This document shows positions 1 to 64,000 of a stretch of 64,000 nucleotides of DNA, in pieces. The translations under genes were made by a program, and so were the position numbers. The DNA lies in the NCBI RefSeq assembly GCF_027359395.1, contig NZ_CP114778.1, positions 372,001 to 436,000 of the forward strand, given 5' to 3'. The stretch is from Prochlorococcus marinus str. MIT 1013 (lineage in GTDB: Bacteria; Cyanobacteriota; Cyanobacteriia; PCC-6307; Cyanobiaceae). Every line of letters begins with the position of its first letter. The first letter of the stretch is position 1. The notes beneath the pieces are model-generated. The model was not told where the DNA came from and searched no databases. It was given only the letters and a program-made list of their open reading frames with translations.

Positions 1-51
1 GTGACAAGTTCCACAATCTTCAGAACTAAATTTAATTAGAGAACAGGACAT
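1..51 (-). CDS. Thioredoxin-like protein, 5' fragment
   Basis: An ATG on the minus strand opens a frame that runs off the left edge of the window; 17 codons are visible. They read MSCSLIKFSSEDCGTCH, and the CGTC pair preceded by a short beta-strand-like stretch fits the redox-active CxxC of a thioredoxin-fold protein. If so, it would act as a cytosolic disulfide reductase or thiol carrier. It lies downstream of the methyltransferase-like gene on the same strand, about 50 bp away, so the two may be co-transcribed. Only the start is visible; family membership is inferred from the motif. Confidence 0.6.
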   Translation of the reverse strand, partial: MSCSLIKFSSEDCGTCH

Positions 52-103
52 AAAAAATTTTATTGTGCACTAATACTAAATATAACTATTAATAAATACT
101 AGT

Positions 104-754
104 TCAGTAATTAGACTTATTGTTTCTTGCAATAACGGAAAAAAAAGGATCACTCTCTACGGAGTAAAATCCAAAAAGCTTTTTATCATGAGTTTTTTCA
201 TTGTAAATTCTTTCAATCCTCCATCCATTAGCACTAAGTACATTATTCACATATTCAATTCTATTTTTCTCTGACGAATAAGTCCAGATGTTCGGAGCTT
301 TAGTCCAGAATGCTCGATTAGTAAAAGAAATAATCAATAATGAATCAGATTTGATAATCCTTGATAGTTCTAATGAAACTTTTTCTGGATATTGAAGATA
401 TTGCCATCCAGCAACAATTAATCCAACATCAACAGAAGAATCCTCTATTGGCATATTCTGCTTGATATTTAAATTTTGGACCCAGAAACTATCAAGCCTT
501 TTATTTGAACTTAATTCAGATTCATTCATTCCATGACCAATAACTTTTTTATATCTAATATTCGAAGGTAAATGGCTTACCCAACTACTCATTAAATCTA
601 GAATTACGTAATGATTAAGTAAATACTCTGCATATAACTTAGTAAGGCGGGTTCTGAATGAATAGCTTAGGTGGTGAACATATCTAGGCTGTTGATAGAA
701 GATATGATCGTCAGCAATATCTATTTTTTCTCTATCGTAAATTGAAAGTTTCAT
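104..754 (-). CDS. SAM-dependent methyltransferase-like protein
   Basis: This 216-residue protein has the layout of a class I methyltransferase: a hydrophobic strand followed by DLMSSWVSHLP near residues 53-63 (the SAM-binding strand/turn), a second conserved block with SSVDVGLIVAGWQYL near 106-120, and LSRIIKSDSLLIISFTNR near 130-147. The canonical GxGxG loop is replaced by LMSSW, as in a cyanobacterial family often annotated as methyltransferase type 11. The substrate cannot be read from the sequence. It precedes the thioredoxin-like gene on the minus strand. Confidence is good for the fold and low for activity. Confidence 0.6.
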   Translation of the reverse strand: MKLSIYDREKIDIADDHIFYQQPRYVHHLSYSFRTRLTKLYAEYLLNHYVILDLMSSWVSHLPSNIRYKKVIGHGMNESELSSNKRLDSFWVQNLNIKQNMPIEDSSVDVGLIVAGWQYLQYPEKVSLELSRIIKSDSLLIISFTNRAFWTKAPNIWTYSSEKNRIEYVNNVLSANGWRIERIYNEKTHDKKLFGFYSVESDPFFSVIARNNKSNY

Positions 755-926
755 TTTAATTAAATTTTTATAAATTCTAGTTGATTTTTTCAGTTATTGG
801 AGAATATTTTCAGCTATATAAATCCTTGGTATTTGCTATATCGATTGTTATCAATTATGTAATAATTTTATATAGCTAACTATATAAAAAAGTAAAGTTA
901 AAAAGTAAGTTACTATGGTTTAATTA

Positions 927-1535
927 TTATTCGATTTCATCCGATAAAGATTGAGAATTAATACTAGAATCTCTTAACTCATATTTATTATTTGTTGGAA
1001 TGAATACTAACAAACTGCTAGTTAATAGAAATAGAATAAGAGCATAAATGAAATTAAAATTTTTCTTAGAATTAGAAATATTAGTAAGAATATATCTCTT
1101 GCTAAAGGGTTTTTCTTGCTTGATATCCCATTTAATATTAAATCTAGGATCAAATCTTAAAAGATCTAGACATCTTGTTAGATCGGACAATTCAGAGTCG
1201 TCTAAAATAATTTCTAAAGGCTTAACTCCTTCCTTTGTACTATTTAGTAATAATTTATGACTAATACCGAAAGGCGATAGCTTAACAATTTTTTTATTAG
1301 ATATAAATGTTTTACGTATTCCGGAGATATACGATCTTGAATATTGAAGAATTACTTGCATCAAATTATCAAGATGATCTTTCTCTCCCTCCAATACAGG
1401 TGAGCCAATAATTTTCAATGTCCATGAAGATAAAATACCGATAGTATCTTCAGAGTCTCCATTTGATACATCTGGCATTCCCGATATCTCTAGGGAAGAT
1501 GAGTTTTGATCAAATCTATAAGATAAATTAATCAT
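927..1535 (-). CDS. DUF4335-like cyanobacterial protein
   Basis: A 202-residue protein with one predicted membrane segment near the C-terminus (about residues 160-180, IYALILFLLTSSLLVFI) and a soluble N-terminal domain containing GILSSWTLKIIGSPVLEG. This arrangement resembles DUF4335, a cyanobacterium-restricted family of unknown function usually encoded next to DUF3038, which is exactly the neighbour here. The gene starts 8 bp after the end of the DUF3038 gene on the same strand, so they are very likely co-translated and may form a membrane-associated pair. No biochemical role can be assigned. Confidence 0.6.
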   Translation of the reverse strand: MINLSYRFDQNSSSLEISGMPDVSNGDSEDTIGILSSWTLKIIGSPVLEGEKDHLDNLMQVILQYSRSYISGIRKTFISNKKIVKLSPFGISHKLLLNSTKEGVKPLEIILDDSELSDLTRCLDLLRFDPRFNIKWDIKQEKPFSKRYILTNISNSKKNFNFIYALILFLLTSSLLVFIPTNNKYELRDSSINSQSLSDEIE

Positions 1536-1543
1536 TTTTTATT

Positions 1544-2140
1544 CTATAATTGATGATACAAAGAAGCTTTTAATCTATTAGCTCCTCCTTTTCCACAGGA
1601 GAGAGAGAGAATAACTAATAAATTTCTAAAAAAGTCATTATTTTCATTGCTTAATAAGGATGCAATATAACTACGTTGAATATTCATCCGTTCGCGAATA
1701 AGTGACTTAAGACGATTAGTAAATAATGACCATCGCTCTTCATTAAGAGACTTAGATTCTTTTGAGGAAAGTAATTGCCTAATAAGGGGGTAGAGATTTT
1801 CTGCCATAGTAGAAATAAGTTTAACAAGAGAATTAATCTGATCAGATGACATAGATGAAAATGAATATGTATTCCTTAAAGGGTTAGAACATCTCAATTT
1901 CCAAAATTTAACTCTATTAGAAAAATCATCAGACAAGCCAATATCCTTGGCTTTCAATAATAGGGAATCGTTAGCATTGATTTGTAGGGTTTCAATAACT
2001 AGAATCAAAAAATCAAGTTTTCTTGGAGTATCATTTGCGATGGCGGAATTAACAAAAGTCTTGTCAACAGTAGTGTCATGATATTTTGAGCCATTATTGA
2101 CGTATGCATTATGCGTAGTAACTAAATTTGATTTATTCAT
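1544..2140 (-). CDS. DUF3038-like cyanobacterial protein
   Basis: A 198-residue, largely helical soluble protein. RKLDFLILVIETLQINAND (about residues 41-59) and RMNIQRSYIASLLS (about 152-165) resemble DUF3038, a cyanobacterial family of unknown function. It is the first gene of a two-gene minus-strand unit with the DUF4335-like gene 8 bp downstream, and it diverges from apt, whose start lies about 80 bp away. That gap probably carries both promoters. The pairing supports the family call but says nothing about mechanism. Confidence 0.6.
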   Translation of the reverse strand: MNKSNLVTTHNAYVNNGSKYHDTTVDKTFVNSAIANDTPRKLDFLILVIETLQINANDSLLLKAKDIGLSDDFSNRVKFWKLRCSNPLRNTYSFSSMSSDQINSLVKLISTMAENLYPLIRQLLSSKESKSLNEERWSLFTNRLKSLIRERMNIQRSYIASLLSNENNDFFRNLLVILSLSCGKGGANRLKASLYHQL

Positions 2141-2221
2141 ACTTTAAATAATGACAGGAGTTGGTAGATTAGCTAGGTTTATTGTTAGTTTTATAAAACC
2201 GCACACCAATATTGGTAAAGA

Positions 2222-2740
2222 ATGGAAAACTTAAAAAAATATATAAATGAAATAAATGATTTTCCAAAAGAAGGAATAGTCTTCAAAGACATTAACCCCA
2301 TATATAAAAAGCCGAAGATATGGAATGAATTAATGTTACCTCTACAAAAGCTAATTTCTACTACGAATCCAGATTATATAGCTGGCATAGAATCCAGAGG
2401 ATTTATTTCTGCATCAGCGTTAGCATTTAAATATGAGGTTGGTTTTATTCCTATTAGAAAACCTAATAAATTACCAGGAAAAGTAATCGGTCTTAATTAT
2501 AAGCTTGAGTATGGTGAAGACAGATTAGAAATCCAGCAGAATTCATTTGAAAAAGATAGCAAAATCATTGTTATAGATGATTTGCTAGCGACAGGAGGAA
2601 CCGCTGCTTGTGCAGGCAAGTTAATCAGAGAAGCAGGAGGTAATTTAATAGGATACGCTTTTCTTGTAGAGCTTACCGAACTCAAAGGGAGAAAGAATTT
2701 AGATACTAATTTGTTTGTAGAAAGTTTAATCCAGTATTAA
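2222..2740 (+). CDS. apt: Adenine phosphoribosyltransferase
   Basis: Salvages adenine by transferring it to PRPP to give AMP and pyrophosphate in the cytosol. The 172-residue length is typical. The N-terminal ending in FPKEGIVFKDINP (residues 14-26), the GIESRGF flexible-loop motif (55-61) and the PRPP-binding loop IIVIDDLLATGGTA (115-128) are all present. The start ATG at 2222 places the conserved N-terminus correctly. The gene overlaps the 3' end of the convergent DUF2949-like gene by 4 bp. Nothing looks missing. Confidence 0.95.
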   Translation: MENLKKYINEINDFPKEGIVFKDINPIYKKPKIWNELMLPLQKLISTTNPDYIAGIESRGFISASALAFKYEVGFIPIRKPNKLPGKVIGLNYKLEYGEDRLEIQQNSFEKDSKIIVIDDLLATGGTAACAGKLIREAGGNLIGYAFLVELTELKGRKNLDTNLFVESLIQY

Positions 2741-2946
2741 TTATCTTTTAGCCACATAAGTATTATCTTTAGTTGAGTTAAAGTTATCAACCCATAACTC
2801 CACATGACTATAGGTAATGGAGTATTTTCCAAAGAAGATCTTTTTATACCTAATTCTAATGCACTCTGACTTATGCCAAGTTTATCAATAATAAAATTAC
2901 ACAAATCCTCGGAGGGTTTATCAATAGAGCTATTAGTAGTTATCAT
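2737..2946 (-). CDS. Small DUF2949-like protein
   Basis: A 69-residue protein in which LCNFIIDKLGISQSALELG (about residues 16-34) is followed by LPIVMWSYGLITLTQLKIIL (about 44-63). This pattern matches the cyanobacterial DUF2949 family, which has no known function. It is helical and soluble. It sits 16 bp downstream of the UbiH-like gene's end on the opposite side of its stop and overlaps the apt stop by 4 bp tail to tail. Confidence 0.6.
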   Translation of the reverse strand: MITTNSSIDKPSEDLCNFIIDKLGISQSALELGIKRSSLENTPLPIVMWSYGLITLTQLKIILMWLKDN

Positions 2947-2962
2947 TTATATATAAGATTAG

Positions 2963-4075
2963 CTATAATCCATTAGTCATTATATTAATAATATGTTTTC
3001 TAAGAAAAGCAGATTTTTTTAAAATATAGAAAATAAATTTCCTTGGCAGTAAGAAGATATTAATGTTACTTCTAGAATATCTAACCAAACTATCAGTTAA
3101 GATAGATATTGATAAAACATCAACTATTCTTGAAATTGAATATATAAATGGAATAAAAGAATGATTATTTTTTAAAAATGAAATAGAAATTAATTTTGAA
3201 AGGCAATCGACATCTCTCCAACATAGATTTAATCCTTGCCCACCTACAGGATGTAATTTGTGAGCAGTTTCTCCTAAATAAATAAATTTACCTGAAAAAA
3301 AAGAATAGTTAAACACAAAATTTATTGGAAATGAACTAGGTTTGTCGACAATAGTATCTAGTTCGATACCGTATGGTAGAAGTGTTGATAAATAGTCTAA
3401 AAATAATGATTTAGATAAACTAATATTATAAGAACCTTTTAACATAGATTGACTACATATTAATTGAAATAAATCGCCACCCAGAGGTAAAACAGCAAAT
3501 GGACCTTCTGAATTTAAAATTTCAAATGCTTCATTAGACTTTACACCTCTTAATAAAACCTTTGCGGTAATACACATTTGATCATAATTAAAATTAAATG
3601 AGGGGGTTTTAAGTTTCTTTTTTGTAGTAGAATTTGATCCATCTGCGGCAACAATAAGGTCATAATTATTTGTATTAGGTATTACAGATGTAGGGATTTT
3701 ATTAATATTTTCAATTCGTGATATTACTTCTAAAATTGATAGCATTATATTTTTATGTTCTGCAATCCAACCAACTGCTAAATAATTTCGGTTTTCAATA
3801 CTTAAATCTTCAATAAGAAATTGAAACTTTTTATTTATTTCATAATCAATTACATTTAGATACTGAAATGGAATCAAATGGGAAACTAATCGAGACCATA
3901 TCCCAACTTTTTCTAATAATTTTCTAGAGGAATGTGTGATAGCGTATGTTCGATCTCTATTTATAAGTTCTTCATCCGATAATCTCTCATATAGATCAAC
4001 TCTACAACCAGCATGTGCTAATGATATTGCTGCCAAAGATCCTGTTAATCCAGAACCAATAATTGCTATATTCAT
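2963..4075 (-). CDS. UbiH/COQ6-like FAD-dependent monooxygenase
   Basis: A 370-residue flavoprotein monooxygenase of the UbiH family, whose members hydroxylate aromatic rings such as quinone precursors. The N-terminal FAD-binding dinucleotide fold is visible as IAIIGSGLTGSLAAISLAHAG (residues 3-22), the DG motif as LIVAADGSNS (about 159-168), and the GD-type FAD motif as YLGETAHKLHPVGGQGLNL (about 266-284). Cyanobacteria make plastoquinone by a different route from ubiquinone, so the substrate is uncertain. It ends just upstream of the DUF2949-like gene on the same strand. Fold call is firm; reaction is inference. Confidence 0.8.
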   Translation of the reverse strand: MNIAIIGSGLTGSLAAISLAHAGCRVDLYERLSDEELINRDRTYAITHSSRKLLEKVGIWSRLVSHLIPFQYLNVIDYEINKKFQFLIEDLSIENRNYLAVGWIAEHKNIMLSILEVISRIENINKIPTSVIPNTNNYDLIVAADGSNSTTKKKLKTPSFNFNYDQMCITAKVLLRGVKSNEAFEILNSEGPFAVLPLGGDLFQLICSQSMLKGSYNISLSKSLFLDYLSTLLPYGIELDTIVDKPSSFPINFVFNYSFFSGKFIYLGETAHKLHPVGGQGLNLCWRDVDCLSKLISISFLKNNHSFIPFIYSISRIVDVLSISILTDSLVRYSRSNINIFLLPRKFIFYILKKSAFLRKHIINIMTNGL

Positions 4076-4108
4076 AAATTATATTATATCATTTTTTACA
4101 TTTTAACT

Positions 4109-4756
4109 TTAATTTAAAATTCTCATATTTACAAATTCTTCAAATGCTGGACGAAGAAGGAATGGATAAGATCCTACCCATAAATTTATTTCTGGACACC
4201 ATGCATCGCTTATCGCTTGAATACTATCAAAATCTCTTCTATTACTAAAAACAACACAGTTAATCCTCATTCCCTTAGTGAGTATATTGAACTTATTTTG
4301 CAAAGGAAAACTAATATTACCTACAAAACCGTCCTCATCTTCTATATCTAAAACGACCCAAGTTCTTTTTTTCTCCAATACCTCTAACCTTCCATCTTTA
4401 TTAGCTTGTTCCTGTTGTTTTTCTATCCTATCTTCTACATAAACATCAGAAATATATCCATCAACTAGTGCTGAAAAAGAGAAACTTTTAAACTTTGAAT
4501 TTTTTCTGCTAGCTTCAAGTATTGGCCCCCATAATATATATAAAAGGAAAACTACTCCTAAAACCAACCATAATGAGTAAAATTGACTTGTTACTTGACT
4601 TTGACTAATTAATAGCGTAATTACACCTCCAATTGCTGAGATCATAATCCGTTGAAAAATTTTCTGAGGATTTCCCAAGGCTGAATTAAATTGCTTCCCT
4701 GTTGCTACTGAAGGGATCAACTTATTTATCTCATTTTGCTTAATAGGAAATAACAT
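4109..4756 (-). CDS. Conserved cyanobacterial membrane protein
   Basis: A 215-residue protein with two closely spaced hydrophobic segments (about residues 35-51 and 61-79), then a soluble domain of mixed charge with RTWVVLDIEDEDGFVGNISF and a C-terminal LWVGSYPFLLRPAFEEFV. Related cyanobacterial proteins carry a phosphate-transporter-permease label that the sequence does not support. It lies between dapB (13 bp away) and the monooxygenase on the minus strand and could be co-transcribed with dapB. Function unknown. Confidence 0.6.
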   Translation of the reverse strand: MLFPIKQNEINKLIPSVATGKQFNSALGNPQKIFQRIMISAIGGVITLLISQSQVTSQFYSLWLVLGVVFLLYILWGPILEASRKNSKFKSFSFSALVDGYISDVYVEDRIEKQQEQANKDGRLEVLEKKRTWVVLDIEDEDGFVGNISFPLQNKFNILTKGMRINCVVFSNRRDFDSIQAISDAWCPEINLWVGSYPFLLRPAFEEFVNMRILN

Positions 4757-4768
4757 ATGTATTAATAA

Positions 4769-5617
4769 TTATAGGATTTTTTCTAGTCCATAAATCAATT
4801 TATTGAATGATCTGATTTTTTTAACAACTAATAGCACTCCAGGCATATAAGCAGAACGATCAATAGTGTTGTGAGCTAACTCATAAGTCTCTCCATTAGA
4901 ACCAAACATGACTTGTTGATGAGCAACAAGACCGGGTAATCTTACAGAATGAAGTCTCAAGCCGCTAGGACGAGATCCACCTCGAGAACCATCGATAGAT
5001 TCTTCTTCTTTTACTAAGGGTTTGTTAAAAGATGTACGTTGCTCCTCAATCAATTCAGCTGTTTTAATGCATGTTCCACTTGGAGCATCAGCTTTTTTGT
5101 TGTGATGCATTTCTGTCAATTCAGCGAACTCATAAAAACGAGCCGCCGCTGCGGCAGCTTGCTGCAGCAAAACCATACCTACTGAAAAGTTAGGAATAAT
5201 AGCCGAACCAAGAGAAGCCTTTTCTGCAAATATTGAAAGATCATCTAATTGATCTGTTGTTATTCCTGTAGTACCAATTACTGGATGAACACCATACGCA
5301 ATTGATGTACGGGTGTGTTTATAAGCAACTTTAGGATGCGTGAAATCAACTAGAACAGCTCCTTTATTTGAACCATCTTTAGGAACATTCTGACTTGCAG
5401 CACACAAAGAACCTTCAAAATCGCTTGAAAGGAATACATCAAGTGGGTCTAAACCTATTAATGGTCCTACGTCTTGACCTTCTTTATCTTTTTGGTTATC
5501 AATTGCGCCAACAAGTTGAAAATCTTTGGATGAAATAATTGCTTTAATAACCTCAGATCCCATTCGACCTAAAGCTCCTGCAACTAAAACTGGTATTGAT
5601 TGATTAGCAGAACTCAT
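4769..5617 (-). CDS. dapB: 4-hydroxy-tetrahydrodipicolinate reductase
   Basis: Catalyses the NAD(P)H-dependent second committed step of lysine and diaminopimelate synthesis in the cytosol. IPVLVAGALGRMGSEVI near the N-terminus is the nucleotide-binding motif (GxxGxxG), HPVIGTTG and PNFSVGMVLL are family hallmarks, ELTEMHHNKKADAPSGT is the catalytic/substrate block (E-x-H-H-x-x-K-x-D-x-P-S-G-T), and RLPGLVAHQQV follows. An in-frame ATG further upstream (5665) would add 16 residues not needed by the fold, so the start at 5617 is preferred, giving 282 residues. It diverges from chlH across a short intergenic region. Confidence 0.93.
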   Translation of the reverse strand: MSSANQSIPVLVAGALGRMGSEVIKAIISSKDFQLVGAIDNQKDKEGQDVGPLIGLDPLDVFLSSDFEGSLCAASQNVPKDGSNKGAVLVDFTHPKVAYKHTRTSIAYGVHPVIGTTGITTDQLDDLSIFAEKASLGSAIIPNFSVGMVLLQQAAAAAARFYEFAELTEMHHNKKADAPSGTCIKTAELIEEQRTSFNKPLVKEEESIDGSRGGSRPSGLRLHSVRLPGLVAHQQVMFGSNGETYELAHNTIDRSAYMPGVLLVVKKIRSFNKLIYGLEKIL

Positions 5618-5730
5618 TGAATTTCTTTTTTTATAATCATATTTGATATCCCTTGTAACAGGCATTAACTAAATAACACACTAAAGGACCACTGAACACT
5701 AGGCTTGGTCGAATTCCGATAGAAGAAAAG

Positions 5731-8700
5731 ATGTTTACACAGGTTCGCTCAGCCAATCGCAGAGTTTCACCTGTTGAGAATCACAGCCATAAAGCAGTGA
5801 TGAAAGCTGTTTATGTGGTTCTTGAGCCTCAATATCAAAATGCTCTTACTCAAGCTGCAAACTCTTTAAATTCACAAAATGGTCCTATTGGAATTGAACT
5901 TAATGGATATTTAATTGAGGAACTTAGAGATACAACTAATTATGAAAGCTTTAAAAAAGATATAGAAAAAGCTGATTTATTTGTAGCTTCACTGATTTTT
6001 ATTGAAGATTTGGCGCAAAAAGTTGTTGAAGCAGTCGAACCTCATAAGGAAAAGCTTAAAGCGGCGGTGGTTTTTCCATCAATGCCTGAAGTGATGCGAT
6101 TGAACAAATTGGGAACTTTTTCTATGGCCCAGTTAGGTCAAAGCAAAAGCATAATTGGCGATTTTATGAAGAAGAGGAAAGAAGCTGGCGGAGCTGGCTT
6201 TCAAGATTCAATGTTGAAACTTCTAAATACTCTTCCTTCAATTCTTAAATATCTTCCAGTAGACAAGGCACAAGACGCTCGAAGTTTTATGCTTAGTTTT
6301 CAGTATTGGTTAGGCGGTACTCCTGATAATCTAAGAAACTTCCTACTAATGCTTGGAGATAAATATGTATTTCCAGAACTTAATCTAGAAAAAGAAAAAG
6401 TTGAAATTGCAGAGCCTGAAGTTTTCCCTGATTTAGGAATTTGGCACCCTTTAGCGCCAAATATGTTTGAAGATAAAAAAGAATATCTCAATTGGACATC
6501 TTCTAGAGATGACCTATCAAATAAGGCTAAAGAAGGTCCAGTAATTGGTCTTGTACTCCAAAGAAGTCATATTGTTACTGGAGATGATGCACACTACGTT
6601 GCAGTAATTCAAGAACTGGAATATAGGGGAGCAACAGTCATACCCATTTTTTGTGGTGGATTAGATTTTTCTAAGCCAGTTAATGAGTTTTATTACGATC
6701 CAATCAACACTGACACACCAATTGTGGACGGAGTTGTATCTCTTACAGGTTTTGCACTTGTAGGAGGCCCTGCAAGGCAAGATCATCCAAAAGCAGTCGA
6801 GGCTTTAAAAAAGCTTAATCGACCTTACATGGTTGCTCTGCCACTTGTTTTCCAAACTACACAAGAATGGGAAGGCAGTGATCTAGGTCTTCATCCAGTT
6901 CAAGTTGCACTTCAGATTGCAATTCCTGAATTAGATGGTGCTATTGAGCCAATAGTTTTATCTGGTCGAGACGATGCCACTGGCAAAGCTCATACACTTC
7001 AAGACAGAGTAGATGCAATAGCTGAGAGGGCTATTAGATGGTCATCACTAAGAATTAAAAAACGTGACCAGAAGAAATTAGCTATCACTGTATTTAGTTT
7101 TCCGCCTGACAAAGGAAATGTTGGAACAGCTGCTTACTTAGACGTTTTTGGCTCTATTTATAGAGTTTTAGAAGAAATGAAGCAAAAAGGTTATGACATA
7201 AAAGATTTACCTAAGAATCCAAAAGCATTGATGGAAACATTAATAAATGATCCTGAGGCTTTACAAGGTTCTCCTGAACTATCCATAGCTCATCGAATGA
7301 CTGTCAATGAATATGAAAAATTAACTCCATATTCTGAGAGGCTTGAAGAGAATTGGGGAAAACCACCGGGAAACTTAAATAGTGATGGACAAAATCTTCT
7401 TATATATGGAAAAGAATTTGGGAATGTATTTGTTGGAGTACAACCAACTTTTGGATATGAAGGTGATCCAATGAGATTGCTTTACTCCAGAAGTGCTAGT
7501 CCTCATCATGGTTTTGCCGCTTATTACACTTATTTAGAAAAAGTTTGGAAGGCAGATGCTGTTCTTCATTTTGGAACCCACGGATCTCTTGAATTCATGC
7601 CTGGAAAACAAATGGGTATGAGTGAGACTTGTTATCCCGATTCTTTAATTGGAGGTTTACCTAATCTTTATTACTACGCAGCAAATAATCCTTCGGAAGC
7701 GACAATCGCCAAAAGAAGAGGTTATGCCTCAACAATTAGCTATTTAACTCCCCCAGCTGAAAATGCAGGACTATATAAAGGTCTCAAAGAACTTGGAGAA
7801 TTAGTTGGTTCTTATCAACAATTACGTGAAAGTGGAAGAGGAATTCAAATTGTTAACGCAATAGTTGAAACATCAAAGAAATGTAATCTTGATGAAGATG
7901 TAAAACTTCCTGAAAAAGATGCCTCCGAATTAGAAATAGAAGAAAGAGATTTGGTCGTCGGAAATGTTTATAAACAATTAATGGAAATTGAAAGTCGATT
8001 ATTACCTTGCGGATTGCACACTATTGGAAAACCAGCTACTGCTGAAGAAGCTATTGCAACTTTGGTAAGTATCGCATCCATAGAAAGAGAGAATGATGGA
8101 ATCAGATCATTACCAGGTTTATTAGCTGAATCAAAAGGAAAAACAATCGAAGAAGTTTATGAAGGTAATAACAAGGGTAAATTAGAAGATGTTGAACTTA
8201 ATAAGTTAATTACAGAGACATCAAGAGACGCTGTTGGCTCAATGGTTAAGTCTCTAACAGGAAGGGATGGGAGAGTAAATATGAAGAAGAATATTTGGAC
8301 ACTAATTGTTGAGTTCTTAAGAGGTATCGGCTTCTCAATCCCATCACCATGGCAAGCATCGGCTAAGAAAGCAGGTTTTGAGAATGTAAATACAAGTTCA
8401 CTAGATAAATTGTTTGATTATTTGAGATTTTGCTTAGAGCAGATATGTGCAGATAAAGAAATGGAAAGCCTTTTAAAAGCTCTAGACGGTGATTATGTTA
8501 TTCCTGGCCCAGGAGGAGATCCTATAAGGAACCCTGGAGTATTACCAAGTGGCAAAAACATTCATGCCTTAGATCCACAATCGATACCAACAATAGCGGC
8601 TGTGGCATCAGCTAAAGGTGTAGTTGACAAACTTATTGAAAGACAAAAAGAGGAGCAAGGAACATGGCCTGAAACTATTGCTTGCGTACTTTGGGGTACA

Positions 8701-9744
8701 GACAATATAAAAACGTATGGAGAATCACTTGCTCAAATCCTTTGGTTTGTAGGTGTAAAACCAAAGCCAGACTCTGTTGGAAGAGTAAATAAATTAGAGC
8801 TCCTATCACTTGAAGAATTAGGAAGACCAAGAATTGATGTGGTAGTGAACTGTTCTGGTGTATTTAGAGATTTGTTTATTAATCAAATGGCATTGATTGA
8901 TCAAGCGGTAAAGATGGCTGCGGAAGCAGATGAACCACTTGATCAAAATTTCGTAAGAAAACATGCTCTCGAACAGGCAGAAAAGGAAGGGAAAAGTATT
9001 AGGGAATCTGCAAGCAGAGTTTTCTCAAATGCAAGCGGAAGTTATAGCTCGAATGTCAATTTGGCAGTCGAAAATTCAACATGGGAAGAAGAAAATGAGT
9101 TACAAGAAATGTACCTTTCAAGGAAAACTTATGCTTTCAACGCTGATAATCCAGGAGAAATGAATCAAAACAGAGATGTATTTGAATCAGTCATGAAAAC
9201 AGCTGACGTTACATTTCAAAACCTTGATTCATCAGAAATATCCTTAACAGATGTAAGTCATTATTTTGATTCTGATCCGACAAATTTAATTAAAAACCTT
9301 AGAGATGATGGTAAAGCTCCAAGTAGTTATATAGCAGACACAACTACAGCCAATGCTCAGGTCAGATCATTAAGTGAAACTATTAGATTGGATTCTAGAA
9401 CAAAATTACTTAACCCAAAATGGTACGAAGGAATGCTCAAGTCTGGTTATGAGGGCGTAAGAGAGGTATCTAATAGACTTAACTACACGTTAGGATGGAG
9501 TGCAACTAGTGGACAAGTTGATAATTTTGTATATGAAGAATCTAATGAAACTTTTATAAATGATCCAGAGATGAGAAAAAGATTAATGGAATTGAATCCT
9601 CATAGTTTTAGAAGAATAGTTGGTACATTATTGGAAGTTAATGGGAGAGGATATTGGGAAACATCCGATGAAAACATTGAGCAATTAAAAGAACTTTATC
9701 AAGAAGTAGAAGATAGAATTGAAGGAGTTAATACAGAAGATTAG
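5731..9744 (+). CDS. chlH: Magnesium chelatase subunit H
   Basis: The porphyrin-binding subunit of magnesium chelatase. With ChlI and ChlD it inserts Mg2+ into protoporphyrin IX at the expense of ATP, the branch point to (divinyl) chlorophyll. The 1337-residue length equals the family norm. The N-terminal region (residues about 25-190) matches the ChlH N-terminal domain, and the long CobN/Mg-chelatase domain contains [19 protein letters not shown] (about residues 611-629), the characteristic active-site loop. It is intact. It diverges from dapB; the convergent folP ends 7 bp after its stop. Confidence 0.97.
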
Positions 9745-9751
9745 TTAAATA

Positions 9752-10603
9752 TTAAATAATTGATTTTGTCATTATTATAACCTGTGAAATTTGTTTAACA
9801 TCATGAACTCGTAAAATATCAACTCCAGCAATCACACATCTAGAAACCACCGCTGATGTTCCAAATATTCTTTTTGAAGGGTCAGGTTCATTTATAACTG
9901 ACCCAATAAATCTTTTTCTAGAAGCTCCTATTAAAACTGGATAATTCATAGAAACAAATTGCTCTATATTTTTCAGCAAAATTAAGTTTTGATCGACATT
10001 CTTTGCAAAACCTATTCCAGGATCAATTATAATTTGTTCATTTTTAACACCTTTAGATAATGCTAAATCTATTTGATTTGATAATTCATTTTTTACATCT
10101 TTGACAACGTTTGTATATTTAGCTAATGAGTCCATTGTCATACTATTTCCACGACTATGCGTCAAAATATATGGACAACCTTTATCAGCAATAACACTTA
10201 AGATTTCAGGATCATGACGACCACCACTAATATCATTAATCCAGTCTGCACCAACATTTAATACTTTCTCAGCAACAGAATGATGAAATGTGTCTACAGA
10301 AATTGGAATCTCGGGGTGTAATAATTTTAATTCTCTTATTAAAGGAACCAATCTATTAATTTCAATTTCTGTTCCAACCTCAGATGCGCCAGGTCGGGTG
10401 CTCTGTGCACCAATATCTAAAATATGTGCTCCATGTTTAATGCATAATGATGAATGATTAATTGCAGATGGTAAGTCAATATAAATTCCTCCATCACTAA
10501 ATGAATCTTCCGTGATGTTTACTATTGCCATTAAATGGGTTTCTCTTTCCCAATGTTCTGGTAGATAATTACTATATTGTTTCGTAGTTAGCAATTCTCG
10601 CAA
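9752..10603 (-). CDS. folP: Dihydropteroate synthase
   Basis: Condenses 6-hydroxymethyl-dihydropterin pyrophosphate with p-aminobenzoate in folate synthesis. The 283-residue TIM-barrel protein shows [15 protein letters not shown] (residues 25-39), [11 protein letters not shown] (about 63-73), [18 protein letters not shown] and DPGIGFAKN, all family signatures; GASRKRFIG near the C-terminus binds the pterin phosphate. Its 5' end overlaps the 3' end of tpiA by 32 bp, so it is translated within the tpiA message and is probably translationally coupled. A later start at residue 25 would remove the overlap but would start inside a conserved strand. Confidence 0.93.
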
Positions 10604-11312
10604 AATTTATAGGATCTAAAGAGGCTCCACCAACTAATACACCATCAATATCTGACATAGACATAATCTCATCAATATTATTTGATTTAACTGATCCACC
10701 GTATTGAATAATGACGTCTTCGTAACCAGTCCATTTTCGAATTAGTCCACAAATTCTATTAGCCTCATTAGCTTCACATGTTTTACCAGTTCCTATGGCC
10801 CAAATTGGTTCATAAGCGACTATGAGCCTTTTTACATCTATGCCTTCAAGACCCTGATCAATTTGCCTTCTAATAACCCTTTCTGCTTCACCCATCTCTC
10901 TTTGTTCAATAGTTTCCCCAACACACACAATTGGAATTAATTGATGATCTTGAGCCGATTGGGCTCTCTTATTTATTTGCTCATCACTTTCACTAAAATA
11001 TTTTCGTGGTTCGCTGTGTCCAACAATTGCACATTTAACTGACAGCTCGTTAAGCATGAGAGGAGACACCTCGGCTGTATAGGCTCCACTATCCTCCCAA
11101 TGAACATTTTGGCTAGACAAAGAAAGATATTCGTTTGTGTCCTTAATGAACTCAGAGAGTGGGTATAGAGCTGTAAATGGGGGAGCTATAACAACTTCCC
11201 TATTTTTTTTTGCTATGTCTTTCAATAAGGGGATCAATACCCGCATGTACTCAATCGCATCAGTACAAGTCATGTTCATCTTCCAATTCCCTGCGATGAC
11301 CGGTTTACGCAC
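10572..11312 (-). CDS. tpiA: Triosephosphate isomerase
   Basis: Interconverts dihydroxyacetone phosphate and glyceraldehyde 3-phosphate in the Calvin cycle and glycolysis. The 246-residue protein has NWKMN near the N-terminus (substrate lysine), the catalytic histidine in [13 protein letters not shown], the catalytic glutamate in [13 protein letters not shown], and the phosphate-binding IQYGGSVK and [15 protein letters not shown] replaces the bacterial GHSERR. It sits between the S4-domain gene (9 bp upstream) and folP (overlapping) in a three-gene minus-strand operon. Confidence 0.95.
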
Positions 11313-11321
11313 GCTAGCTCC

Positions 11322-11540
11322 TCATTTGTCTCTTCTTGCCAACTTACGGCCTAGAGGATCAGAATTAGGAACAATGTATGTTTCATTTGCAAAAATAATT
11401 TGATCACCATCAATTAATTTTCTACCTCTTCTTTGTTCCACTATGCCATTAACTGATATTTTTCCTGCTTTAATAATCAATTTTGCTTCTCCTCCAGTCT
11501 GAACGATTCCAATAAATTTCATGAATTGATCCAATTTCAT
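11322..11540 (-). CDS. S4-domain RNA-binding protein (YbcJ-like)
   Basis: A 72-residue protein consisting almost entirely of an S4-like RNA-binding motif: MKLDQFMKFIGIVQTGGEAK, then INGIV-like SVNGIVEQRRGRKLIDGDQI. Small stand-alone S4 proteins of the YbcJ/YaaA type bind structured RNA such as rRNA. It is the first gene of the minus-strand unit leading to tpiA and folP and diverges from the ABC transporter with only 38 bp between starts. Target RNA is unknown. Confidence 0.8.
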   Translation of the reverse strand: MKLDQFMKFIGIVQTGGEAKLIIKAGKISVNGIVEQRRGRKLIDGDQIIFANETYIVPNSDPLGRKLARRDK

Positions 11541-11578
11541 TTACGTGCTTTTAAATTAAACATTGATAGTTTGATGGA

Positions 11579-13315
11579 ATGAAACAAAAAAACAAAATAA
11601 ATTTCATTTACCTGATAGTCAGACTCAAGGGACATTTGCCACTCTTGCTGCTGGGTGGAATAAGCATGATTGTATACGTAATTTGTTGGCCAATACTCGC
11701 ATGGTTATCAGGAAAGTTAATACCTGCAATTGGTCAAGGTAATACAAAACAAGTTTTAACCGTAATTTTACAAGCCCTTATTATTTTTATAATTCAAAAA
11801 ACTGCACAATATCTACAAGATAGTCTCCTGGCAAAGCCAGCATTAGCATTAAGCCAAGATCTTCGAACAACATTATTTAGAAAACTTCAAAAAAGTAATA
11901 TTCTTTTCATAGAAAAACTCTCATCTGGTGATATTGCATACAGACTTACAGAGGATGTTGATCGAGTTGGCGAAGTTATTTATAAATCTATTCAAGATAC
12001 GACTCCATCTTTATTTCAATTATTAGCGGTATTTGGTTATATGATATTTATTGACTGGAATTTGTCACTTGCGACAATAATATTAGCTCCCTTAATTGCA
12101 TTATTAGTTAGTGATTTTGGAGGAAGAGTATTAAAAGCATCTGAAAAAAGTCAGAACAAAATCAGCTCTTTAGCAGGTTTGCTTTCAGAGGCAATTCAAG
12201 GATTACCAATGGTTAAAGCATTTGCAGTAGAAGAATGGTTGCAAAACGATTTTGATAGACAAGTTAAATTACATAAAGAAGCTAAATTTAATATGCTTAG
12301 GCTTGTAGCCCTTCAACATCCCATAGTTGGATTATTAGAAGTAATAGGTATTTTGAGTATTCTCGCGATTGGAACTTATAGAATCCAAACAGGAGGTATG
12401 TCAAATGAAGAATTTGGAAGTTATTTCACAGCTTTAATAATATTAATTGATCCAATAAGCCATATAACCACAAACTATAACGAATTAAAGCAAGGTCAGG
12501 CGTCACTAAGAAGATTAAACGAAATAACATATAATCCACAAGAAACAACGACATCGGACAGAGGTATTATACCTAATAAAATAGAAGGAAAAATATCTTT
12601 TAAGAATGTATTCTTTTCGTATAGTCATAATAATGACGTGATACAAGATATAAGTTTAGATATAGATAATGGTAAAATAGTTGCTTTAATTGGCCCATCG
12701 GGAGCAGGCAAAAGTACAATCTTTTCATTAATATTAAAATTCATAGAACCTAATAAAGGTTCAATATTTATTGATGAATACAATTTAAAGAATGTAAATA
12801 CCAACTATTTAAGAAGATTAATAGGTATAGTTCCTCAAAAAACATTTATCTTTTCAGGGACAGTTGCTGAAGCGATAAGATTTGGAAGGCAGACAACTAG
12901 AGAAAATATTGTAAATGCTGCAAAAATTGCAAATGCTCATGATTTTATTGAGCAATTAACCGACGGTTATGAAACATATATAGAAGAAAGAGGGACAAAT
13001 CTTTCTGGAGGTCAACTACAGAGAATATCTATTGCAAGAGCTTTACTAGGTGATCCTACAATTTTATTACTAGATGAAGCTACTAGTGCTTTGGATGCAG
13101 AAGCGGAGGAATCTGTTCAAAAAGGTCTTAAACAAGCTATGAATAGTCGAACAGTCTTGATAATCGCTCACAGATTGTCAACTATACAAAAGGCAGATAA
13201 AATAGCTGTTATTGAGAAAGGTAAAATATGCGAAGTAGGTAGCCATAATGAATTAATTAACAAGCAAGGAAGATATAAAGAGTTTTGCGATAAACAATTT
13301 ATTAAGAGCTTTTAA
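11579..13315 (+). CDS. ABC exporter, fused permease and ATPase
   Basis: A 578-residue half-transporter of the MsbA/type IV exporter class. Residues about 10-320 form a six-helix membrane domain and the C-terminal third is the nucleotide-binding domain. Walker A GPSGAGKS lies near residues 372-379, the ABC signature LSGGQ near 475-479, Walker B ILLLDEATSALD directly after, and the H-loop in IIAHRLST. It should homodimerise in the inner or thylakoid membrane and export a lipid-like or peptide substrate that cannot be named from sequence. It stands alone after the divergent S4/tpiA/folP unit. Confidence 0.9.
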   Translation: MKQKNKINFIYLIVRLKGHLPLLLLGGISMIVYVICWPILAWLSGKLIPAIGQGNTKQVLTVILQALIIFIIQKTAQYLQDSLLAKPALALSQDLRTTLFRKLQKSNILFIEKLSSGDIAYRLTEDVDRVGEVIYKSIQDTTPSLFQLLAVFGYMIFIDWNLSLATIILAPLIALLVSDFGGRVLKASEKSQNKISSLAGLLSEAIQGLPMVKAFAVEEWLQNDFDRQVKLHKEAKFNMLRLVALQHPIVGLLEVIGILSILAIGTYRIQTGGMSNEEFGSYFTALIILIDPISHITTNYNELKQGQASLRRLNEITYNPQETTTSDRGIIPNKIEGKISFKNVFFSYSHNNDVIQDISLDIDNGKIVALIGPSGAGKSTIFSLILKFIEPNKGSIFIDEYNLKNVNTNYLRRLIGIVPQKTFIFSGTVAEAIRFGRQTTRENIVNAAKIANAHDFIEQLTDGYETYIEERGTNLSGGQLQRISIARALLGDPTILLLDEATSALDAEAEESVQKGLKQAMNSRTVLIIAHRLSTIQKADKIAVIEKGKICEVGSHNELINKQGRYKEFCDKQFIKSF

Positions 13316-13359
13316 GAATTTAAAAATGCTATATTATATATAAATTATACATTAAATAA

Positions 13360-13587
13360 ATGTCAAATACCTCATCAAATGAACGGGAAGCAATTCTTAC
13401 ATTTGAGGATAAAAAATATGATCTTAAAAACTTGCCCAAAGAAGTACAGGAGCTCGTTAAAGGGATGCAAGTTGCCGATGCCCAATTGAGGATGCATGAA
13501 GACACCCTAAAAGTACTAGCCGTCGGTCGACAACATCTTGCCATGCAGTTAAAGGCACATCTTGATAAAATAAACCCTGTAAATTAA
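13360..13587 (+). CDS. Small conserved cyanobacterial protein (DUF6447-like)
   Basis: A 75-residue soluble protein with a short beta stretch ILTFEDKKYDLKNLPKEVQE and a long C-terminal helix rich in Gln/Leu (VADAQLRMHEDTLKVLAVGR). The pattern resembles the DUF6447 family of small cyanobacterial and phage proteins. Function unknown. It follows the ABC transporter by 44 bp and might be in the same transcript. Confidence 0.55.
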   Translation: MSNTSSNEREAILTFEDKKYDLKNLPKEVQELVKGMQVADAQLRMHEDTLKVLAVGRQHLAMQLKAHLDKINPVN

Positions 13588-13789
13588 TTAAAATATTAAC
13601 AAACAATAATTAAATTTAAACTAAAAAGTATATCTAAATTGACAAATAAATAAAATCAATTAATTAAATGAGCTTAAGTAACATACAATAGTAAATATAC
13701 TTATACGTTATAAACATTAAATAATTTCTTTTAGCCATCAAAATGCGCCTAAGCCATGAGAGAATCTAAAGAAAAGATAAAGGGATGAG

Positions 13790-14080
13790 ATGGGAACTAA
13801 AGGCTATTGGCTAAAACAGGCCAAAATTGAAAGCACCGCACAATTCATCGAATACGTAAAAACCGTGGTTCCATGGCTTAGATCAGTGGGGGGAACAATA
13901 ATTGCTAAAGATGTAAATCAAAATTCAGATTTGAACGAATGGGATGGGGGTCAATTAGGGGTAATAGTTGAATTTGAATCTAAAGCAGCTGCACAAAAGG
14001 CATTTAACTCATCAGAATTTCAAGAATATATTAAATATAGTGGAATTGAAAATCAATTATCCCTATCAATAATTGGATAA
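13790..14080 (+). CDS. DUF1330-family protein
   Basis: A 96-residue ferredoxin-like alpha/beta protein: MGTKGYWLKQAKIES, then AQFIEYVKTVVPWLRSVGGT and a C-terminal LGVIVEFESKAAAQKAFNS EFQEY pattern, the DUF1330 layout. Members are small dimeric barrel-like proteins of unknown function. A second, longer paralogue lies at 56854-57195 and shares KGYW, the PWLxxxGG block and the FxS-A-A-S-EYQE block. Likely monocistronic. Confidence 0.75.
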   Translation: MGTKGYWLKQAKIESTAQFIEYVKTVVPWLRSVGGTIIAKDVNQNSDLNEWDGGQLGVIVEFESKAAAQKAFNSSEFQEYIKYSGIENQLSLSIIG

Positions 14081-14120
14081 CTGAATTATTCATATGCATG
14101 ATTGAATTGGAAGCATAATT

Positions 14121-14348
14121 ATGATCAGAGATTCTTCAACTCTTCAAAAGGGACAAAATTTAAGAGTAGAAGTAAATGAAGTTAAAGATCGACTTCCAAA
14201 AGATATTCTTGAAATTATAAGAAAAGAACCTACAGTCAAACTAGTTGGATATAAAATGGTAGATGGAAATCAATTTGGCCTAGTTGTTCAACTTGCTAAT
14301 GGTGAAATAAATTGGTTTTTCGAGCAAGAATTATCTGAATTATTGTAA
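14121..14348 (+). CDS. petP: PetP-like protein (DUF2862)
   Basis: A 75-residue SH3-like beta protein: KGQNLRVEVNEVKDRLPKDI, then VKLVGYKMVDGNQFGLVVQL and a C-terminal WFFEQELSEL. This matches the DUF2862 family, which includes PetP (Ssr2998), a small peripheral subunit of the cytochrome b6f complex on the cytoplasmic thylakoid face that influences linear electron flow. The N-terminus is about ten residues longer than typical PetP. Assignment is by family resemblance, and not every DUF2862 protein need be in b6f. It follows the DUF1330 gene by about 40 bp. Confidence 0.65.
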   Translation: MIRDSSTLQKGQNLRVEVNEVKDRLPKDILEIIRKEPTVKLVGYKMVDGNQFGLVVQLANGEINWFFEQELSELL

Positions 14349-14447
14349 TTTATACCTAAATAGTATATTAATTATATAACTAAAAGATACATATTAAGAT
14401 AACAAATGATTAATAACGTATATTGATATTATCTAATTGAAAAGATT

Positions 14448-14588
14448 ATGCCTTACAACCAAATCACCGTGGTACTTGGTGGACTTATGCATATTCCTGT
14501 AATAATACTAGTTCTAAGATTTATTGAAAACAGATTTAACAATAGAAACTGGACGGTTGAAGAACTTAATTACAATAAAATTGTCTAA
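14448..14588 (+). CDS. Single-span microprotein, 46 aa
   Basis: ATG to TAA frame of 46 codons. The product begins MPYNQITVVLGGLMHIPVII, continues through a hydrophobic helix (about residues 6-26) into RFIENRFNNRNWTVEELNYN. One membrane span with a basic then acidic C-terminal tail. Not recognised. It lies in the same direction between the PetP-like and uridine-kinase-like genes. Confidence 0.45.
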   Translation: MPYNQITVVLGGLMHIPVIILVLRFIENRFNNRNWTVEELNYNKIV

Positions 14589-14649
14589 TACATAATTACA
14601 AAGACACTATTATATTTTAAGTATGTAAACATAAGCAATAAAGCAATTA

Positions 14650-15258
14650 ATGAAAACCATTGTAATTACAGGACCATCTGGTTCTGGCAAGTCATATTTA
14701 AGTAATAAATTATCCAAATTATTTTATAATTCAATAGTTATAAAAACAGATTCATACTATAGAAATAATATATTAATCAAATTTTTTTCAAAATTTCTTT
14801 ATGATATTTATGATAGGCCAATGAGTATCAAAAAAAGCGCAATAAAAAATAACCTTAGATCAATACATAAGAAAGAAAGATTAATTCCCTTTTATAAATA
14901 TGACTTTAAGAGTAAAGATTCATCTGTTTCAGAAATTCGCATTAACTATACAGGAGAAAATCAATTTCTTATATTAGAGGGAATATTTGCTCACAGGTTA
15001 GATTTAAACTACCAAGAATCTATAAATATTGTATGTGAAGATAAAAAATCTATCTGTTTTAAAAGAAGAATAAAAAGAGATCAATTAGAAAGAGGTAGAA
15101 GTATGATAGAAATAAATAACAAATTTGATAAGTCTTGGTATTTATTTTATAAAAATATTAACCACTTTAGGAATAATAATAAGGTTTTTTCATTAAATGG
15201 AATAGATAAAATGTCTTACGATAAACTATTATTTAATTTAAAAAATCTAAAAAAATAA
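14650..15258 (+). CDS. Uridine kinase-like P-loop protein
   Basis: A 202-residue P-loop kinase. GPSGSGKS (residues 8-15) is the Walker A, KTDSYYRN (about 32-39) fits the uridine kinase DxYY motif, YDRPMSIKK resembles the DHPxA segment, ILEGIFAHR (about 108-116) is the LEGI strand, and RRIKRDQLERGRS (about 139-151) matches the RxxRDxxERGRS lid motif. This supports nucleoside (uridine/cytidine) phosphorylation or a related small-molecule kinase activity. The sequence is lysine-rich and divergent. A strong hairpin overlaps its stop codon. Confidence 0.75.
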   Translation: MKTIVITGPSGSGKSYLSNKLSKLFYNSIVIKTDSYYRNNILIKFFSKFLYDIYDRPMSIKKSAIKNNLRSIHKKERLIPFYKYDFKSKDSSVSEIRINYTGENQFLILEGIFAHRLDLNYQESINIVCEDKKSICFKRRIKRDQLERGRSMIEINNKFDKSWYLFYKNINHFRNNNKVFSLNGIDKMSYDKLLFNLKNLKK

Positions 15259-15297
15259 CTAAGAACACTAATTAATTTATTATTCTTAGTTATTTTA
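15254..15297 (+). terminator. Terminator after uridine-kinase-like gene
   Basis: A perfect 12-bp inverted repeat, AATAACTAAGAA (15254-15265) with TTCTTAGTTATT (15283-15294), includes the stop codon of the upstream gene and is followed by T-rich sequence. It can serve both convergent genes. Confidence 0.6.
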
Positions 15298-15320
15298 TTA
15301 AATATAAAAATTTATAGTAT

Positions 15321-15470
15321 CTATTTTTTCACCTCTGGAGCATTCATCCCATCGTAGTCAGGACCAACCATTAATCCTACAATTGCAAATAATGCAATAG
15401 ATGCAACTCCAACTAGAACTGCTGTTGGGGCTGGAGTACTAGTTAGACCAGCAAATAATAAATTGCCCAT
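15321..15470 (-). CDS. Single-span microprotein, 49 aa, copy 1 of tandem pair
   Basis: 49 residues: an N-terminal FAGLTSTPAPTA, a membrane helix (about residues 17-36), then GPDYDGMNAPEVKK. It shares the FAGL-STPAPTA and GP-YDG-N-P blocks and the exact length with the protein at 15776-15925, so the two are tandem duplicates. The size and topology recall small photosystem or NDH subunits, but I do not recognise the family. ATG start chosen because it matches the paralogue. Confidence 0.65.
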   Translation of the reverse strand: MGNLLFAGLTSTPAPTAVLVGVASIALFAIVGLMVGPDYDGMNAPEVKK

Positions 15471-15712
15471 AAAAGATAGATAAAGCTAGTTATAAATAGC
15501 AGAAAAAAGAGTAAATTAATTAATTAGTAACTGGTTATAAACGGTTATAAACCAAAAAAAAGTGAAAAAGACATTTTTGATACACACACAAGAAACCATT
15601 GTTTAAATACAAGAAAATATTCTATACATATTTATTTATTAATCTTACTCATGAGATTTAAAGAATAAAGATTTCAGCGATAATTTCACCAAAATATAAA
15701 TCTTATAAAACA

Positions 15713-15755
15713 CAAAAAAAGTGGGTGAACATGAAAAAAACATATCTACCCACTT
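15713..15755 (-). terminator. Minus-strand terminator
   Basis: AAGTGGGT (15719-15726) pairs with ACCCACTT (15748-15755), with an A-run on the plus strand at the left giving a T-tract on the minus strand. It lies 20 bp beyond the stop of the 15776-15925 gene. Confidence 0.55.
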
Positions 15756-15775
15756 GATTTAGCTAAATAATCGAA

Positions 15776-15925
15776 TTATTTAGATGTATTTGGATCATTA
15801 AAACCATCGTAATTAGGACCAACTACGACAGCCATAATTCCAAATAGGGCCATAAAAGCGATACCTACGATTGGTGCAGTAGGAGCTGGTGTACTTAGTA
15901 GTCCAGCGAAAGTTAAAGGAAGCAT
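15776..15925 (-). CDS. Single-span microprotein, 49 aa, copy 2 of tandem pair
   Basis: 49 residues starting MLPLTFAGLLSTPAPTAPIV, with one membrane helix and the tail GPNYDGFNDPNTSK. The open frame extends upstream, but the start at 15925 gives precisely the same length and alignment as the paralogue at 15321-15470. The conserved PAPTA and GPxYDG blocks on each side of the helix suggest both faces matter. Function unknown. Confidence 0.65.
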   Translation of the reverse strand: MLPLTFAGLLSTPAPTAPIVGIAFMALFGIMAVVVGPNYDGFNDPNTSK

Positions 15926-16239
15926 GTTCTTTAGTAAGACCCAATATAAATACCAGTCATCAGGGAATATGACCATTGATATTTTAATTTGTAACATTTA
16001 GCTCAAGCTTAAGTTAGCTATGACTGGGTTTACAAGGACAATCATGAAGTAGTCACAGCGAACCTCAAATTCAATGAACGTTGACCAATCTACTGTTCTC
16101 GAACAATTGATTCATTACAATAAAAAATGATAAAAGTAGAAAAATATAAATTAATTTCCTATCACCTTATAAATAATATAAAAGAATAAGAAAATATTTT
16201 GGTATTATAAGATAATAAAAGTTAGTTTAATGTGTAGAA

Positions 16240-16641
16240 GTGATTTTTAAATTACGTCCAATAACGCCCGTCGATGAATTTGAAGAAGCCTGTATAAAAG
16301 CTAAGTTAAATTATAAAGAACAAAAGATTATTGATCATATTAGATATGTTGGTGTATTTACTCAACCCTCACTTACTAAAGATCTTCAATTAGATTCGAA
16401 GCCACCAATTTTATCTGTGCTATGTGAAATCTGCAGAAAGATAGGTAACTATATGCCCGAGCACTTTAGTAGTGTCAGAGACTGGTCCAAGGAAATTAAT
16501 GAGCATAAAGTAAAATGGGATGGAGATTTAGTTTGTTCGTTGGCTTGGAATAAAGACGGGGAACGATTATCACCAGAAAATGGTACCTGCCTGTACCATA
16601 CATTTGCAGTACACAAGGAATTATTCCAAGGCCTAGATTAA
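16240..16641 (+). CDS. Conserved hypothetical protein, 133 aa
   Basis: GTG start. A soluble mixed alpha/beta protein with LRPITPVDEFEEACIKAKL, a Cys-containing stretch VLCEICRKIGNYMPEHF (two cysteines, C-x-x-C), and a C-terminal NGTCLYHTFAVHKEL. No family recognised. The four cysteines and two histidines could bind metal, but spacing is not that of a known finger. The GTG start is preferred because no in-frame ATG gives the full frame. Confidence 0.6.
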   Translation: MIFKLRPITPVDEFEEACIKAKLNYKEQKIIDHIRYVGVFTQPSLTKDLQLDSKPPILSVLCEICRKIGNYMPEHFSSVRDWSKEINEHKVKWDGDLVCSLAWNKDGERLSPENGTCLYHTFAVHKELFQGLD

Positions 16642-16660
16642 ATTTCTAATTTATAAACGA

Positions 16661-16861
16661 CTATCCCTGACTAAGGTACTCAAATAACACATTATTAAAA
16701 CCTAACTCTTCGGCTGAATATTCGAGCATTAAATTATCAGCTTCTATTTGGGAACGGAAGGATATAATTTCATCCGATTCATCTCCTGAAGGAGGAATGC
16801 CGTCGACAACATCAAAGATGATGTTTTGTCGATCAATTTCTGCAAGAACTTCATTTGCCAT
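16661..16861 (-). CDS. Small acidic protein, 66 aa
   Basis: 66 residues starting MANEVLAEIDRQNIIFDVVD; very acidic, ending EELGFNNVLFEYLSQG. The open frame continues upstream to 17029, but that extension is rich in unrelated residues and the internal ATG at 16861 gives a compact protein. Converges with the 133-aa gene. No family recognised. Confidence 0.5.
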   Translation of the reverse strand: MANEVLAEIDRQNIIFDVVDGIPPSGDESDEIISFRSQIEADNLMLEYSAEELGFNNVLFEYLSQG

Positions 16862-17082
16862 AATGATCAAACTTAGTACTAATAAATACATAGCCAAAAT
16901 TTGGTGACTATTAAAGCAAATAAAACATTCCTTTACGAAAGCCATACAGGCAAGATGAATACTAACTGGTAAAGAAAATATTGTGTTTTCTCTAGTCAAA
17001 GAGTACTTTGAAGCAGAAAACAACCACAACTTTACATAAATACACCTATGCTTTACATTCCTTAGTTAATAGTCATTGAATC

Positions 17083-18120
17083 GTGTTAGAACAAGGAGGA
17101 AACGTCAGTTCAAATGTAAAGAGCAATACTGTTATCGCAGTTACAATGGCCACAAGCCGACAAGGTACCGGTGTAGTTAAAGAACTAAGCAAAACAAATA
17201 AATATCAAATACGTGCAATCACAAGAAATATAAAAAGCTCAAAAGCTTTAGAGCTTGGAAGTTTAAATAACGTTGAAATAGTTCAAGGGGATTTAATGGA
17301 TCCTGAAAGCCTTAATAAAGCTTTTGAAGGAGCAGACATTATCTTTGGAAATACCACTCCTACAAAAGGTTGGAAATTATTTAGAGGTAGTATTGTCAGG
17401 TCTTATGAAATGGAACAAGGTTTTAATCTGATAAATCAAGTTAAAATCGCATACGAAAAAGGTAAACTCAATCATTTTATATTCAGCTCAATTAGTAAAT
17501 CAAAAGACCCACTAAAAAATTATCCGGCACCAGGACATTTTACTAGTAAATGGGATATTGAAGAATATATCGAAAAACAAAATCTTAAAAGTATCACCAC
17601 AGTATTAAGACCAGTTAGCTACTTTGAAAACTTTGAAAACAAACTACCGGGCTACAGTATTTCAAAGAAAGTTTTTCCAGGAATAGTAGGGAAGAATTTT
17701 AAGTGGCAAACAATCGCGGTACAGGATATAGGTAAATGGGTAAGAGGTGTTTTATCGAAACCAGAGAAATATAAAAATCAATCAATTAATATTGCCGGAG
17801 AGGAGCTAACTGGGGATGAAATGGCTATGACGCTCCAAAAAATCGTTTCTTCAGAAGGACTACAAACTAATTATTTAATGATACCGAGATTAGCTATTAA
17901 ATTGTTGGAATATGATATTGGTGTGATGGCAGATTGGATTGAAAGGTCAGGGTATGGTGCTGATATGAATAAACTAAAAATTATACAGAACGAGTTAAAT
18001 ATTGCTCCCACCTCTCTAAAAGACTGGCTTAAGTCAAAACTGGAAAATCAGAATAAGACACAAAATTCTTGGACAAGACAGTGGAAATCATCTCAATGGA
18101 AACTACAATGGAATAAATAA
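17083..18120 (+). CDS. NmrA-like NAD(P)-binding reductase
   Basis: A 345-residue atypical short-chain dehydrogenase of the NmrA/isoflavone-reductase type. The dinucleotide-binding start is VIAVTMATSRQGTGVVKEL (about residues 17-35), followed by RAITRN, VEIVQGDLMDPESL and ADIIFGNTTP, the usual layout. The C-terminal half resembles substrate-binding regions of NAD(P)H-binding epimerase-like proteins. It begins with GTG after AGGAGG-like sequence inside the first codons, so a slightly later start is possible. Substrate unknown. Monocistronic. Confidence 0.8.
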   Translation: MLEQGGNVSSNVKSNTVIAVTMATSRQGTGVVKELSKTNKYQIRAITRNIKSSKALELGSLNNVEIVQGDLMDPESLNKAFEGADIIFGNTTPTKGWKLFRGSIVRSYEMEQGFNLINQVKIAYEKGKLNHFIFSSISKSKDPLKNYPAPGHFTSKWDIEEYIEKQNLKSITTVLRPVSYFENFENKLPGYSISKKVFPGIVGKNFKWQTIAVQDIGKWVRGVLSKPEKYKNQSINIAGEELTGDEMAMTLQKIVSSEGLQTNYLMIPRLAIKLLEYDIGVMADWIERSGYGADMNKLKIIQNELNIAPTSLKDWLKSKLENQNKTQNSWTRQWKSSQWKLQWNK

Positions 18121-18147
18121 TAAATTTCTAATACTCTAAAAATAAAT

Positions 18148-18318
18148 TTATAAACCATTAACTTCTATAGATTTTGCAATAGATCTTAGAAGTTCTACTA
18201 TCTCACTATCCTCACACGTTGTATCTTCCTTAAGCTCTAAACATATATCTCTAATAGAAACATTAGTTGACCACCAAATTCCTGAAGTTTCTGTATCATC
18301 AAAGTTAAACTTGGACAT
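18148..18318 (-). CDS. Small acidic protein, 56 aa
   Basis: ATG to TAA frame giving MSKFNFDDTETSGIWWSTNV at the N-terminus and a helical, acidic C-terminal half (SEIVELLRSIAKSIEVNGL). Two cysteines in LELKEDTTCEDSE region. The C-terminal half resembles the 56-aa protein at 43139-43309 (acidic start, CP/CE plus helix), but the similarity is weak. Function unknown. Confidence 0.45.
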   Translation of the reverse strand: MSKFNFDDTETSGIWWSTNVSIRDICLELKEDTTCEDSEIVELLRSIAKSIEVNGL

Positions 18319-18339
18319 TACAATACATCAGAGTACAAA

Positions 18340-18546
18340 CTATGATAATTTATGAGGATCAGTAGAAGAATTCTCTAACGTTTTCAATTCGTCAGGTAAT
18401 TCCATATCTAAACTTTCTAATAAATTCTTTAAAAGGACTTTATTGTTTATTTCATGTTTACCAGATCTAAAATTTAGAAATAAATAATAAATAGTACAAA
18501 TTGCACAAATTAAAATAAAGGAATATAAATAGATACTGTTGAGCAT
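18340..18546 (-). CDS. Single-span small protein, 68 aa
   Basis: N-terminal membrane helix (about residues 3-24, IYLYSFILICAICTIYYLFL) followed by a basic stretch and an acidic helical tail (NLLESLDMELPDELKTLE). Likely an inner-membrane microprotein with a cytoplasmic tail. It precedes the 56-aa gene on the same strand by about 20 bp. Confidence 0.5.
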   Translation of the reverse strand: MLNSIYLYSFILICAICTIYYLFLNFRSGKHEINNKVLLKNLLESLDMELPDELKTLENSSTDPHKLS

Positions 18547-18872
18547 TCAAAAAATTAATAACATTTTTATATTCATACCAAACCGGATAAAAATCAATAG
18601 AAGTTAAAAAAAATAATAATAAAATGGTAGAACAAACACAATCAGGGATTAAAAAAGACTAGGTAATAAGTATTTATAGCTATCTTGGATGGTCTTAATG
18701 CCTATGGCCTCATGCTTAAGAGTATCTAAGGGAGTGAAAAAAACAAATACATTAGCAAGCGAAAAGGTAGCGCAAATTATCTAAAATTAAGAAAATAATC
18801 TACTGTTAATATTTACAATAGAAAAAACTATCAAATAAGATCTTAATATGATTACTAATTATTCTAAAATTT
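18547..18872 (+). other. Intergenic region without a supported gene
   Basis: About 325 bp of AT-rich sequence. It contains only a 12-codon ATG frame near 18624 (starting MVEQTQSG), which I do not call. No hairpin with a T-tract stands out. Confidence 0.5.
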
Positions 18873-19040
18873 ATGCTTACCAATATTAGTTATATATTTT
18901 TAATCTCGTTGCTATTAATTCTTGGTGGATGGGCTTTTAAAGCTTTGATAGCTTTAGCTCAAGGGAAACCTGTAGAATTAAATTTCAAAAACCCTCTTAA
19001 TTTGAAAGCGAGATGGCCTAGAGAAACAAAAGAAAAGTAA
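18873..19040 (+). CDS. Single-span microprotein, 55 aa
   Basis: MLTNISYIFLISLLLILGGW opens with a membrane helix and continues FKALIALAQGKPVELNF and a basic end, NLKARWPRETKEK. Clear start-to-stop frame, membrane-anchored small protein of unknown function. Confidence 0.55.
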   Translation: MLTNISYIFLISLLLILGGWAFKALIALAQGKPVELNFKNPLNLKARWPRETKEK

Positions 19041-19141
19041 ATAATTATCTACGAACTAAAACATAAAGTTGCCATTGCGTTATAAATTCTTTTATTCAAT
19101 TATCCTTAATATAATTCTAAAAAAGTTTACACTAAATAGAA

Positions 19142-19300
19142 ATGCTTGAATCCTTAGATCCATTCCAACAACTTTTATTAGGTGTATCGAGTGTTGGTGT
19201 ACTAATGATAGTGTTAGTAATATTCCTTACAGCAAGTCCTAACTTTGAAAACACAGATAGATTAAATAAGATCTTAGACTTTTTTGAAAAAAAGAATTAA
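19142..19300 (+). CDS. Single-span microprotein, 52 aa
   Basis: MLESLDPFQQLLLGVSSVGV then a hydrophobic helix (about residues 10-31) and a charged C-terminal tail ending NKILDFFEKKN. Same strand as the 55-aa protein about 100 bp upstream. No family recognised. Confidence 0.5.
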   Translation: MLESLDPFQQLLLGVSSVGVLMIVLVIFLTASPNFENTDRLNKILDFFEKKN

Positions 19301-19449
19301 ATTCTTTATTAAAGAAGAACTTGTCCTTTGACCTTCTTAAAATTAAAAAAAAATGAATTTGTTGAATTCTCTAATATTTTCAAAGGATAACTTAATAAGA
19401 TCAATCTCTAAATCATAAGTATTGTTGATATGAAATATAATTTCTAGAG

Positions 19450-19701
19450 ATGCTAAAGGATTTATTTAACAATAACAAATACCTGATATGTGCAGGTTTA
19501 AGTACTTTTTCTCTCATATTCACTTCAATATCAGTTATTTCCTTATCGAAGTCATTTAATGAGATATCAACTGATTTGGAACCAATTTCAGCATGGGCTG
19601 AATCGCAAAATGAATGCATAACAAAGACATTTCGAATCGACGGGCAGAATACGCAAGGAATACCCTCAAAGGTATGGAGCTGTAACGGAGGAGGCCAATA
19701 G
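19450..19701 (+). CDS. Small membrane-anchored/secreted protein, 83 aa
   Basis: An N-terminal hydrophobic helix (about residues 12-32) followed by a soluble tail with two cysteines, NECITKTFRIDGQ and GIPSKVWSCNGGGQ. The tail pattern (NxC...KT...DG...G.P.KVWSCNGGG) looks conserved rather than random and fits a periplasmic disulfide-bonded microprotein. Function unknown. Confidence 0.55.
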   Translation: MLKDLFNNNKYLICAGLSTFSLIFTSISVISLSKSFNEISTDLEPISAWAESQNECITKTFRIDGQNTQGIPSKVWSCNGGGQ

Positions 19702-19721
19702 ATTAAATGCGCATTTAAAGC

Positions 19722-19904
19722 CTAGGACTCTCCCCATCTCTTTCCAATTTCATAACCCCATTGCTTTGCAAGTTCCACAACATCTTCATGTGTTTTACAA
19801 CTAATTATTAGTTGATACTTTTCAGGTGAATTATTTATTAATTCAACCAACTGATTTAATTGATCAATCTTATTTAGAAAATTTTCATAATCTTTTTTAG
19901 CCAT
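19722..19904 (-). CDS. Nif11-like leader-type small protein
   Basis: 60 residues: NFLNKIDQLNQLVELINN, a short linker, then LIISCKTHEDVVELAKQWGYEIG. This is the Nif11 (nif11-like leader) layout, where a helical domain resembles the leaders of ribosomally made peptides, including the prochlorosin/N2P group. There is no long Cys/Ser/Thr-rich core after the leader and no modification enzyme in the window, so it is a free-standing Nif11 domain. A second relative lies at 25210-25425. Confidence 0.6.
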   Translation of the reverse strand: MAKKDYENFLNKIDQLNQLVELINNSPEKYQLIISCKTHEDVVELAKQWGYEIGKRWGES

Positions 19905-20026
19905 TTTTATTTAACTTTATAATATGTATAATAAACAAATAACTTATATATATGGTAATAAACAAAAATCAAGTAATTTTTCAGTAGGAATTATTTTTTA
20001 TTAATAGTTAAAAATATGATATTTAA

Positions 20027-21244
20027 TCAAGATTTAGAGTGACTGGGTTGTTTCCAAACATACCTATCAATATCATAATCCTTCTTTACAGCAACACAAT
20101 TTGTAGCTATATGCCAAAGAGATTTGTGTATTGGAGTTGGATTATATAAATAAACTTTTGGAAATTTATTTTTCAAAATTCTCGTAGCTAATCTTGCATG
20201 ATAATGAGGAACTGTTGGTTCAATATGATGAATCGCGTGAGTCGAGCCTATTGAGTGATGTAGAAAATCTAATATTCTTCCATACGGTCTATCGATAGAT
20301 AAGAAGGCACCTCTCATATATGAAAATTGACTAGCGCCAAGATGCGGAACATCTGTATCAGTATGGTGAAGCCATGTATAAATAACTAGCCAAATATTAA
20401 CTACAATAAGAGGTCCTAAATATAGACTTATCATTGAATTTATTCCAAAATATAAAGTCCAAAAAGTCAATATAAGCAACATAAAAACTATTCCCCAGTC
20501 TGAGATCCAGACCTTTTTGGCCCAAATGGAAGGCCAAAGTTTTTTCGAAAAGGGAGCTGTTGGCCAGAAATGATTACTGGTCCCATAGCGGGGTCCACCT
20601 GTTTTGCCAAGAAGTAAGTAAGCTGGCCAGCCAAGAATCAAATGGAGGAAAAGTTGATTAAAGCCATAAAGAATTTTCCCAAAAAACAATGATGACTCCA
20701 TTTCATTTTCACCACCCTTTTTTTCAGATTTGCCATCTCCAGAGATCACAACCGGAACATGCGTCTCACCATCGGTTATGTGATTGGTAAATGCATGGTG
20801 AACAGCATGTGATCTTTGCCATGAAAAGTAGGGAACTAGTAAAAACGAATGGAGACAATATCCAACAAATGTTTCTAATTTACGATTATCTGAAAATGCA
20901 CCATGTCCACATTCATGTGCTAAAACCCAAAGCCCCATTGACGTTGTTCCTGAGAGAATTGAATATAAAATCCAAATTGGAATCATCTCTTTAGTAAGAG
21001 GAATAGAGATTCCAAGCAAAACAACAAAAATCTGAATAACAACCGTCCTAGCAAGATAAAAAAGAGATCTATTCGTCTGGCGAGTAAAACAGTGCTTGGG
21101 TATCGATTCTCTAACTTCTTTTCTAGAGGGGATATCATCCAATGAAATTTCTAATGCTTTCCCATTTAGACCAGAAGGTAGAAAAGTCCTATTAATATTT
21201 TGGTTATTGACTCTCTCCAATTTTGTAAGCAAACTTTTTTCCAA
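20027..21244 (-). CDS. Membrane fatty-acid desaturase (delta-12/omega-3 type)
   Basis: A 405-residue integral-membrane di-iron desaturase that introduces a cis double bond into lipid-linked acyl chains using ferredoxin. The three histidine boxes are HECGH (residues 110-114), HAVHH (146-150) and HAIHH (about 336-340), the last followed by IEPTVPHYHA. Hydrophobic segments before box one, between boxes two and three and around residues 250-300 are consistent with four spans. The boxes resemble the FAD2/delta-12-omega-3 group more than delta-9 enzymes; the exact position is not provable by eye. Monocistronic. Confidence 0.85.
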   Translation of the reverse strand: MEKSLLTKLERVNNQNINRTFLPSGLNGKALEISLDDIPSRKEVRESIPKHCFTRQTNRSLFYLARTVVIQIFVVLLGISIPLTKEMIPIWILYSILSGTTSMGLWVLAHECGHGAFSDNRKLETFVGYCLHSFLLVPYFSWQRSHAVHHAFTNHITDGETHVPVVISGDGKSEKKGGENEMESSLFFGKILYGFNQLFLHLILGWPAYLLLGKTGGPRYGTSNHFWPTAPFSKKLWPSIWAKKVWISDWGIVFMLLILTFWTLYFGINSMISLYLGPLIVVNIWLVIYTWLHHTDTDVPHLGASQFSYMRGAFLSIDRPYGRILDFLHHSIGSTHAIHHIEPTVPHYHARLATRILKNKFPKVYLYNPTPIHKSLWHIATNCVAVKKDYDIDRYVWKQPSHSKS

Positions 21245-21437
21245 TTTTTAGAATATGATTAAGGTTCACATACGACGTTACTCTTAAAGAGTGCTATGAG
21301 GCTAGAGTAAACTCTAACTTTCACAAAATATAGTTACTGGATACATATGTAATTTAATAAAAGTCAATTAATATTCTTTGATAATAAAGGTCTAATTAAT
21401 TAAGAAATTCATAACAGATACTAAAATATTCAAAATC

Positions 21438-21644
21438 TTAGTTATTTCTACTTTCTGGATACTCAACCGATCCATCGGCATTCCTAACGGGTTTAGAATA
21501 TAGAACTCTTAATAAACCTCTTGTATCCATATTAGGACTTGTTATAAAAAAGCTAACAAGAAAAAAACCACCAAACACAAGTAACGTAATTACAAGAGGT
21601 AAATTTAGACCCATTTCTGAAAATGATAATAAGAAAAAATACAT
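21438..21644 (-). CDS. Single-span small membrane protein, 68 aa
   Basis: A hydrophobic helix (about residues 12-33, LNLPLVITLLVFGGFFLVSF) then MDTRGLLRVLYSKPVRNADG and an acidic end. The order of helix then RGLLR..YSKPVR resembles small conserved cyanobacterial membrane proteins, but I cannot name the family. Upstream of the desaturase on the same strand, separated by about 190 bp. Confidence 0.5.
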   Translation of the reverse strand: MYFFLLSFSEMGLNLPLVITLLVFGGFFLVSFFITSPNMDTRGLLRVLYSKPVRNADGSVEYPESRNN

Positions 21645-21730
21645 TTTGATACTTCTAAATAAAAGATATAATTTTAATATTAAATGATTTCATTAATAGA
21701 AAAACAAATGTAAACGTTTGCAAAAATCAT

Positions 21731-22423
21731 TTATAATTGAATTTTCTCGTACGGACTCTCAACGATATCATTGTTATTAAGAAATACATTATATGTATTT
21801 TTATTATTTTTAAAACTAACATTTTTAAAAGGTTCTCCATCAATAAAGTGAATAGCTGAACCTCCTTCTATTGAAATACAGCTCGTGATTTTTTTTTCCA
21901 TTATTATTTTTTTTACATAAGGAATACGAGAAGGTTCCTCATCATAATGAGGACAACATGTACCTTTTATAAAATCTAAACAAGGTAAGATCCTTAATTG
22001 ATTATCCCAAGAGTCTGTAATTCCACTTGTAAACCAACAAATTGCACCTGCACTTACTCCGCTCATAATTACTCCTTCATTATAGGCTTCATTAAGCATA
22101 GAACTCATACCCCAGTCATTCCATATCGCTAACATAGACTTTGTATTTCCACCACCAACAAAAACAATATCTTGATTCATAATATGATTATGTATATCAG
22201 TGGTTCTTTTAAAAAATTCAATATGAGATGGAATACAATTTAAAAGTGTAAAGATAGAATAAAAACGAACTATATAGGTATCACTATCTCCTGTTGCAGT
22301 TGGTAAAAAACATATTTTAGGGTATTTTTTTTCTGAAAGATTAAGTATATATTTTTCTATTGAATATGATGAATTACTTTTACCAAATCCACCACCACCA
22401 ATTGCTACAATATGCTTTTTCAA
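21731..22423 (-). CDS. Peptidase E-like protein (family S51)
   Basis: A 230-residue class I glutamine-amidotransferase-fold serine peptidase. VAIGGGGFG at the N-terminus, DIVFVGGGNTKSMLAIW (about residues 85-101) and MSGVSAGAICWF (120-131, nucleophile Ser124) are the S51 signatures. Peptidase E cleaves Asp-X dipeptides; related proteins include cyanophycinase, but the short length and motif context favour the PepE branch. The N-terminus is tight on the first GGGG loop, so ATG at 22423 is right. Monocistronic with the SDR gene upstream on the same strand. Confidence 0.8.
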   Translation of the reverse strand: MKKHIVAIGGGGFGKSNSSYSIEKYILNLSEKKYPKICFLPTATGDSDTYIVRFYSIFTLLNCIPSHIEFFKRTTDIHNHIMNQDIVFVGGGNTKSMLAIWNDWGMSSMLNEAYNEGVIMSGVSAGAICWFTSGITDSWDNQLRILPCLDFIKGTCCPHYDEEPSRIPYVKKIIMEKKITSCISIEGGSAIHFIDGEPFKNVSFKNNKNTYNVFLNNNDIVESPYEKIQL

Positions 22424-22526
22424 TGGGTTAACATAAGACTTTTGATATAGTACATCTTAACAATACATAAAAGACAAATTAAATAATCAAAATAAAAAAA
22501 AACACTAATTTATAAAAATAAAACAA

Positions 22527-23246
22527 TTACCAAGGAATTATACTCGTATCCCATGCTAAAAACTTTCCTGAATCTGATGGTTTTTGCTCAGAAATAATAT
22601 TAATCAAATATTCAGAAGATTGTGAGGGACTAAAAAGTTTATCTTTATGGACCCCCGACTGAAAGGGTTTAGATAATTTAGTATTACAAGTACCTGGATG
22701 TAATATTGATACAATCGAGAATGGAAATTTTCGACTCCATTCAATACTCAATGTTTTTAAAAATTGATTCTGAGCTGCTTTGGAAGCCCTATAGGAATAC
22801 CAACCTCCAAGCCTATTATCTCCAATACTACCAACTCTGGCACTTAAACTCGCAAATGAAAAGGGGAGTTCTGGTCTAATGAATTTTTCAATACTTTTAG
22901 CAATCAAAATTGGAGCAATGGCATTAATTGAAAAATTTTTTAAGATATTAGAGCGATTCAAATGTGAAAGTCTTTTTTCAGGTCTTACAAGATTTGAGTG
23001 AAGAAAGCCACTTGTATTTATAACGAGTCTAATAGGCTTTTTAAATAGTGAAATTTGTTTTTCAAAATTAATAAATGAATCATCATTCTCTAGATCTAAA
23101 TAAATATCACTTTGTTTAACTAGTTTTCGAGCACATATAATAACATCCAACTTTGGCGATATTGTCTTCAAATAATCAGACATTGTATTACCAATATCAC
23201 CAGCACCAATAATTAGAACCACTCCCTCCCAATCTCTAATTTTCAT
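22527..23246 (-). CDS. Short-chain dehydrogenase/reductase
   Basis: A 239-residue Rossmann-fold SDR protein. VLIIGAGDIGNTMSDYL (about residues 10-26) binds NAD(P), LVINTSGFLH corresponds to the NAG strand, the catalytic Ser lies in SFASLSARVGS, and YSYRASKAAQNQFLKTL carries the YxxxK pair. It closely resembles C-factor-like SDR proteins in cyanobacteria. Substrate unknown. It is 103 bp upstream of the peptidase E-like gene on the same strand. Confidence 0.85.
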   Translation of the reverse strand: MKIRDWEGVVLIIGAGDIGNTMSDYLKTISPKLDVIICARKLVKQSDIYLDLENDDSFINFEKQISLFKKPIRLVINTSGFLHSNLVRPEKRLSHLNRSNILKNFSINAIAPILIAKSIEKFIRPELPFSFASLSARVGSIGDNRLGGWYSYRASKAAQNQFLKTLSIEWSRKFPFSIVSILHPGTCNTKLSKPFQSGVHKDKLFSPSQSSEYLINIISEQKPSDSGKFLAWDTSIIPW

Positions 23247-23375
23247 GATATTTATAGATATGTACCATACTATATAAATATTTTCCTATTCGAGAGATTC
23301 ATTAAAACTACAGTTATTAATAGTATTTTTTAATATAATATACTAAAGTATATAATGTTAAAAATACTTGTTATC

Positions 23376-23480
23376 ATGGAAAATGATTGGTTGTATGAAT
23401 TTCAAAATTATATTAAAAGCTTTGCTCTACTAATTATCCTCTTTTTGATTATATTATTATTAATATTAGTGATCTATTAA
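23376..23480 (+). CDS. Single-span microprotein, 34 aa
   Basis: MENDWLYEFQNYIKSFALLI then an all-hydrophobic helix to the C-terminus (LLIILFLIILLLILVIY). Clean ATG-to-TAA frame; a C-tail-anchored microprotein if real. Very short, so coding status is moderate. Confidence 0.4.
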   Translation: MENDWLYEFQNYIKSFALLIILFLIILLLILVIY

Positions 23481-23553
23481 TATGATTAAAGTGCTCGATA
23501 CATTAGAGTAAACCACAATATTAAATAACAATAGTTATATTAAAAGAAAAACC

Positions 23554-24306
23554 ATGGTGATAAAAGCAACATACTACGGAGCTAATGGTTGGCTTATTGA
23601 ATTAGATAAAACTAGAATTTTGATTGATCCATGGTTGAATGGTGATTTAACATTCCCACCTGGAGACTGGCTAATAAAAGGGAAATTAGTTAATGAAAAA
23701 GAAATTCCTAGTGACATTGATTATTTATTACTAACCCAAGGCCAACCAGATCATGCCCACGCTCCAACATTAATGAAAATAGATAAAGGTATTACAGTAA
23801 TTGCTTCACTAACAGCTAGCAAAGTAGTTAGCAAAATTGGTTTTACCAAGATAAACACGCTCAAGCCTGGAGAAATCTTTACTAATAACAACTTAAAAAT
23901 TCAAGCCACATCAGGTGCTTCAGTACCAAATATTGAAAATGGCTACATTATTGATTCAGGCTCTGATTCAATTTATATTGAGCCACATGGTTTTCTAGAT
24001 AAAAAAATAAAACCTAGAAATATAGATTTATTAATAACACCAGTATTAGATTTTTCATTACCAATTGTAGGTAATTTTATTAATGGGAAAACCGTACTAC
24101 CTCAATTATTAAATTTATTTAATCCATCAACAATCCTAGCAAGTACTACAGGGGGTGATATCTCTTTTACAGGTATAATAAATAATTTAATTAAAGTAGA
24201 TGGATCTGTTGAAGACATTGATTTGTTTAAAGATACTAGTACTAACTTGATAAACCCAGAACCATTAAAAAAATACGAATTCAAAAGACAATTAAAATTA
24301 GGTTAG
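23554..24306 (+). CDS. Metallo-beta-lactamase-fold protein, UlaG-like, degenerate
   Basis: A 250-residue protein with GANGWLIELDKTRILIDPWL (about residues 9-28), a clear metallo-beta-lactamase fold start. The metal motif HxHxDH is represented by LLLTQGQPDHAHA (about 60-72): the first two histidines are Gln residues while the DH pair is retained. Downstream, ATSGASVPN and IYIEPHG occupy the places of later metal ligands. It resembles cyanobacterial UlaG-like proteins of unknown function and may bind a single metal or none. Intact otherwise. Confidence 0.75.
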   Translation: MVIKATYYGANGWLIELDKTRILIDPWLNGDLTFPPGDWLIKGKLVNEKEIPSDIDYLLLTQGQPDHAHAPTLMKIDKGITVIASLTASKVVSKIGFTKINTLKPGEIFTNNNLKIQATSGASVPNIENGYIIDSGSDSIYIEPHGFLDKKIKPRNIDLLITPVLDFSLPIVGNFINGKTVLPQLLNLFNPSTILASTTGGDISFTGIINNLIKVDGSVEDIDLFKDTSTNLINPEPLKKYEFKRQLKLG

Positions 24307-24310
24307 TCCA

Positions 24311-24493
24311 CTATATTTTATTTTTCTCATCTTGAGTAATATAAAATTGAGATACTTCGTTTAACATTTTAATGACAACGTGATTTTCACACCTTGTTCT
24401 TTCTTGAAGTCTCATGCATGCTTCTTTGATATTTACAAAAGCATCTTCTCTCATTTCAGACATTTGTTCTTCAGTATATTCTCTTTGACTCAT
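24311..24493 (-). CDS. Small acidic helical protein, 60 aa
   Basis: MSQREYTEEQMSEMREDAFV then NIKEACMRLQERTRCENHVV and a C-terminal VSQFYITQDEKNKI. Soluble, helical, highly charged, with two cysteines. Tail-to-tail with the preceding gene, only 4 bp from its stop. No family recognised. Confidence 0.5.
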   Translation of the reverse strand: MSQREYTEEQMSEMREDAFVNIKEACMRLQERTRCENHVVIKMLNEVSQFYITQDEKNKI

Positions 24494-24553
24494 TGGAGCT
24501 TATAAAATTATTTTGATACTAGTATACCAATACGTTAAATAATCAAAATCACT

Positions 24554-24886
24554 TTAAGTATTAATTAAATCTGATAGATACTTAATTTGCTTACGATATT
24601 TGATAAGGGTTTGCAAGTCAGGAAAACCTTCTGCAGTTACTCTAGATAAAAAAGTTTTCTCAAAACCTAGTATTTGCTGAGCATTACCTTTATCATTATC
24701 AATACAAAATATTGGTTTTGTCTTGTCATAAAGGTTCTGATATAAATCTAAATCAGATTGGTTATCAAAAACAGAACCGTCTTCAGCTGTAAATGATTTT
24801 TTATTAATACTTTTAAACAAAAATAATGCTAAAAATGCTATTGCAACCACAACAAAAATAGCTATAGCTATTAATGTAATATCCAT
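24554..24886 (-). CDS. Single-span membrane protein, 110 aa
   Basis: N-terminal helix (about residues 3-25, ITLIAIAIFVVVAIAFLALF) followed by a soluble region: FTAEDGSVFDNQSDLDLYQN and EGFPDLQTLIKYRKQIKYL. The N-in membrane anchor with a cytoplasmic helical domain is clear. Function unknown. Confidence 0.55.
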   Translation of the reverse strand: MDITLIAIAIFVVVAIAFLALFLFKSINKKSFTAEDGSVFDNQSDLDLYQNLYDKTKPIFCIDNDKGNAQQILGFEKTFLSRVTAEGFPDLQTLIKYRKQIKYLSDLINT

Positions 24887-25057
24887 AAATTTAACAATGA
24901 TTACTACATATATTAGTTGATAATGAATAAGAATGGGAATATATCATTCTTAAATGAGTATGTTCACTTAATTCAAAAAATAAGTTATGTTGGTTTGCTG
25001 TATGTTTAAAATATTATATAGAAATCTATATAATATTTTAAACTAGAAAATAGTAAA

Positions 25058-25204
25058 ATGAAATTTATTTTTGTAGTACCAATTTTATTTATATTAACTA
25101 TTTCCATTTTTTATTATATAAGTTATAGACGAGAGAAAGCTACTTATCATAAAGCTGGCAAAAAGTGGGATAGTATAGTTAAAGAGCTAAGTAGAAGAAA
25201 ATAG
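25058..25204 (+). CDS. Single-span microprotein, 48 aa
   Basis: MKFIFVVPILFILTISIFYY is a membrane helix; the tail YRREKATYHKAGKKWDSIVK is strongly basic, ending ELSRRK. Positive-inside rule places the tail in the cytoplasm. Convergent with the Nif11-like gene, 5 bp between stops. Confidence 0.5.
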   Translation: MKFIFVVPILFILTISIFYYISYRREKATYHKAGKKWDSIVKELSRRK

Positions 25205-25209
25205 TCTTT

Positions 25210-25425
25210 TTAATTGTATTCTCCTGGTACATCATTCTTTTGTACTGTAACTCTTCCAACTTTTTTTCCTGAAAACCTTAGCAATTCATCTCCAGAAAAT
25301 TCATAACCTCTCCTTAACGCAATCAGGGCAACATCATCCGCCGTTGAAGAAGAAAGTACTTCATCTTTTAAAGAGGCATCACTCTGCATTTTCTTTAAAA
25401 ATCTTCTTAATTGATCTAATGACAT
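25210..25425 (-). CDS. Nif11-like small protein, 71 aa
   Basis: MSLDQLRRFLKKMQSDASLK, then SSSTADDVALIALRRGYEFS. This is the Nif11 domain pattern (L-x-x-FL-x-x-x-D-x-x-L...A-x-x-A...A-x-x-x-GY-x-F-x-x-x-EL). The C-terminal 25 residues (LLRFSGKKVGRVTVQKNDVP...) are not cysteine-rich, so no lanthipeptide-like core is apparent. No modification enzyme is nearby. Confidence 0.65.
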   Translation of the reverse strand: MSLDQLRRFLKKMQSDASLKDEVLSSSTADDVALIALRRGYEFSGDELLRFSGKKVGRVTVQKNDVPGEYN

Positions 25426-25583
25426 TAAAAAAAAACAAGTTCACATATTTTTTTATTTACTTTAGATTATAAAAGAGCTCATATTTTAAATATTACTAAA
25501 ATAAATACAAAGCATAAATATTTAAATCCTAATTTTATCAGTGATCATAAGAAATGTATAATTAGAATAATATTGAAAAAAAC

Positions 25584-25820
25584 ATGAAGGCAATCTTAAT
25601 TATAACTATTCTAATTTTTTCTTATGCTGGTACAGCTTATTCATATCCTGAGAGTCAAATGGACGACTGTGTTTCTAGTGCTTTAAGTAATCCAGCAACT
25701 CAATCGATATCAAAAAGTGCTATAACCAATTATTGCGATTGTGCTCTCAAGGCTATTATTGATGAAAATAAAGATATTAGAGAATCAGGTTACGAGTGTG
25801 CTCAAAAAAACTTTAATTAA
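25584..25820 (+). CDS. Secreted four-cysteine protein, 78 aa
   Basis: A signal peptide (about residues 1-20, ILIITILIFSYAGTAYS) leads a mature region with four cysteines (DDCVSSAL, NYCDCALKA, YECAQKN). A periplasmic or exported disulfide-bonded microprotein. The C-x-C pair plus outer cysteines would allow two disulfides. Function unknown. Confidence 0.55.
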   Translation: MKAILIITILIFSYAGTAYSYPESQMDDCVSSALSNPATQSISKSAITNYCDCALKAIIDENKDIRESGYECAQKNFN

Positions 25821-25870
25821 TCCACTTAAAATATAGACAAACATAGATAACAACTTATACATTAATAAAT

Positions 25871-26068
25871 CTAATAAAAATTCGCATCAGACTTACCCCA
25901 ATCACTAGGCAATGCCAAAACCCAATCATCAATAGAAGTTCCCAACCATTCCTTATATTCTTGAAATATACATCTTCTTATATTTGCATCTGATGCAGAT
26001 TCCATTCGTAGCACCGCATTGGAGACAACATTGTGTAGGGTCAACTTCAATTCTTTATCATCATTCAT
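25871..26068 (-). CDS. Small helical protein, 65 aa
   Basis: MNDDKELKLTLHNVVSNAVL then MESASDANIRRCIFQEYKEW and LGTSIDDWVLALPSDWGK. Soluble; the tryptophan-rich C-terminal half suggests a small folded domain. Convergent with the secreted four-cysteine gene. Not recognised. Confidence 0.5.
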   Translation of the reverse strand: MNDDKELKLTLHNVVSNAVLRMESASDANIRRCIFQEYKEWLGTSIDDWVLALPSDWGKSDANFY

Positions 26069-26154
26069 TTAGTCAATTTAATTTCTAATACTTCTACACA
26101 TAGCAATAAAATAAAAAAGTAAACACGAAGATCTTTATAAGATCATCAATAACA

Positions 26155-26355
26155 ATGATTTTTAATGCCGCTAAATTGAGAGTAAAGGAATTAGCAGAGG
26201 TCCTAAGCGTTGATTCTCCTGAGATTATTGCTACATGCACTCTTCTAAAAATACCGGCATCATCCCCTCTATCATCATTATCAGTAGAACAAAGTAAAGA
26301 AATAATTGATTATATTCAAAAAACAAACGCTAATAAAAATATTGATGATAAATAA
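26155..26355 (+). CDS. Stand-alone IF2-N-like domain protein, 66 aa
   Basis: AAKLRVKELAEVLSVDSPEI resembles the IF2_N domain found at the N-terminus of translation initiation factor 2 (R-V-x-E-L-A-K-E-L...), and SLSVEQSKEIIDYI matches the domain's closing helix. Here it is the whole protein. Stand-alone copies could bind the ribosome or RNA. Assignment by motif only. Confidence 0.5.
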   Translation: MIFNAAKLRVKELAEVLSVDSPEIIATCTLLKIPASSPLSSLSVEQSKEIIDYIQKTNANKNIDDK

Positions 26356-26477
26356 TAATTGAAAGTATTAGGTCTTATAGAGTAAAATTATTAAGCCATT
26401 ATCCTAAAATTTCAAAGAATAAATATGAGCTAGGTCAGTCTATAAGATGCTAGAAGAAATAAAAAATAAGAATAAAG

Positions 26478-26708
26478 CTACAAATCATTAGCTTCTCTGA
26501 ATAAAGCATCTTGATAATCTGATTCTTTTTTTAAATTTTCCATTTTAATTGGATCAAAATGATCTATAAGTGACTTGCCAAACTCAAAAATTTCTAAATC
26601 AGATAAACCTTGATCGCGTAAACCTGCAAGTATTGCTGATATGTCTTGGTAAGCTTCCTTACATAATTCCTTTTTGTCATCAGCTGTAAGAGCTTGCATA
26701 TTAGACAA
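26478..26708 (-). CDS. Small acidic helical protein, 76 aa
   Basis: MSNMQALTADDKKELCKEAY, then AILAGLRDQGLSDLEIFEFG and a charged tail. Soluble and acidic. Ends about 125 bp before the convergent IF2-N-like gene's end. No family recognised. Confidence 0.5.
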   Translation of the reverse strand: MSNMQALTADDKKELCKEAYQDISAILAGLRDQGLSDLEIFEFGKSLIDHFDPIKMENLKKESDYQDALFREANDL

Positions 26709-26859
26709 TTACTAACACATTTAATTAAACCATATTATAAGTAATAACTGAAGACAGGAGATTATATATAAGGAAAGATTTATACCTATAGAAATAAAAA
26801 CCTATAAATACTTAATTCAATTAACATTATACTGTAAAAATTATGTTTAAAGAATTAAA

Positions 26860-27900
26860 TTGAATCTAATAACAACAAATAAATTTAAAGGCTATTTCAA
26901 AGTTTGGGCGGCACCAATATCATTACTCATATTCTTATTTTTATTCGGGGCCTTAGGATATCGGATTACTGAAGGGTGGGATTGGGGTGATTGTTTATGG
27001 ATGGTACTTATAACGATTACAACAATAGGATTTGGTGAAGTTGAAGTTTTGAGTTCTGCAGGTCGGATAATAACTTTTTTGATCATCGGCGGGGGGTTAT
27101 TTGTAGTTCAATTAACTCTTCAAAGGTTTATACAATTGTCTGAACTAGGATATTTCCTAAAATTAGAGGAGCTTAGATTAAGGAGATTAATTAGAAAAAT
27201 GAAAAATCATGTAATTATATGTGGCTATGGTCGTACAGGAAAAGAAATTGCTGAACAATTAAAGTCTGAAAAAATATCTACCCTAATAATAGAAATAGAC
27301 TCCTCAAGAAAAACCGAAGCTGAGGAGAAAGGTTACAATGTCCTATTGGCAGATGCCACTATGGATGAAACATTATTATTAGCAGGAATAAAAAAATGTC
27401 GGAGCTTAGTGGTTACGCTTCCAAGTGACGCAGCAAATTTATATGTTGTTCTTAGTGCAAAAGCGCTAAATGAGACTTGTAGATTGATCGCCAGGGCAGC
27501 GAACGAAGAAGCGGCTAATAAATTAAAACTAGCAGGAGCCGATGCAGTAGTTAGTCCATATGTTGCTGCGGGAAGGACTATGGCAGCATCTGCATTAAGA
27601 CCTATAGCAGTAGATTTTATAGATTTACTTGCAGGCTCAGATTGCGAAATAGAAGAATTCAAAGTAACCCAAAATAGAGATAAAATTGAAAATTTCAATA
27701 GTAATACAGAAAATGTTTTTAACTTCTCAAAAAGAAATGAGGCACTACTTTTAGCTACTAAAGTCTCAGGTCAATTAATGGGTAATCCTAAAGATAAGTT
27801 ATCTGTCTCTCCAGGCATGATTTTGATATTCCTTGGAAGTCAAGAGCAATTAAACAGAATTAGAGTGTACTTGAAAGAAATATTAGTAAAAAATACATAG
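26860..27900 (+). CDS. K+ channel with RCK/TrkA-N domain
   Basis: A 346-residue two-helix potassium channel. One membrane helix (about 18-34), a pore loop with the selectivity filter TTIGFGE (54-60) and a second helix (about 67-86) precede a cytoplasmic RCK domain that begins KNHVIICGYGRTGKEIAEQL with the NAD-binding GYGRTG (122-127) and a second lobe near residues 265-345 (RCK_C). It conducts K+ across the inner membrane, gated by ligand binding to RCK. The start is a TTG because the nearest upstream ATG frame stops after six codons. Monocistronic. Confidence 0.88.
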   Translation: MNLITTNKFKGYFKVWAAPISLLIFLFLFGALGYRITEGWDWGDCLWMVLITITTIGFGEVEVLSSAGRIITFLIIGGGLFVVQLTLQRFIQLSELGYFLKLEELRLRRLIRKMKNHVIICGYGRTGKEIAEQLKSEKISTLIIEIDSSRKTEAEEKGYNVLLADATMDETLLLAGIKKCRSLVVTLPSDAANLYVVLSAKALNETCRLIARAANEEAANKLKLAGADAVVSPYVAAGRTMAASALRPIAVDFIDLLAGSDCEIEEFKVTQNRDKIENFNSNTENVFNFSKRNEALLLATKVSGQLMGNPKDKLSVSPGMILIFLGSQEQLNRIRVYLKEILVKNT

Positions 27901-28000
27901 TTAATCTTTGAAATATCTCCATCGAGGGTTAACACTACAAGTAATACATAACGTATCAAAAAAAAAATGATTAGAAATATCTAAGTTGATTTTTCAGTAG

Positions 28001-28252
28001 ATGCCACTACAAGAAAAAAAAGAGTTATCAGCCAAAGCAGGGACTACACTAGTGCATCCAAAAATTAATGAGACCATATTTTCAAAAGACTACGTAGATT
28101 TCTTAAGCGATGCTGGATGGAGATTAGAAAAAAAGCTTCCTTCAAACAGTAATAATTATTCGGACCTGCTAGAAGATACTGATTGGAAATCAAATGAAAT
28201 AGATTTCAGATGTTCAAAACATTACAGAAGAGATCTTGATGCTTTGAGTTGA
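28001..28252 (+). CDS. Hypothetical protein, 83 aa
   Basis: MPLQEKKELSAKAGTTLVHP then IFSKDYVDFLSDAGWRLEKK and a C-terminal RCSKHYRRDLDALS. Soluble, charged. No family recognised. The first gene of a run of small + strand ORFs at the left edge of the accessory part. Confidence 0.5.
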   Translation: MPLQEKKELSAKAGTTLVHPKINETIFSKDYVDFLSDAGWRLEKKLPSNSNNYSDLLEDTDWKSNEIDFRCSKHYRRDLDALS

Positions 28253-28331
28253 TACTTTTAGAATACAGTTAAAGCTAATGTATATTTGTAGATCTCTTTA
28301 TGAAATCTATAAATAGGTAATTTTAAAAGAT

Positions 28332-28460
28332 ATGGATTCACAAAATCAATCGTGGAAATTATGGGCATTTGTTTTTTGCCTTAATATTATTGCTTTTGGA
28401 GGAGCTTTATATCTTAAATCAATTGGAATCGATCTTTATGCATTCAGAGGTTCATCTTAA
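28332..28460 (+). CDS. Single-span microprotein, 42 aa
   Basis: MDSQNQSWKLWAFVFCLNII then a membrane helix ending LYLKSIGIDLYAFRGSS. Clear start-to-stop frame. Unknown. Confidence 0.45.
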   Translation: MDSQNQSWKLWAFVFCLNIIAFGGALYLKSIGIDLYAFRGSS

Positions 28461-28515
28461 TTTATAAGTAAACAATTTAATTTAATAATACAAAATTTAA
28501 TTTATAATAAAATAA

Positions 28516-28767
28516 ATGAAAAACACAAGTGAAAGCAATTGGAAAAAAGTTCTAGATAATATATTAATTTACAATCTTTATGTCTTAATAATAGGCTCTA
28601 TATTCCTCGGTGTTAGCTTTACCTTAAGTGTTAATGGAAACTCCGGTTTGTATAATTTATTCCAGAAGCTCTGGTATCCTGTATTTATACCCTCATTAAG
28701 TCTTTTCTTTACTGCAATTCTAATCGAAGGCATATTTAATAACCTCATAGATCGAAATAATAAATAA
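28516..28767 (+). CDS. Two-span membrane protein, 83 aa
   Basis: Two hydrophobic segments (about residues 15-36, YNLYVLIIGSIFLGVSFTLS region, and 56-74, VFIPSLSLFFTAILIEGIF). Short charged termini. Hairpin membrane protein of unknown function. Confidence 0.5.
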   Translation: MKNTSESNWKKVLDNILIYNLYVLIIGSIFLGVSFTLSVNGNSGLYNLFQKLWYPVFIPSLSLFFTAILIEGIFNNLIDRNNK

Positions 28768-28852
28768 AACCGTCATAGCTAATCTTTCAACATTTTTAAA
28801 CAATCAATTGTTTTTAAAATAAATTTCCATAAAATAAAGAATATACGTATTA

Positions 28853-28999
28853 ATGATGAGATTTAAAGTTTCAATGATTAACGAACTAGGTAATTTTCAC
28901 GAAGAAACTATTATTGCCAATAATGAGAAGGAAGCACAACGGAATGTGCAGACATTCAACCCTAAATCAAAGGTCCTAGAAACAAAATGGGTCTATAAA
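28853..28999 (+). CDS. Small protein, possibly frameshifted at its C-terminus
   Basis: 48 codons. The protein begins MMRFKVSMINELGNFHEETI and contains ANNEKEAQRNVQTFNPKSKV, then ends LENKMGL. One base fewer in the AAAA run at 28980-28983 would give an ending LETKWVYK, with the stop at 29001. The TxKWVYK-type ending is typical of a small cyanobacterial protein family of this general shape. Either a natural or sequencing-derived indel. Family function unknown. Confidence 0.5.
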
Positions 29000-29020
29000 T
29001 AGTTTCGAAACATAATTAAA

Positions 29021-29374
29021 ATGGAAGAACTTACTTATAGGGATCTAAGCGAAACCGAATTAGACACTCTTAAAGATATGTATATATCAAGTCGTGTTAA
29101 CACTATGACTGAAAGTGATCTAAGAGAATTTGTAAAGGAAATTATCATCGATCAAATCAAAGGAACGGTAGGTAATGCTGAAGAAAAGGAAGCTTGGGAA
29201 GAAATAAAAGAACATTTCTCACAGGACTTAGGTCAAAAGATTCTTGAAGTGAAAGAGAAATGCAACAAAAACAATAAAGTAGAGAAAAAAAGTCCAGATG
29301 AGATTGAATTTGATAGAAGACTTGATCTTCTAAAGCAACAAGAAGAAGACCAGTCAAGTAAGGACATGTGGTAG
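29021..29374 (+). CDS. Helical acidic protein, 117 aa
   Basis: MEELTYRDLSETELDTLKDM, SRVNTMTESDLREFVKEII, then EEKEAWEEIKEHFSQDLGQK and a C-terminal coiled-coil-like region ending QQEEDQSSKDMW. Strongly acidic and predicted almost entirely helical. No family recognised; could be phage-related in character, but that is speculation. Confidence 0.5.
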   Translation: MEELTYRDLSETELDTLKDMYISSRVNTMTESDLREFVKEIIIDQIKGTVGNAEEKEAWEEIKEHFSQDLGQKILEVKEKCNKNNKVEKKSPDEIEFDRRLDLLKQQEEDQSSKDMW

Positions 29375-29435
29375 AAAAAAAATCAGATATCACCCTCTAA
29401 GGATTAAGCAAGAAAATAAGCTCTAATATGTTTTA

Positions 29436-29975
29436 TTATAAAAAGTTAAGTGATATCCTAAATATAAATGCAAATATAAAAATGCATATTGACCTTAAAA
29501 ATCTATATTTTAATTCACTCACAAAGCTAAGATATTTACCTGAACTAGCGCATAAAGAAACAAAGGAGTAACCAAATGAAATCCTCTCCATCCAAAAAAG
29601 TGACTTTGAAATTATAATAGTTAAATCATTAACATTTAAAGATATAATTATTATTAAAAGAAAAGATATTATTAAAATAAATAAAAATGATTTAAAAAAA
29701 ATCCCTAAAATGATGCTGATAGAGAAATTAATTTTAGATATTCTTTCCTTTATCTCTTTAAGATGATAATCTTCTAATCGAAAATACTCCGTTTGAGGGA
29801 TTCTAAACTTTTTATAACGAATATGGAACTCCCTTTCTAATTTTATAAAATCTCTAGAATACAATTTAGCAACAACATCATCTGGCTTTAGTTGTTTCAT
29901 CCTATTCTTAAAGTTTTTCGTTATACCAATCTTATATAAATCTCTATTTCTTATTAAATAAAGCCAGCCAATCAT
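29436..29975 (-). CDS. T5orf172/GIY-YIG-like protein with membrane tail
   Basis: Residues about 1-75 carry GWLYLIRNRDLYKIGITKNF, NRMKQLKPDDVVAKLYSRDF and KLEREFHIRYKKFRI, ending PQTEYFRL. This is the T5orf172/MUG113 branch of the GIY-YIG nuclease-like superfamily. The C-terminal half has two hydrophobic segments (about 85-112 and 150-176), an unusual fusion that would tether the domain to the membrane. It lies 40 bp from the DUF2130 gene on the same strand. Nuclease activity is not certain. Confidence 0.65.
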   Translation of the reverse strand: MIGWLYLIRNRDLYKIGITKNFKNRMKQLKPDDVVAKLYSRDFIKLEREFHIRYKKFRIPQTEYFRLEDYHLKEIKERISKINFSISIILGIFFKSFLFILIISFLLIIIISLNVNDLTIIISKSLFWMERISFGYSFVSLCASSGKYLSFVSELKYRFLRSICIFIFAFIFRISLNFL

Positions 29976-30015
29976 ATTAATTAAAATTCAAACATATTAA
30001 ATGTTTACGAATGGA

Positions 30016-31308
30016 TTATGCAGCCTCATTTTTTCTTATCGAGTTAAATTTTTCTCTCATAGTAGGATTATTTCTAGTCAATCTTTTAACAGACACCTCT
30101 TGTGCTTTATCATTAGCTATCCTAAGATTTCTATCAGCTCCAAGTAAAGCGTCTTTTGTTTTTTGCAAGTGATTAATAGATTTATCAATCTCTATAATTG
30201 CTGTTTCAAAACGTTTTGAAGCTAGAGCATAATTTTTACCAAAAGAATCCTTAAAAAGTTCAAGGCTATTCTCAAAATTAGTTATATCAATATTTTGCTC
30301 TTTGATTGCGGCAAGTTCTGACTTATATTCAAGCGCCTTAAGTGAAGCATTCCTTAGTAAGGAAATAATTGGTAGAAAGCATTGCGGACGAACAACGTAC
30401 ATTTTTGGATACCGATATGAAAAGTCAACAATGCCAGAATTAAACAAGTCATTATCAGCTTCTAATAAAGAAACTAAAACAGCATATTCACAATTTTTTT
30501 CGATGCGATCTTTATTTAATTCTTTAAGAAAATCTTCATTCTTCTTCTTGTTAGAGGTACTATCACATTCGTTTTTCATTTCAAACATAATTGATATTAT
30601 TTCGTTTCCTTCACTATCACTATCACGGAAAATATAATCACCTTTACTTCCAAAACTAGCGTCATTATCCTTATCAAAATAAGCATTGGGAAAAGCTGAT
30701 GCCCTTAAACGATTAAACTCATTTTCGCAATGTTGCTCAAGTGATTCACCGACCATTTTTGTTGACAATTTTATTTTCATATCTCGAAGTCTCTCAATTA
30801 ATTCATCACGTTCTTTTAACTGAATCTCATATTTCATCTTTATAGATCTTTCAGATAATTCCTTTTGCAGTTCAACTTTATCTAAGTTGTTCTTAATTTT
30901 TTCATACCCCTCTTTTAATTCATTAACTGCGTTAGAAACTGCAAGTTTTTTATCATATTCATTCTTTTCTCTTGTTTTCTCCAATAAATATGAAAGTGAG
31001 TCTCTCTCCTTTTCGAAGGTATGCTTAATCTTATTAACAGCAATATCTTTTTCAGTCTGAGCAGCAATCAATTGAGACTGAAGGACTTGCATTTTTTTTT
31101 CATTTACCAATGCGGCCTCATGCATCTGTAATCGAATATTTTGAATAGCAAGTTCTACGGACTTCTGTTTATCCTTTTGCAAATGTTCAAGTTCTTTACT
31201 CATTTCATCCTCAAAGGCCTTATCTCTTACCTGCTTAATGATATTTGAGTAATTTTCTTCATCGATGCTTATTGCACTACCACATTCAGGGCATTTGATT
31301 TCATTCAT
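30016..31308 (-). CDS. DUF2130 coiled-coil protein
   Basis: A 430-residue protein of the DUF2130 (COG4487) family. It begins with a zinc-ribbon-like CPECGSAIS (residues 5-13), followed by a long charged coiled coil to about residue 185, then [19 protein letters not shown] (about 184-202) and a folded domain with EMKNECDST (about 249-257), a charged core reminiscent of a restriction-like nuclease. DUF2130 proteins are suspected to be nuclease-like or phage-associated, but function is unknown. The adjacent T5orf172-like gene follows on the same strand. Confidence 0.8.
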
Positions 31309-31455
31309 GTCTGAATTAAAGGGACAAATTTATCTATTCTTTCTTTTTATCTGTTTTGGCTTCGATAAGCAAGAATTATGTTAAACCCAAATCCACTAAG
31401 ATTTAAAGTTTCACGTCAATACAAAAAATTTAGAAAAATTGAAATTGAAATTTTT

Positions 31456-31689
31456 TTATTTTTTTGAAATTGGGTATATTCCAGACAAATCACCTTTATT
31501 GGCTTTAATAGCAGAAGCTTTCCATTTATGCCATTTTTTGTTTCTTGAATAGTCTTCCTCCTCCCAAATTTGATTTTGAAATATCAAGATCCCACATAAT
31601 ATAAAAAATATGAGCGCGCCCAAAAAGATATGCCAATCAAGCATTATTGACGCATTTGAATAACGAACATAGGCAAAGGTTTGCAACAT
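31456..31689 (-). CDS. Single-span small protein, 77 aa
   Basis: A hydrophobic helix (about residues 18-40, DWHIFLGALIFFILCGILIF) followed by IWEEEDYSRNKKWHKWKASA. Membrane-anchored with a Trp/Lys-rich tail. The frame could start at several upstream codons; the Met at 31689 is the first. Not recognised. Confidence 0.5.
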   Translation of the reverse strand: MLQTFAYVRYSNASIMLDWHIFLGALIFFILCGILIFQNQIWEEEDYSRNKKWHKWKASAIKANKGDLSGIYPISKK

Positions 31690-31921
31690 AATTTCCTTTC
31701 TGAACGAATACGTTCAAAAATGTGTACACACAAATTCTAAAGAATTTTCAAGACAAGTGAGTTTTAGCACTACACACCTTTTTAAAGGTTAAATATGAAT
31801 GACTAAATATTTAGTTATAAATTATTTGTAAAATCTTTATTTGATTGAGCAATAATTTTTACTACATAATATATATTTATATACAATATAAAATAAAATT
31901 ATAAAGTATTGATTACAAAAA

Positions 31922-32089
31922 ATGCAATTACTAAACTTTGCTCTTGCCCATTCAGAGCTAGGTATAAGTCACTTCACAACAGATTTGATTATTGTTCTTT
32001 CATTCGCAATAGTAACAGCACTTCCTATGTCTTTATTACGACCTCAGATTCAAGAAGATAACGTAAAGAGCAATGTTTTCAAAAGCTGA
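31922..32089 (+). CDS. Single-span small protein, 55 aa
   Basis: MQLLNFALAHSELGISHFTT then a membrane helix (about residues 23-42) and a polar tail PQIQEDNVKSNVFKS. Clear start and stop. Not recognised. Confidence 0.5.
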   Translation: MQLLNFALAHSELGISHFTTDLIIVLSFAIVTALPMSLLRPQIQEDNVKSNVFKS

Positions 32090-32391
32090 GAATATAATTT
32101 TCTTAGTCAATTAATATAAGTAAGTTATAAACTAAAAGTATAAGTAATATAAAATAATGTATTTATATATTGTGTTAATCGCCCATAATGCAATAGGTTT
32201 ACGATATTTAGAATTCTGTAATGTCTATTAAAGAATATTACCCATTAAATCGAAATATGATATAGACCAAAAATATCTGATTAAAATCATCATTAGTGTT
32301 GTGTGTTTTTTAAGTTGTCTTTCATTTTTTTGCTTAGTTAGACACGTTTTCAGACAAAGTCTATGTACAATATTTATACATAAAAATCATT
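32090..32391 (+). other. Intergenic region without a supported gene
   Basis: About 300 bp, AT-rich. A 24-codon ATG frame at 32158 (MYLYIVLIAHNAIG...) is the only ORF; I do not call it. Confidence 0.4.
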
Positions 32392-32793
32392 ATGTCAGAC
32401 AAAATTTTATTTATATATGACGGTGAATGTCCATTCTGCAATCACTTTGCACAATTACTTGAATTAAAAAGCGCTCTTCCTGAATTCGAAATATTAGATG
32501 GAAGAAAAAATCTTGCCTTATTATCTGAACTCTTTAACCAAGGCTATGATTTGAATAAAGGTGCAATCCTCATCAGTAATGAAAATATTCGTCATGGTGC
32601 AGATGCAATTAATTGGATTTGCTCCCAGATCAAAGAGCCAAGCGACTCACTTATAGAAGTACTCAGGATTATTTTCACCTCTAACAAAAGGACCAATTTT
32701 TTATTCCCATTCCTGTTATGGGGTAGAAGATTTTTACTTACATTAAAAGGGAAGGTGTGGCAACCAGTTAGCGAAAACAATCAATTTTTTTGA
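32392..32793 (+). CDS. DCC-family thiol-disulfide protein (DUF393)
   Basis: A 133-residue protein of the DCC/DUF393 family, a thioredoxin-like fold. FIYDGECPFCNHFAQLLEL (residues 7-25) carries the family motif D-G-x-C-P-x-C with the two redox cysteines, and LLWGRRFLLTLKG is the conserved C-terminal block. Probably a cytosolic disulfide oxidoreductase; partner unknown. Monocistronic. Confidence 0.85.
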   Translation: MSDKILFIYDGECPFCNHFAQLLELKSALPEFEILDGRKNLALLSELFNQGYDLNKGAILISNENIRHGADAINWICSQIKEPSDSLIEVLRIIFTSNKRTNFLFPFLLWGRRFLLTLKGKVWQPVSENNQFF

Positions 32794-33140
32794 AATTACA
32801 ATCAAAATATATTAATAATTTTAAGTTTGGATGATTTTGAAGACTTTATTCATTAGATATTAAACCAAAATCCATGAAGCGAATTGTTATTCAAGCAATA
32901 AGTAAAAATACTAATTAGATGAAAAAATTGTTTTGATGAATAGTAAGCTATCTGTTGCCTCATAAATCACTAATAATCCAATCATAGATTTACTTCAACA
33001 TTTGGTATTAGTATTGAACAAATTTTTCTTATAGTTGGTTTTTTATAATTCATTTGTAACATCAGTTGATGAGAGGAGAGACACAGTACATAGAGAGTGT
33101 TCAAATATGTAAAATAAGATTTTAAATATCTAAGCTAAAT
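32794..33140 (+). other. Intergenic region without a supported gene
   Basis: About 345 bp of AT-rich sequence with no open frame of useful length and no hairpin followed by a T-tract that I can see. Confidence 0.4.
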
Positions 33141-33245
33141 ATGCTTATAGAAATTCTTGGTAATAGTAGTTCATTACTAATTATTCTTTTGATTGGTTTA
33201 TCCATATATTTTGGTATTCAGGCTAAAATGAAAAATATAAAATGA
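33141..33245 (+). CDS. Single-span microprotein, 34 aa
   Basis: MLIEILGNSSSLLIILLIGL continuing as a membrane helix, then FGIQAKMKNIK with a basic end. Very short but a clean start-to-stop frame with a membrane-protein composition. Confidence 0.4.
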   Translation: MLIEILGNSSSLLIILLIGLSIYFGIQAKMKNIK

Positions 33246-33322
33246 TCCTTAGTTATTTGAATAATTACGAAGAAATCTAATCTACAAGTAAGTTAGTCAT
33301 AAAAAAGTGATTAAAAGTTAAC

Positions 33323-33574
33323 TTATTCTAATATATGCTTTTTAACTTCCTCGAGATTATGACCTCTCACTCTCTCAATACTTGAGATAGGTATCCAATT
33401 CCAATCCACAAACAGAATAAGCATTACAGCAATAAAGATAGACAAAGGCAAAATAAGCTCAATAAAAACATGTCGAACCATATAAACCATTAAGTCTGAA
33501 GTATTAGTAACAATTTCTTCATAAAGCGGATCAAACAAGACAATTAGATACGTATAAGGTAATAAGGATAACAA
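33323..33574 (-). CDS. Small membrane protein, 83 aa
   Basis: A membrane helix near residues 35-55 (VFIELILPLSIFIAVMLILF) and a more weakly hydrophobic N-terminus. The tail is IERVRGHNLEEVKKHILE. Not recognised. Confidence 0.45.
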   Translation of the reverse strand: MLSLLPYTYLIVLFDPLYEEIVTNTSDLMVYMVRHVFIELILPLSIFIAVMLILFVDWNWIPISSIERVRGHNLEEVKKHILE

Positions 33575-34012
33575 AATTAGATATCAGAATGTGAGTATAA
33601 ATAATTAGAGACATGACAAAAAAGATATAAGACTGATCAAATAAAAGCGGTTTTGCCAATGAAAGAGAATGCTCGACAAGGGTTTATCTCAAATGGAAAC
33701 GGTCATAAACAATAAATACATAAGATTTTATCAAGGCGAAAATCAACAAAAGCAAAAACGATCATACTTAAAATTCACATGACCAAGAATCATGAAAATA
33801 GATAAAAAGGATAATTAAAAAAGGTATGTATCATAGGTTTTTAAGCATGAAAAACCAAATTTCATGATAAATCAAAAAAATGGTCGAGTAAAAAAATAGA
33901 ATCTATTAAAGAAAAAACCAAAAAAGCAGACTAAAAGATAAGAAAGATCTAACTAGGTAAATAAAATATAGATGAATAATCATATAAATATATATAGAAA
34001 AATTTATCCAAT
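33575..34012 (+). other. Intergenic region, AT-rich
   Basis: About 440 bp. Only very short frames (for example 18 codons from 33659). No repeat or structured RNA evident by eye. Confidence 0.4.
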
Positions 34013-34045
34013 AAAAAAAGCCGAGAGGCAGATATGCTTCTCGGC
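34013..34045 (-). terminator. Minus-strand terminator of the abrB gene
   Basis: GCCGAGA (34020-34026) pairs with TCTCGGC (34039-34045), and an A-run at 34013-34019 becomes a T-tract on the minus strand. It lies 35 bp past the stop of the cyAbrB gene. Confidence 0.7.
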
Positions 34046-34079
34046 TAAATCTAAATGTTTTAATTCAGTTTTAATGAGA

Positions 34080-34436
34080 TTAACCTTCTCCTTCTGGAAC
34101 CAAACGGAATCCTTTACGTCCCATCTTAATCTCAAAATTATCGCCAGGCTTGAGATCTAAAAGAGCTGTATAGGCCTTTCCTATCAAGAGGTTTCCATTT
34201 CCTTGAACGGTAGCCACATAACTAAGCTTTCTTCCACCTTTACCAATACCTCCAGCACTTTCAGCAGCCAGGTTTACACCTTTAGCCTCAAGAAGTGCTT
34301 CGTAAAAAGCAGTGTAGTTAAGACGCTCTCCGCCTCCTTTTTTGGTGGAAACATATCCACAAGCTTTAACAAGATCAGATTTTGAGACATCTCCCAAGTC
34401 TTTGACCTTGGCTAATAAATCCTTACCAGTGAGCAT
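34080..34436 (-). CDS. cyAbrB-type transcriptional regulator
   Basis: A 118-residue protein of the cyanobacterial AbrB family. It has MLTGKDLLAKVKDLGDVSKS, then GYVSTKKGGGERLNYTAFYE, and the AbrB swapped-hairpin-like C-terminal half with ALLDLKPGDNFEIKMGRKGF. cyAbrB proteins bind DNA with low specificity and regulate carbon/nitrogen balance and other functions. It is followed by a good terminator and appears monocistronic. Confidence 0.88.
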   Translation of the reverse strand: MLTGKDLLAKVKDLGDVSKSDLVKACGYVSTKKGGGERLNYTAFYEALLEAKGVNLAAESAGGIGKGGRKLSYVATVQGNGNLLIGKAYTALLDLKPGDNFEIKMGRKGFRLVPEGEG

Positions 34437-34525
34437 GATAAATAAATGGTTGTACTTATAATACTAACTTATAATTAACAAACTTACAATATTTACATTA
34501 GTCCGAGACATTAAAGGTAAAAGTT

Positions 34526-34639
34526 ATGGGAACAAAAGCATCTAGATTAAACTCAGTAATTCAAGGTTATGAGGAAAATTATTCATGCATGAAGCCCTTG
34601 ATTTATAGGAAAAATGCTTTTTGGCATGCTTTAAAATAA
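34526..34639 (+). CDS. Possible microprotein, 37 aa
   Basis: ATG to TAA frame: MGTKASRLNSVIQGYEENYS, then KPLIYRKNAFWHALK. Basic, Trp-containing. Located in a long gap. Low confidence because of length; no family known. Confidence 0.25.
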   Translation: MGTKASRLNSVIQGYEENYSCMKPLIYRKNAFWHALK

Positions 34640-35076
34640 ATGATTCATAAGATCATTTATCTATTAGAAAACGCTCAGTCTCCAGCAATAGCAAGATAAT
34701 TTTATAAAATAAGAAAAAATCTGTACCTGCTTATAGACACCTATAAGCAAATTAAAAGTTCATTCAATCAAATCGTTCAGTATATAAAGCGTTACTTTTG
34801 AATATTTGATAAGTGATGAATCAGAATTAAATTACTTATTACAACAAAAAATGAATCTGTCCAAAATTTCACTGATTTATATTGTATCTATATCCAGCCA
34901 TTAGAATTTTCTGGGTTATTTGAAGGTCTATTAAATTCCTAGTATCAACAAGAAATAATTACTTTGAAACTTTCAGTGAGTTTTATTCTCCTTCTTAAAT
35001 CAAACTAAGAACTATAGAACATAATTTCTCAAAAACTGTCAGGAAATCAAATCTTCTAGATATAAATGAAAATACT
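34640..35076 (+). other. Intergenic region without a supported gene
   Basis: About 435 bp. No open frame of plausible length on either strand and no obvious terminator or repeat. Confidence 0.4.
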
Positions 35077-35322
35077 TTATTGGATATTCGCCTTGATTTT
35101 GGGTTCAAATACAGCACCATTACATATCATCACTGATAAAACATCTTTACTCTCATCATTCATTTTCTTAACAGCTTTGACTTGACTCAATGTCTCCGAT
35201 GTTCTTCTTAAGCATCGATTCCAGCTTGAGGCTTGCTTGGAGATAGGGAATAATTGAATAGATAGTGTAGTAAAACCTAGAGTTAGAAGTCCTAAATAAA
35301 TTTTTGAGTAAAAGTCATTCAT
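35077..35322 (-). CDS. Signal-anchored protein, 81 aa
   Basis: An N-terminal hydrophobic segment (about residues 5-25), then SKQASSWNRCLRRTSETLSQ and DVLSVMICNGAVFEPKIKAN. The WNRCL...VM.CNGAVFEP pattern resembles a recurrent picocyanobacterial small-protein family with two cysteines. Likely periplasmic after the anchor. Function unknown. Confidence 0.5.
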   Translation of the reverse strand: MNDFYSKIYLGLLTLGFTTLSIQLFPISKQASSWNRCLRRTSETLSQVKAVKKMNDESKDVLSVMICNGAVFEPKIKANIQ

Positions 35323-35499
35323 TTTTTCACTGAAATAAACATCTCAATAAGATCTATTCAAACAGATCAAGTAAACCTCCACTCACTATTTCCTAATCAA
35401 AATATTATGTCAAGTTAAGAGATGAAAGTTAAAATTTATAGATTAACCGTATTGAGAATGAAAGATAATGCTGTAAAAATATCAAAAAGGAATTGAATA

Positions 35500-35670
35500 T
35501 CAATCAGACCACTTACCAATAACAAATTCAAGAAGACGATCAACATCATTATCAGGACAGTCCGTCTTGATTTTTAAGTCCTTACAAGCATCACTAATTT
35601 TTTCAAAGCAATCTTTGACATCCACATTTGCCTCTATAGCTTCAAACATTTGCTTATCAGTAAAGGTCAT
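35500..35670 (-). CDS. Small acidic protein, 56 aa
   Basis: MTFTDKQMFEAIEANVDVKD, then CFEKISDACKDLKIKTDCPD and a C-terminal VDRLLEFVIGKWSD. The frame continues upstream to 35763, but that extension looks unlike a signal peptide, so the internal ATG is preferred. Three cysteines in a helical, acidic protein. Not recognised. Confidence 0.5.
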   Translation of the reverse strand: MTFTDKQMFEAIEANVDVKDCFEKISDACKDLKIKTDCPDNDVDRLLEFVIGKWSD

Positions 35671-35806
35671 ATTAAAAAAGGAACGTTTTATAAAGAATAT
35701 TTTAATTAGACATTTTGGGCAAACTTGATAAGGATAACTGAATAAACAGCTAGAGACAAACAACTATTACAAGTTCAAGTCGGTGATAATAATGATTAAT
35801 CAAGAT

Positions 35807-36409
35807 TTATCTAGTTAAAGCCAAGGCCCAATTAGGAGAGGAGGAGCTAACACCCAAAATATTCTTGGTCAATGAAGAATTGCACTTGGCGACGATTCCA
35901 TTGGTAGGAAGATTTGAAAACAACTCATTCTTGATCCATTGCGAATGCCATATTTTTACCTGCATAGGATCATGAGTTCTTAGAGTTATTGGGACCTCGA
36001 ATCCCCAGTTTTGAAGTTGAGTCAAATCTGACAATTCATCACTTTTTGAGGAAAAAATTTGGAATGCTTTAAATAAAATAGAGGAATTATTATCAATTTT
36101 CGAGCATGAGTTCGATAGCAATTGATCTATAGACATACTGGAATTAGAAGAATGTGAATATAAAACGCCCTCCAACTCAACTTCAACTTTTAGAGAATCA
36201 TCAATATTCAAAGGAATAGAATCGATATTCCTAATGTTTTCAATAATCTCACTATCCTCACGAGAATATGCTTCTACTAACTGGCCATATTTATATCTAA
36301 GTCCTATTGCGCAACCATCAATCTTGGGCTGCACAACCATAGTTGATCCCTCTGGTAATTTTTCCCACCAGCTAAAGAAGCAATCCTTATCAAGTCCAAG
36401 TAATCTCAT
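35807..36409 (-). CDS. Orphan NAD-dependent ligase adenylation-domain fragment
   Basis: A 200-residue protein matching only the nucleotidyltransferase core of NAD+-dependent DNA ligase. Motif I is QPKIDGCAIGL (residues 27-37; adenylated Lys29, KIDG), the motif III-like segment is VEVELEGVLYS (75-85) and motif IV is PTNGIVAKCNSSL (near 175). The NAD-binding N-terminal domain, OB fold, zinc finger, helix-hairpin-helix and BRCT domains of full LigA are absent. It might adenylate or ligate a limited substrate; activity unproven. A degenerate relative is at 40552-41238. Confidence 0.7.
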   Translation of the reverse strand: MRLLGLDKDCFFSWWEKLPEGSTMVVQPKIDGCAIGLRYKYGQLVEAYSREDSEIIENIRNIDSIPLNIDDSLKVEVELEGVLYSHSSNSSMSIDQLLSNSCSKIDNNSSILFKAFQIFSSKSDELSDLTQLQNWGFEVPITLRTHDPMQVKIWHSQWIKNELFSNLPTNGIVAKCNSSLTKNILGVSSSSPNWALALTR

Positions 36410-36768
36410 ATATATATCAATAGGAAAATGTCGAGCGAAGTCCCTTCAATAACTTCTTTTCTTAAGAAATCAAGAAAATAGAAAGGGAAGTAATGTTATA
36501 ACAACATAAGAAATGCAAAAATGGAAAAGAAAAAGTAACCAATACAAATTACCGATTCAATGGATATTTCTCTACGAAAAGATTAAAGTCACAGCCAAAT
36601 AAATTTAATAATAGGGTAAAAATGGATATGAGAAAGATTTTATACCTTAAAAAATAATTTGTATAAATTTAATAAATCAGCATATAGATATTATTTCAAT
36701 AAAAACAGTATTTATTCTCATGTCGTCAAGATTTTTATACCATAACTTTAAAAAACACATCTTTTATA
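36410..36768 (+). other. Intergenic region without a supported gene
   Basis: About 360 bp; only short frames. In-frame stops immediately precede the ligase-like start at 36409, so that gene does not extend upstream. Confidence 0.4.
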
Positions 36769-37020
36769 ATGACCATACCAGAGAAATATCCTGAGAATAT
36801 GCCATGGGATTTAACTATCGATCAAGGTAAATACAATTCAATTCAATGGATCCTATCTAAAGCAGACATCGCTTATACATTCACAAGAAGTCGGATAGAC
36901 GATAATTATGTATACATACAAAAGAATGATGGTAAAAGAAAAGCATATAAAGAATATGAAGCTAGATTCACCTACCAAAGATTGTTTGACGAGGGATATT
37001 CATTAGCTGCCTTTTCCTGA
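36769..37020 (+). CDS. Hypothetical protein, 83 aa, copy 1 of tandem pair
   Basis: MTIPEKYPENMPWDLTIDQG then YTFTRSRIDDNYVYIQKNDG and an ending ARFTYQRLFDEGYSLAAFS. It aligns with the next gene (37088-37342) over the KYPE..PWDL, YIQKND/FIMQRDD and ARxTYQ-LxDxGx blocks. A compact soluble domain duplicated in tandem. Not recognised. Confidence 0.6.
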   Translation: MTIPEKYPENMPWDLTIDQGKYNSIQWILSKADIAYTFTRSRIDDNYVYIQKNDGKRKAYKEYEARFTYQRLFDEGYSLAAFS

Positions 37021-37087
37021 TTAATAAACTAATTCTTGACGATGAAGAGCATAAGTGTAGGCTAAAAGATATAGTCACTTTTAATAC

Positions 37088-37342
37088 ATGCCAAGGGTAA
37101 AAAGAGAGAAGTATCCAGAAAAGGCTCCCTGGGATTTAGGACCATTATCTGAGCATAAATCTCAAGAAAATTGGAGGCTTGTAAGAGGATCTGAAATTGT
37201 CATTTTCGCTAGAAAAGGAGAAGGCAACCACTATTTCATCATGCAAAGAGACGATAAAGAGCCTATTGAGATCCTCGCATTTCAAGCAAGACTTACATAT
37301 CAACAACTTTTAGATAAAGGTTTCAAGCTTGAAGTCTCGTGA
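37088..37342 (+). CDS. Hypothetical protein, 84 aa, copy 2 of tandem pair
   Basis: MPRVKREKYPEKAPWDLGPL, GEGNHYFIMQRDDKEPIEIL and ARLTYQQLLDKGFKLEVS. Shares the KYPE-x-x-PWDL start and ARxTYQxLxDxGxxL end with the 83-aa gene 67 bp upstream. Function unknown. Confidence 0.6.
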   Translation: MPRVKREKYPEKAPWDLGPLSEHKSQENWRLVRGSEIVIFARKGEGNHYFIMQRDDKEPIEILAFQARLTYQQLLDKGFKLEVS

Positions 37343-37351
37343 TTTTGTTGT

Positions 37352-37564
37352 ATGAAAAATATTATGACCGAATTAGAAGAGCTTGAAGAAATAGTTGGAT
37401 GTCTAGAAAGCATAGAACCATTCGGAATAGAACCGGACTTCAGTTCACTAGGTCTAGAACCAGCTGAAGTCTTAGGATTTGAATCAGAAACAGAATTGGA
37501 AAATGCTATTAAACTTTTAACAAGTGAAATCAAACATAATCACATGTTCCTTATTGATCTTTAA
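37352..37564 (+). CDS. Small acidic protein, 70 aa
   Basis: MKNIMTELEELEEIVGCLES, FGIEPDFSSLGLEPAEVLGF, then NAIKLLTSEIKHNHMFLIDL. Highly acidic; starts 9 bp after the preceding stop, so co-transcribed with the tandem pair. No family recognised. Confidence 0.5.
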   Translation: MKNIMTELEELEEIVGCLESIEPFGIEPDFSSLGLEPAEVLGFESETELENAIKLLTSEIKHNHMFLIDL

Positions 37565-38153
37565 AGGATATATAAACAATATATATAATAAATTAAGTTC
37601 AATTTAGATAATTAAGATTAGAAATATATTAGAGTTGAATTTCTACAATAAGCTCTGTCACAGAATCTTCAGCTCGACCAGACCAATAAGATCACAAAAA
37701 TATAATCTGACAGGACAAAACAATATACTAATAAATGGGGAAAGTTATTTAACCGAATAACTCCTATTATTCATTCAAAAAAATATGAAATTAATTATCT
37801 ACATATAATAAAATAGCTTAAACTAGGATATCAAAGTTTAAAGAAATTGATTTTATAAAGGGAATGAATTTAAGATAAAAGTTTATTACAAATAATACTT
37901 TTACCATTATTTAATTTCTTATGAATAAATTTTTGAAGAAGAAAATTATTAAATACTAGATAAAATAATTCTTTACAAAAATCTACCAATATAAATGGTA
38001 GGAGTATATTTTAACGCAGCATTATCAGGGGATTCTAGTAACATTGCATGTACATAGTAAAGCCTAACCTGTTCAAAAAAGTTCCAGATAATTGATTTTT
38101 TGCATAATTGACAATGAACTGACATTATCTCCATTGTCAGATCTTATTGGTTG
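37565..38153 (+). other. Intergenic region without a supported gene
   Basis: About 590 bp between the 70-aa gene and a minus-strand 36-aa ORF. AT-rich. No hairpin-plus-T-tract or long frame that I can support. Confidence 0.4.
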
Positions 38154-38264
38154 TTATGCCCAATCGGTATCTTCTAGGAGACATGAATATTCTGAAATAT
38201 CAAAGAAAGTATCTTCGTTAAGAAGATCGTCGACTTCTGCTCGAAGCCAATAACTTAAAGCCAT
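38154..38264 (-). CDS. Small acidic protein, 36 aa
   Basis: MALSYWLRAEVDDLLNEDTF continuing FDISEYSCLLEDTDWA. Acidic, clear start and stop. It follows the hli operon on the same strand by 19 bp, so it may be the last gene of that transcript. Not recognised. Confidence 0.45.
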   Translation of the reverse strand: MALSYWLRAEVDDLLNEDTFFDISEYSCLLEDTDWA

Positions 38265-38283
38265 TTTAATAAAAAAGTAGAGG

Positions 38284-38409
38284 TTAAACAAAACCTGGAA
38301 TAATCCAGCCAGTTAGTCCGTAGTTAATGACTGCAGCAAAGAAGCCCATCATCGCGAGACGACCATTCATTATTTCAGCTGTTTTCCAGTAGTTAGTTTC
38401 TTTGTTCAT
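38284..38409 (-). CDS. hli: High-light-inducible protein, 41 aa
   Basis: Single chlorophyll-binding-like helix of the Hli/Scp family: AEIMNGRLAMMGFFAAVINY (residues 11-30) with the ExxNGRxAM motif, then GLTGWIIPGFV. Hli proteins associate with photosystem assembly intermediates and protect against excess light. Last of five overlapping hli genes; its ATG overlaps the TAA of the upstream gene (TAATG). Confidence 0.88.
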   Translation of the reverse strand: MNKETNYWKTAEIMNGRLAMMGFFAAVINYGLTGWIIPGFV

Positions 38410-38558
38410 TACACGAAACCTGGAATGATTTGACCTGTTGTTGCATATGCACCAACTAGAGCAATGCATCCAAATAATGCAGCATAGCCGTTAAGTCTTT
38501 CTGCAGTTACCTTTTCAGGATCAATGTTTCTGCTGTTGTTGTTGTTTTGAGTAGTCAT
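38409..38558 (-). CDS. hli: High-light-inducible protein, 49 aa
   Basis: Polar N-terminus MTTQNNNNSRNIDPEKVTAE then RLNGYAALFGCIALVGAYAT with the (E)RxNGxxAxxG motif and the common TTGQIIPGFV ending. Overlaps both neighbours through TAATG junctions. Fourth gene in the transcript. Confidence 0.88.
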   Translation of the reverse strand: MTTQNNNNSRNIDPEKVTAERLNGYAALFGCIALVGAYATTGQIIPGFV

Positions 38559-38704
38559 TACACAACACCTGGAATGATTTGACCTGTTGTTAGATATGCA
38601 CCAATGAGTGCCCAGCATCCAACAAATGCTGCGTAGCCATTGAGTCTTTCAGCAATTACTTTGCCTTCTTCAACTCTTGGAGTTTCAGTGGTTTGATTTT
38701 TCAT
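38558..38704 (-). CDS. hli: High-light-inducible protein, 48 aa
   Basis: MKNQTTETPRVEEGKVIAER then LNGYAAFVGCWALIGAYLTT and GQIIPGVV. AERLNG motif. Its stop overlaps the start of the 49-aa hli gene and its start overlaps the stop of the 39-aa gene. Confidence 0.88.
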   Translation of the reverse strand: MKNQTTETPRVEEGKVIAERLNGYAAFVGCWALIGAYLTTGQIIPGVV

Positions 38705-38823
38705 TAAACGACACCTGGAATAAGTTGACCGGTTGTTAGATAGATACCTGTTAGTAGAACGAATGCCATCATGGCTGGTCTGCCGATGCTTCTTTCTAGG
38801 ATTGTTTTGTTAGATGGTTGCAT
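38704..38823 (-). CDS. hli: High-light-inducible-like protein, 39 aa
   Basis: MQPSNKTILERSIGRPAMMA, FVLLTGIYLTTGQLIPGVV. The usual NGR is replaced by SIGRPAM but the Glu-Arg and the TTGQxIPG end are intact. Second gene of the operon; it starts 20 bp after the first hli stop. Confidence 0.83.
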   Translation of the reverse strand: MQPSNKTILERSIGRPAMMAFVLLTGIYLTTGQLIPGVV

Positions 38824-38843
38824 TGTTATTGGTAGTTATTGGT

Positions 38844-38951
38844 TTAGAAAATTCCAGGAATGATTTGACCTGTGGTTGCGTATGCACCGAAGGCTGCAAC
38901 GAAGCCAAGCATTGCTGCCCAACCGTTAAACTTTTCTGCTTCTGGAGTCAT
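38844..38951 (-). CDS. hli: High-light-inducible protein, 35 aa
   Basis: MTPEAEKFNGWAAMLGFVAA, FGAYATTGQIIPGIF. First and shortest of the operon, with the AEKFNGWAAM motif. It differs from the hli at 48574-48681 at only three residues (A/M, L/I, V/I), a recent duplicate. The roughly 250 bp upstream should carry the operon promoter. Confidence 0.88.
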   Translation of the reverse strand: MTPEAEKFNGWAAMLGFVAAFGAYATTGQIIPGIF

Positions 38952-39204
38952 GATGAAATCCGAGATGTGTATGTGAATAAATGTAAACCAATTATTAATC
39001 TACGTAAAGCCCCAAAAGTACGGCTTGCCTCATGAATGTGGAATTCAGACGCAACGGATACAAAAAACATAGTTAATGCAGTTAATTCGACTACATAAGA
39101 CAAGAGTCAAACCAAGGCGTTTTTCTCTCACAAGAACAAATGCCTAACAAAAGTGTGACACTAGTGACACATAGCGTATTAGATATATTTTCTCTTATCA
39201 GGTA

Positions 39205-39477
39205 TCAGTTATAAAAAAAGTCAATTTCTTTAGCTTTTAATCCATCCCAACCAGCTTTGATTAATCGTGTATTTAGAGTGTCTTGGTCAAAATGTTTGGA
39301 CCCAGTTTTAACAATACGGTTTCGCATTGATTTCTTAACTCCACTTCTTTTACGCGCATTCTCCTTATCCATGACATCCCTGTAGAGGGTCAGCATTTCT
39401 GATGGAATAGGACTTCCATCTAGATCTAAGCCAGCTTGGATAGCGTTATCAATTGCATCTGGGCCAGAGAACTCCAC
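39205..39477 (-). CDS. Hypothetical protein, 90 aa
   Basis: MEFSGPDAIDNAIQAGLDLD, SPIPSEMLTLYRDVMDKENA then a basic stretch RKRSGVKKSMRNRIVKTGS. A soluble protein with acidic start and basic centre, ending LKAKEIDFFYN. Not recognised, though it looks conserved rather than random. Confidence 0.5.
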   Translation of the reverse strand: MEFSGPDAIDNAIQAGLDLDGSPIPSEMLTLYRDVMDKENARKRSGVKKSMRNRIVKTGSKHFDQDTLNTRLIKAGWDGLKAKEIDFFYN

Positions 39478-39564
39478 AAGAAAAAAGCGTAATGGATTTA
39501 TTCTCCTATCGCATCTACCGAATTTCTGGAATTCTTAGTAGAAAGAAAAAAAGTAGTGTAAATT

Positions 39565-40197
39565 TTACTTTATGCGATAAATAACTGAAAGATTATTGGC
39601 TGGCATATCGATGACGTTATCAAGATTAAATCCATTTTCAGAAGCAATAACATTAACGTCTTCTAAGTTGCGAAGCCCCCAGAGCGGGTTTTGTATTTTT
39701 AAGGATTGATCAAAATTCAAATTACTTTCTGATGTTTGTTTTTCTTTTCTTAAGAAAGGTCCATAGAGCATCAAAAAATTACTTTGATCTAGATATTTCT
39801 TTGATTCTTCAAACAAAGATCTTGTACAACTCCATGGTGAGATATGAATCATATTTATGCACACAATTCCCTTAATTAAAGCCCCAAGTCGATTGGTAAT
39901 TGACCAAGGACGAATATCTACATCAAGATTAAGAGGTTCAGGCATTTTTGAAAAAAGCCCCTCATGCCTAATCCATGAATTAATACTTTGTCTATGTTCA
40001 AATTCGGGATCACTAGTTTGCCAAGTAATTGATGGGAATTTTTTTTGAAAGAAGACTCCGTGTTGTCCACTACCACTAGCTATTTCTAAAAGCCAGCAAT
40101 TAGGAGAAATATAATTGCTTAAAACTGCGGCGATGGAATCACGATTCCTTGTCGTAGCCGGAAAATCTAGTCGATAGTCGGGATTTATATTAACCAT
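39565..40197 (-). CDS. DUF938 methyltransferase-like protein
   Basis: A 210-residue protein of the DUF938 group, a SAM-binding methyltransferase-like family. LLEIASGSGQHGVFFQKKFP (about residues 37-56) holds the E/DxxSGSGQH motif typical of DUF938. SITWQTSDPEFEHRQSINSW and the segment ending MIHISPWSCTRSLFEESKKY follow the family layout. Substrate unknown. It overlaps the next minus-strand gene upstream by 13 bp. Confidence 0.8.
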   Translation of the reverse strand: MVNINPDYRLDFPATTRNRDSIAAVLSNYISPNCWLLEIASGSGQHGVFFQKKFPSITWQTSDPEFEHRQSINSWIRHEGLFSKMPEPLNLDVDIRPWSITNRLGALIKGIVCINMIHISPWSCTRSLFEESKKYLDQSNFLMLYGPFLRKEKQTSESNLNFDQSLKIQNPLWGLRNLEDVNVIASENGFNLDNVIDMPANNLSVIYRIK

Positions 40198-40460
40198 GAT
40201 TTATCAAAAGTTAATAGGACTAAGGAATCAGAATTGTTTGGAAGTTTTTCCTTAGAAAAATCTTTAATAATAAAAATAATCATTATTAGTAAAGGAGCTA
40301 GAAATGCGGATGCGGCAACTGCTCCAATAATCCGTCTTGAATTTAATAAGGGCTTTTTAACTAATGGGTCACCGCAGAGACCACAAATCAAAACACCATC
40401 ACTACTAGTTTTATGAAATTGATAACGAGAAGAGCAGAAAGGGCAATAATATCGGCTCAT
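40185..40460 (-). CDS. Zinc-ribbon membrane protein
   Basis: MSRYYCPFCSSRYQFHKTSS, LICGLCGDPLVKKPLL: two CxxC pairs (CPFC, CGLC) form a zinc ribbon, followed by a hydrophobic helix (about residues 48-65) and a polar tail. Its 3' end overlaps the DUF938 start by 13 bp, suggesting coupling. The frame opens a little upstream at 40481, but MSRYYCPF is the better start. Function unknown. Confidence 0.65.
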   Translation of the reverse strand: MSRYYCPFCSSRYQFHKTSSDGVLICGLCGDPLVKKPLLNSRRIIGAVAASAFLAPLLIMIIFIIKDFSKEKLPNNSDSLVLLTFDKSWLI

Positions 40461-40551
40461 TCCTGATCTTACAAAAAACAAAATTTATCTATATTAAATA
40501 TGCCTACCATTATAAAAAGCAAACTAATTTGATTAAATGTAGGACTTAAAG

Positions 40552-41238
40552 ATGAGAGAAGAGATTGAGGTATCAAATCACCTTGTAAGGAATCTTGAGA
40601 GAATATCTCCAGACAATTCTATCTTTAATTACAAATCTGGAAGAAATGCCTTCTTATCATTAGGACAAGGAAATATTCGTGAATGGTTGGAGATATTTCT
40701 TCCGAATACACGAATAATTTTAGAACCAAAAATCATTGGATCAATCATTGGCATTCAATATATCAATGGAGAATTAAACAAGGTCATAAATAAAAATAGT
40801 CAAGACATTACAGAAATTGTAAGGTCTCTTAAAACTATTCCTAAAAGCCTAGCGATTAAAAACAGACTAGAAATACAAGGAGTTCTTTACGACAATAAAA
40901 ATTTATCAACTAGAAAAAATGAAACTGAATTTATAGATATTCAAAATTTTATATCAAAGTCTAAAAGACTTAAATTCTGCGCTTTTCAAATATGTCAATG
41001 CAATATTAATCATTTTCAATCACTTCAGGAATTAAAATATCTAAATTTTGAAATTCCTCAAACTCAATTTACAAACTTCATTTCTGATATCGAAATCTAT
41101 CTTCAATGTTGGAGAGAGGGTAAGTTATTTACAAGCTATCCAACAAATGGACTAGTATTGAAAATCAATTCAAGAAAATTGCAAAAGTATCTTGGAGAAA
41201 ATAACCTATCAATACCTTGGGCATACGCCATAAATTAA
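40552..41238 (+). CDS. Degenerate NAD-ligase adenylation-domain homologue
   Basis: A 228-residue protein related to the orphan ligase-core protein at 35807-36409. The motif I equivalent is LEPKIIGSIIGI (residues 58-68): KxDG has become KIIG, so the Asp after the nucleophile Lys60 is lost. RLEIQGVLYDN and PTNGLVLKINSRKLQ correspond to motifs III and IV. It has about 35 extra residues at the N-terminus. Likely catalytically altered. Its TAA overlaps the ATG of the next microprotein gene (TAATG). Confidence 0.65.
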   Translation: MREEIEVSNHLVRNLERISPDNSIFNYKSGRNAFLSLGQGNIREWLEIFLPNTRIILEPKIIGSIIGIQYINGELNKVINKNSQDITEIVRSLKTIPKSLAIKNRLEIQGVLYDNKNLSTRKNETEFIDIQNFISKSKRLKFCAFQICQCNINHFQSLQELKYLNFEIPQTQFTNFISDIEIYLQCWREGKLFTSYPTNGLVLKINSRKLQKYLGENNLSIPWAYAIN

Positions 41239-41384
41239 TGATTATTGCTACAACTCAAAAAGCATCAGAAGTAATTGGAGGAGTAGAGATCTTTTCCCCA
41301 ATGGGATTAACCATCCTAACCATAGGAATACTATTTACAGTAGGTGTACCACTAACAATGATTTTAAGAGGAAAGAAAGATTAA
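41238..41384 (+). CDS. Single-span microprotein, 48 aa
   Basis: MIIATTQKASEVIGGVEIFS then a membrane helix (about residues 22-43) and a basic end ILRGKKD. Start overlaps the ligase-like stop by one base, so it is coupled to it. Not recognised. Confidence 0.55.
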   Translation: MIIATTQKASEVIGGVEIFSPMGLTILTIGILFTVGVPLTMILRGKKD

Positions 41385-41498
41385 GTTATTTTCACTGACG
41401 ATTTTATGGAGAATAAAATTGTGAGTAACTAAACAAACAACTACAAAAAAAGGATATAGATTAAACTCGTTAAAAGCAAGATTTAATGCAAGAAAGAT

Positions 41499-41936
41499 AT
41501 GAATAAAAATATTAAAATTCTAATTCTTTATATCAACACCTTATTTAAGTATATTCATCCAAAGAAATTTCATTTCAATTTGGTATTGCTATCAGGATTA
41601 CTCTTGGTACCATTGCAACAAACCAGATCGGAAGAACTTTTTCTAAAATGTGTTGGTAAATATGAAATAAATAGAGGTGCTCTAATCAAACCAGATTGGG
41701 AAACGAGCTACCTAACAATTAATCTAGATGGATTAATATCTACTATTTACGATAAAGGAATAAAAAAAGAAGGAAGGACTTTGATTAGACGTAATTCATA
41801 CACAATAACTCAAAGAGATAATAGAAACAGCGTTAGGAATATCTACAAAATCAATGGAAAGTATGGTACCTACTCAGTTGAATCCCCACAGAGGTATAGA
41901 ACTTTGATAGGTACTTGTCAAAAAGGAAGAGGTTAA
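41499..41936 (+). CDS. Exported hypothetical protein, 145 aa
   Basis: N-terminal hydrophobic segment (about residues 27-43, FNLVLLSGLLLVPLQQTRSE) fits a signal peptide or anchor. The mature part has FLKCVGKYEINRGALIKPDW, YSVESPQRYRTLIGTCQKGR: two cysteines and beta-rich composition. Probably periplasmic. Function unknown. Confidence 0.5.
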   Translation: MNKNIKILILYINTLFKYIHPKKFHFNLVLLSGLLLVPLQQTRSEELFLKCVGKYEINRGALIKPDWETSYLTINLDGLISTIYDKGIKKEGRTLIRRNSYTITQRDNRNSVRNIYKINGKYGTYSVESPQRYRTLIGTCQKGRG

Positions 41937-41986
41937 GAAGATTGATTTAAAAAATAAAATACTACTTCAATTATTTTCTAAATCAA

Positions 41987-42127
41987 TTAATTGTCACTTC
42001 CTTTACTTTGATCAAGACCTTGAGCTCTGCGGTTTTTGGCAATACCTCCAACCCCAAGCACCAAGAAAATCATATAGAAAAATAAAGTAGAAATAATCGT
42101 AATGATTGCAATCGTGGCAATATTCAT
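41987..42127 (-). CDS. Single-span microprotein, 46 aa
   Basis: MNIATIAIITIISTLFFYMI helix continuing to about residue 27, then KNRRAQGLDQSKGSDN. Positive charges after the helix place the tail inside. Not recognised. Confidence 0.5.
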   Translation of the reverse strand: MNIATIAIITIISTLFFYMIFLVLGVGGIAKNRRAQGLDQSKGSDN

Positions 42128-42186
42128 TAAAAAAATATTGAATTAATTTGTTCTCTAAATCTAACAGGAAGTGTCAATACAACCAC

Positions 42187-42273
42187 TTAAGTAAAGACAA
42201 CAGTAACGCCACTGATAAGTATCGCAAACGTAATAATGAAAAAAGGCAGAACTTGAATTTTATTGTTATTCAT
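42187..42273 (-). CDS. Possible microprotein, 28 aa
   Basis: MNNNKIQVLPFFIITFAILI then SGVTVVFT. A single helix with a polar start; very short. Upstream of and same strand as the 46-aa microprotein. Confidence 0.3.
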   Translation of the reverse strand: MNNNKIQVLPFFIITFAILISGVTVVFT

Positions 42274-42451
42274 AGAACTCAATTTTTTAATACAGTAATA
42301 AAATCACAAAGAGGACGAGACGAATAACTACGCAAAAACATTAGTAATAACCGGCCTATAATAATTTTTTTGTAAAAAGCAATTATTTAAGAAGACTTTA
42401 AGTATAAAATTATTAGCTAGAATTTAATTATGCTTTCAATTTTAAGTTGAT

Positions 42452-42745
42452 ATGTGGGTAAGCATAGATCTTTGCTTAGTACCAATAGGGGTAGGTGTCT
42501 CATTATCTCCATACATAAAGACGTGCTTATCAATTATTGAGGAACATAAGCTTGAGTATGAACTGGGTCCAAATGGAACTGCAATTGAAGGGGAGTGGGA
42601 TCAAGTTTTTGAATGCGTAAAGAAATGCCATGAGGCAGTTCATAGCAAAGGTGCTCCACGTGTTTATACAACATTAAAAGTAAATACACGTACAGATAAG
42701 AAGCAATTATTTAAAGAAAAAGTGGGAAGTGTAAGAGGCTCATAG
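42452..42745 (+). CDS. MTH1187/YkoF-like thiamine-binding protein
   Basis: A 97-residue alpha/beta protein of the MTH1187 (DUF77) family. MWVSIDLCLVPIGVGVSLSP, LSIIEEHKLEYELGPNGTAI and ECVKKCHEAVHSKGAPRVYT are the family blocks. Relatives bind thiamine-type ligands as multimers. Monocistronic; role in thiamine handling is inference. Confidence 0.8.
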   Translation: MWVSIDLCLVPIGVGVSLSPYIKTCLSIIEEHKLEYELGPNGTAIEGEWDQVFECVKKCHEAVHSKGAPRVYTTLKVNTRTDKKQLFKEKVGSVRGS

Positions 42746-42866
42746 CAAAAGAATTTAAAAGCATTAAGAAAAAGTTTAAAACCCTAAAACAAAAGAAAGA
42801 TCCCAACATTTACCCATGCATACTCATAGAAGTACTGATATAAAAGAAATACCAGCACGGTAATTA

Positions 42867-42968
42867 ATGACTATCTTTGCTCGTCTAAGCAGATCAGAAG
42901 TTATTCACGGAAGAGTGGCTATGTTTATCGTTGCTATCTGGTTATTCACAAACTATCTAATTCGTTAA
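42867..42968 (+). CDS. Short hli-like protein, 33 aa
   Basis: MTIFARLSRSEVIHGRVAMF then IVAIWLFTNYLIR. The E-V-I-H-G-R-V-A-M segment resembles the chlorophyll-binding helix of Hli/Lhc proteins (ExxHGRxAM), here without the TGQxIPG ending. Probably an Hli relative. It is followed immediately by a 43-aa gene (2 bp between them). Confidence 0.6.
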   Translation: MTIFARLSRSEVIHGRVAMFIVAIWLFTNYLIR

Positions 42969-42970
42969 GA

Positions 42971-43102
42971 ATGGCTAACCCTATTAAAACTTGGTTTTTT
43001 GAATTAATCGAAGATGCGATAGGCAGTAAAGCCATGAAGCAATTTAAGGAAGAAGAAAAAAAAAAGAATTCCGAATCAAATGATGAGCCCAAACAAAATT
43101 AG
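42971..43102 (+). CDS. Small charged protein, 43 aa
   Basis: MANPIKTWFFELIEDAIGSK, AMKQFKEEEKKKNSESNDEP. Soluble and highly charged; coupled to the hli-like gene just upstream. Not recognised. Confidence 0.45.
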   Translation: MANPIKTWFFELIEDAIGSKAMKQFKEEEKKKNSESNDEPKQN

Positions 43103-43138
43103 GTGTTAAAGACTCCTAGTTATATATCTAACCAAGAA

Positions 43139-43309
43139 TCAATCCCATTCAGCTGCAACGGCTCTTAAACCACTAGCAATGATTTCGTTGGGGCAATTAG
43201 TATCTTCCTTTAAGGCCTTAGCTGCAAGATGAACGTTCTCCCAAAAAACTGACACTGCTCCAGTCTTTTGATCATCAGAGAATTTAAAATCCTCAAAAGC
43301 TTTTGGCAT
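43139..43309 (-). CDS. Small protein, 56 aa
   Basis: MPKAFEDFKFSDDQKTGAVS then FWENVHLAAKALKEDTNCPN and EIIASGLRAVAAEWD. Helical, acidic, one cysteine. Resembles the 56-aa ORF at 18148-18318 in arrangement. Not recognised. Confidence 0.45.
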   Translation of the reverse strand: MPKAFEDFKFSDDQKTGAVSVFWENVHLAAKALKEDTNCPNEIIASGLRAVAAEWD

Positions 43310-43340
43310 TTTCCTATTTTTTTAAGTTCTAGCAAAAAAT

Positions 43341-43493
43341 TCATTCATCAACTTTAATCTTCACTGCTTCAATGTAATTATCTTTTTTATTATCTAAAAA
43401 TAGTTTCCTTGTGATTAAAACTGCCATGGCCGTTAAAAATATAAAGCCAACACTTTGAACAAAATCTATATAGGTTGCCAAAAAATGAGTCAT
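43341..43493 (-). CDS. Single-span microprotein, 50 aa
   Basis: MTHFLATYIDFVQSVGFIFL helix then VLITRKLFLDNKKDNYIEAV. Basic flank after the helix. Not recognised. Confidence 0.45.
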   Translation of the reverse strand: MTHFLATYIDFVQSVGFIFLTAMAVLITRKLFLDNKKDNYIEAVKIKVDE

Positions 43494-43592
43494 TGGGAAC
43501 TTGATTATTTCAAATGTAGAGGAAAAAAATCAAATGACAAATTCAACAACACAAAAGCAATAAACAGTAACTTAATGATCTGTTGAAGCCAA

Positions 43593-43712
43593 CTAACTAT
43601 CACCTAACAAGGCACCAGTACCTATATCAAAAACATTATCAAGGTTAGATAGCAACTCTTTTAATTCTTCTCCGCTGATTCTTTTAATCTCTTGGTAAGT
43701 TTCTTTAGACAT
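43593..43712 (-). CDS. Small acidic protein, 39 aa
   Basis: MSKETYQEIKRISGEELKEL then LSNLDNVFDIGTGALLGDS. The C-terminal ALLGDS is Nif11-core-unlike. Acidic helical; unknown. Confidence 0.4.
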   Translation of the reverse strand: MSKETYQEIKRISGEELKELLSNLDNVFDIGTGALLGDS

Positions 43713-43909
43713 CAAAAAAATTAAATCAGATGCAAATTTAACCACTCCTAATCAGCCTCAGAGACCGTAAAGACCGATAGGGGTAATTGCCTTTCGGTAT
43801 ACTTCAATAAAAAGAAATAATGATAATAATAAGTCTGCCTGTATAAAAATTTCTAATCAATACCGCATAGAAAATAACGATACCAATGAGTAATAGATGC
43901 TAGGTAATT

Positions 43910-44201
43910 ATTCCTACACGGCTGACAGTGGTTTGTTCTTATATTTTTTGAACTTCTCAGGACAACCTTCTTTTTATACTGAGCTTTAGAAGGTTGTTTC
44001 TTTGAATAATAAACGTCAGTACTCCTCCCCAGAAGCCAATCAATTGATGACCAGTGCAATTGATTGCCTGACGTACATTTATCCTAAAATCACTTTTTCA
44101 TCAATAGTTCTGTAGGACCGTACGTCTTAGGTAGGGAAACCGTAGAAAGAATAAAACTCTTTTAATTAGACATTTAAAAAGGGCCCGAGGGGGCCCTTTT
44201 T
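43910..44201 (+). ncRNA. Candidate structured small RNA in repeat copy A
   Basis: In order: a perfect 10-bp hairpin (ACAACCTTCT 43962-43971 with AGAAGGTTGT 43988-43997), then a compound stem (ACGTCAG 44013-44019 with CTGACGT 44068-44074) enclosing a perfect 10-bp hairpin (CAATCAATTG 44037-44046 with CAATTGATTG 44057-44066) and an unpaired ACTCCTCCCC segment, then a GC-rich hairpin followed by T5. ACTCCTCC-type segments are anti-Shine-Dalgarno-like and occur in the cyanobacterial sRNA Yfr1. Transcription is inferred, not shown. Confidence 0.55.
44176..44201 (+). terminator. Bidirectional GC hairpin terminator, copy A
   Basis: GGGCCC (44181-44186) pairs with GGGCCC (44191-44196) around a GAGG loop, flanked by A5 and T5, so the full stem includes the A/T flanks. 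It can end transcripts on either strand; on the plus strand it closes the candidate RNA. Confidence 0.8.
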
Positions 44202-44378
44202 CTTTACCGATTCTTTGGAAGCTTCTGGATATTGGTGGCCTGGGGCCAAGTGTCTAGTAGAAAGGCTTTTTTACTCCGTTAGGGCACCTAAACGATGCAG
44301 AGGAGGTTCGACTGAATTGACGCACCTAAATCATTGATCCTTGTCGCATCAGACGAATAACCTACTTATTCATTGAGA

Positions 44379-44546
44379 ATGTTGGAGCAGGAACCAGAAT
44401 TCAGTTCGCTTCTCTTAAATACTCAGGTGGAGTGTCGACCATCAATGGTGCCTCTTAACTCAACAAACGTATCTTTGCTCTATTCGCACCTCAACGCAAT
44501 CAGCCTTAATGCCCATTGCATTTCCACTACACCTGATCAAAAATAG
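44379..44546 (+). CDS. Possible ORF in repeat copy A, 55 aa
   Basis: ATG to TAG frame in the right half of the repeat, starting MLEQEPEFSSLLLNTQVECR and ending HCISTTPDQK. Because the repeat is identical, the same ORF exists in copy B (55161-55328). No family recognised, no clear ribosome-binding site, and composition is not distinctive, so coding status is doubtful. Confidence 0.2.
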   Translation: MLEQEPEFSSLLLNTQVECRPSMVPLNSTNVSLLYSHLNAISLNAHCISTTPDQK

Positions 44547-44590
44547 TAAGTTTGGGGTCTAAAACTTTCATCTCAAATCAAACCATCAAT

Positions 44591-44935
44591 ATGTCGAGAG
44601 AACAAAAAATTAAACAAGCTCAAATAAGCATTTTCGGTGAAATAGCTAAAGAATGTAAAACTGATCATCAAAAAATTGAATTTTTCGATTCATCTAAGGA
44701 AGCATTTTTCACTGAATCAAATGAATCAACAAGCTCGGTTACTGAAGATATCCCTAAAGACTTAGACGACGGGTTTTACGTATACGCAAATATGAAAAAA
44801 CTTAGCGAAAAGGAGCTTGAAGAGTTAAAAAGTCTGCCATGGAAAGAATACCCAGAAAACTTTAAGATATTTTTATTCGATTTTTGCATCTTAAATGGTG
44901 ATGCCTATTCAAAATACTTCCCCAATTCAAAGTAG
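44591..44935 (+). CDS. Hypothetical protein downstream of repeat copy A, 114 aa
   Basis: MSREQKIKQAQISIFGEIAK, ESTSSVTEDIPKDLDDGFYV, then SEKELEELKSLPWKEYPENF. Soluble, acidic. It starts 29 bp after the repeat ends, so its promoter and leader lie in the repeat. Not recognised. Confidence 0.5.
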   Translation: MSREQKIKQAQISIFGEIAKECKTDHQKIEFFDSSKEAFFTESNESTSSVTEDIPKDLDDGFYVYANMKKLSEKELEELKSLPWKEYPENFKIFLFDFCILNGDAYSKYFPNSK

Positions 44936-45134
44936 TTTTAGCAATTTTCTAATACGATCTACTTAACGAATGAACGCGATAATTTGCTTGTGTGGCATAC
45001 GGAAAATCCCTCTAGCAAAGAATATTTAAAGACATCCGATAATATATTTATTGCAGTCAGGCCACAAATATGATGCGTTATTGCAAGCAAGGTAGGAGCT
45101 TTTAAATTGAAGAAATATCCTTATTTCTCACCTA

Positions 45135-45401
45135 ATGCTTGAAACAACTGTATGTACATTTGATGTGAATGTACCTTACGATGAATGGGTGAAAAAGTTT
45201 GACATCGACGAGGCTCCAGCCAGATCAGCAAAAGGAATAAAGGTGATTTTCAGAGGTGTCAGCAAAGATAATCCTGAAAAAGCGATCGTTGTAGTTCAAG
45301 CTTTAGAAGGTGTCTTAGGAAAACATATACAAGAGAACATTGAAATATTTGAAAAAAATGGTGCAGTCATGAGTACGGCAGAACCTAGTCTCTGGTCTTG
45401 A
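45135..45401 (+). CDS. DUF3764-like protein
   Basis: An 88-residue alpha/beta protein: MLETTVCTFDVNVPYDEWVK, GIKVIFRGVSKDNPEKAIVV and ending ENIEIFEKNGAVMSTAEPSL. This pattern fits DUF3764, a small family in marine picocyanobacteria of unknown function, dimeric barrel-like. Monocistronic. Confidence 0.65.
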   Translation: MLETTVCTFDVNVPYDEWVKKFDIDEAPARSAKGIKVIFRGVSKDNPEKAIVVVQALEGVLGKHIQENIEIFEKNGAVMSTAEPSLWS

Positions 45402-45468
45402 GGATCCAAATTGCTTAGGTATAAATAAAGAATCAAATCAAAAGATTAGTCTCAATTAAATCTGAACA

Positions 45469-45738
45469 ATGATTAGAAATCTGTTTTTCTTAATTCTCGG
45501 AGCATTTAGCGGTCTTTGGTTTATATGGCCTCAAATCATTACGACCAAAGGTTGGGAATGCACAAAAGATGTTATTGCATCTTCTAATGAAGATTTAACA
45601 GATATTGAATCATTAGTTGAATCCTTGCCAAACAGAATCAAATTAGGCTTGGCTGTTTCCCCCAAAACATTGCTAAAGAGAGAGAACCTTACTCGTATCG
45701 AGAAGCTCAGAATTGTTGGAGATGCTTGCTTTAGATAA
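45469..45738 (+). CDS. Signal-anchored protein, 89 aa
   Basis: An N-terminal hydrophobic segment (MIRNLFFLILGAFSGLWFIW) then KGWECTKDVIASSNEDLTDI and a tail with RIEKLRIVGDACFR. Two cysteines in the soluble part; probably periplasmic. Not recognised. Confidence 0.5.
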   Translation: MIRNLFFLILGAFSGLWFIWPQIITTKGWECTKDVIASSNEDLTDIESLVESLPNRIKLGLAVSPKTLLKRENLTRIEKLRIVGDACFR

Positions 45739-45792
45739 ATTAAAAGGCACAAGGAAAATTATCATTATTCACATCAACAAAAAGTTGGCGTC

Positions 45793-46296
45793 TTAACTTA
45801 TCAAAGCAATTGCTTCTTTTAATTCGTTCGCATGATTGATCTCATCTTGAGCAATTTCACGTATCCTCTGATCGTTTGGATTAACGGTTAGATACTTTGC
45901 ATAAGTTTCATACGCATGCTCTTCAATTTTTATATTTATATCATATGCATTTGATGGCGATAGTAAGTAATAAAAAACCATTACCCAGTAATAGAAGAGC
46001 ACCAAATGCCTGGCAAGAAATCGATCAACCCAATATCTATTGCCGCTTCGTGATTCCATCTCTTCTAAATGCTCCGTCTCATTGATTGCTTGGTAAAAAT
46101 GAGCCTTCATGAGCTTGTTGCTTAAAGGAGTCTTTAGGCCAAGCGACTCTTGTAAATGCAAAACTGATAAGAATGCAAAATAAGGTGCTCTAGCAATTAC
46201 CTCAAGAACCCAAAAACGTTGAATCGGTCTACCTTCGTAGATCCGATCAAGAATACTTACACTAAAATCTAAAACAAATGAATTAAAATCTTTCAT
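45793..46296 (-). CDS. ptox: Plastoquinol terminal oxidase
   Basis: A 167-residue di-iron oxidase of the AOX/PTOX family, which oxidises plastoquinol with O2 in the thylakoid membrane and acts as an electron safety valve. The six ligands are in place: Glu32 in LEVIARAPYFAFLSVLH, Glu73 and His76 in NETEHLEEME, Glu125/126 in EEHAYETY, and Glu152/His155 in DEINHANE. The segment YYWVMVFYYLLSPSNAY supports membrane association. The C-terminus lacks the longer tail of plastid IMMUTANS-type enzymes, as is usual for picocyanobacterial PTOX. Monocistronic on the minus strand. Confidence 0.88.
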   Translation of the reverse strand: MKDFNSFVLDFSVSILDRIYEGRPIQRFWVLEVIARAPYFAFLSVLHLQESLGLKTPLSNKLMKAHFYQAINETEHLEEMESRSGNRYWVDRFLARHLVLFYYWVMVFYYLLSPSNAYDINIKIEEHAYETYAKYLTVNPNDQRIREIAQDEINHANELKEAIALIS

Positions 46297-46414
46297 AACT
46301 CCTTTGCTAAATATTTAAGTATAAATACTCAGCAAAGGAATATGAGTTATAACTTATTTATTTAACTATCGATAGCTACTGAAGCTGAATATGGAAGTAG
46401 GCCGAAGATTAAAA

Positions 46415-46591
46415 CTATCTTGCTCGGACAGGTTGGTAAGCAGGAATCATCTTTCCTCCACCGAAATCGTCATCATCGTCTGGAAGCGCTCTTGAGATTA
46501 GTTCTACGAGAACTAGAGCAGCCATAGGATAGAAACACCATAAAACAGCTTTCCAGATGGGAAATGAATCAACTAGCTGAAGCTCAGACAT
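46415..46591 (-). CDS. Single-span protein with DDDDD-GGG tail, 58 aa
   Basis: MSELQLVDSFPIWKAVLWCF leads a membrane helix (about residues 13-33), then ALPDDDDDFGGGKMIPAYQP. It shares the helix-then-Asp-run-then-GGG-M layout with the ORFs at 49026-49202 and 55777-55911. Function unknown. Member of a three-copy small-membrane-protein family in this window. Confidence 0.55.
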   Translation of the reverse strand: MSELQLVDSFPIWKAVLWCFYPMAALVLVELISRALPDDDDDFGGGKMIPAYQPVRAR

Positions 46592-46760
46592 GTATCAGAA
46601 AATTGTTTGAACAAACCTAACTGATCTAAAAATATTTAGTGTTACGGTTAGCACGAAGTGAATGTTTATCTAATCGATCCTTCTGTAAAAAAATTACTTC
46701 AAGCCGTCTAAGTTTTCCACAGCTTCAGAGTCACTAAATAGCTCCAAGATCTAAATAAAA
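46592..46760 (+). other. Intergenic segment before the repeated RNA-like element
   Basis: AT-rich with no supported gene. Contains a DnaA-box-like TTTTCCACA at 46713-46721. Confidence 0.4.
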
Positions 46761-47013
46761 AGCAATTCCAATAAAAAAGACCCTAGGTATGGTGTCCTAC
46801 GGGCCTGGGTGATGGGGATCTTATTTTTAACTGTTTTTCAAGCAAATTGCAACCCCTACCATATCTGGTGTTAGAAAGATTAAAAAAACAGAAAAAAAGA
46901 CCCATATCTGGAATTATTAGCTTGCGTAATATGTACACAGCGAGTAGTATTTTCGAATTACTGGGTGATGGGGATCTCTCAGTATCTACTCCCTCAAATT
47001 TGAGGGTTTTTTT
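46761..47013 (+). ncRNA. Repeated RNA-like element, unit 1
   Basis: A 54-bp block (46766-46819) matches the reverse complement of 63458-63511 at 53 of 54 positions. It contains a hairpin (AGACCCTAGGT paired with the CCTACGGGCCT arm) and CTGGGTGATGGGGATC (46805-46820). A second CTGGGTGATGGGGATC lies at 46961-46976. The element ends with CCCTCAAATTTGAGGG plus T7 (46991-47013), while the first hairpin has a T6 on the opposite strand. Two outward-facing terminators thus enclose about 200 bp. Likely an RNA locus; direction of the main transcript is uncertain. Confidence 0.5.
46991..47013 (+). terminator. Plus-strand terminator of unit 1
   Basis: CCCTCAAATTTGAGGG (perfect inverted repeat, no loop at the centre beyond AATT) followed by seven Ts. 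Confidence 0.75.
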
Positions 47014-47107
47014 ATGCCATGAATTTCTGCAGATAATTTCTAAGATGGATTAAGGCAAAATTAGTGAAAAACAGCTCTGAACCTTATTTTTTTCCCAAAT
47101 CGAGAAG

Positions 47108-47320
47108 ATGGAACAAGTAACTGATGCAATTGGTAATCCCACAGCACTCTTAGTAGAGAGAATTTTTTGGTTGGGTTTAGGTGCATTTTTAGGACTGGCA
47201 ATAATTACTTCTTTACTAAGAGGATTAAAAGAAAGTAAAAACAAAACGACACCAATTTCACCTGATCAATTAGAAAATCTTGCAAAAAAAGCGATCCAAC
47301 AAAACAGTGATAGCAATTGA
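47108..47320 (+). CDS. Single-span small protein, 70 aa
   Basis: MEQVTDAIGNPTALLVERIF then a membrane helix (about residues 18-40, FWLGLGAFLGLAIITSLL) and a cytoplasmic tail SKNKTTPISPDQLENLAKKA. It starts 95 bp after the RNA-like element's terminator. Not recognised. Confidence 0.55.
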   Translation: MEQVTDAIGNPTALLVERIFWLGLGAFLGLAIITSLLRGLKESKNKTTPISPDQLENLAKKAIQQNSDSN

Positions 47321-47447
47321 TATTGGTTATCAGATATTTTTATAGCCACAAACAAATTTACTTATGGTCGTTGGGGCGAGAACCGTACAATCAGCTACCA
47401 CTGATTAGATGATGAGCATATATGCTTAATACATATTCACAAAAACA

Positions 47448-47528
47448 ATGAAATTAGTTCCTTACATATTCATGGCTGTTGCTATCTTCTCAGAAGTTTC
47501 AACAATTGCTACGACTCCTATTATCTAA
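47448..47528 (+). CDS. Possible microprotein, 26 aa
   Basis: MKLVPYIFMAVAIFSEVSTI then ATTPII: looks like a bare signal peptide or membrane peptide. Clean frame, very short. Confidence 0.3.
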   Translation: MKLVPYIFMAVAIFSEVSTIATTPII

Positions 47529-47610
47529 TTGAATATCATTAATTGAGTATTCAGACCTAACGCGTTCGGGTGAATACCGACGTTAGATTGTATATAACTG
47601 ATTTGTATTC

Positions 47611-47871
47611 ATGCTCAAAAAGATATTTAGGGCCGCTAGTTTTTTAGCTTTGTCTGTTTTTTTAACTTCGACAACTATTTTTTCAGGATTTAATCCTGCA
47701 GCCGCCGCTCAAATGGGTTCTGATATGAACGAAGACAACTCTATTGGTATTGTGATCGAAGAGTCTAGTGATGCCTTGGATGGTTCGAAAACTAGTGCTG
47801 CCCCAGACCTCGGAGATGATCAAGCGTTTCCTTTTATCCCAGGTTTTGGTAAAAATTCCGGTAAAGACTGA
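47611..47871 (+). CDS. Secreted acidic protein with FPFIPGFG motif, 86 aa
   Basis: Signal peptide (about residues 1-33, ending NPAAAAQ with a plausible AAA-like cleavage site) then an acidic mature region MGSDMNEDNSIGIVIEESS and DLGDDQAFPFIPGFGKNSGK. The GDDQxFPFxPGxG block recurs in the proteins at 56041-56286 and 59412-59672 (there as DxxFPFDPA), which share the signal-peptide-then-acidic design. A hairpin lies just upstream of the start. Function unknown. Confidence 0.65.
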   Translation: MLKKIFRAASFLALSVFLTSTTIFSGFNPAAAAQMGSDMNEDNSIGIVIEESSDALDGSKTSAAPDLGDDQAFPFIPGFGKNSGKD

Positions 47872-47973
47872 TTATCTTTTTATTGAAAAGTATTGATTGA
47901 TAATAAATTATTAATTTTTTCGAAAGCTAGAAAAAATCCACAGTTATAAGAGCTAATTAGCTAAAGCATTTTC

Positions 47974-48078
47974 ATGGAAAAATGGGAATCAAAAATAATC
48001 ATATTTGTTATGTTTGCAGTGCTTGCAATTGGGTCAATCGCGCCATTGATCAGGATGATCAGTGATCGTATTTCTTAA
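47974..48078 (+). CDS. Single-span microprotein, 34 aa
   Basis: MEKWESKIIIFVMFAVLAIG then SIAPLIRMISDRIS. One helix with charged ends. Clear start and stop. Confidence 0.4.
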   Translation: MEKWESKIIIFVMFAVLAIGSIAPLIRMISDRIS

Positions 48079-48210
48079 GATTGAATTTGATTGGACAGGC
48101 TGAGATCATTGGAGTAATTATTTCTAACATGATTACTTTTGGCATTTTTGGCTGATTAATTTTTAATTTGCAAAAAATGGAAAAAATGGATTAAATGCTC
48201 AAATGGAACA

Positions 48211-48240
48211 AAAAAAAATCTAGAGAAAAATCTCTAGATT
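48211..48240 (-). terminator. Minus-strand terminator after the 98-aa hli
   Basis: AATCTAGAGA (48217-48226) pairs with TCTCTAGATT (48231-48240); the A-run to the left is a T-tract on the minus strand. Confidence 0.7.
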
Positions 48241-48268
48241 TATATGAAGATTGATTTGTCAAAGCTAT

Positions 48269-48565
48269 TTAAAATATGCCAGGAATAATTTGTCCAGTAG
48301 TGATATAAGCGCCTAGTAAAGCAATCATTCCTATCATTGCCCAACGGCCATTGGTCTTTTCCGCTTCTTCGGGATAGCTGGAATAGTTTTCAACTAATTG
48401 AGTTTGTACTTGGGTAGCAAACATGTTTTGCTTGCCATATTCAGTAATGATCTGGTTAGAAGCAGAACTGTAAGCAGGGATTCCTGTTGGATCAACAGAT
48501 TGTCCTTCTGATTGATTATCAGTTGGATCTATTGATTGATCAGAAACTGGGTTACTAGAAGTCAT
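48269..48565 (-). CDS. hli: High-light-inducible protein with long N-terminal extension, 98 aa
   Basis: The N-terminal 60 residues are polar and low-complexity (MTSSNPVSDQSIDPTDNQSE and beyond), then YPEEAEKTNGRWAMIGMIAL, ending LGAYITTGQIIPGIF. The EKTNGRWAM motif and IPGIF end make it an Hli protein with an unusual extended N-terminus. It follows the 35-aa hli on the same strand by 8 bp, so they form a pair. Confidence 0.83.
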   Translation of the reverse strand: MTSSNPVSDQSIDPTDNQSEGQSVDPTGIPAYSSASNQIITEYGKQNMFATQVQTQLVENYSSYPEEAEKTNGRWAMIGMIALLGAYITTGQIIPGIF

Positions 48566-48573
48566 ATAAGAAC

Positions 48574-48681
48574 CTAAAAAATACCTGGAATGATTTGACC
48601 TGTTGTTGCGTAAGCACCGAAAGCAGCAATAAAGCCGATCATTGCCATCCAACCATTAAACTTTTCTGCTTCTGGAGTCAC
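48574..48681 (-). CDS. hli: High-light-inducible protein, 35 aa, GTG start
   Basis: MTPEAEKFNGWMAMIGFIAA, FGAYATTGQIIPGIF: differs at three residues from the 35-aa hli at 38844-38951. The frame stays open upstream, but the GTG at 48679-48681 aligns exactly with the ATG of the paralogue. It is co-oriented with and just before the 98-aa hli. Confidence 0.8.
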   Translation of the reverse strand: MTPEAEKFNGWMAMIGFIAAFGAYATTGQIIPGIF

Positions 48682-48846
48682 GAGATTAAACTCAAATAAT
48701 GGCCATGAATGTAAAGGAAAAGTAAAGGAATGTAAAGGGGTCACCCGTACACAGCAAAAGTTATCAAAGGTATTAGCTGAAGCAATATTTTTTATCCACG
48801 GTCTAAATAACAATTCCACTAACTTTGTTGAACTTAATTCAACTAG

Positions 48847-49023
48847 ATGGATTTAATACCAGGTGTAGTTCTTTTCTTTGGAGCCATTGGAACTGTGGCT
48901 TTACTTGGTTGGGATACTTTCCAAAATCGTAAGCCAATTACTAAAGCTGAAATGCAGCAGTCTCGTGGAACTAGAGCAGCTAAGCCACAACAAAAGAGAA
49001 GAGGGTTATTTAACAGAGGATAA
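48847..49023 (+). CDS. Single-span small protein with basic tail, 58 aa
   Basis: MDLIPGVVLFFGAIGTVALL is a membrane helix; the tail KPITKAEMQQSRGTRAAKPQ ends QKRRGLFNRG. Two bases separate its stop from the next start. Not recognised. Confidence 0.5.
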   Translation: MDLIPGVVLFFGAIGTVALLGWDTFQNRKPITKAEMQQSRGTRAAKPQQKRRGLFNRG

Positions 49024-49025
49024 TT

Positions 49026-49202
49026 ATGGGTGAAATTCAAACATACGCTTCAAACACAGGAGATTTTAATTTCCTTTTCGTTCTAATCATTGTTGGGACT
49101 TATCTTCTTTATGAGGTTGGAAAGGCAATAATGGACAACAACGATGATGATGACATGGATGGAGGAATGACGATGCGTGTAGCAGATGGAGCACAGGCCT
49201 GA
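49026..49202 (+). CDS. Single-span protein with DDDD-GG-M tail, 58 aa
   Basis: MGEIQTYASNTGDFNFLFVL, a helix to about residue 36, then MDNNDDDDMDGGMTMRVADG. Second member of the Asp-run family (see 46415-46591 and 55777-55911). Coupled to the 58-aa gene upstream. Confidence 0.55.
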   Translation: MGEIQTYASNTGDFNFLFVLIIVGTYLLYEVGKAIMDNNDDDDMDGGMTMRVADGAQA

Positions 49203-49309
49203 ATTGACTACCAAAGTAATACGTACTAATTGACAACAAAAATTTGTCGTCTTTAAACAGGTTTAGGGTAAATTGAATCTATAATTAGTTATCTATTTAA
49301 TTAAAAATT

Positions 49310-49447
49310 TTGAGCGAAGAAAATATCAAAAGAAAAATAGATGCTTTATTAAAAGAACTTCAGGAGAAAACAGGAGTTTCGGATGAGGAGATGGACGAAT
49401 TTAAAAAAATAATGGAACTAGCAGATTTTTCACAAGACCAAGAATAA
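49310..49447 (+). CDS. Small acidic helical protein, 45 aa, TTG start
   Basis: MSEENIKRKIDALLKELQEK, TGVSDEEMDEFKKIMELADF. Strongly helical and charged. A TTG start follows AT-rich leader; no upstream ATG is in frame. Confidence 0.4.
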   Translation: MSEENIKRKIDALLKELQEKTGVSDEEMDEFKKIMELADFSQDQE

Positions 49448-49476
49448 TTTAGGTATAAGTCGGGATGAATGAAGGT

Positions 49477-49629
49477 TTAGCGAGATGCGAGTTTTGACCA
49501 AATAAGCAGTACCAACAAGTTAAGCAATGCATATCCAACAGCAATTTGAAGTTGGTAAAAATAACCAACAATCGAGGAGGATCCCAAAATGATCAAACTA
49601 GTAATAAAAATATCTCTTGAAAAATTCAC
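49477..49629 (-). CDS. Possible two-span microprotein, 50 aa, GTG start
   Basis: A GTG-to-TAA frame on the minus strand starting MNFSRDIFITSLIILGSSSI and continuing GYFYQLQIAVGYALLNLLVL, ending LIWSKLASR. Two hydrophobic segments and a basic end suit a hairpin membrane protein. Alternative on the plus strand is only a 14-codon ORF with a strong GGAGGAT leader. Confidence 0.35.
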   Translation of the reverse strand: MNFSRDIFITSLIILGSSSIVGYFYQLQIAVGYALLNLLVLLIWSKLASR

Positions 49630-49672
49630 CTAAAAATATCAAGCACTATAAATATTCAGATTGAAAATAAAA

Positions 49673-49831
49673 TCATGAAAGTCTTATTTGATTTTCAATC
49701 GAATAAGCATTGCTTGTGCAGGCCTCATTGCCTGTAACTTGAGAAACAGCAATAACGAGAAGGCTTAGAGAACCAACTGCTAAAGAAATTGTTCTAATAG
49801 CACTTGGTTTTTTAGAGATTTTCTTGCTCAT
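49673..49831 (-). CDS. Single-span small protein, 52 aa
   Basis: MSKKISKKPSAIRTISLAVG, then a helix and VTGNEACTSNAYSIENQIRL with one cysteine. The open frame extends upstream, but the basic N-terminus beginning MSKKISKK fits the positive-inside rule. Not recognised. Confidence 0.45.
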   Translation of the reverse strand: MSKKISKKPSAIRTISLAVGSLSLLVIAVSQVTGNEACTSNAYSIENQIRLS

Positions 49832-49980
49832 ATCAAAAAATTTTGATGTAATAAGAATATGATTACTATCCAAGCATAAAGAGTATCCATTGATACCTAC
49901 TAGAAATAATTACCTAAAAATTATTAGAACAATTCTGAATAGAGCTAAATCAATTGAAAACCAGATTTAAATTGATTGCT

Positions 49981-50313
49981 TTATTTACAAGCTTGCGATG
50001 CTTGTTGCGAACTTTCTTTTAACAGTTCAATCCAATCTTGCAAAGAATTTAATGAGTCAATATTCAATTGGTAATAAACCCATCTACCAGTTTGCCTATC
50101 GGTAATCAAACCTGCGTCTTTTAAAACTTTTAAATGAAAAGATATTTTCGATTGCGCCAATCCAATTTCATTAATCAAATCACAAACACATCGTTCTCCT
50201 CCTGAAAGAGACTCAATGATTTGCAATCGCAATGGATCAGACAAAGCTTTTAGCAATTTCCTGGCCATTGCATTTTCAAGAACTACTTCGCTCTTTGTCG
50301 CTGTGGCCATCAC
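49981..50313 (-). CDS. arsR: ArsR-family repressor with As(III)-type cysteines
   Basis: A 110-residue winged-helix regulator. ARKLLKALSDPLRLQIIESL leads to GGERCVCDLINEIGLAQSKI, which carries the CVC pair (Cys42, Cys44) typical of ArsR-type As(III) sensors in the alpha3 helix, then the recognition helix SFHLKVLKDAGLITDRQTGR. A further cysteine lies in the C-terminal ASQACK. It diverges from the gap gene, with a perfect 20-bp palindrome between them. It should repress the gap-arsJ pair when no arsenical is bound. Confidence 0.88.
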   Translation of the reverse strand: MMATATKSEVVLENAMARKLLKALSDPLRLQIIESLSGGERCVCDLINEIGLAQSKISFHLKVLKDAGLITDRQTGRWVYYQLNIDSLNSLQDWIELLKESSQQASQACK

Positions 50314-50379
50314 AGAAGAAAAAATATAATCACATGATAAAACAAACCGCAGAAAAGGCTTGCATCGACAAACCTCTAT

Positions 50380-50399
50380 ATATCAATATAAATTGATAT
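50380..50399. promoter_or_regulatory. ArsR-type operator, perfect 20-bp palindrome
   Basis: ATATCAATATAAATTGATAT is a perfect inverted repeat containing ATCAA-N6-TTGAT, the ArsR/SmtB operator consensus. It lies between the divergent arsR and gap genes, 50 bp before the gap start, so it can control both. Confidence 0.75.
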
Positions 50400-50448
50400 G
50401 AGGAATCCAGTCCTTCATTGATTCACTCAATCAACTCAATTAAACGTT

Positions 50449-51474
50449 ATGCGAATCGGTATTAATGGTTTCGGTCGAATAGGACGACTTGTTCTGAGAG
50501 CCCTCTGGGGCAGAGAAAATATCGAGATTACACATATCAACGATCCATTGGGTGATGCAAAGGGAGCTGCGCATTTACTTGAATTTGATTCAGTACATGG
50601 TCGTTGGAACAAAGCAATAAGCAACGACCAAAACAACCTGAGTATTGAAGATCAACCAATATCTTTTTCAAATGAAAGCGATTTTATAAAAGTCCCATGG
50701 CAGGAAAAAGGAATAGAACTAATTCTCGAATGTTCAGGAAAATTCAAAACCCCTCAAACATTAAATCCATATTTCGATACTCTTGGAATGAAAAGAGTTG
50801 TCGTTGCATGCCCTGTTAAAGGTGAAATACAGGGAGAGGATGCTCTAAATATCGTCTACGGTATTAATCATGATTTATATGAGCCCAATAAACATCGCTT
50901 AGTAACAGCAGCATCCTGCACAACTAATTGCTTAGCTCCAGTCGTGAAGGTCGTTAATCAAACCTTTGGTATTAAGCATGGAAGCATCACTACACTCCAT
51001 GACCTAACCAATACACAGGTAATCGTTGATTCATTTAAGCCAGATTTAAGAAGAGCCAGAAGCGGATCACAAAGCTTAATTCCAACAACGACAGGATCAG
51101 CAAAAGCGATAGGGATGATATTCCCTGAATTACAAGGAAAATTAAATGGTCATGCAGTTCGAGTTCCTCTTCTCAATGGATCTTTAACTGATGCTGTATT
51201 TGAATTAGAGAAAGAGGTCACGAAAGAAGAAGTCAATCATGTGTTCAAAGAAGCCTCTGAAGGAGAGCTAAAAGGAATACTTGGTTACGAAGAAAAACCA
51301 CTTGTATCAATCGATTATGTCAATGACTCGAGAAGTTCAATCATTGATGCTCTCTCAACCATGGTGGTCAATAAAACTCAACTGAAAGTCTATATTTGGT
51401 ATGACAATGAATGGGGTTATAGCTGTCGAATGGCAGATCTCGTTTGCCATGTCATAAATCTCGAAAAAGGCTAA
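50449..51474 (+). CDS. gap: Glyceraldehyde-3-phosphate dehydrogenase, arsenate-detoxification type
   Basis: A 341-residue [25 protein letters not shown] is the NAD-binding start, [14 protein letters not shown] holds the catalytic Cys157, and [20 protein letters not shown] follows. Beside arsJ and a divergent arsR, it is expected to combine glyceraldehyde 3-phosphate with arsenate to make 1-arseno-3-phosphoglycerate, which ArsJ exports; this is the known gap-arsJ arsenate pathway. The enzyme itself cannot be told from a Calvin-cycle GAPDH by motif alone. Confidence 0.85.
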
Positions 51475-51484
51475 AAATAAAAAC

Positions 51485-52747
51485 ATGCGATTAACTGCAT
51501 TGCAACAATATGGAATAGTAACTACCAACTATTGGGCATTCACACTGACAGATGGTGCTCTAAGAATGCTAGTGATTTTTCACTTTCATAGCCTTGGATA
51601 TACAACATTAGAAATTGCATTCCTATTCCTTTTCTATGAGTTCTTTGGCGTCATCACTAATCTCTATGGAGGTTGGATAGGAGCAAGATATGGATTACGT
51701 CTAACACTTTGGGTAGGAACTCTTTTACAAATCGGCGCCTTATTGATGTTGATACCCGTTTCAAGTGGTTGGTCGAAACTTTTGAGTGTCATTTATGTCA
51801 TGGTTGCTCAAGCGATTAGTGGTATAGCAAAAGATCTCAATAAGATGAGTGCTAAAAGTGCCATCAAAACTGTCGTTCCAGACTCCTCAGAAGAAGATGG
51901 TGGAAATAATCAATTATTTAAATGGGTAGCTATCTTAACTGGTTCAAAAAATGCACTCAAAGGAGTTGGATTCTTTCTTGGTGGACTTTTGCTTACAAGT
52001 TTTGGATTTAATAAAGCAGTTGAATTAATGGCTATCGGTTTAGGTCTGTCATTTCTAATGACATTAATTTTGCCTGGAGATATTGGAAAGATGAAAAACA
52101 AACCAATCTTTAAAGACTTATTTTCTAAATCTCAAGGGATCAATGTCCTCTCTTTTGCACGCTTTTTTCTCTTTGGGGCAAGAGACGTATGGTTCGTCGT
52201 TGCACTACCTGTTTTTCTTGAAACGTATCTAAATTGGAATTTTTCTGAGATTGGAGCTTTTCTAGGATTGTGGGTTATTGGTTATGGTTTTATTCAAGCG
52301 TTTGCGCCCTCTTTAAGAAATTTATGGGGAAATAAAACAAGCCCAGGAGTTTCTTCTGTTCAATTCTGGAGCGCTGCCTTAACTGCAATACCAGCGCTAA
52401 TAGCAATAGCACTATGGAGACAAAGCAATCCAGAAATAGCAATTACAGCTGGATTGATATTATTTGGGTTCATATTTGCAATGAACTCATCAATACATTC
52501 ATATATGGTTCTTGCTTATACGGACAAGGAAAACGTGAGTCTAAACGTAGGCTTCTATTACATGGCAAATGCGGCAGGGAGACTGATTGGTACTCTCCTA
52601 TCAGGAGTTTTATTCATGCTTGGAGCTAATGCCTCTATAGGAATGCAACTATGTTTATGGTGTTCAAGCCTATTTGTATTTATCTCATTGTTGACTAGTT
52701 TACGACTACCTCCAGTATCAAATACAAAAGCTATAAAAAATTCCTAA
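51485..52747 (+). CDS. arsJ: ArsJ, organoarsenical efflux permease
   Basis: A 420-residue major-facilitator protein with about 11-12 spans. MRLTALQQYGIVTTNYWAFT, GVITNLYGGWIGARYGLRLT (about residues 56-75) and SGIAKDLNKMSAKSAIKTVV (about 115-134) match the ArsJ branch, which exports 1-arseno-3-phosphoglycerate made by the adjacent GAPDH. It starts 10 bp after the gap stop and is co-transcribed. Prochlorococcus carries this in phosphate-related islands, and pstS is close by. Good support from neighbours. Confidence 0.85.
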   Translation: MRLTALQQYGIVTTNYWAFTLTDGALRMLVIFHFHSLGYTTLEIAFLFLFYEFFGVITNLYGGWIGARYGLRLTLWVGTLLQIGALLMLIPVSSGWSKLLSVIYVMVAQAISGIAKDLNKMSAKSAIKTVVPDSSEEDGGNNQLFKWVAILTGSKNALKGVGFFLGGLLLTSFGFNKAVELMAIGLGLSFLMTLILPGDIGKMKNKPIFKDLFSKSQGINVLSFARFFLFGARDVWFVVALPVFLETYLNWNFSEIGAFLGLWVIGYGFIQAFAPSLRNLWGNKTSPGVSSVQFWSAALTAIPALIAIALWRQSNPEIAITAGLILFGFIFAMNSSIHSYMVLAYTDKENVSLNVGFYYMANAAGRLIGTLLSGVLFMLGANASIGMQLCLWCSSLFVFISLLTSLRLPPVSNTKAIKNS

Positions 52748-52788
52748 GACCTTCAATTAAAAAAATTAAATATCAAGGGAAAGAAGGA

Positions 52789-52986
52789 CTACTGAACCTC
52801 TGATTCTCTGTCATATTCAAGTCCAACTTCATTCATCCAAGCTGATTTCGTTTTACAGTTTTTACCATGCTCGGCAAGATGTAATCCCTCAATCGAAATA
52901 AATAGAACTAGTAGTGAAACTGGAATCCACCAGATGGGTGATCCAACTATTTCCTTCCAATTATTCATTGATTCTTTTTTTTTCAT
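52789..52986 (-). CDS. Single-span small protein, 65 aa
   Basis: MKKKESMNNWKEIVGSPIWW leads a membrane helix (about residues 15-33, WIPVSLLVLFISIEGLHLAE), then a tail with one cysteine (KNCKTKSAWMNEVGLEYDRE). Between arsJ and pstS. Function unknown. Confidence 0.5.
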   Translation of the reverse strand: MKKKESMNNWKEIVGSPIWWIPVSLLVLFISIEGLHLAEHGKNCKTKSAWMNEVGLEYDRESEVQ

Positions 52987-53044
52987 ATTAAAGAGCTTTT
53001 TTTAAGCTTAAGTTAAGAAGTTACTAGCAAGCAAAAACAGACAA

Positions 53045-53072
53045 TAAAAAAAGGAGGCTAATGCCTCCTTTA
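53045..53072 (-). terminator. Bidirectional terminator after pstS
   Basis: AAAGGAGGC pairs with GCCTCCTTT around TAAT; the A-run on the left gives a T-tract for the minus-strand pstS transcript. 20 bp beyond the pstS stop. Confidence 0.8.
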
Positions 53073-53091
53073 TAAGAGCATGAGGTTTAAT

Positions 53092-54063
53092 TTATTTACC
53101 AATACGCTTAACCGCAGCACGAGACTTGGCAAGAATATCACCTTTAAGAGGTACAAATCCAAGAGAGGGAGCCTTAGCCTGGGCTTTATCACTTAGCAGG
53201 TAGTTAAGTGATTCTTGGACGGCTTTAGTATTTCTACCATTACCAGTCTCGTAAGCAAGAATCCATGTAAGCGTAGCGATTGGATATGCACCCTTAGCTT
53301 TTGGGTTAGGATTTTTACCAGCTAAATTTTTATCTAGTTTTATACCATTAAGAGCTTTTGCTCCTGCTTCTGTTGTTGGCTTTAAAAACTCACCAGATAA
53401 ATTTTGAAGAGCGGCAGGTTTAATTACACCTCTAATATATGACTGGTTTACATAACCAATTGCACCAGGAGTATTACGAATTACGCCTGCAACACCTGCG
53501 TTACCTTTTCCACCAACACCAGCAGGCCAAGCAATAGATTTACCTGTTCCTAAATTCCATGTCTTAGAGAAAGCTTGCATAGAGTTTGAAAAAGCCTTGG
53601 TTGTACCGGAGCCATCAGAGCGATGTGCCCATGTCATTTTCCCTGCAGGACAACCAACTTCTTTCCAATTTGAGATTTTACCCATAGCAACGCGAACAGC
53701 TTGCTCTTGAGTAAGTTTAAGATCGCAGTCATAGTTGTATCCAAAGGCGATTGTTCCACCAACCATTGGGATTTGGACTAATCCACGAGTAACTTTTGCA
53801 ATATCTGTTGCTTTCATTGGATCATCAGAAGCACCGAAGTTAACGGTTTCATCAATGAAAGCTTTACGGCCAGAACCTGAACCAACAGCTTGATAGTTGA
53901 CTCGAGGTCCACCTTCTTTAGCTAAATCAGAAAACCAACGAGTGTAGATTTTAGCGGGAAAGGATGCACCTGCTCCACTAAGACGACTAGCCGCATTTGC
54001 GGACATGCCTGCGCCCACTGCAAGCAAAGAAGTAAAGATGAGGGCCTTCTTAGCGAAGGTCAT
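53092..54063 (-). CDS. pstS: Phosphate ABC transporter substrate-binding protein
   Basis: A 323-residue periplasmic binding protein. An N-terminal signal peptide (ALIFTSLLAVGAGMSANAA) precedes ASFPAKIYTRWFSDLAKEGG, VGSGSGRKAFIDETVNFGAS and RSDGSGTTKAFSN, the phosphate-binding and hinge blocks of PstS. It captures phosphate for PstABC, which is not in the window. The placement next to arsR-gap-arsJ is functionally coherent because phosphate starvation raises arsenate uptake. Promoter region upstream is AT-rich; no Pho box can be confirmed by eye. Confidence 0.93.
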   Translation of the reverse strand: MTFAKKALIFTSLLAVGAGMSANAASRLSGAGASFPAKIYTRWFSDLAKEGGPRVNYQAVGSGSGRKAFIDETVNFGASDDPMKATDIAKVTRGLVQIPMVGGTIAFGYNYDCDLKLTQEQAVRVAMGKISNWKEVGCPAGKMTWAHRSDGSGTTKAFSNSMQAFSKTWNLGTGKSIAWPAGVGGKGNAGVAGVIRNTPGAIGYVNQSYIRGVIKPAALQNLSGEFLKPTTEAGAKALNGIKLDKNLAGKNPNPKAKGAYPIATLTWILAYETGNGRNTKAVQESLNYLLSDKAQAKAPSLGFVPLKGDILAKSRAAVKRIGK

Positions 54064-54423
54064 GAGGCCTAATAAAAAAACTTGCTCTTATTTCATAGCA
54101 TCTAATTGATCAAAATATTTGTCATTGGAAATCAAATTAGCAATTCATCAATTTTTCTTGATCTATTCTTAACCTTTCGATAACCCAAGATTAATTTTCG
54201 TAAGAAATTAATTAGAACAGTGGTTTTTACTTGCTCAATTATTTTTTGCATGGGTTATTATTTCGATCAATATCCAAACCATGAAATCCGGAAACAGATA
54301 TCTACAGATGGATTATTAATAGATTAAATATAGGTATGGAGAAATAAAACGACTTAAAGATATTAGAGAAAGTATCAACTAAAATTATGAAAGTGCTAAT
54401 TAATACCTCTACAAAGAAAGAAG

Positions 54424-54654
54424 ATGAGATGGCCACCGAATGCAGCTTGGACCTCAGCCGTAAAAAGAGAAGGTTATCGACATTTTGAAGTTAAAAGCTA
54501 TGGAGGCAAAAAAGATGAACGGTGGGTAGAACTATTTCCAGTTAACAACAACGAAATTCTTATAAGAGTTCCATGGTCGGAATTAAAAACATATTCAAAG
54601 TGGACGAGTGGATGGCTTCAGTTGCCAAAAGATGAAGATTGCGATGGCAACTAA
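54424..54654 (+). CDS. TIGR02450-like Trp-rich small protein
   Basis: 76 residues: AAWTSAVKREGYRHFEVKSY, ERWVELFPVNNNEILIRVPW and SELKTYSKWTSGWLQLPKDE. The W-T-S...REG-x-RHF...WVEL...VPW-x-ELK...GWLQLP pattern is that of TIGR02450, a small Trp-rich family of unknown function. A different short frame starts upstream at 54388, but this one is the conserved protein. It ends 31 bp before repeat copy B. Confidence 0.75.
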   Translation: MRWPPNAAWTSAVKREGYRHFEVKSYGGKKDERWVELFPVNNNEILIRVPWSELKTYSKWTSGWLQLPKDEDCDGN

Positions 54655-54691
54655 TCTTTAGAGAAAGTAAAAAACAGATATTTAAGTAATT

Positions 54692-54983
54692 ATTCCTACA
54701 CGGCTGACAGTGGTTTGTTCTTATATTTTTTGAACTTCTCAGGACAACCTTCTTTTTATACTGAGCTTTAGAAGGTTGTTTCTTTGAATAATAAACGTCA
54801 GTACTCCTCCCCAGAAGCCAATCAATTGATGACCAGTGCAATTGATTGCCTGACGTACATTTATCCTAAAATCACTTTTTCATCAATAGTTCTGTAGGAC
54901 CGTACGTCTTAGGTAGGGAAACCGTAGAAAGAATAAAACTCTTTTAATTAGACATTTAAAAAGGGCCCGAGGGGGCCCTTTTT
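54692..54983 (+). ncRNA. Candidate structured small RNA in repeat copy B
   Basis: Same nested hairpins and exposed ACTCCTCCCC as in copy A, ending at the terminator below. If transcribed, the cell would make two identical RNAs from two loci. Confidence 0.55.
54958..54983 (+). terminator. Bidirectional GC hairpin terminator, copy B
   Basis: GGGCCC-GAGG-GGGCCC flanked by A5 and T5, identical to the copy A terminator. Confidence 0.8.
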
Positions 54984-55371
54984 CTTTACCGATTCTTTGG
55001 AAGCTTCTGGATATTGGTGGCCTGGGGCCAAGTGTCTAGTAGAAAGGCTTTTTTACTCCGTTAGGGCACCTAAACGATGCAGAGGAGGTTCGACTGAATT
55101 GACGCACCTAAATCATTGATCCTTGTCGCATCAGACGAATAACCTACTTATTCATTGAGAATGTTGGAGCAGGAACCAGAATTCAGTTCGCTTCTCTTAA
55201 ATACTCAGGTGGAGTGTCGACCATCAATGGTGCCTCTTAACTCAACAAACGTATCTTTGCTCTATTCGCACCTCAACGCAATCAGCCTTAATGCCCATTG
55301 CATTTCCACTACACCTGATCAAAAATAGTAAGTTTGGGGTCTAGCTAAGATCTAATCAATAAATCAAAAAC

Positions 55372-55566
55372 ATGAATCAGACTCCAGAGAAAGAGAAGGG
55401 AATGAGCTTTATTAAAAAAGCTGGTAAATGGGCTCCATTAGTTGGAGGAGCATGGATTGTTCTAAATATTGTTGTTCCATTAGCTCTTCTTCGTATTCCT
55501 GCAGTCCAAAAATACTTAGTAGTACTTGAAGACAAACTCCCTTTTGATATTCCAGGTATTGGTTAG
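55372..55566 (+). CDS. Single-span small protein downstream of repeat copy B, 64 aa
   Basis: MNQTPEKEKGMSFIKKAGKW, a membrane helix (about residues 22-40, PLVGGAWIVLNIVVPLALL), then VQKYLVVLEDKLPFDIPGIG. One base separates it from the next gene. Looks conserved; function unknown. Confidence 0.55.
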   Translation: MNQTPEKEKGMSFIKKAGKWAPLVGGAWIVLNIVVPLALLRIPAVQKYLVVLEDKLPFDIPGIG

Positions 55567-55743
55567 ATGGCAACAGAGATTATTTGTTTTTTCTTGCTTG
55601 GTATTGCAGCACTGCTTCTAAATGCTGGACTCGACGCTCAAGTTCTTCCACTCTTTTGGCTAATTCTTCCATTAGTAATCAAATTAAGTTTCGACAATAT
55701 AACCAGAAAGAAAGCTCTCCTCATCAACAAAAAAACAAAATAA
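55567..55743 (+). CDS. Two-span small protein, 58 aa
   Basis: MATEIICFFLLGIAALLLNA, then LFWLILPLVIKLSF and a basic tail TRKKALLINKKTK. Immediately follows the 64-aa gene and is followed in the same frame by the next ORF. Unknown. Confidence 0.5.
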   Translation: MATEIICFFLLGIAALLLNAGLDAQVLPLFWLILPLVIKLSFDNITRKKALLINKKTK

Positions 55744-55776
55744 GGGCTAAGGTCGTTAAAAATTAGCCGAAAAGCT

Positions 55777-55911
55777 TTGAACGAGTTACAAGCATTGACG
55801 CTATCAGGAGCATTAGCTGTATTTGCTATCACCTGGCTATTTTTTGGTTTTGGGGATGATGATGATGATGGAGGCGGGATGATGAGACCTGTCAGACAAA
55901 ATGCCGATTAA
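55777..55911 (+). CDS. Single-span protein with DDDDD-GGG tail, 44 aa
   Basis: TTG start, in frame with and downstream of the 58-aa stop. MNELQALTLSGALAVFAITW then LFFGFGDDDDDGGGMMRPVR. Third member of the Asp-run membrane family (see 46415-46591 and 49026-49202). TTG start inferred because no ATG is in frame. Confidence 0.5.
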   Translation: MNELQALTLSGALAVFAITWLFFGFGDDDDDGGGMMRPVRQNAD

Positions 55912-56040
55912 ACATCAGTAGGGAATAAGGAAGAGAAAAGCCTCAATTTAGAGAAGACAATCCAAAAGGTATTTTTACAAGTCCTAAAGCTAATCAACCT
56001 TCTGATCAAGCATTAGCCTAAGTAATGAGAGCATGGGTAT

Positions 56041-56286
56041 ATGAAAAATTTTCTAATCAAATTAGCTTTATTCGTATTCATTGTTTTCTCTGGATTGAAT
56101 ACTGCTGATGCTGTATTACAAGGTTGGGTACCACCAGAAGATTATGGAGAGGGTGACTCATATGAAATGGGAATGGAGCCTGAGGATGACGCTGAGGGGA
56201 TGGACTCACAAAGTGAAGAGTTGAGTATGGAAGATATTTTTGGGGATGAACAAGTTTTTCCTTTTCCACCAGGTCTAGGCAATTAA
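56041..56286 (+). CDS. Secreted acidic protein with FPFPPGLG motif, 81 aa
   Basis: Signal peptide (about residues 1-24, FLIKLALFVFIVFSGLNTAD) then an extremely acidic region (YEMGMEPEDDAEGMDSQSEE) and GDEQVFPFPPGLGN at the C-terminus. Aligns in layout with 47611-47871: GDD/GDE-Q-x-FPFxPGxG. Function unknown; a processed or secreted peptide is one possibility. Confidence 0.65.
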   Translation: MKNFLIKLALFVFIVFSGLNTADAVLQGWVPPEDYGEGDSYEMGMEPEDDAEGMDSQSEELSMEDIFGDEQVFPFPPGLGN

Positions 56287-56355
56287 TCAAACGCAAACAT
56301 TCTCTTTAGTAATGTAGATGCAGATAACCATCTAACTTTTAAGTTTGTTGAACTA

Positions 56356-56766
56356 ATGGCAGCAATAAAAAAAGACTCAGAGCCTCTAGATAACTTATCC
56401 AGTCAAGAGATAGAGGATATTGTCAGATCAAATGAAATCTTAGATCAAGAAAATGAAAAAATAATCAAAGAAGAAGAAATAGAGGCTAAAAGATTCTCAA
56501 AGACAAAATCTACAAAAAGATTGCTTAGACGATTAAGAAGATCTCCACTTGAAGTGATAAATCGATCACTCTTTTTTGTATTCATTGGTAGTTTTATCTT
56601 CTCCTTTGTCTCTGTGTACTCAATCAACAAGTTGTGGTTTGTTTTTTATGTCATCAGTGCCTTCTCATGTGTTTTATACACTCCAAATAGACAAGCCCTA
56701 AAGGAACTAATTGCAGCATGGCCAAATATCGAAGATCTTTTAAAAAAAAGAAGTCTATGGAAATAA
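56356..56766 (+). CDS. Two-span membrane protein, 136 aa
   Basis: A charged N-terminal half (IEDIVRSNEILDQENEKIIK) and basic KSTKRLLRRLRRS precede hydrophobic segments (about residues 74-92 and 95-112), then KKRSLWK. Probably a cyanobacterial small membrane protein with a cytoplasmic N-terminal domain. Not recognised. Confidence 0.5.
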   Translation: MAAIKKDSEPLDNLSSQEIEDIVRSNEILDQENEKIIKEEEIEAKRFSKTKSTKRLLRRLRRSPLEVINRSLFFVFIGSFIFSFVSVYSINKLWFVFYVISAFSCVLYTPNRQALKELIAAWPNIEDLLKKRSLWK

Positions 56767-56853
56767 ATTATTGAGACTTATAGGCAATTGATTTGAAAAT
56801 TATTTACTGAGGTAAGACTCAACTATTCTAAATTCATAATTGATTAAAAAGTA

Positions 56854-57195
56854 ATGGATAAGAAAGGAGCCAAAGGGTACTGGATCTCAACAGCAAAAGT
56901 TATTAATCAAGAATTATTTGATGAATATGTCGAAAAAGTTGGGCCATGGCTCAAAGAGAATGGTGGGGAGGTATTTGCGAAAGATACAGACCCAAGAGGA
57001 AAAGAAAAAACTGAAGATTCAAACTTAGCCGTCATTACTGAATTCCCATCAATGCGAATAGCTGTAGATGCTTATGAATCTAGTGAATATCAAGAGCTAT
57101 CTAAGCTACGTAAAGCAGCCACCGTGAATGCAACTTTCACAATTATGGAAGGAATGGACGAGGCGACAAAACTTAGAAGAGCAATGGGGATGTAG
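56854..57195 (+). CDS. DUF1330-family protein
   Basis: 113 residues: MDKKGAKGYWISTAKVINQE, VEKVGPWLKENGGEVFAKDT, SMRIAVDAYESSEYQELSKL. Paralogue of the 96-aa DUF1330 protein at 13790-14080, with extra residues at the C-terminus. Function unknown. About 90 bp upstream of the LOG-family gene on the same strand. Confidence 0.78.
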   Translation: MDKKGAKGYWISTAKVINQELFDEYVEKVGPWLKENGGEVFAKDTDPRGKEKTEDSNLAVITEFPSMRIAVDAYESSEYQELSKLRKAATVNATFTIMEGMDEATKLRRAMGM

Positions 57196-57285
57196 ATAAT
57201 GACATCAGCCACTTAACTATTGATTTCATATAGATGTATGAATTGATCTAATTAATAGCATTAAAACTTTAGGAGGTACCTTCTG

Positions 57286-58134
57286 ATGAATAAACAAAAT
57301 AGAAGTGACGATCTAGAGCTAGTCAGCAAAAATCTAGAATTAATTATTAGTTCCGGCAACTACCAATTAGCCCATGAAGATAGAGAGTTACTCAATAGTG
57401 ATGAAATGAGAGGAGTGCGAATGCTTCTAGAAATTAATAAACCAGAAAAAATCCTAGAAGAGCAAAACATATTATCAACAATCATCGTCTTTGGAGGTGC
57501 GAACCTTTCCGATAAAAGCTCTATAGAGAACAGACTTGAACTAGCTAAGAACTCTCTCACCAAAGATCCAAACTCATTAGATTTAGAGAGAGAAATAACA
57601 CGTCTAAAGAATTTACAATCGATATCTCATTACTATGATTCTGCTAGAGAATTCGCGAAGATTGTCTCCAGACAAAACCAAAAAGAGCATTGTAATTCAC
57701 ATGTAATTGTCACTGGTGGTGGCCCGGGGATTATGGAGGCTGCTAATCGAGGTGCTTTTGATGCGGACTGTAAATCCATAGGATTAAACATAAGTCTCCC
57801 AAACGAGCAACATCCCAATGCATATATCACGCCTGGGCTTTGCTTTAAATTTAATTATTTCGCCTTACGAAAATTTCATTTTGTGATGCGATCAGTTGCA
57901 GCTGTCTTTTTCCCTGGGGGATTTGGAACATTTGATGAACTCTTCGAATTACTCACTCTTCGTCAAACTGGAATGAAAACACAAATTCCAATTATTTTAT
58001 TTGGTCGAGATTATTGGTCGAAAGTCATCAACTTTCAATTTCTTTCAGATCACGGACTTATCTCAGATGAGCACATGAATCTCTTTCAATACGCCGATAG
58101 TGCTTCAGAAGCGTGGGACGTAATCAAACAATAG
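57286..58134 (+). CDS. LOG-family (lysine-decarboxylase-like) nucleotide-binding protein
   Basis: A 282-residue Rossmann-fold protein. Two signatures are intact: GGGPGIMEA (residues 144-152) and PGGFGTFDE (210-218), the motif shared by LOG cytokinin-activating phosphoribohydrolases and the lysine-decarboxylase-like TIGR00730 family. Length exceeds plant LOG by an N-terminal region, as in many bacterial relatives. It cleaves nucleotide monophosphates to the base and ribose 5-phosphate if active. A strong AGGAGGT sits 9 bp before the ATG. Confidence 0.85.
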   Translation: MNKQNRSDDLELVSKNLELIISSGNYQLAHEDRELLNSDEMRGVRMLLEINKPEKILEEQNILSTIIVFGGANLSDKSSIENRLELAKNSLTKDPNSLDLEREITRLKNLQSISHYYDSAREFAKIVSRQNQKEHCNSHVIVTGGGPGIMEAANRGAFDADCKSIGLNISLPNEQHPNAYITPGLCFKFNYFALRKFHFVMRSVAAVFFPGGFGTFDELFELLTLRQTGMKTQIPIILFGRDYWSKVINFQFLSDHGLISDEHMNLFQYADSASEAWDVIKQ

Positions 58135-58149
58135 TCCTATCATCAGGTA

Positions 58150-58431
58150 ATGGATTGGAAGACATCACTAGATTGGTATTGCTCAGGTAACATTCTTGAA
58201 AAAGAAGATGTCGACCTTTTAGAGAAACACTATCAAGAAATAATCAATGAAAGCGATTCAAATTTCTCCCCAGAAATAGCTCCAAAACATATTTGTAATC
58301 AAACCAATATTCCAGAGGGAAGTTCTTGGATCAAAGCAGTTGCAGTAATACTTGATCGATTAGATCCAGTAAAAACAGGTAAACCAAGAAGTTTATTAGT
58401 CGATAAATTAAGAAGAAAGCAAAGCAGTTAA
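58150..58431 (+). CDS. Hypothetical protein, 93 aa
   Basis: MDWKTSLDWYCSGNILEKED, APKHICNQTNIPEGSSWIKA, VAVILDRLDPVKTGKPRSLL. Soluble and helical. Starts 15 bp after the LOG-family stop; likely the same transcript. Resembles 61498-61794 in the A-x-ILDxLxP block. It overlaps the MAPEG gene tail to tail by 24 bp. Confidence 0.5.
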   Translation: MDWKTSLDWYCSGNILEKEDVDLLEKHYQEIINESDSNFSPEIAPKHICNQTNIPEGSSWIKAVAVILDRLDPVKTGKPRSLLVDKLRRKQSS

Positions 58432-58818
58432 ACCCTCTTTATACAAAAGAGTTGAACAGAAAAGACCCGAAGCCCAACAAAGTCCTCTAGCAGGAGGAAT
58501 ATCGCCAACATAAGCACCGATATAGATAAACCTCACGAATGGGTGGGACCACGCAGCTATCACTGCCACAGGAGAGACAACACCAGCAACCAGACATAGT
58601 AAACACGCAGGAGCGTGAAGAGTTATGCTCTCCCAGCAATTTTGATGACACCAAACAGCTCTTTTACCAAAATCGGGGAGCTCGTCAAACAAAGCCCTTG
58701 GAGCACTCATGTTCTCAGCCGAATATCCAGCTTTGACTCGGCCATAAGTTAGTGGCCCAATTGAAAGCAAAACAACAACGGCAGACAGGCAAAGGCTCCA
58801 AGCAAAAGCTGTTTCCAT
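58408..58818 (-). CDS. MAPEG-family membrane protein
   Basis: A 136-residue four-helix membrane protein. NMSAPRALFDELPDFGKRAV, WCHQNCWESITLHAPACLLC and VVSPVAVIAAWSHPFVRFIY match the MAPEG family (R-x-x-N-x-x-E and downstream helices), which includes glutathione transferases and leukotriene synthases in eukaryotes. Bacterial relatives are uncharacterised. Monocistronic, overlapping the previous gene's end. Confidence 0.8.
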   Translation of the reverse strand: METAFAWSLCLSAVVVLLSIGPLTYGRVKAGYSAENMSAPRALFDELPDFGKRAVWCHQNCWESITLHAPACLLCLVAGVVSPVAVIAAWSHPFVRFIYIGAYVGDIPPARGLCWASGLFCSTLLYKEGLTALLSS

Positions 58819-59028
58819 GGAATAAATAATTATATCTCGAGCCTAAGTGAGGCAGAGTCAAAATGAGGCTTAAAGGTTGGGTTTCACCTGATAAGCCTAA
58901 AAGTTCATTCAAATAAAATTTTCAAAAAGAAGATAAAAACACAATAATTAGTTAATAAGCTTGTTATTCTCTAGGAGACATAAAGAGTTCTGCTCGACTA
59001 AATCATCCATTATCAAAGTAATACAACC

Positions 59029-59193
59029 ATGGACTGGGATTCTGCAAAACAACATTGCAATGAGCGAAACTGGCAATGGTCATTGGAATTAATCAATCAA
59101 GCACAAAAGGAGATGGAAGAATTAGAGACGAAACTAAAAAAATGTGAGGATCAGCAGAAAGCTAATCGTTTATATAACGCCTGTAATTACTAA
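59029..59193 (+). CDS. Small helical protein, 54 aa
   Basis: MDWDSAKQHCNERNWQWSLE then LINQAQKEMEELETKLKKCE, ending QKANRLYNACNY. Three cysteines, predicted coiled coil. Its TAA overlaps the ATG of the next gene (TAATG). Confidence 0.5.
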   Translation: MDWDSAKQHCNERNWQWSLELINQAQKEMEELETKLKKCEDQQKANRLYNACNY

Positions 59194-59399
59194 TGGAAGA
59201 AATGAGCGCAACAATAGTTCCATTGGGTTCACTTGCACTTATATTTGCTGTGATATCAATCCTTGTGTTCCTTAGGAAGGCAAGTATCGCAAGACAAGCT
59301 GATGAATCTATAAAAAATAGAATGGAGGCAAAAAGAAATGAAAAAACCGAATCTCTTGAAGAACAAAAAAAACGTTTAGAACTTTTGCTTAAAAAATAA
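59193..59399 (+). CDS. Single-span coiled-coil protein, 68 aa
   Basis: MEEMSATIVPLGSLALIFAV, a membrane helix (about residues 12-30), then ARQADESIKNRMEAKRNEKT and a coiled coil ending KKRLELLLKK. Overlaps the 54-aa gene by one base and is translationally coupled. Confidence 0.55.
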   Translation: MEEMSATIVPLGSLALIFAVISILVFLRKASIARQADESIKNRMEAKRNEKTESLEEQKKRLELLLKK

Positions 59400-59411
59400 A
59401 AAAGTACGTAT

Positions 59412-59672
59412 TTACAAATTATCGTCGCTTATTTTGCCAATCCTTTTAATCGGATTAGATCCATCTCTATGATTTGCTGGATCAAATGGGAAATTTGTAT
59501 CTGGCCCTAAAAGATCATCAATACTTTTTGTATCCATTGACCCTTGATCATTTTCAATATCAACATCCGTTGTCATTAACACAGGTTGTGCTTCAACTGA
59601 CTGAAAGCAAAAACTAATTACTAAAAACAGGGACAGAAATAATCCAAACCAAGTTTTTATAACAATTTTCAT
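59412..59672 (-). CDS. Secreted acidic protein, FPFxP family, 86 aa
   Basis: Signal peptide (about residues 1-28, GLFLSLFLVISFCFQSVEA) then an acidic part (TTDVDIENDQGSMDTKSIDD) and DLLGPDTNFPFDPANHRDGS. Shares the secreted-acidic design and FPF-x-P with the proteins at 47611-47871 and 56041-56286, though the tail continues. Function unknown. Confidence 0.6.
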   Translation of the reverse strand: MKIVIKTWFGLFLSLFLVISFCFQSVEAQPVLMTTDVDIENDQGSMDTKSIDDLLGPDTNFPFDPANHRDGSNPIKRIGKISDDNL

Positions 59673-59734
59673 TGAGAAGTAAAAGATTAACTATTTGCAC
59701 AAGGAAAGTATATTTCCTTATTTCCTTTCAACTA

Positions 59735-59896
59735 CTAGTCCTCAAAAATCAGACATGCAGGTGAAGAAGGATTTAAAGCACACTCTCTTTCCCAGTATGT
59801 AGCGATCGCTGTCATTCCTCTTTTGACTGCCTCGTGTTTTCTACCTATGTCACCCATATTTTCACTGGGGACACTAAATGAAGTTTGAAGTTTCAT
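59735..59896 (-). CDS. Small protein with CP12-like C-terminal motif, 53 aa
   Basis: MKLQTSFSVPSENMGDIGRK, HEAVKRGMTAIATYWERECA, then LNPSSPACLIFED. CP12, the redox-controlled protein that assembles the PRK-GAPDH complex, ends with a similar C-x-x-x-P-x-x-x-x-C-x-x-(Y/F)-(E/D)-D. Here the two cysteines are spaced E-C-A-L-N-P-S-S-P-A-C. The resemblance is limited to about 15 residues, so it could be a CP12 relative or chance. Confidence 0.45.
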   Translation of the reverse strand: MKLQTSFSVPSENMGDIGRKHEAVKRGMTAIATYWERECALNPSSPACLIFED

Positions 59897-60092
59897 AGTT
59901 TTCCTCTTCAATTAATTTCGGTATAAACCATCAAGAAGGCCTATGGCAAGTGAATTTATCCTCATCTTTCTCTTAAATTATTTTAGAGTCATCATATAAA
60001 ATATTTTTAATCTGTAAAAAAATAAATTTTTGACATCTGATGAGCTGCTTAAAAAAAGCAAAATCAACTCAAGTAATTAAGGGTTATGACAA

Positions 60093-60227
60093 GTGACTTC
60101 AACAATAATTTCTATAATGACATTAGGCGTCGCTATTACAGGAATATCAGTTTGGTGGGTCAGAACGACCCTCAAAGAAGGAAATAAGGCACTTGAAGAA
60201 AGCCAAAAAGAGAATCTAGACAATTAA
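60093..60227 (+). CDS. Single-span microprotein, 44 aa, GTG start
   Basis: MTSTIISIMTLGVAITGISV then WWVRTTLKEGNKALEESQKE. Helix with a charged, acidic tail. GTG at 60093; no ATG in frame earlier except residue 9. Confidence 0.45.
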   Translation: MTSTIISIMTLGVAITGISVWWVRTTLKEGNKALEESQKENLDN

Positions 60228-60286
60228 CACTTTCATAGATTTAGCTACAAAGCAATGCTTTGAGAAAAACCATTTGAACATTTAGT

Positions 60287-60322
60287 AAAAAAAAGCACCT
60301 TCACTTAAATAGTGGAGGTGCT
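60287..60322 (-). terminator. Minus-strand terminator
   Basis: AGCACCTTCACT (60294-60305) pairs with AGTGGAGGTGCT (60311-60322, one wobble), with an A8 run giving T8 on the minus strand. It follows the 88-aa coiled-coil gene by about 30 bp. Confidence 0.8.
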
Positions 60323-60352
60323 AAGAAACACATTCTTCAGACCAACTAATAG

Positions 60353-60619
60353 TTACTTCTTATTAAGTGCAGCCTTAACCTTTATGGGAGACAAAGCCTT
60401 AAGTTCCTCTTTTATCTCATTTTGACGTTCATCAAGAACTTTAATACGAGCTTGATAGCTCTCTTCTAGTCTTTTTCTGGAGTCCTCGATGTTGTCGAGT
60501 TCCTCTTGACGTTGATTACGCTTAAGCTCTTCAAGCTGGCTATCAGAAACCACATAAACAGTTCTGGTAGGCGCAATTAAAGAATCAGAGAAAAAAGTGT
60601 CGAAGAGTGAAGTGTACAT
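60353..60619 (-). CDS. Coiled-coil protein, 88 aa
   Basis: MYTSLFDTFFSDSLIAPTRT, VVSDSQLEELKRNQRQEELD, then a highly charged helix (RKRLEESYQARIKVLDERQN) and ALSPIKVKAALNKK. Almost entirely helical after residue 25. Terminator immediately downstream. Not recognised. Confidence 0.55.
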   Translation of the reverse strand: MYTSLFDTFFSDSLIAPTRTVYVVSDSQLEELKRNQRQEELDNIEDSRKRLEESYQARIKVLDERQNEIKEELKALSPIKVKAALNKK

Positions 60620-60796
60620 AACTTTTCTTTCGGAGTACGCAACTACTCTGTCCTAAATTAATTTAGTTAGGGATGAGGCATACCGTAGAAATTGATTCGG
60701 TAAATACAACTCACATCGGTTGCTACTACACAAAAGTTAGGTATACCGACCTCTAATCTTTTTCACAAAGCGTCTCTTGAAAGAGATAAAAAAATA

Positions 60797-60955
60797 ATGG
60801 CTACATATTCACTCTTATTTGGAATCCTCGTGATAATCATTTCTTGGAAATTCTTCAATGACTGGGCTTCTGGCCTGGCAGGATTTATTTATGGTGGCAT
60901 CTTATTTTGGAGTATCAAATTATTTGTTGAACTCATTAAAACTTTATTTGGATAA
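60797..60955 (+). CDS. Two-span small membrane protein, 52 aa
   Basis: MATYSLLFGILVIIISWKFF, then GLAGFIYGGILFWSIKLFVE. Two hydrophobic segments around NDWAS. Clear start and stop. Unknown. Confidence 0.5.
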   Translation: MATYSLLFGILVIIISWKFFNDWASGLAGFIYGGILFWSIKLFVELIKTLFG

Positions 60956-60976
60956 AAAATGATGTCTCCATTGAAA

Positions 60977-61132
60977 TCAAATGAAACTACTGAAACCATG
61001 TTTTAAGCCCCAAAAGATAGTCACCAAAATTGCCGACAAAGGTAGTGCTATGGCAAGTGTGACATTGATTGTTCTAAAAATCTTACCAACTCCATTACTC
61101 GTATCTTTAGAAGGATCTACGATAAGTGGCAT
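60977..61132 (-). CDS. Single-span small protein, 51 aa
   Basis: MPLIVDPSKDTSNGVGKIFR then TINVTLAIALPLSAILVTIF, ending WGLKHGFSSFI. The helix is about residues 22-42. Not recognised. Confidence 0.45.
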   Translation of the reverse strand: MPLIVDPSKDTSNGVGKIFRTINVTLAIALPLSAILVTIFWGLKHGFSSFI

Positions 61133-61211
61133 AGCGAATACGTATTTTTTTTATTTATAGGCGCAATTTCCCTTTAATTGGTTAGATTGTCGTAATTATC
61201 GAGACAGTCTC

Positions 61212-61427
61212 ATGTATTTGTTAGGTCTTGGACTATTAGTTTTAAGCACTTGGTATCTGATGAAGCTATACACAAATTTCAATAACGATCCGATAGCAAA
61301 GAAAGAAATCGACAATGCATGGCAAGAAGCAAAGAAAGAGGCAAAAGGTAAAAATCCTTTTGCACCAGGAAGAATTAAAGAAGCTCTCAATGCATATAAA
61401 GCCGATATGAATAAAAAAGACAACTAA
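61212..61427 (+). CDS. Single-span small protein, 71 aa
   Basis: MYLLGLGLLVLSTWYLMKLY is a membrane helix; the tail AKKEIDNAWQEAKKEAKGKN and RIKEALNAYKADMNKKDN is helical and lysine-rich. Function unknown. Confidence 0.5.
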   Translation: MYLLGLGLLVLSTWYLMKLYTNFNNDPIAKKEIDNAWQEAKKEAKGKNPFAPGRIKEALNAYKADMNKKDN

Positions 61428-61497
61428 AAGATAGAAAATCCAAAGAGATCAAAATATTTCTAAAAAGAAGTTAAATTAGTTTTTTGTAGATTTAGTA

Positions 61498-61794
61498 GTG
61501 ACGCCCTCATTAGTTCTAATGGATTATGTAGACAGAAAGACATTGAATAACGAACAACTAGAATATCTCGAGCAAGTTTTAAAAGCATCAATTCAGAAAT
61601 TGAAATTCACTGGTATCGAACCTGTAATTGCTAATAGTGAAATATGTGATGCAGCACTCATTTCCCAGGGTTCTTATGAAATAAGTTGTATTGCGTCCAT
61701 ACTTGATATGCTTAAGCCAACAGAAAAAAGAATGGAGCGCAAAAAAAAGGTATTCAACGCTCTATGCAATGCAGGTTTAATAGTTACTGATTAA
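61498..61794 (+). CDS. Hypothetical protein, up to 98 aa
   Basis: GTG start at 61498, or ATG at 61519 giving MDYVDRKTLNNEQLEYLEQV. The rest includes IQKLKFTGIEPVIANSEICD and CIASILDMLKPTEKRMERKK. Helical with three cysteines. The IASILDMLKP block resembles 58150-58431. ATG start more likely. Confidence 0.5.
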   Translation: MTPSLVLMDYVDRKTLNNEQLEYLEQVLKASIQKLKFTGIEPVIANSEICDAALISQGSYEISCIASILDMLKPTEKRMERKKKVFNALCNAGLIVTD

Positions 61795-61855
61795 AGAAAG
61801 AGGCCTACCTGAGCAAACAGATCCAAAAAAATATAAACAAGATATCTACCAAAAA

Positions 61856-61905
61856 TACCAGTGAGAGGCATTGAACCTCTCATGCCGCCTGACGGTCTGG
61901 GCAAG
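61856..61905 (-). terminator. Hairpin after the H1-like gene
   Basis: Read on the minus strand: TGAGAGG-TTCAATG-CCTCTCA, a 7-bp stem with a 7-nt loop, followed a little later by TATTTTT. Best read as a Rho-independent terminator of the 61908-62426 gene. The loop also matches a tRNA T-loop (see findings). Confidence 0.55.
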
Positions 61906-61907
61906 CT

Positions 61908-62426
61908 TTATTTAGCAGCTTCAGGTGCTTTTCTAGCTTTGCGTGCACGTCTAGCAGGTCTACCAGCACTTGGCTTAACAACTGCAGAAACCTCAGCTTT
62001 AGCTTTGGCTGCAGTCTTTTTAGCTACTGGCTTTTTAGCTACTGCTTTCTTTGCTGTTGCCTTTTTAGCTACAGGCTTTTTAGCTACTGCTTTTTTAGCT
62101 GTGGTTTTTTTTGCTGCAGCAGCTTTGGGAGCAGAGCCTTTACGTGTGCGATGAGAAAGAATTAAAGCCCATTCATCAGCGCTAATATTTGCTGGCTTAT
62201 TTCCATGAACCTCAGAAACTTTAGCTGCTTTTTCGATATCTTTAATTAGGTTTTTCCAAGAAGCTGCATAACGTTTATCAGACTGAGATTTAGCACCGCT
62301 TTCAACAAGGGTTTCAACGACTTGAGAAGCAGTAACCTTCTTACGACGTCTGTTAAAGATCTCCTTTTGCAAGGTAGCAATCAAGGCATCACCTTTAGCA
62401 CTAACTTTGATGGATAACTGAGACAT
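61908..62426 (-). CDS. Histone H1-like lysine/alanine-rich DNA-binding protein
   Basis: A 172-residue protein: an N-terminal helical domain (about residues 1-100, with NRRRKKVTASQVVETLVESG) and a C-terminal tail of repeated KKxVAKKPVAKK and KKATAKK-type units (about residues 101-150) resembling eukaryotic histone H1 and bacterial HctB-type proteins. It should bind DNA electrostatically and compact or regulate the nucleoid. No regulatory site can be read. Monocistronic, followed by a hairpin. Confidence 0.75.
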   Translation of the reverse strand: MSQLSIKVSAKGDALIATLQKEIFNRRRKKVTASQVVETLVESGAKSQSDKRYAASWKNLIKDIEKAAKVSEVHGNKPANISADEWALILSHRTRKGSAPKAAAAKKTTAKKAVAKKPVAKKATAKKAVAKKPVAKKTAAKAKAEVSAVVKPSAGRPARRARKARKAPEAAK

Positions 62427-62617
62427 AACTCAATAATTACTTTCTTAATACATCTATCACATATAGGGTATTAAATTCAATAGTCAATGGTTAATCGACT
62501 ACTAAATTTTCATATATCTATCAATATCAATTAAAGTGACACCTTCAAATAAATGGATCTTGACTATAAAGCAATATCAAGTGGGCGAGACAAAAGCAAA
62601 AAACGAATATAAAAACA

Positions 62618-62707
62618 ATGCAAGTCAATAAAGCTAATAGACCTCATACGCTGATCAAAGATCGCATTGGAACACTAATAAGCGAATTGATCTATTCAAA
62701 GTGTTAG
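62618..62707 (+). CDS. Possible microprotein, 29 aa
   Basis: MQVNKANRPHTLIKDRIGTL then ISELIYSKC. Basic, short. Ends overlapping the Cys/His-rich gene's stop region. Low confidence. Confidence 0.2.
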   Translation: MQVNKANRPHTLIKDRIGTLISELIYSKC

Positions 62708-62871
62708 GCCACCTCTAGACACCAACCAATCTCTTTCACTCGTTGCCGCATACAAAGAAGACAACGTGAAATCAAATGGTCTCCATGAGGAACAAGACGA
62801 CGATGAACATGACACGAAATAATTGGTCTGCAATGCTTGTCGCTGGAATAATTGAAATGTTGACATGTCAC
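62704..62871 (-). CDS. Cys/His-rich small protein, 55 aa, GTG start
   Basis: MTCQHFNYSSDKHCRPIISC then HVHRRLVPHGDHLISRCLLC, ending MRQRVKEIGWCLEVA. Six cysteines and several histidines suggest zinc binding. The GTG overlaps the TGA of the upstream gene as GTGA, so translation is coupled. A recurrent marine picocyanobacterial small protein. Function unknown. Confidence 0.6.
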   Translation of the reverse strand: MTCQHFNYSSDKHCRPIISCHVHRRLVPHGDHLISRCLLCMRQRVKEIGWCLEVA

Positions 62872-63068
62872 GCAAACGCAAGCTGAACATGTTTTTTTGA
62901 GAATCGCTTTCTCAAGGAATTACCACTCTTCTTCTTCACCGAAGATCTGATCGGAGCAAGTTTCTTTGGGGTGAGTCGTAGACATTGACCAATTCCAATA
63001 GGTTGGGCTACGGCAGATATCCATTCTTCAGCCTTAAAGACAGCATACGGGGAAGCAGATGGAGTCAT
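62868..63068 (-). CDS. Basic small protein, 66 aa
   Basis: MTPSASPYAVFKAEEWISAV, GIGQCLRLTPKKLAPIRSSV then KKKSGNSLRKRFSKKHVQLA. Strongly basic C-terminal half. First gene of a GTGA-coupled pair with the Cys/His-rich gene. Not recognised. Confidence 0.55.
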   Translation of the reverse strand: MTPSASPYAVFKAEEWISAVAQPIGIGQCLRLTPKKLAPIRSSVKKKSGNSLRKRFSKKHVQLAFA

Positions 63069-63240
63069 TTACCTCTAGCAGTACACTTGTACTATAATAA
63101 GCCGCTAGGTAATGTCAAGTCATGTATTTCAAAACATCTAAAATATGTCGCCTGCAATACCAAACATCGAACAAACAAGATGCTCAAACACGATGAACGT
63201 TTCAAGGATATAAAGGCTAATTAAAAATAATTAAACGGAT
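63069..63240 (+). other. Intergenic region upstream of unit 2
   Basis: About 170 bp with no gene on the minus strand. A 79-codon frame on the plus strand (62985-63224) crosses the coupled pair and looks like a shadow. Confidence 0.4.
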
Positions 63241-63264
63241 AGGTCCACTACAAAACAAAAAAGC

Positions 63265-63292
63265 AATAAAAAAGCCCTCATCTCATGAGGGC
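63265..63292 (-). terminator. Minus-strand terminator of unit 2
   Basis: GCCCTCAT pairs with ATGAGGGC around CTC, followed on the minus strand by a T6 run. Confidence 0.75.
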
Positions 63293-63520
63293 AAAATAAA
63301 CTGCTGAAGGATCCCCATCACCCAGCTTTTCAAAAATAATAATCAAATCAATCAGATTAGGCAACATTAAAGCACCATATGTTTTATCTCAGGCTTAAAT
63401 GAACACCATCTGTAGGGGGGGGGGTTGATTTATATGGGAAATAGGGTTAGAAATAGTATCCCCATCACCCAGACCCGTAGGACACCATACCTAGGGTCTT
63501 TTTTATTGGAAAAACTTTTA
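63265..63520 (-). ncRNA. Repeated RNA-like element, unit 2
   Basis: Inverted copy of 46761-47013. Reading the minus strand: TTCCAATAAAAAAGACCCTA block (63458-63511) with the hairpin and CTGGGTGATGGGGAT (63458-63472), CTGGGTGATGGGGATC again (63310-63325), and GCCCTCAT-CTC-ATGAGGGC (63274-63292) followed by a T-run. A run of ten G at 63415-63424 replaces the four G of unit 1. The opposite strand ends at the T6 after AGGGTCT. Same outward-terminator layout. Confidence 0.5.
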
Positions 63521-63784
63521 TAGAGGGATTTCGACAATATTAAGCATATAGGAGCTGTGGAAAACTTTTTGTTTATTTGAATGAATTTGCGAGCTACAAA
63601 AAAATTTCCATACCTAATTCTTCGGAAAAGTAGCTTATAAAGGTTTAATAACGATTAATTGAAAAATCCTTCTCAATTAAGTAAAAAGGTTCTAAATCTT
63701 TTAATTAATAGGAAAAAGACAATTGCGCTAAAGAAAATAAATCTATCGAATAAACCAGTTGAAATCTTTATATGATTACACAAA

Positions 63785-64000
63785 ATGATTGATCTCAAAA
63801 GAAATAGCAAAAAAGAACCAATTGAAGCCACAGGCCTTCGAAGTCGTAAGTCTTCTCTATATAAGCCAAATCAACAAGAAGATTTCAAAATTAGTAGAGG
63901 TCGTTTCTCAAATTTTCTGACGTGTCAAAGGTGCTTTTATCTCGATAGGGTAAGAGGTCTTGATCCTCCTGGGACACCAGGTTGGACTCTTAATGAAACC
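63785..64000 (+). CDS. PD-(D/E)XK nuclease-like protein, 5' fragment
   Basis: 72 codons visible, running off the window. MIDLKRNSKKEPIEATGLRS, then SRGRFSNFLTCQRCFYLDRV and GLDPPGTPGWTLNET. The S-x-FL-x-C-x-R-C-F-Y-L-D-R block followed by a P-x-x-P and L-N resembles the N-terminus of a RecB-like PD-(D/E)XK family seen in cyanobacteria. Catalytic residues would lie beyond the window. Moderate confidence. Confidence 0.5.
   Translation, partial: MIDLKRNSKKEPIEATGLRSRKSSLYKPNQQEDFKISRGRFSNFLTCQRCFYLDRVRGLDPPGTPGWTLNET

Follow-up and report, generated by a model that had tools for sequence, protein, structure and literature searches.

The repeated pair in the window

The window that we analyzed, a stretch of 64,000 nucleotides from Prochlorococcus marinus str. 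MIT 1013, holds a repeat in two copies, copy A at 43904..44561 and copy B at 54686..55343, with no strand assigned to the unit as a whole. Comparison of the copies bore out the earlier note: they were identical at 658/658 bp, with 0 mismatches and a constant offset of 10782, and the adjoining base differed at both ends. The MIT 1013 genome, a single contig of 2,046,712 bp, contained these two copies and no third match (E<=0.001). As had also been noted, the next ATG codons on the + strand, at 44591 and 55372, lay 29 and 28 bp past the end of the repeat. An assembly artefact is unlikely, given that the full-length pair with its unique flanks was present in 5 other single-contig genomes (G002-G006). 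Loss of the intervening 10.8 kb by recombination between the copies, a second proposal of the note, is possible in principle, but all single-contig genomes of the genus that were seen (G000 and G002-G006) keep both copies. Short ORFs were present within the repeat in the ORF listing of the window. A scan for tmRNA or tRNA found none, and an Rfam search with the repeat RNA returned no family at the gathering score, all permissive matches being below their gathering scores.

A predicted RNA on the minus strand

The repeat had been described as non-coding DNA, a description that has to be corrected, since it contains the gene of an RNA in which a short ORF is conserved. The conserved part of the repeat is predicted to be transcribed from the minus strand into a structured RNA of about 360 nt, which closes with a hairpin of its own, at 44176..44535 in copy A and at 54958..55317 in copy B. 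The 5' end was placed from a -10-like box and the 3' end from the hairpin, with a family-wide alignment and a model of the 3' domain. The putative -10 box, TACTAT on the minus strand at 44543..44548 (copy B 55325-55330), was common to the upstream sequences listed for the compared genomes, except in G038, which has TAATAT, and the end of the repeat sits immediately upstream of it. Whichever strand is read, the GGGCCC hairpin at 44176..44201 (copy B 54958-54983) follows an A run and precedes a T run, and we interpret it as a two-way terminator. It was not picked up by a terminator rule that requires T after the stem, and a simple consensus scan of the window listed neither the -10-like box nor the hairpin end. 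The idea of a portable promoter or leader cassette for the + strand genes was dropped, because TACTAT at 44543-44548 (-) and the hairpin end at 44176-44201 predict a conserved transcript that runs in the opposite direction.

The minus-strand alignment of the homologs revealed a common 5' hairpin, GCAATGGGCATTAAGGCTGATTGC at 44496..44519 (-; copy B 55278-55301), near-invariant blocks, including CCTGCTCCAACA at 44380..44391 (-) and GGCCCCAGG at 44239..44247 (-), and in many homologs a T-run end hairpin. Alignment A1 was made from 35/44 core sequences after dropping L084 and L085 (long insert), L086 and L087 (truncated), and second copies that nearly duplicated the first. The fold of the window RNA was somewhat better than that of shuffled sequences (z -2.59), 1/100 shuffles being equally good. 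The covariation score was 0.168 as against 0.119 for shuffled alignments and was reached by 0/500 shuffles, a difference to be read with the caveat that related sequences may outscore shuffled ones even when no structure is present, and that several helices are invariant. Among 33 predicted pairs, both sides had changed in four, three of which share one helix; shuffled alignments gave 3.6 such pairs, and 286/500 shuffles matched or exceeded the observed 4.

Identity and distribution of the RNA

We compared the RNA with the published Yfr103 by description, size, copy number and distribution, and it is very probably Yfr103. A genome of 2,510,659 bp (G245), which we take to be Synechococcus CC9605, had seven matches by two methods. 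Seven is also the number of Yfr103 paralogs given for CC9605 in the accessible part of the published account, where they made up 55.2% of the strain's mdRNA-Seq reads in the sea (PMC5069720). The same text describes Yfr103 as a multicopy ncRNA of 290-328 nt with a conserved structure and an enigmatic function, and names homologs in Synechococcus strains and in low-light Prochlorococcus including NATL1A/2A, SS120, MIT9303 and MIT9313 (PMC5069720). RCC307, which is on that list of homologs, had two matches to our 3'-domain model. The RNA found here is likewise multicopy in marine Synechococcus and low-light Prochlorococcus, and its predicted length of about 360 nt exceeds the 290-328 nt range of CC9605. 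For the imperfect palindrome of Yfr103 (-29 to -58), a possible counterpart is an AGATCT-centred stretch upstream of copy B, which is absent upstream of copy A in MIT 1013.

With the whole repeat as query, a match was found in 267/400 Cyanobiaceae genomes, covering 49/59 genera (E<=0.001). Outside its own genus, the matches listed were confined to repeat bases 273-623. The 3'-domain model (R1) was positive in 62/388 Cyanobacteriia genomes, every one of them in Cyanobiaceae, with nine matches each in G100 and G103 and three in G114 at 450-bp spacing. Genomes of group g18, presumably high-light Prochlorococcus, had one match in each positive genome among the matches listed, and in the eight g18 members that were fetched one module was located 3' of the GCCCCAG block. 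The RNA family extends to these presumed high-light Prochlorococcus, in which its one copy is rearranged.

A short ORF with a conserved start

A Shine-Dalgarno-like sequence, AAGAGG at 44451..44456 (-), was found by motif search and alignment, and it precedes a short ORF of 13 codons, MVDTPPEYLREAN, at 44401..44442 (-) in copy A and at 55183..55224 (-) in copy B, that was delimited by comparison of homologs. For the ORF tests, homologs were fetched by the 3' domain alone, which gave 263 records and 159 distinct sequences; L112-L233 were excluded since their fetching pattern fixed part of the ORF, and L029 was excluded as partial. By motif, a purine-rich Shine-Dalgarno (SD) sequence, a spacer of 3-9 nt, a start codon and a [DE][TGS][PL][PT] peptide were found in 149/159 distinct sequences. 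The start codons of these 149 were 137 ATG, 11 TTG and 1 GTG, the SD-like sequence was GGAGG in 108/149, and the peptide was 13 or 14 aa long in 127/149. Other homologs encode MTADTPPEQIPEAD, MTDDTPPELSAEAS (from TTG), MDDTPPEYAAEAS and MIDSLPEISE. The two prolines were lost in the g18 genomes (MIDSLPEISE) and in one paralog group (DGPTE). Any SD and start followed by >=7 codons was present in 154/158 sequences, as against 16% of sequences simulated by a first-order Markov model (20 rounds) and 21/158 on the antisense strand; the records are related by descent, so that these counts are not independent.

These observations have to be weighed against a second reading, in which Yfr103 acts only as a structural or regulatory ncRNA and the ORF arises as a by-product because the RNA sequence is conserved. 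Conservation was indeed even stronger in some blocks of the RNA that lie outside the ORF, and the ORF was not intact in 6/158 distinct records (L243 and L250, which are identical, carry a frameshift, and L338, L340, L353, L375 and L377 have no ORF). The SD and ORF were nevertheless kept in frame in 152/158 distinct homologs (without L029 and counting L030, L331 and L371, which were judged by eye), and the start position shifted and ATG and TTG were switched among homologs with the frame maintained. We also counted changes by codon position, using an alignment not anchored on the ORF and a tree built without the ORF columns. In the DTPP codons, changes at positions 1, 2 and 3 numbered 21, 16 and 51 (p 1.9e-6), and the best of 315 scanned 15-nt windows, GCCGACACTCCACCT, overlapped DTPP (2.8e-6, about 1e-3 corrected). 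All four third bases are in use in the ACN codon and in the second CCN codon, and pairing of the SD with that second proline codon, as in the consensus fold, would not tolerate a free third base. The signal was weak over the whole ORF (168, 175 and 201 changes, p 0.041) and missing from the C-terminal codons (p 0.15), both of which favor the by-product reading, and blocks outside the ORF that served as controls gave p 0.17, 0.016, 0.047 and 0.32. On balance we consider the by-product reading improbable, though it is the strongest competitor. The conservation of SD, start and frame indicates that the start signal is under constraint across the RNA family; the short ORF is probably translated, so that Yfr103 would not be purely non-coding and would most likely be a dual-function RNA. 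Another frame, an MGIKADC-like one upstream that begins in the 5' hairpin, was rejected: its phase signal was weak (p 0.047), the ATG was missing in some homologs, and we assign the conservation there to the hairpin.

The two copies are homogenised within genomes

A match to the repeat was found in 32/41 genomes of the genus, the other nine being drafts with a listed completeness of 54-90%. For the analysis of the pair, 18 of these 32 genomes were picked for having two full-length copies; G007, G010, G025 and G035, in which the second copy was partial or core-only, were left out together with the single-match genomes. The copies were in direct orientation with position-specific flanks in all 18 genomes so selected. 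Their spacing was 10.1-12.6 kb in 17/18 and 26.0 kb in G002, which we take to be NATL2A. In most of the 18 genomes the homology had nearly the same end points, beside positionally orthologous flanks.

In 16/18 pairs, copies A and B of one genome were separated by 0-12 substitutions plus 0-2 gap columns, less than the closest between-genome difference at the same position. The exceptions were G001, whose pair differs at 34 positions (15 from the nearest same-position relative), and G002, with 18 (14). In a tree of the 36 copies, A and B of one genome were sisters in 16/18 cases. The mean same-position difference between MIT 1013 and the 17 other genomes was 36.9 (substitutions and gap columns), and the 0 differences between its own copies are therefore not due to chance. 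The gap gene between the copies shared 91-98% identity with its counterparts in these 17 genomes, as against 86-98% for the repeat; the repeat as a whole is therefore not unusually conserved, and what stands out is its identity within each genome. Concerted evolution, in the sense of paralogs that are closer within than between genomes in conserved synteny, was thus found in 16/18 genomes.

The earlier note had offered gene conversion or recent duplication as the source of the identity, and the results above support the former. Purifying selection that keeps the copies identical without gene conversion would fit the high conservation of parts of the RNA core between species. It is a highly improbable explanation, because segments with many between-genome differences (repeat bases 241-270, for example, have 20 variable sites) lie in pairs that differ by only 0-12 substitutions in 16/18 genomes. 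Least probable of all is that the segment was recently duplicated or that a mobile cassette entered at two sites, which the perfect A/B identity in MIT 1013 would suggest but which is at odds with a pair that sits between orthologous flanks in all 18 compared genomes (chosen for two full copies) rather than at varying insertion sites and copy numbers, with the presence of only two full copies in MIT 1013, and with the absence of any match among 50,697 phage records. Viral contigs scanned by pattern yielded 2 matches, neither of them confirmed by the 3'-domain model. Taken together, the repeat appears to be an old pair at fixed positions that has been homogenised by recurrent gene conversion, with only the sequence made uniform anew. 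In five genomes (G006, G018, G021, G026 and G038), the A flank carried a B-type upstream stretch. This may be conversion that overran its usual end, or the remnant of an older, longer unit that later disappeared from the A flanks of other genomes; the second option is considered because G038 is the deepest branch.

A model for the pair

The explanation that we favor as a whole, with a probability of about 0.8, is an old, fixed-position yfr103 pair that is homogenised by conversion and has an SD-led short ORF that is translated. Recombination between the copies would repeatedly overwrite one by the other, to about the ends of the homology, and both are presumably retained because selection favors an identical product at high dose. 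Ribosomes would bind the SD and translate the short ORF, which in most homologs has 13-14 codons and which begins with a conserved M-x-(x)-DTPP.

More speculatively, translation may be coupled to folding, in that ribosomes on the last codons would open a long-range GAAGC/GCUUC helix. The suggestion comes from the overlap of the GAA GC codons with one strand of this helix: in the consensus fold, these codons (44408-44412) are paired with GCTTC (44218-44222). The helix had no covariation support, and in the window RNA alone it was absent from the minimum-energy fold, with a pairing probability of about 0.01. In that case the RNA might be a regulator with a dual function or one that senses ribosomes: ribosomes loaded on the ORF would refold Yfr103, the RNA would report or buffer translational capacity, and identical copies would be kept by conversion for dose. 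We regard this last proposal as doubtful; it would stand somewhat better, though still as tentative, if the long-range helix did not form so seldom in the window RNA by itself. A PP motif could slow ribosomes through EF-P-dependent pausing. We do not rely on such pausing, because the motif is missing from g18 and from the DGPTE paralogs.

Relation to known RNAs and gene families

Yfr103 itself is already known. Both the published RNA and the one found here are multicopy picocyanobacterial RNAs; here, in addition, the gene forms a pair, each copy of which shares a 658-bp unit of conversion with a second candidate RNA, and the accessible part of the Yfr103 account makes no mention of an SD or ORF, of gene conversion or of a high-light homolog (PMC5069720). 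Our literature search, which covered mainly openly accessible article texts, found no report of the Yfr103 ORF, of its conversion or high-light homologs, or of small RNA genes that evolve in concert. The closest likeness in Prochlorococcus is with Yfr6 and Yfr9 of MED4, which, in the text available, were proposed to have an RNA function in addition to a short ORF of 33 and 44 aa, respectively (PMC2518516). They differ in ORF lengths and loci, and in having antisense partners and a proposed toxin-antitoxin role, and we set them apart from Yfr103 by these descriptions. SgrS/SgrT, SR1 and RNAIII are regulatory RNAs that also encode a small peptide, as proposed here for Yfr103; judging from the accessible portions of the sources, their peptides are 26-43 aa long and have known targets, whereas the predicted Yfr103 peptide is mostly 13-14 aa (PMC5126843, PMC2518516). 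The pair also resembles psbA/psbD of cyanobacteria, whose paralogs, as far as the open text of that study goes, are homogenised within species, with psbD syntenic (PMC6053082). Those are protein genes, whereas the pair here is a small RNA gene, and it offers a clear case of gene conversion on such a gene. Yfr103 is abundant yet enigmatic, and the conserved translation start makes its function directly testable. If the ORF is translated, an RNA that has been reported to outnumber every other transcript in some populations of marine picocyanobacteria would be one that engages ribosomes.

A second, convergent RNA candidate

In its first half, the repeat also contains a candidate RNA on the + strand, at 43925..44210 (copy B +10782), with a hairpin at 43960-44000 and the motif CTCCTCCCCAG from 44022. 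The fold of 43925-44210 (+) gave z -3.0 against shuffles, and relatives of the element were present at other loci, with differing hairpin arms. A model (R2) made from seven sequences of the genus found it in 13/151 Cyanobiaceae genomes, all of the same genus, suggesting that the element is genus-restricted as far as searched. The ACUCCUC stretch of the element is similar to the Yfr1/Yfr10 motif, whose fuller form includes UCCU. A transcript of this candidate would meet Yfr103 head-on at their common GGGCCC hairpin.

Upstream regions and other copies of Yfr103

The sequences upstream of the two Yfr103 copies in MIT 1013 are not alike (window positions 44562-44600 for copy A vs 55344-55375 for copy B), and a palindrome-like stretch centred on AGATCT is present upstream of copy B but absent upstream of copy A. 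Because the upstream regions differ in this way, the two copies may be differently regulated.

In G245, which we take to be Synechococcus CC9605, two Yfr103 copies (L243 and L250) located about 0.5 Mb apart are identical across the stretch compared and have an ORF frameshift in common; this identity and common frameshift are a further sign of Yfr103 homogenisation. Three copies occur in tandem, with a spacing of exactly 450 bp, at L383 (G114:C1:2267829-2269189). In G002, presumably NATL2A, the interval between the Yfr103 copies is 26 kb (G002:C1:962588-989273) and the gap gene within it is on the opposite strand, so part of this interval is rearranged. Presumed high-light Prochlorococcus have one homolog each (L280-L287, L390), in which the GACAAGGATC..TTTAGGTGCG module is displaced 3' and the ORF MIDSLPEISE is present.

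Second RNA candidate and other repeats

Inside the repeat copies, a second RNA candidate on the plus strand (43925-44210 and 54707-54992), convergent with Yfr103, carries a CTCCTCCCC motif resembling that of Yfr1/Yfr10. Additional relatives were found as single loci in the genomes G002, G006, G030 and G037.

The window also contains tandem-like repeat families at 38389-38953 and 48575-48683 (61-85% identity) and an inverted repeat pair at 46758-46856 and 63421-63519 (82%). The region 48575-48683 overlaps an ORF ending in ATTGQIIPGIF, which resembles an hli gene.
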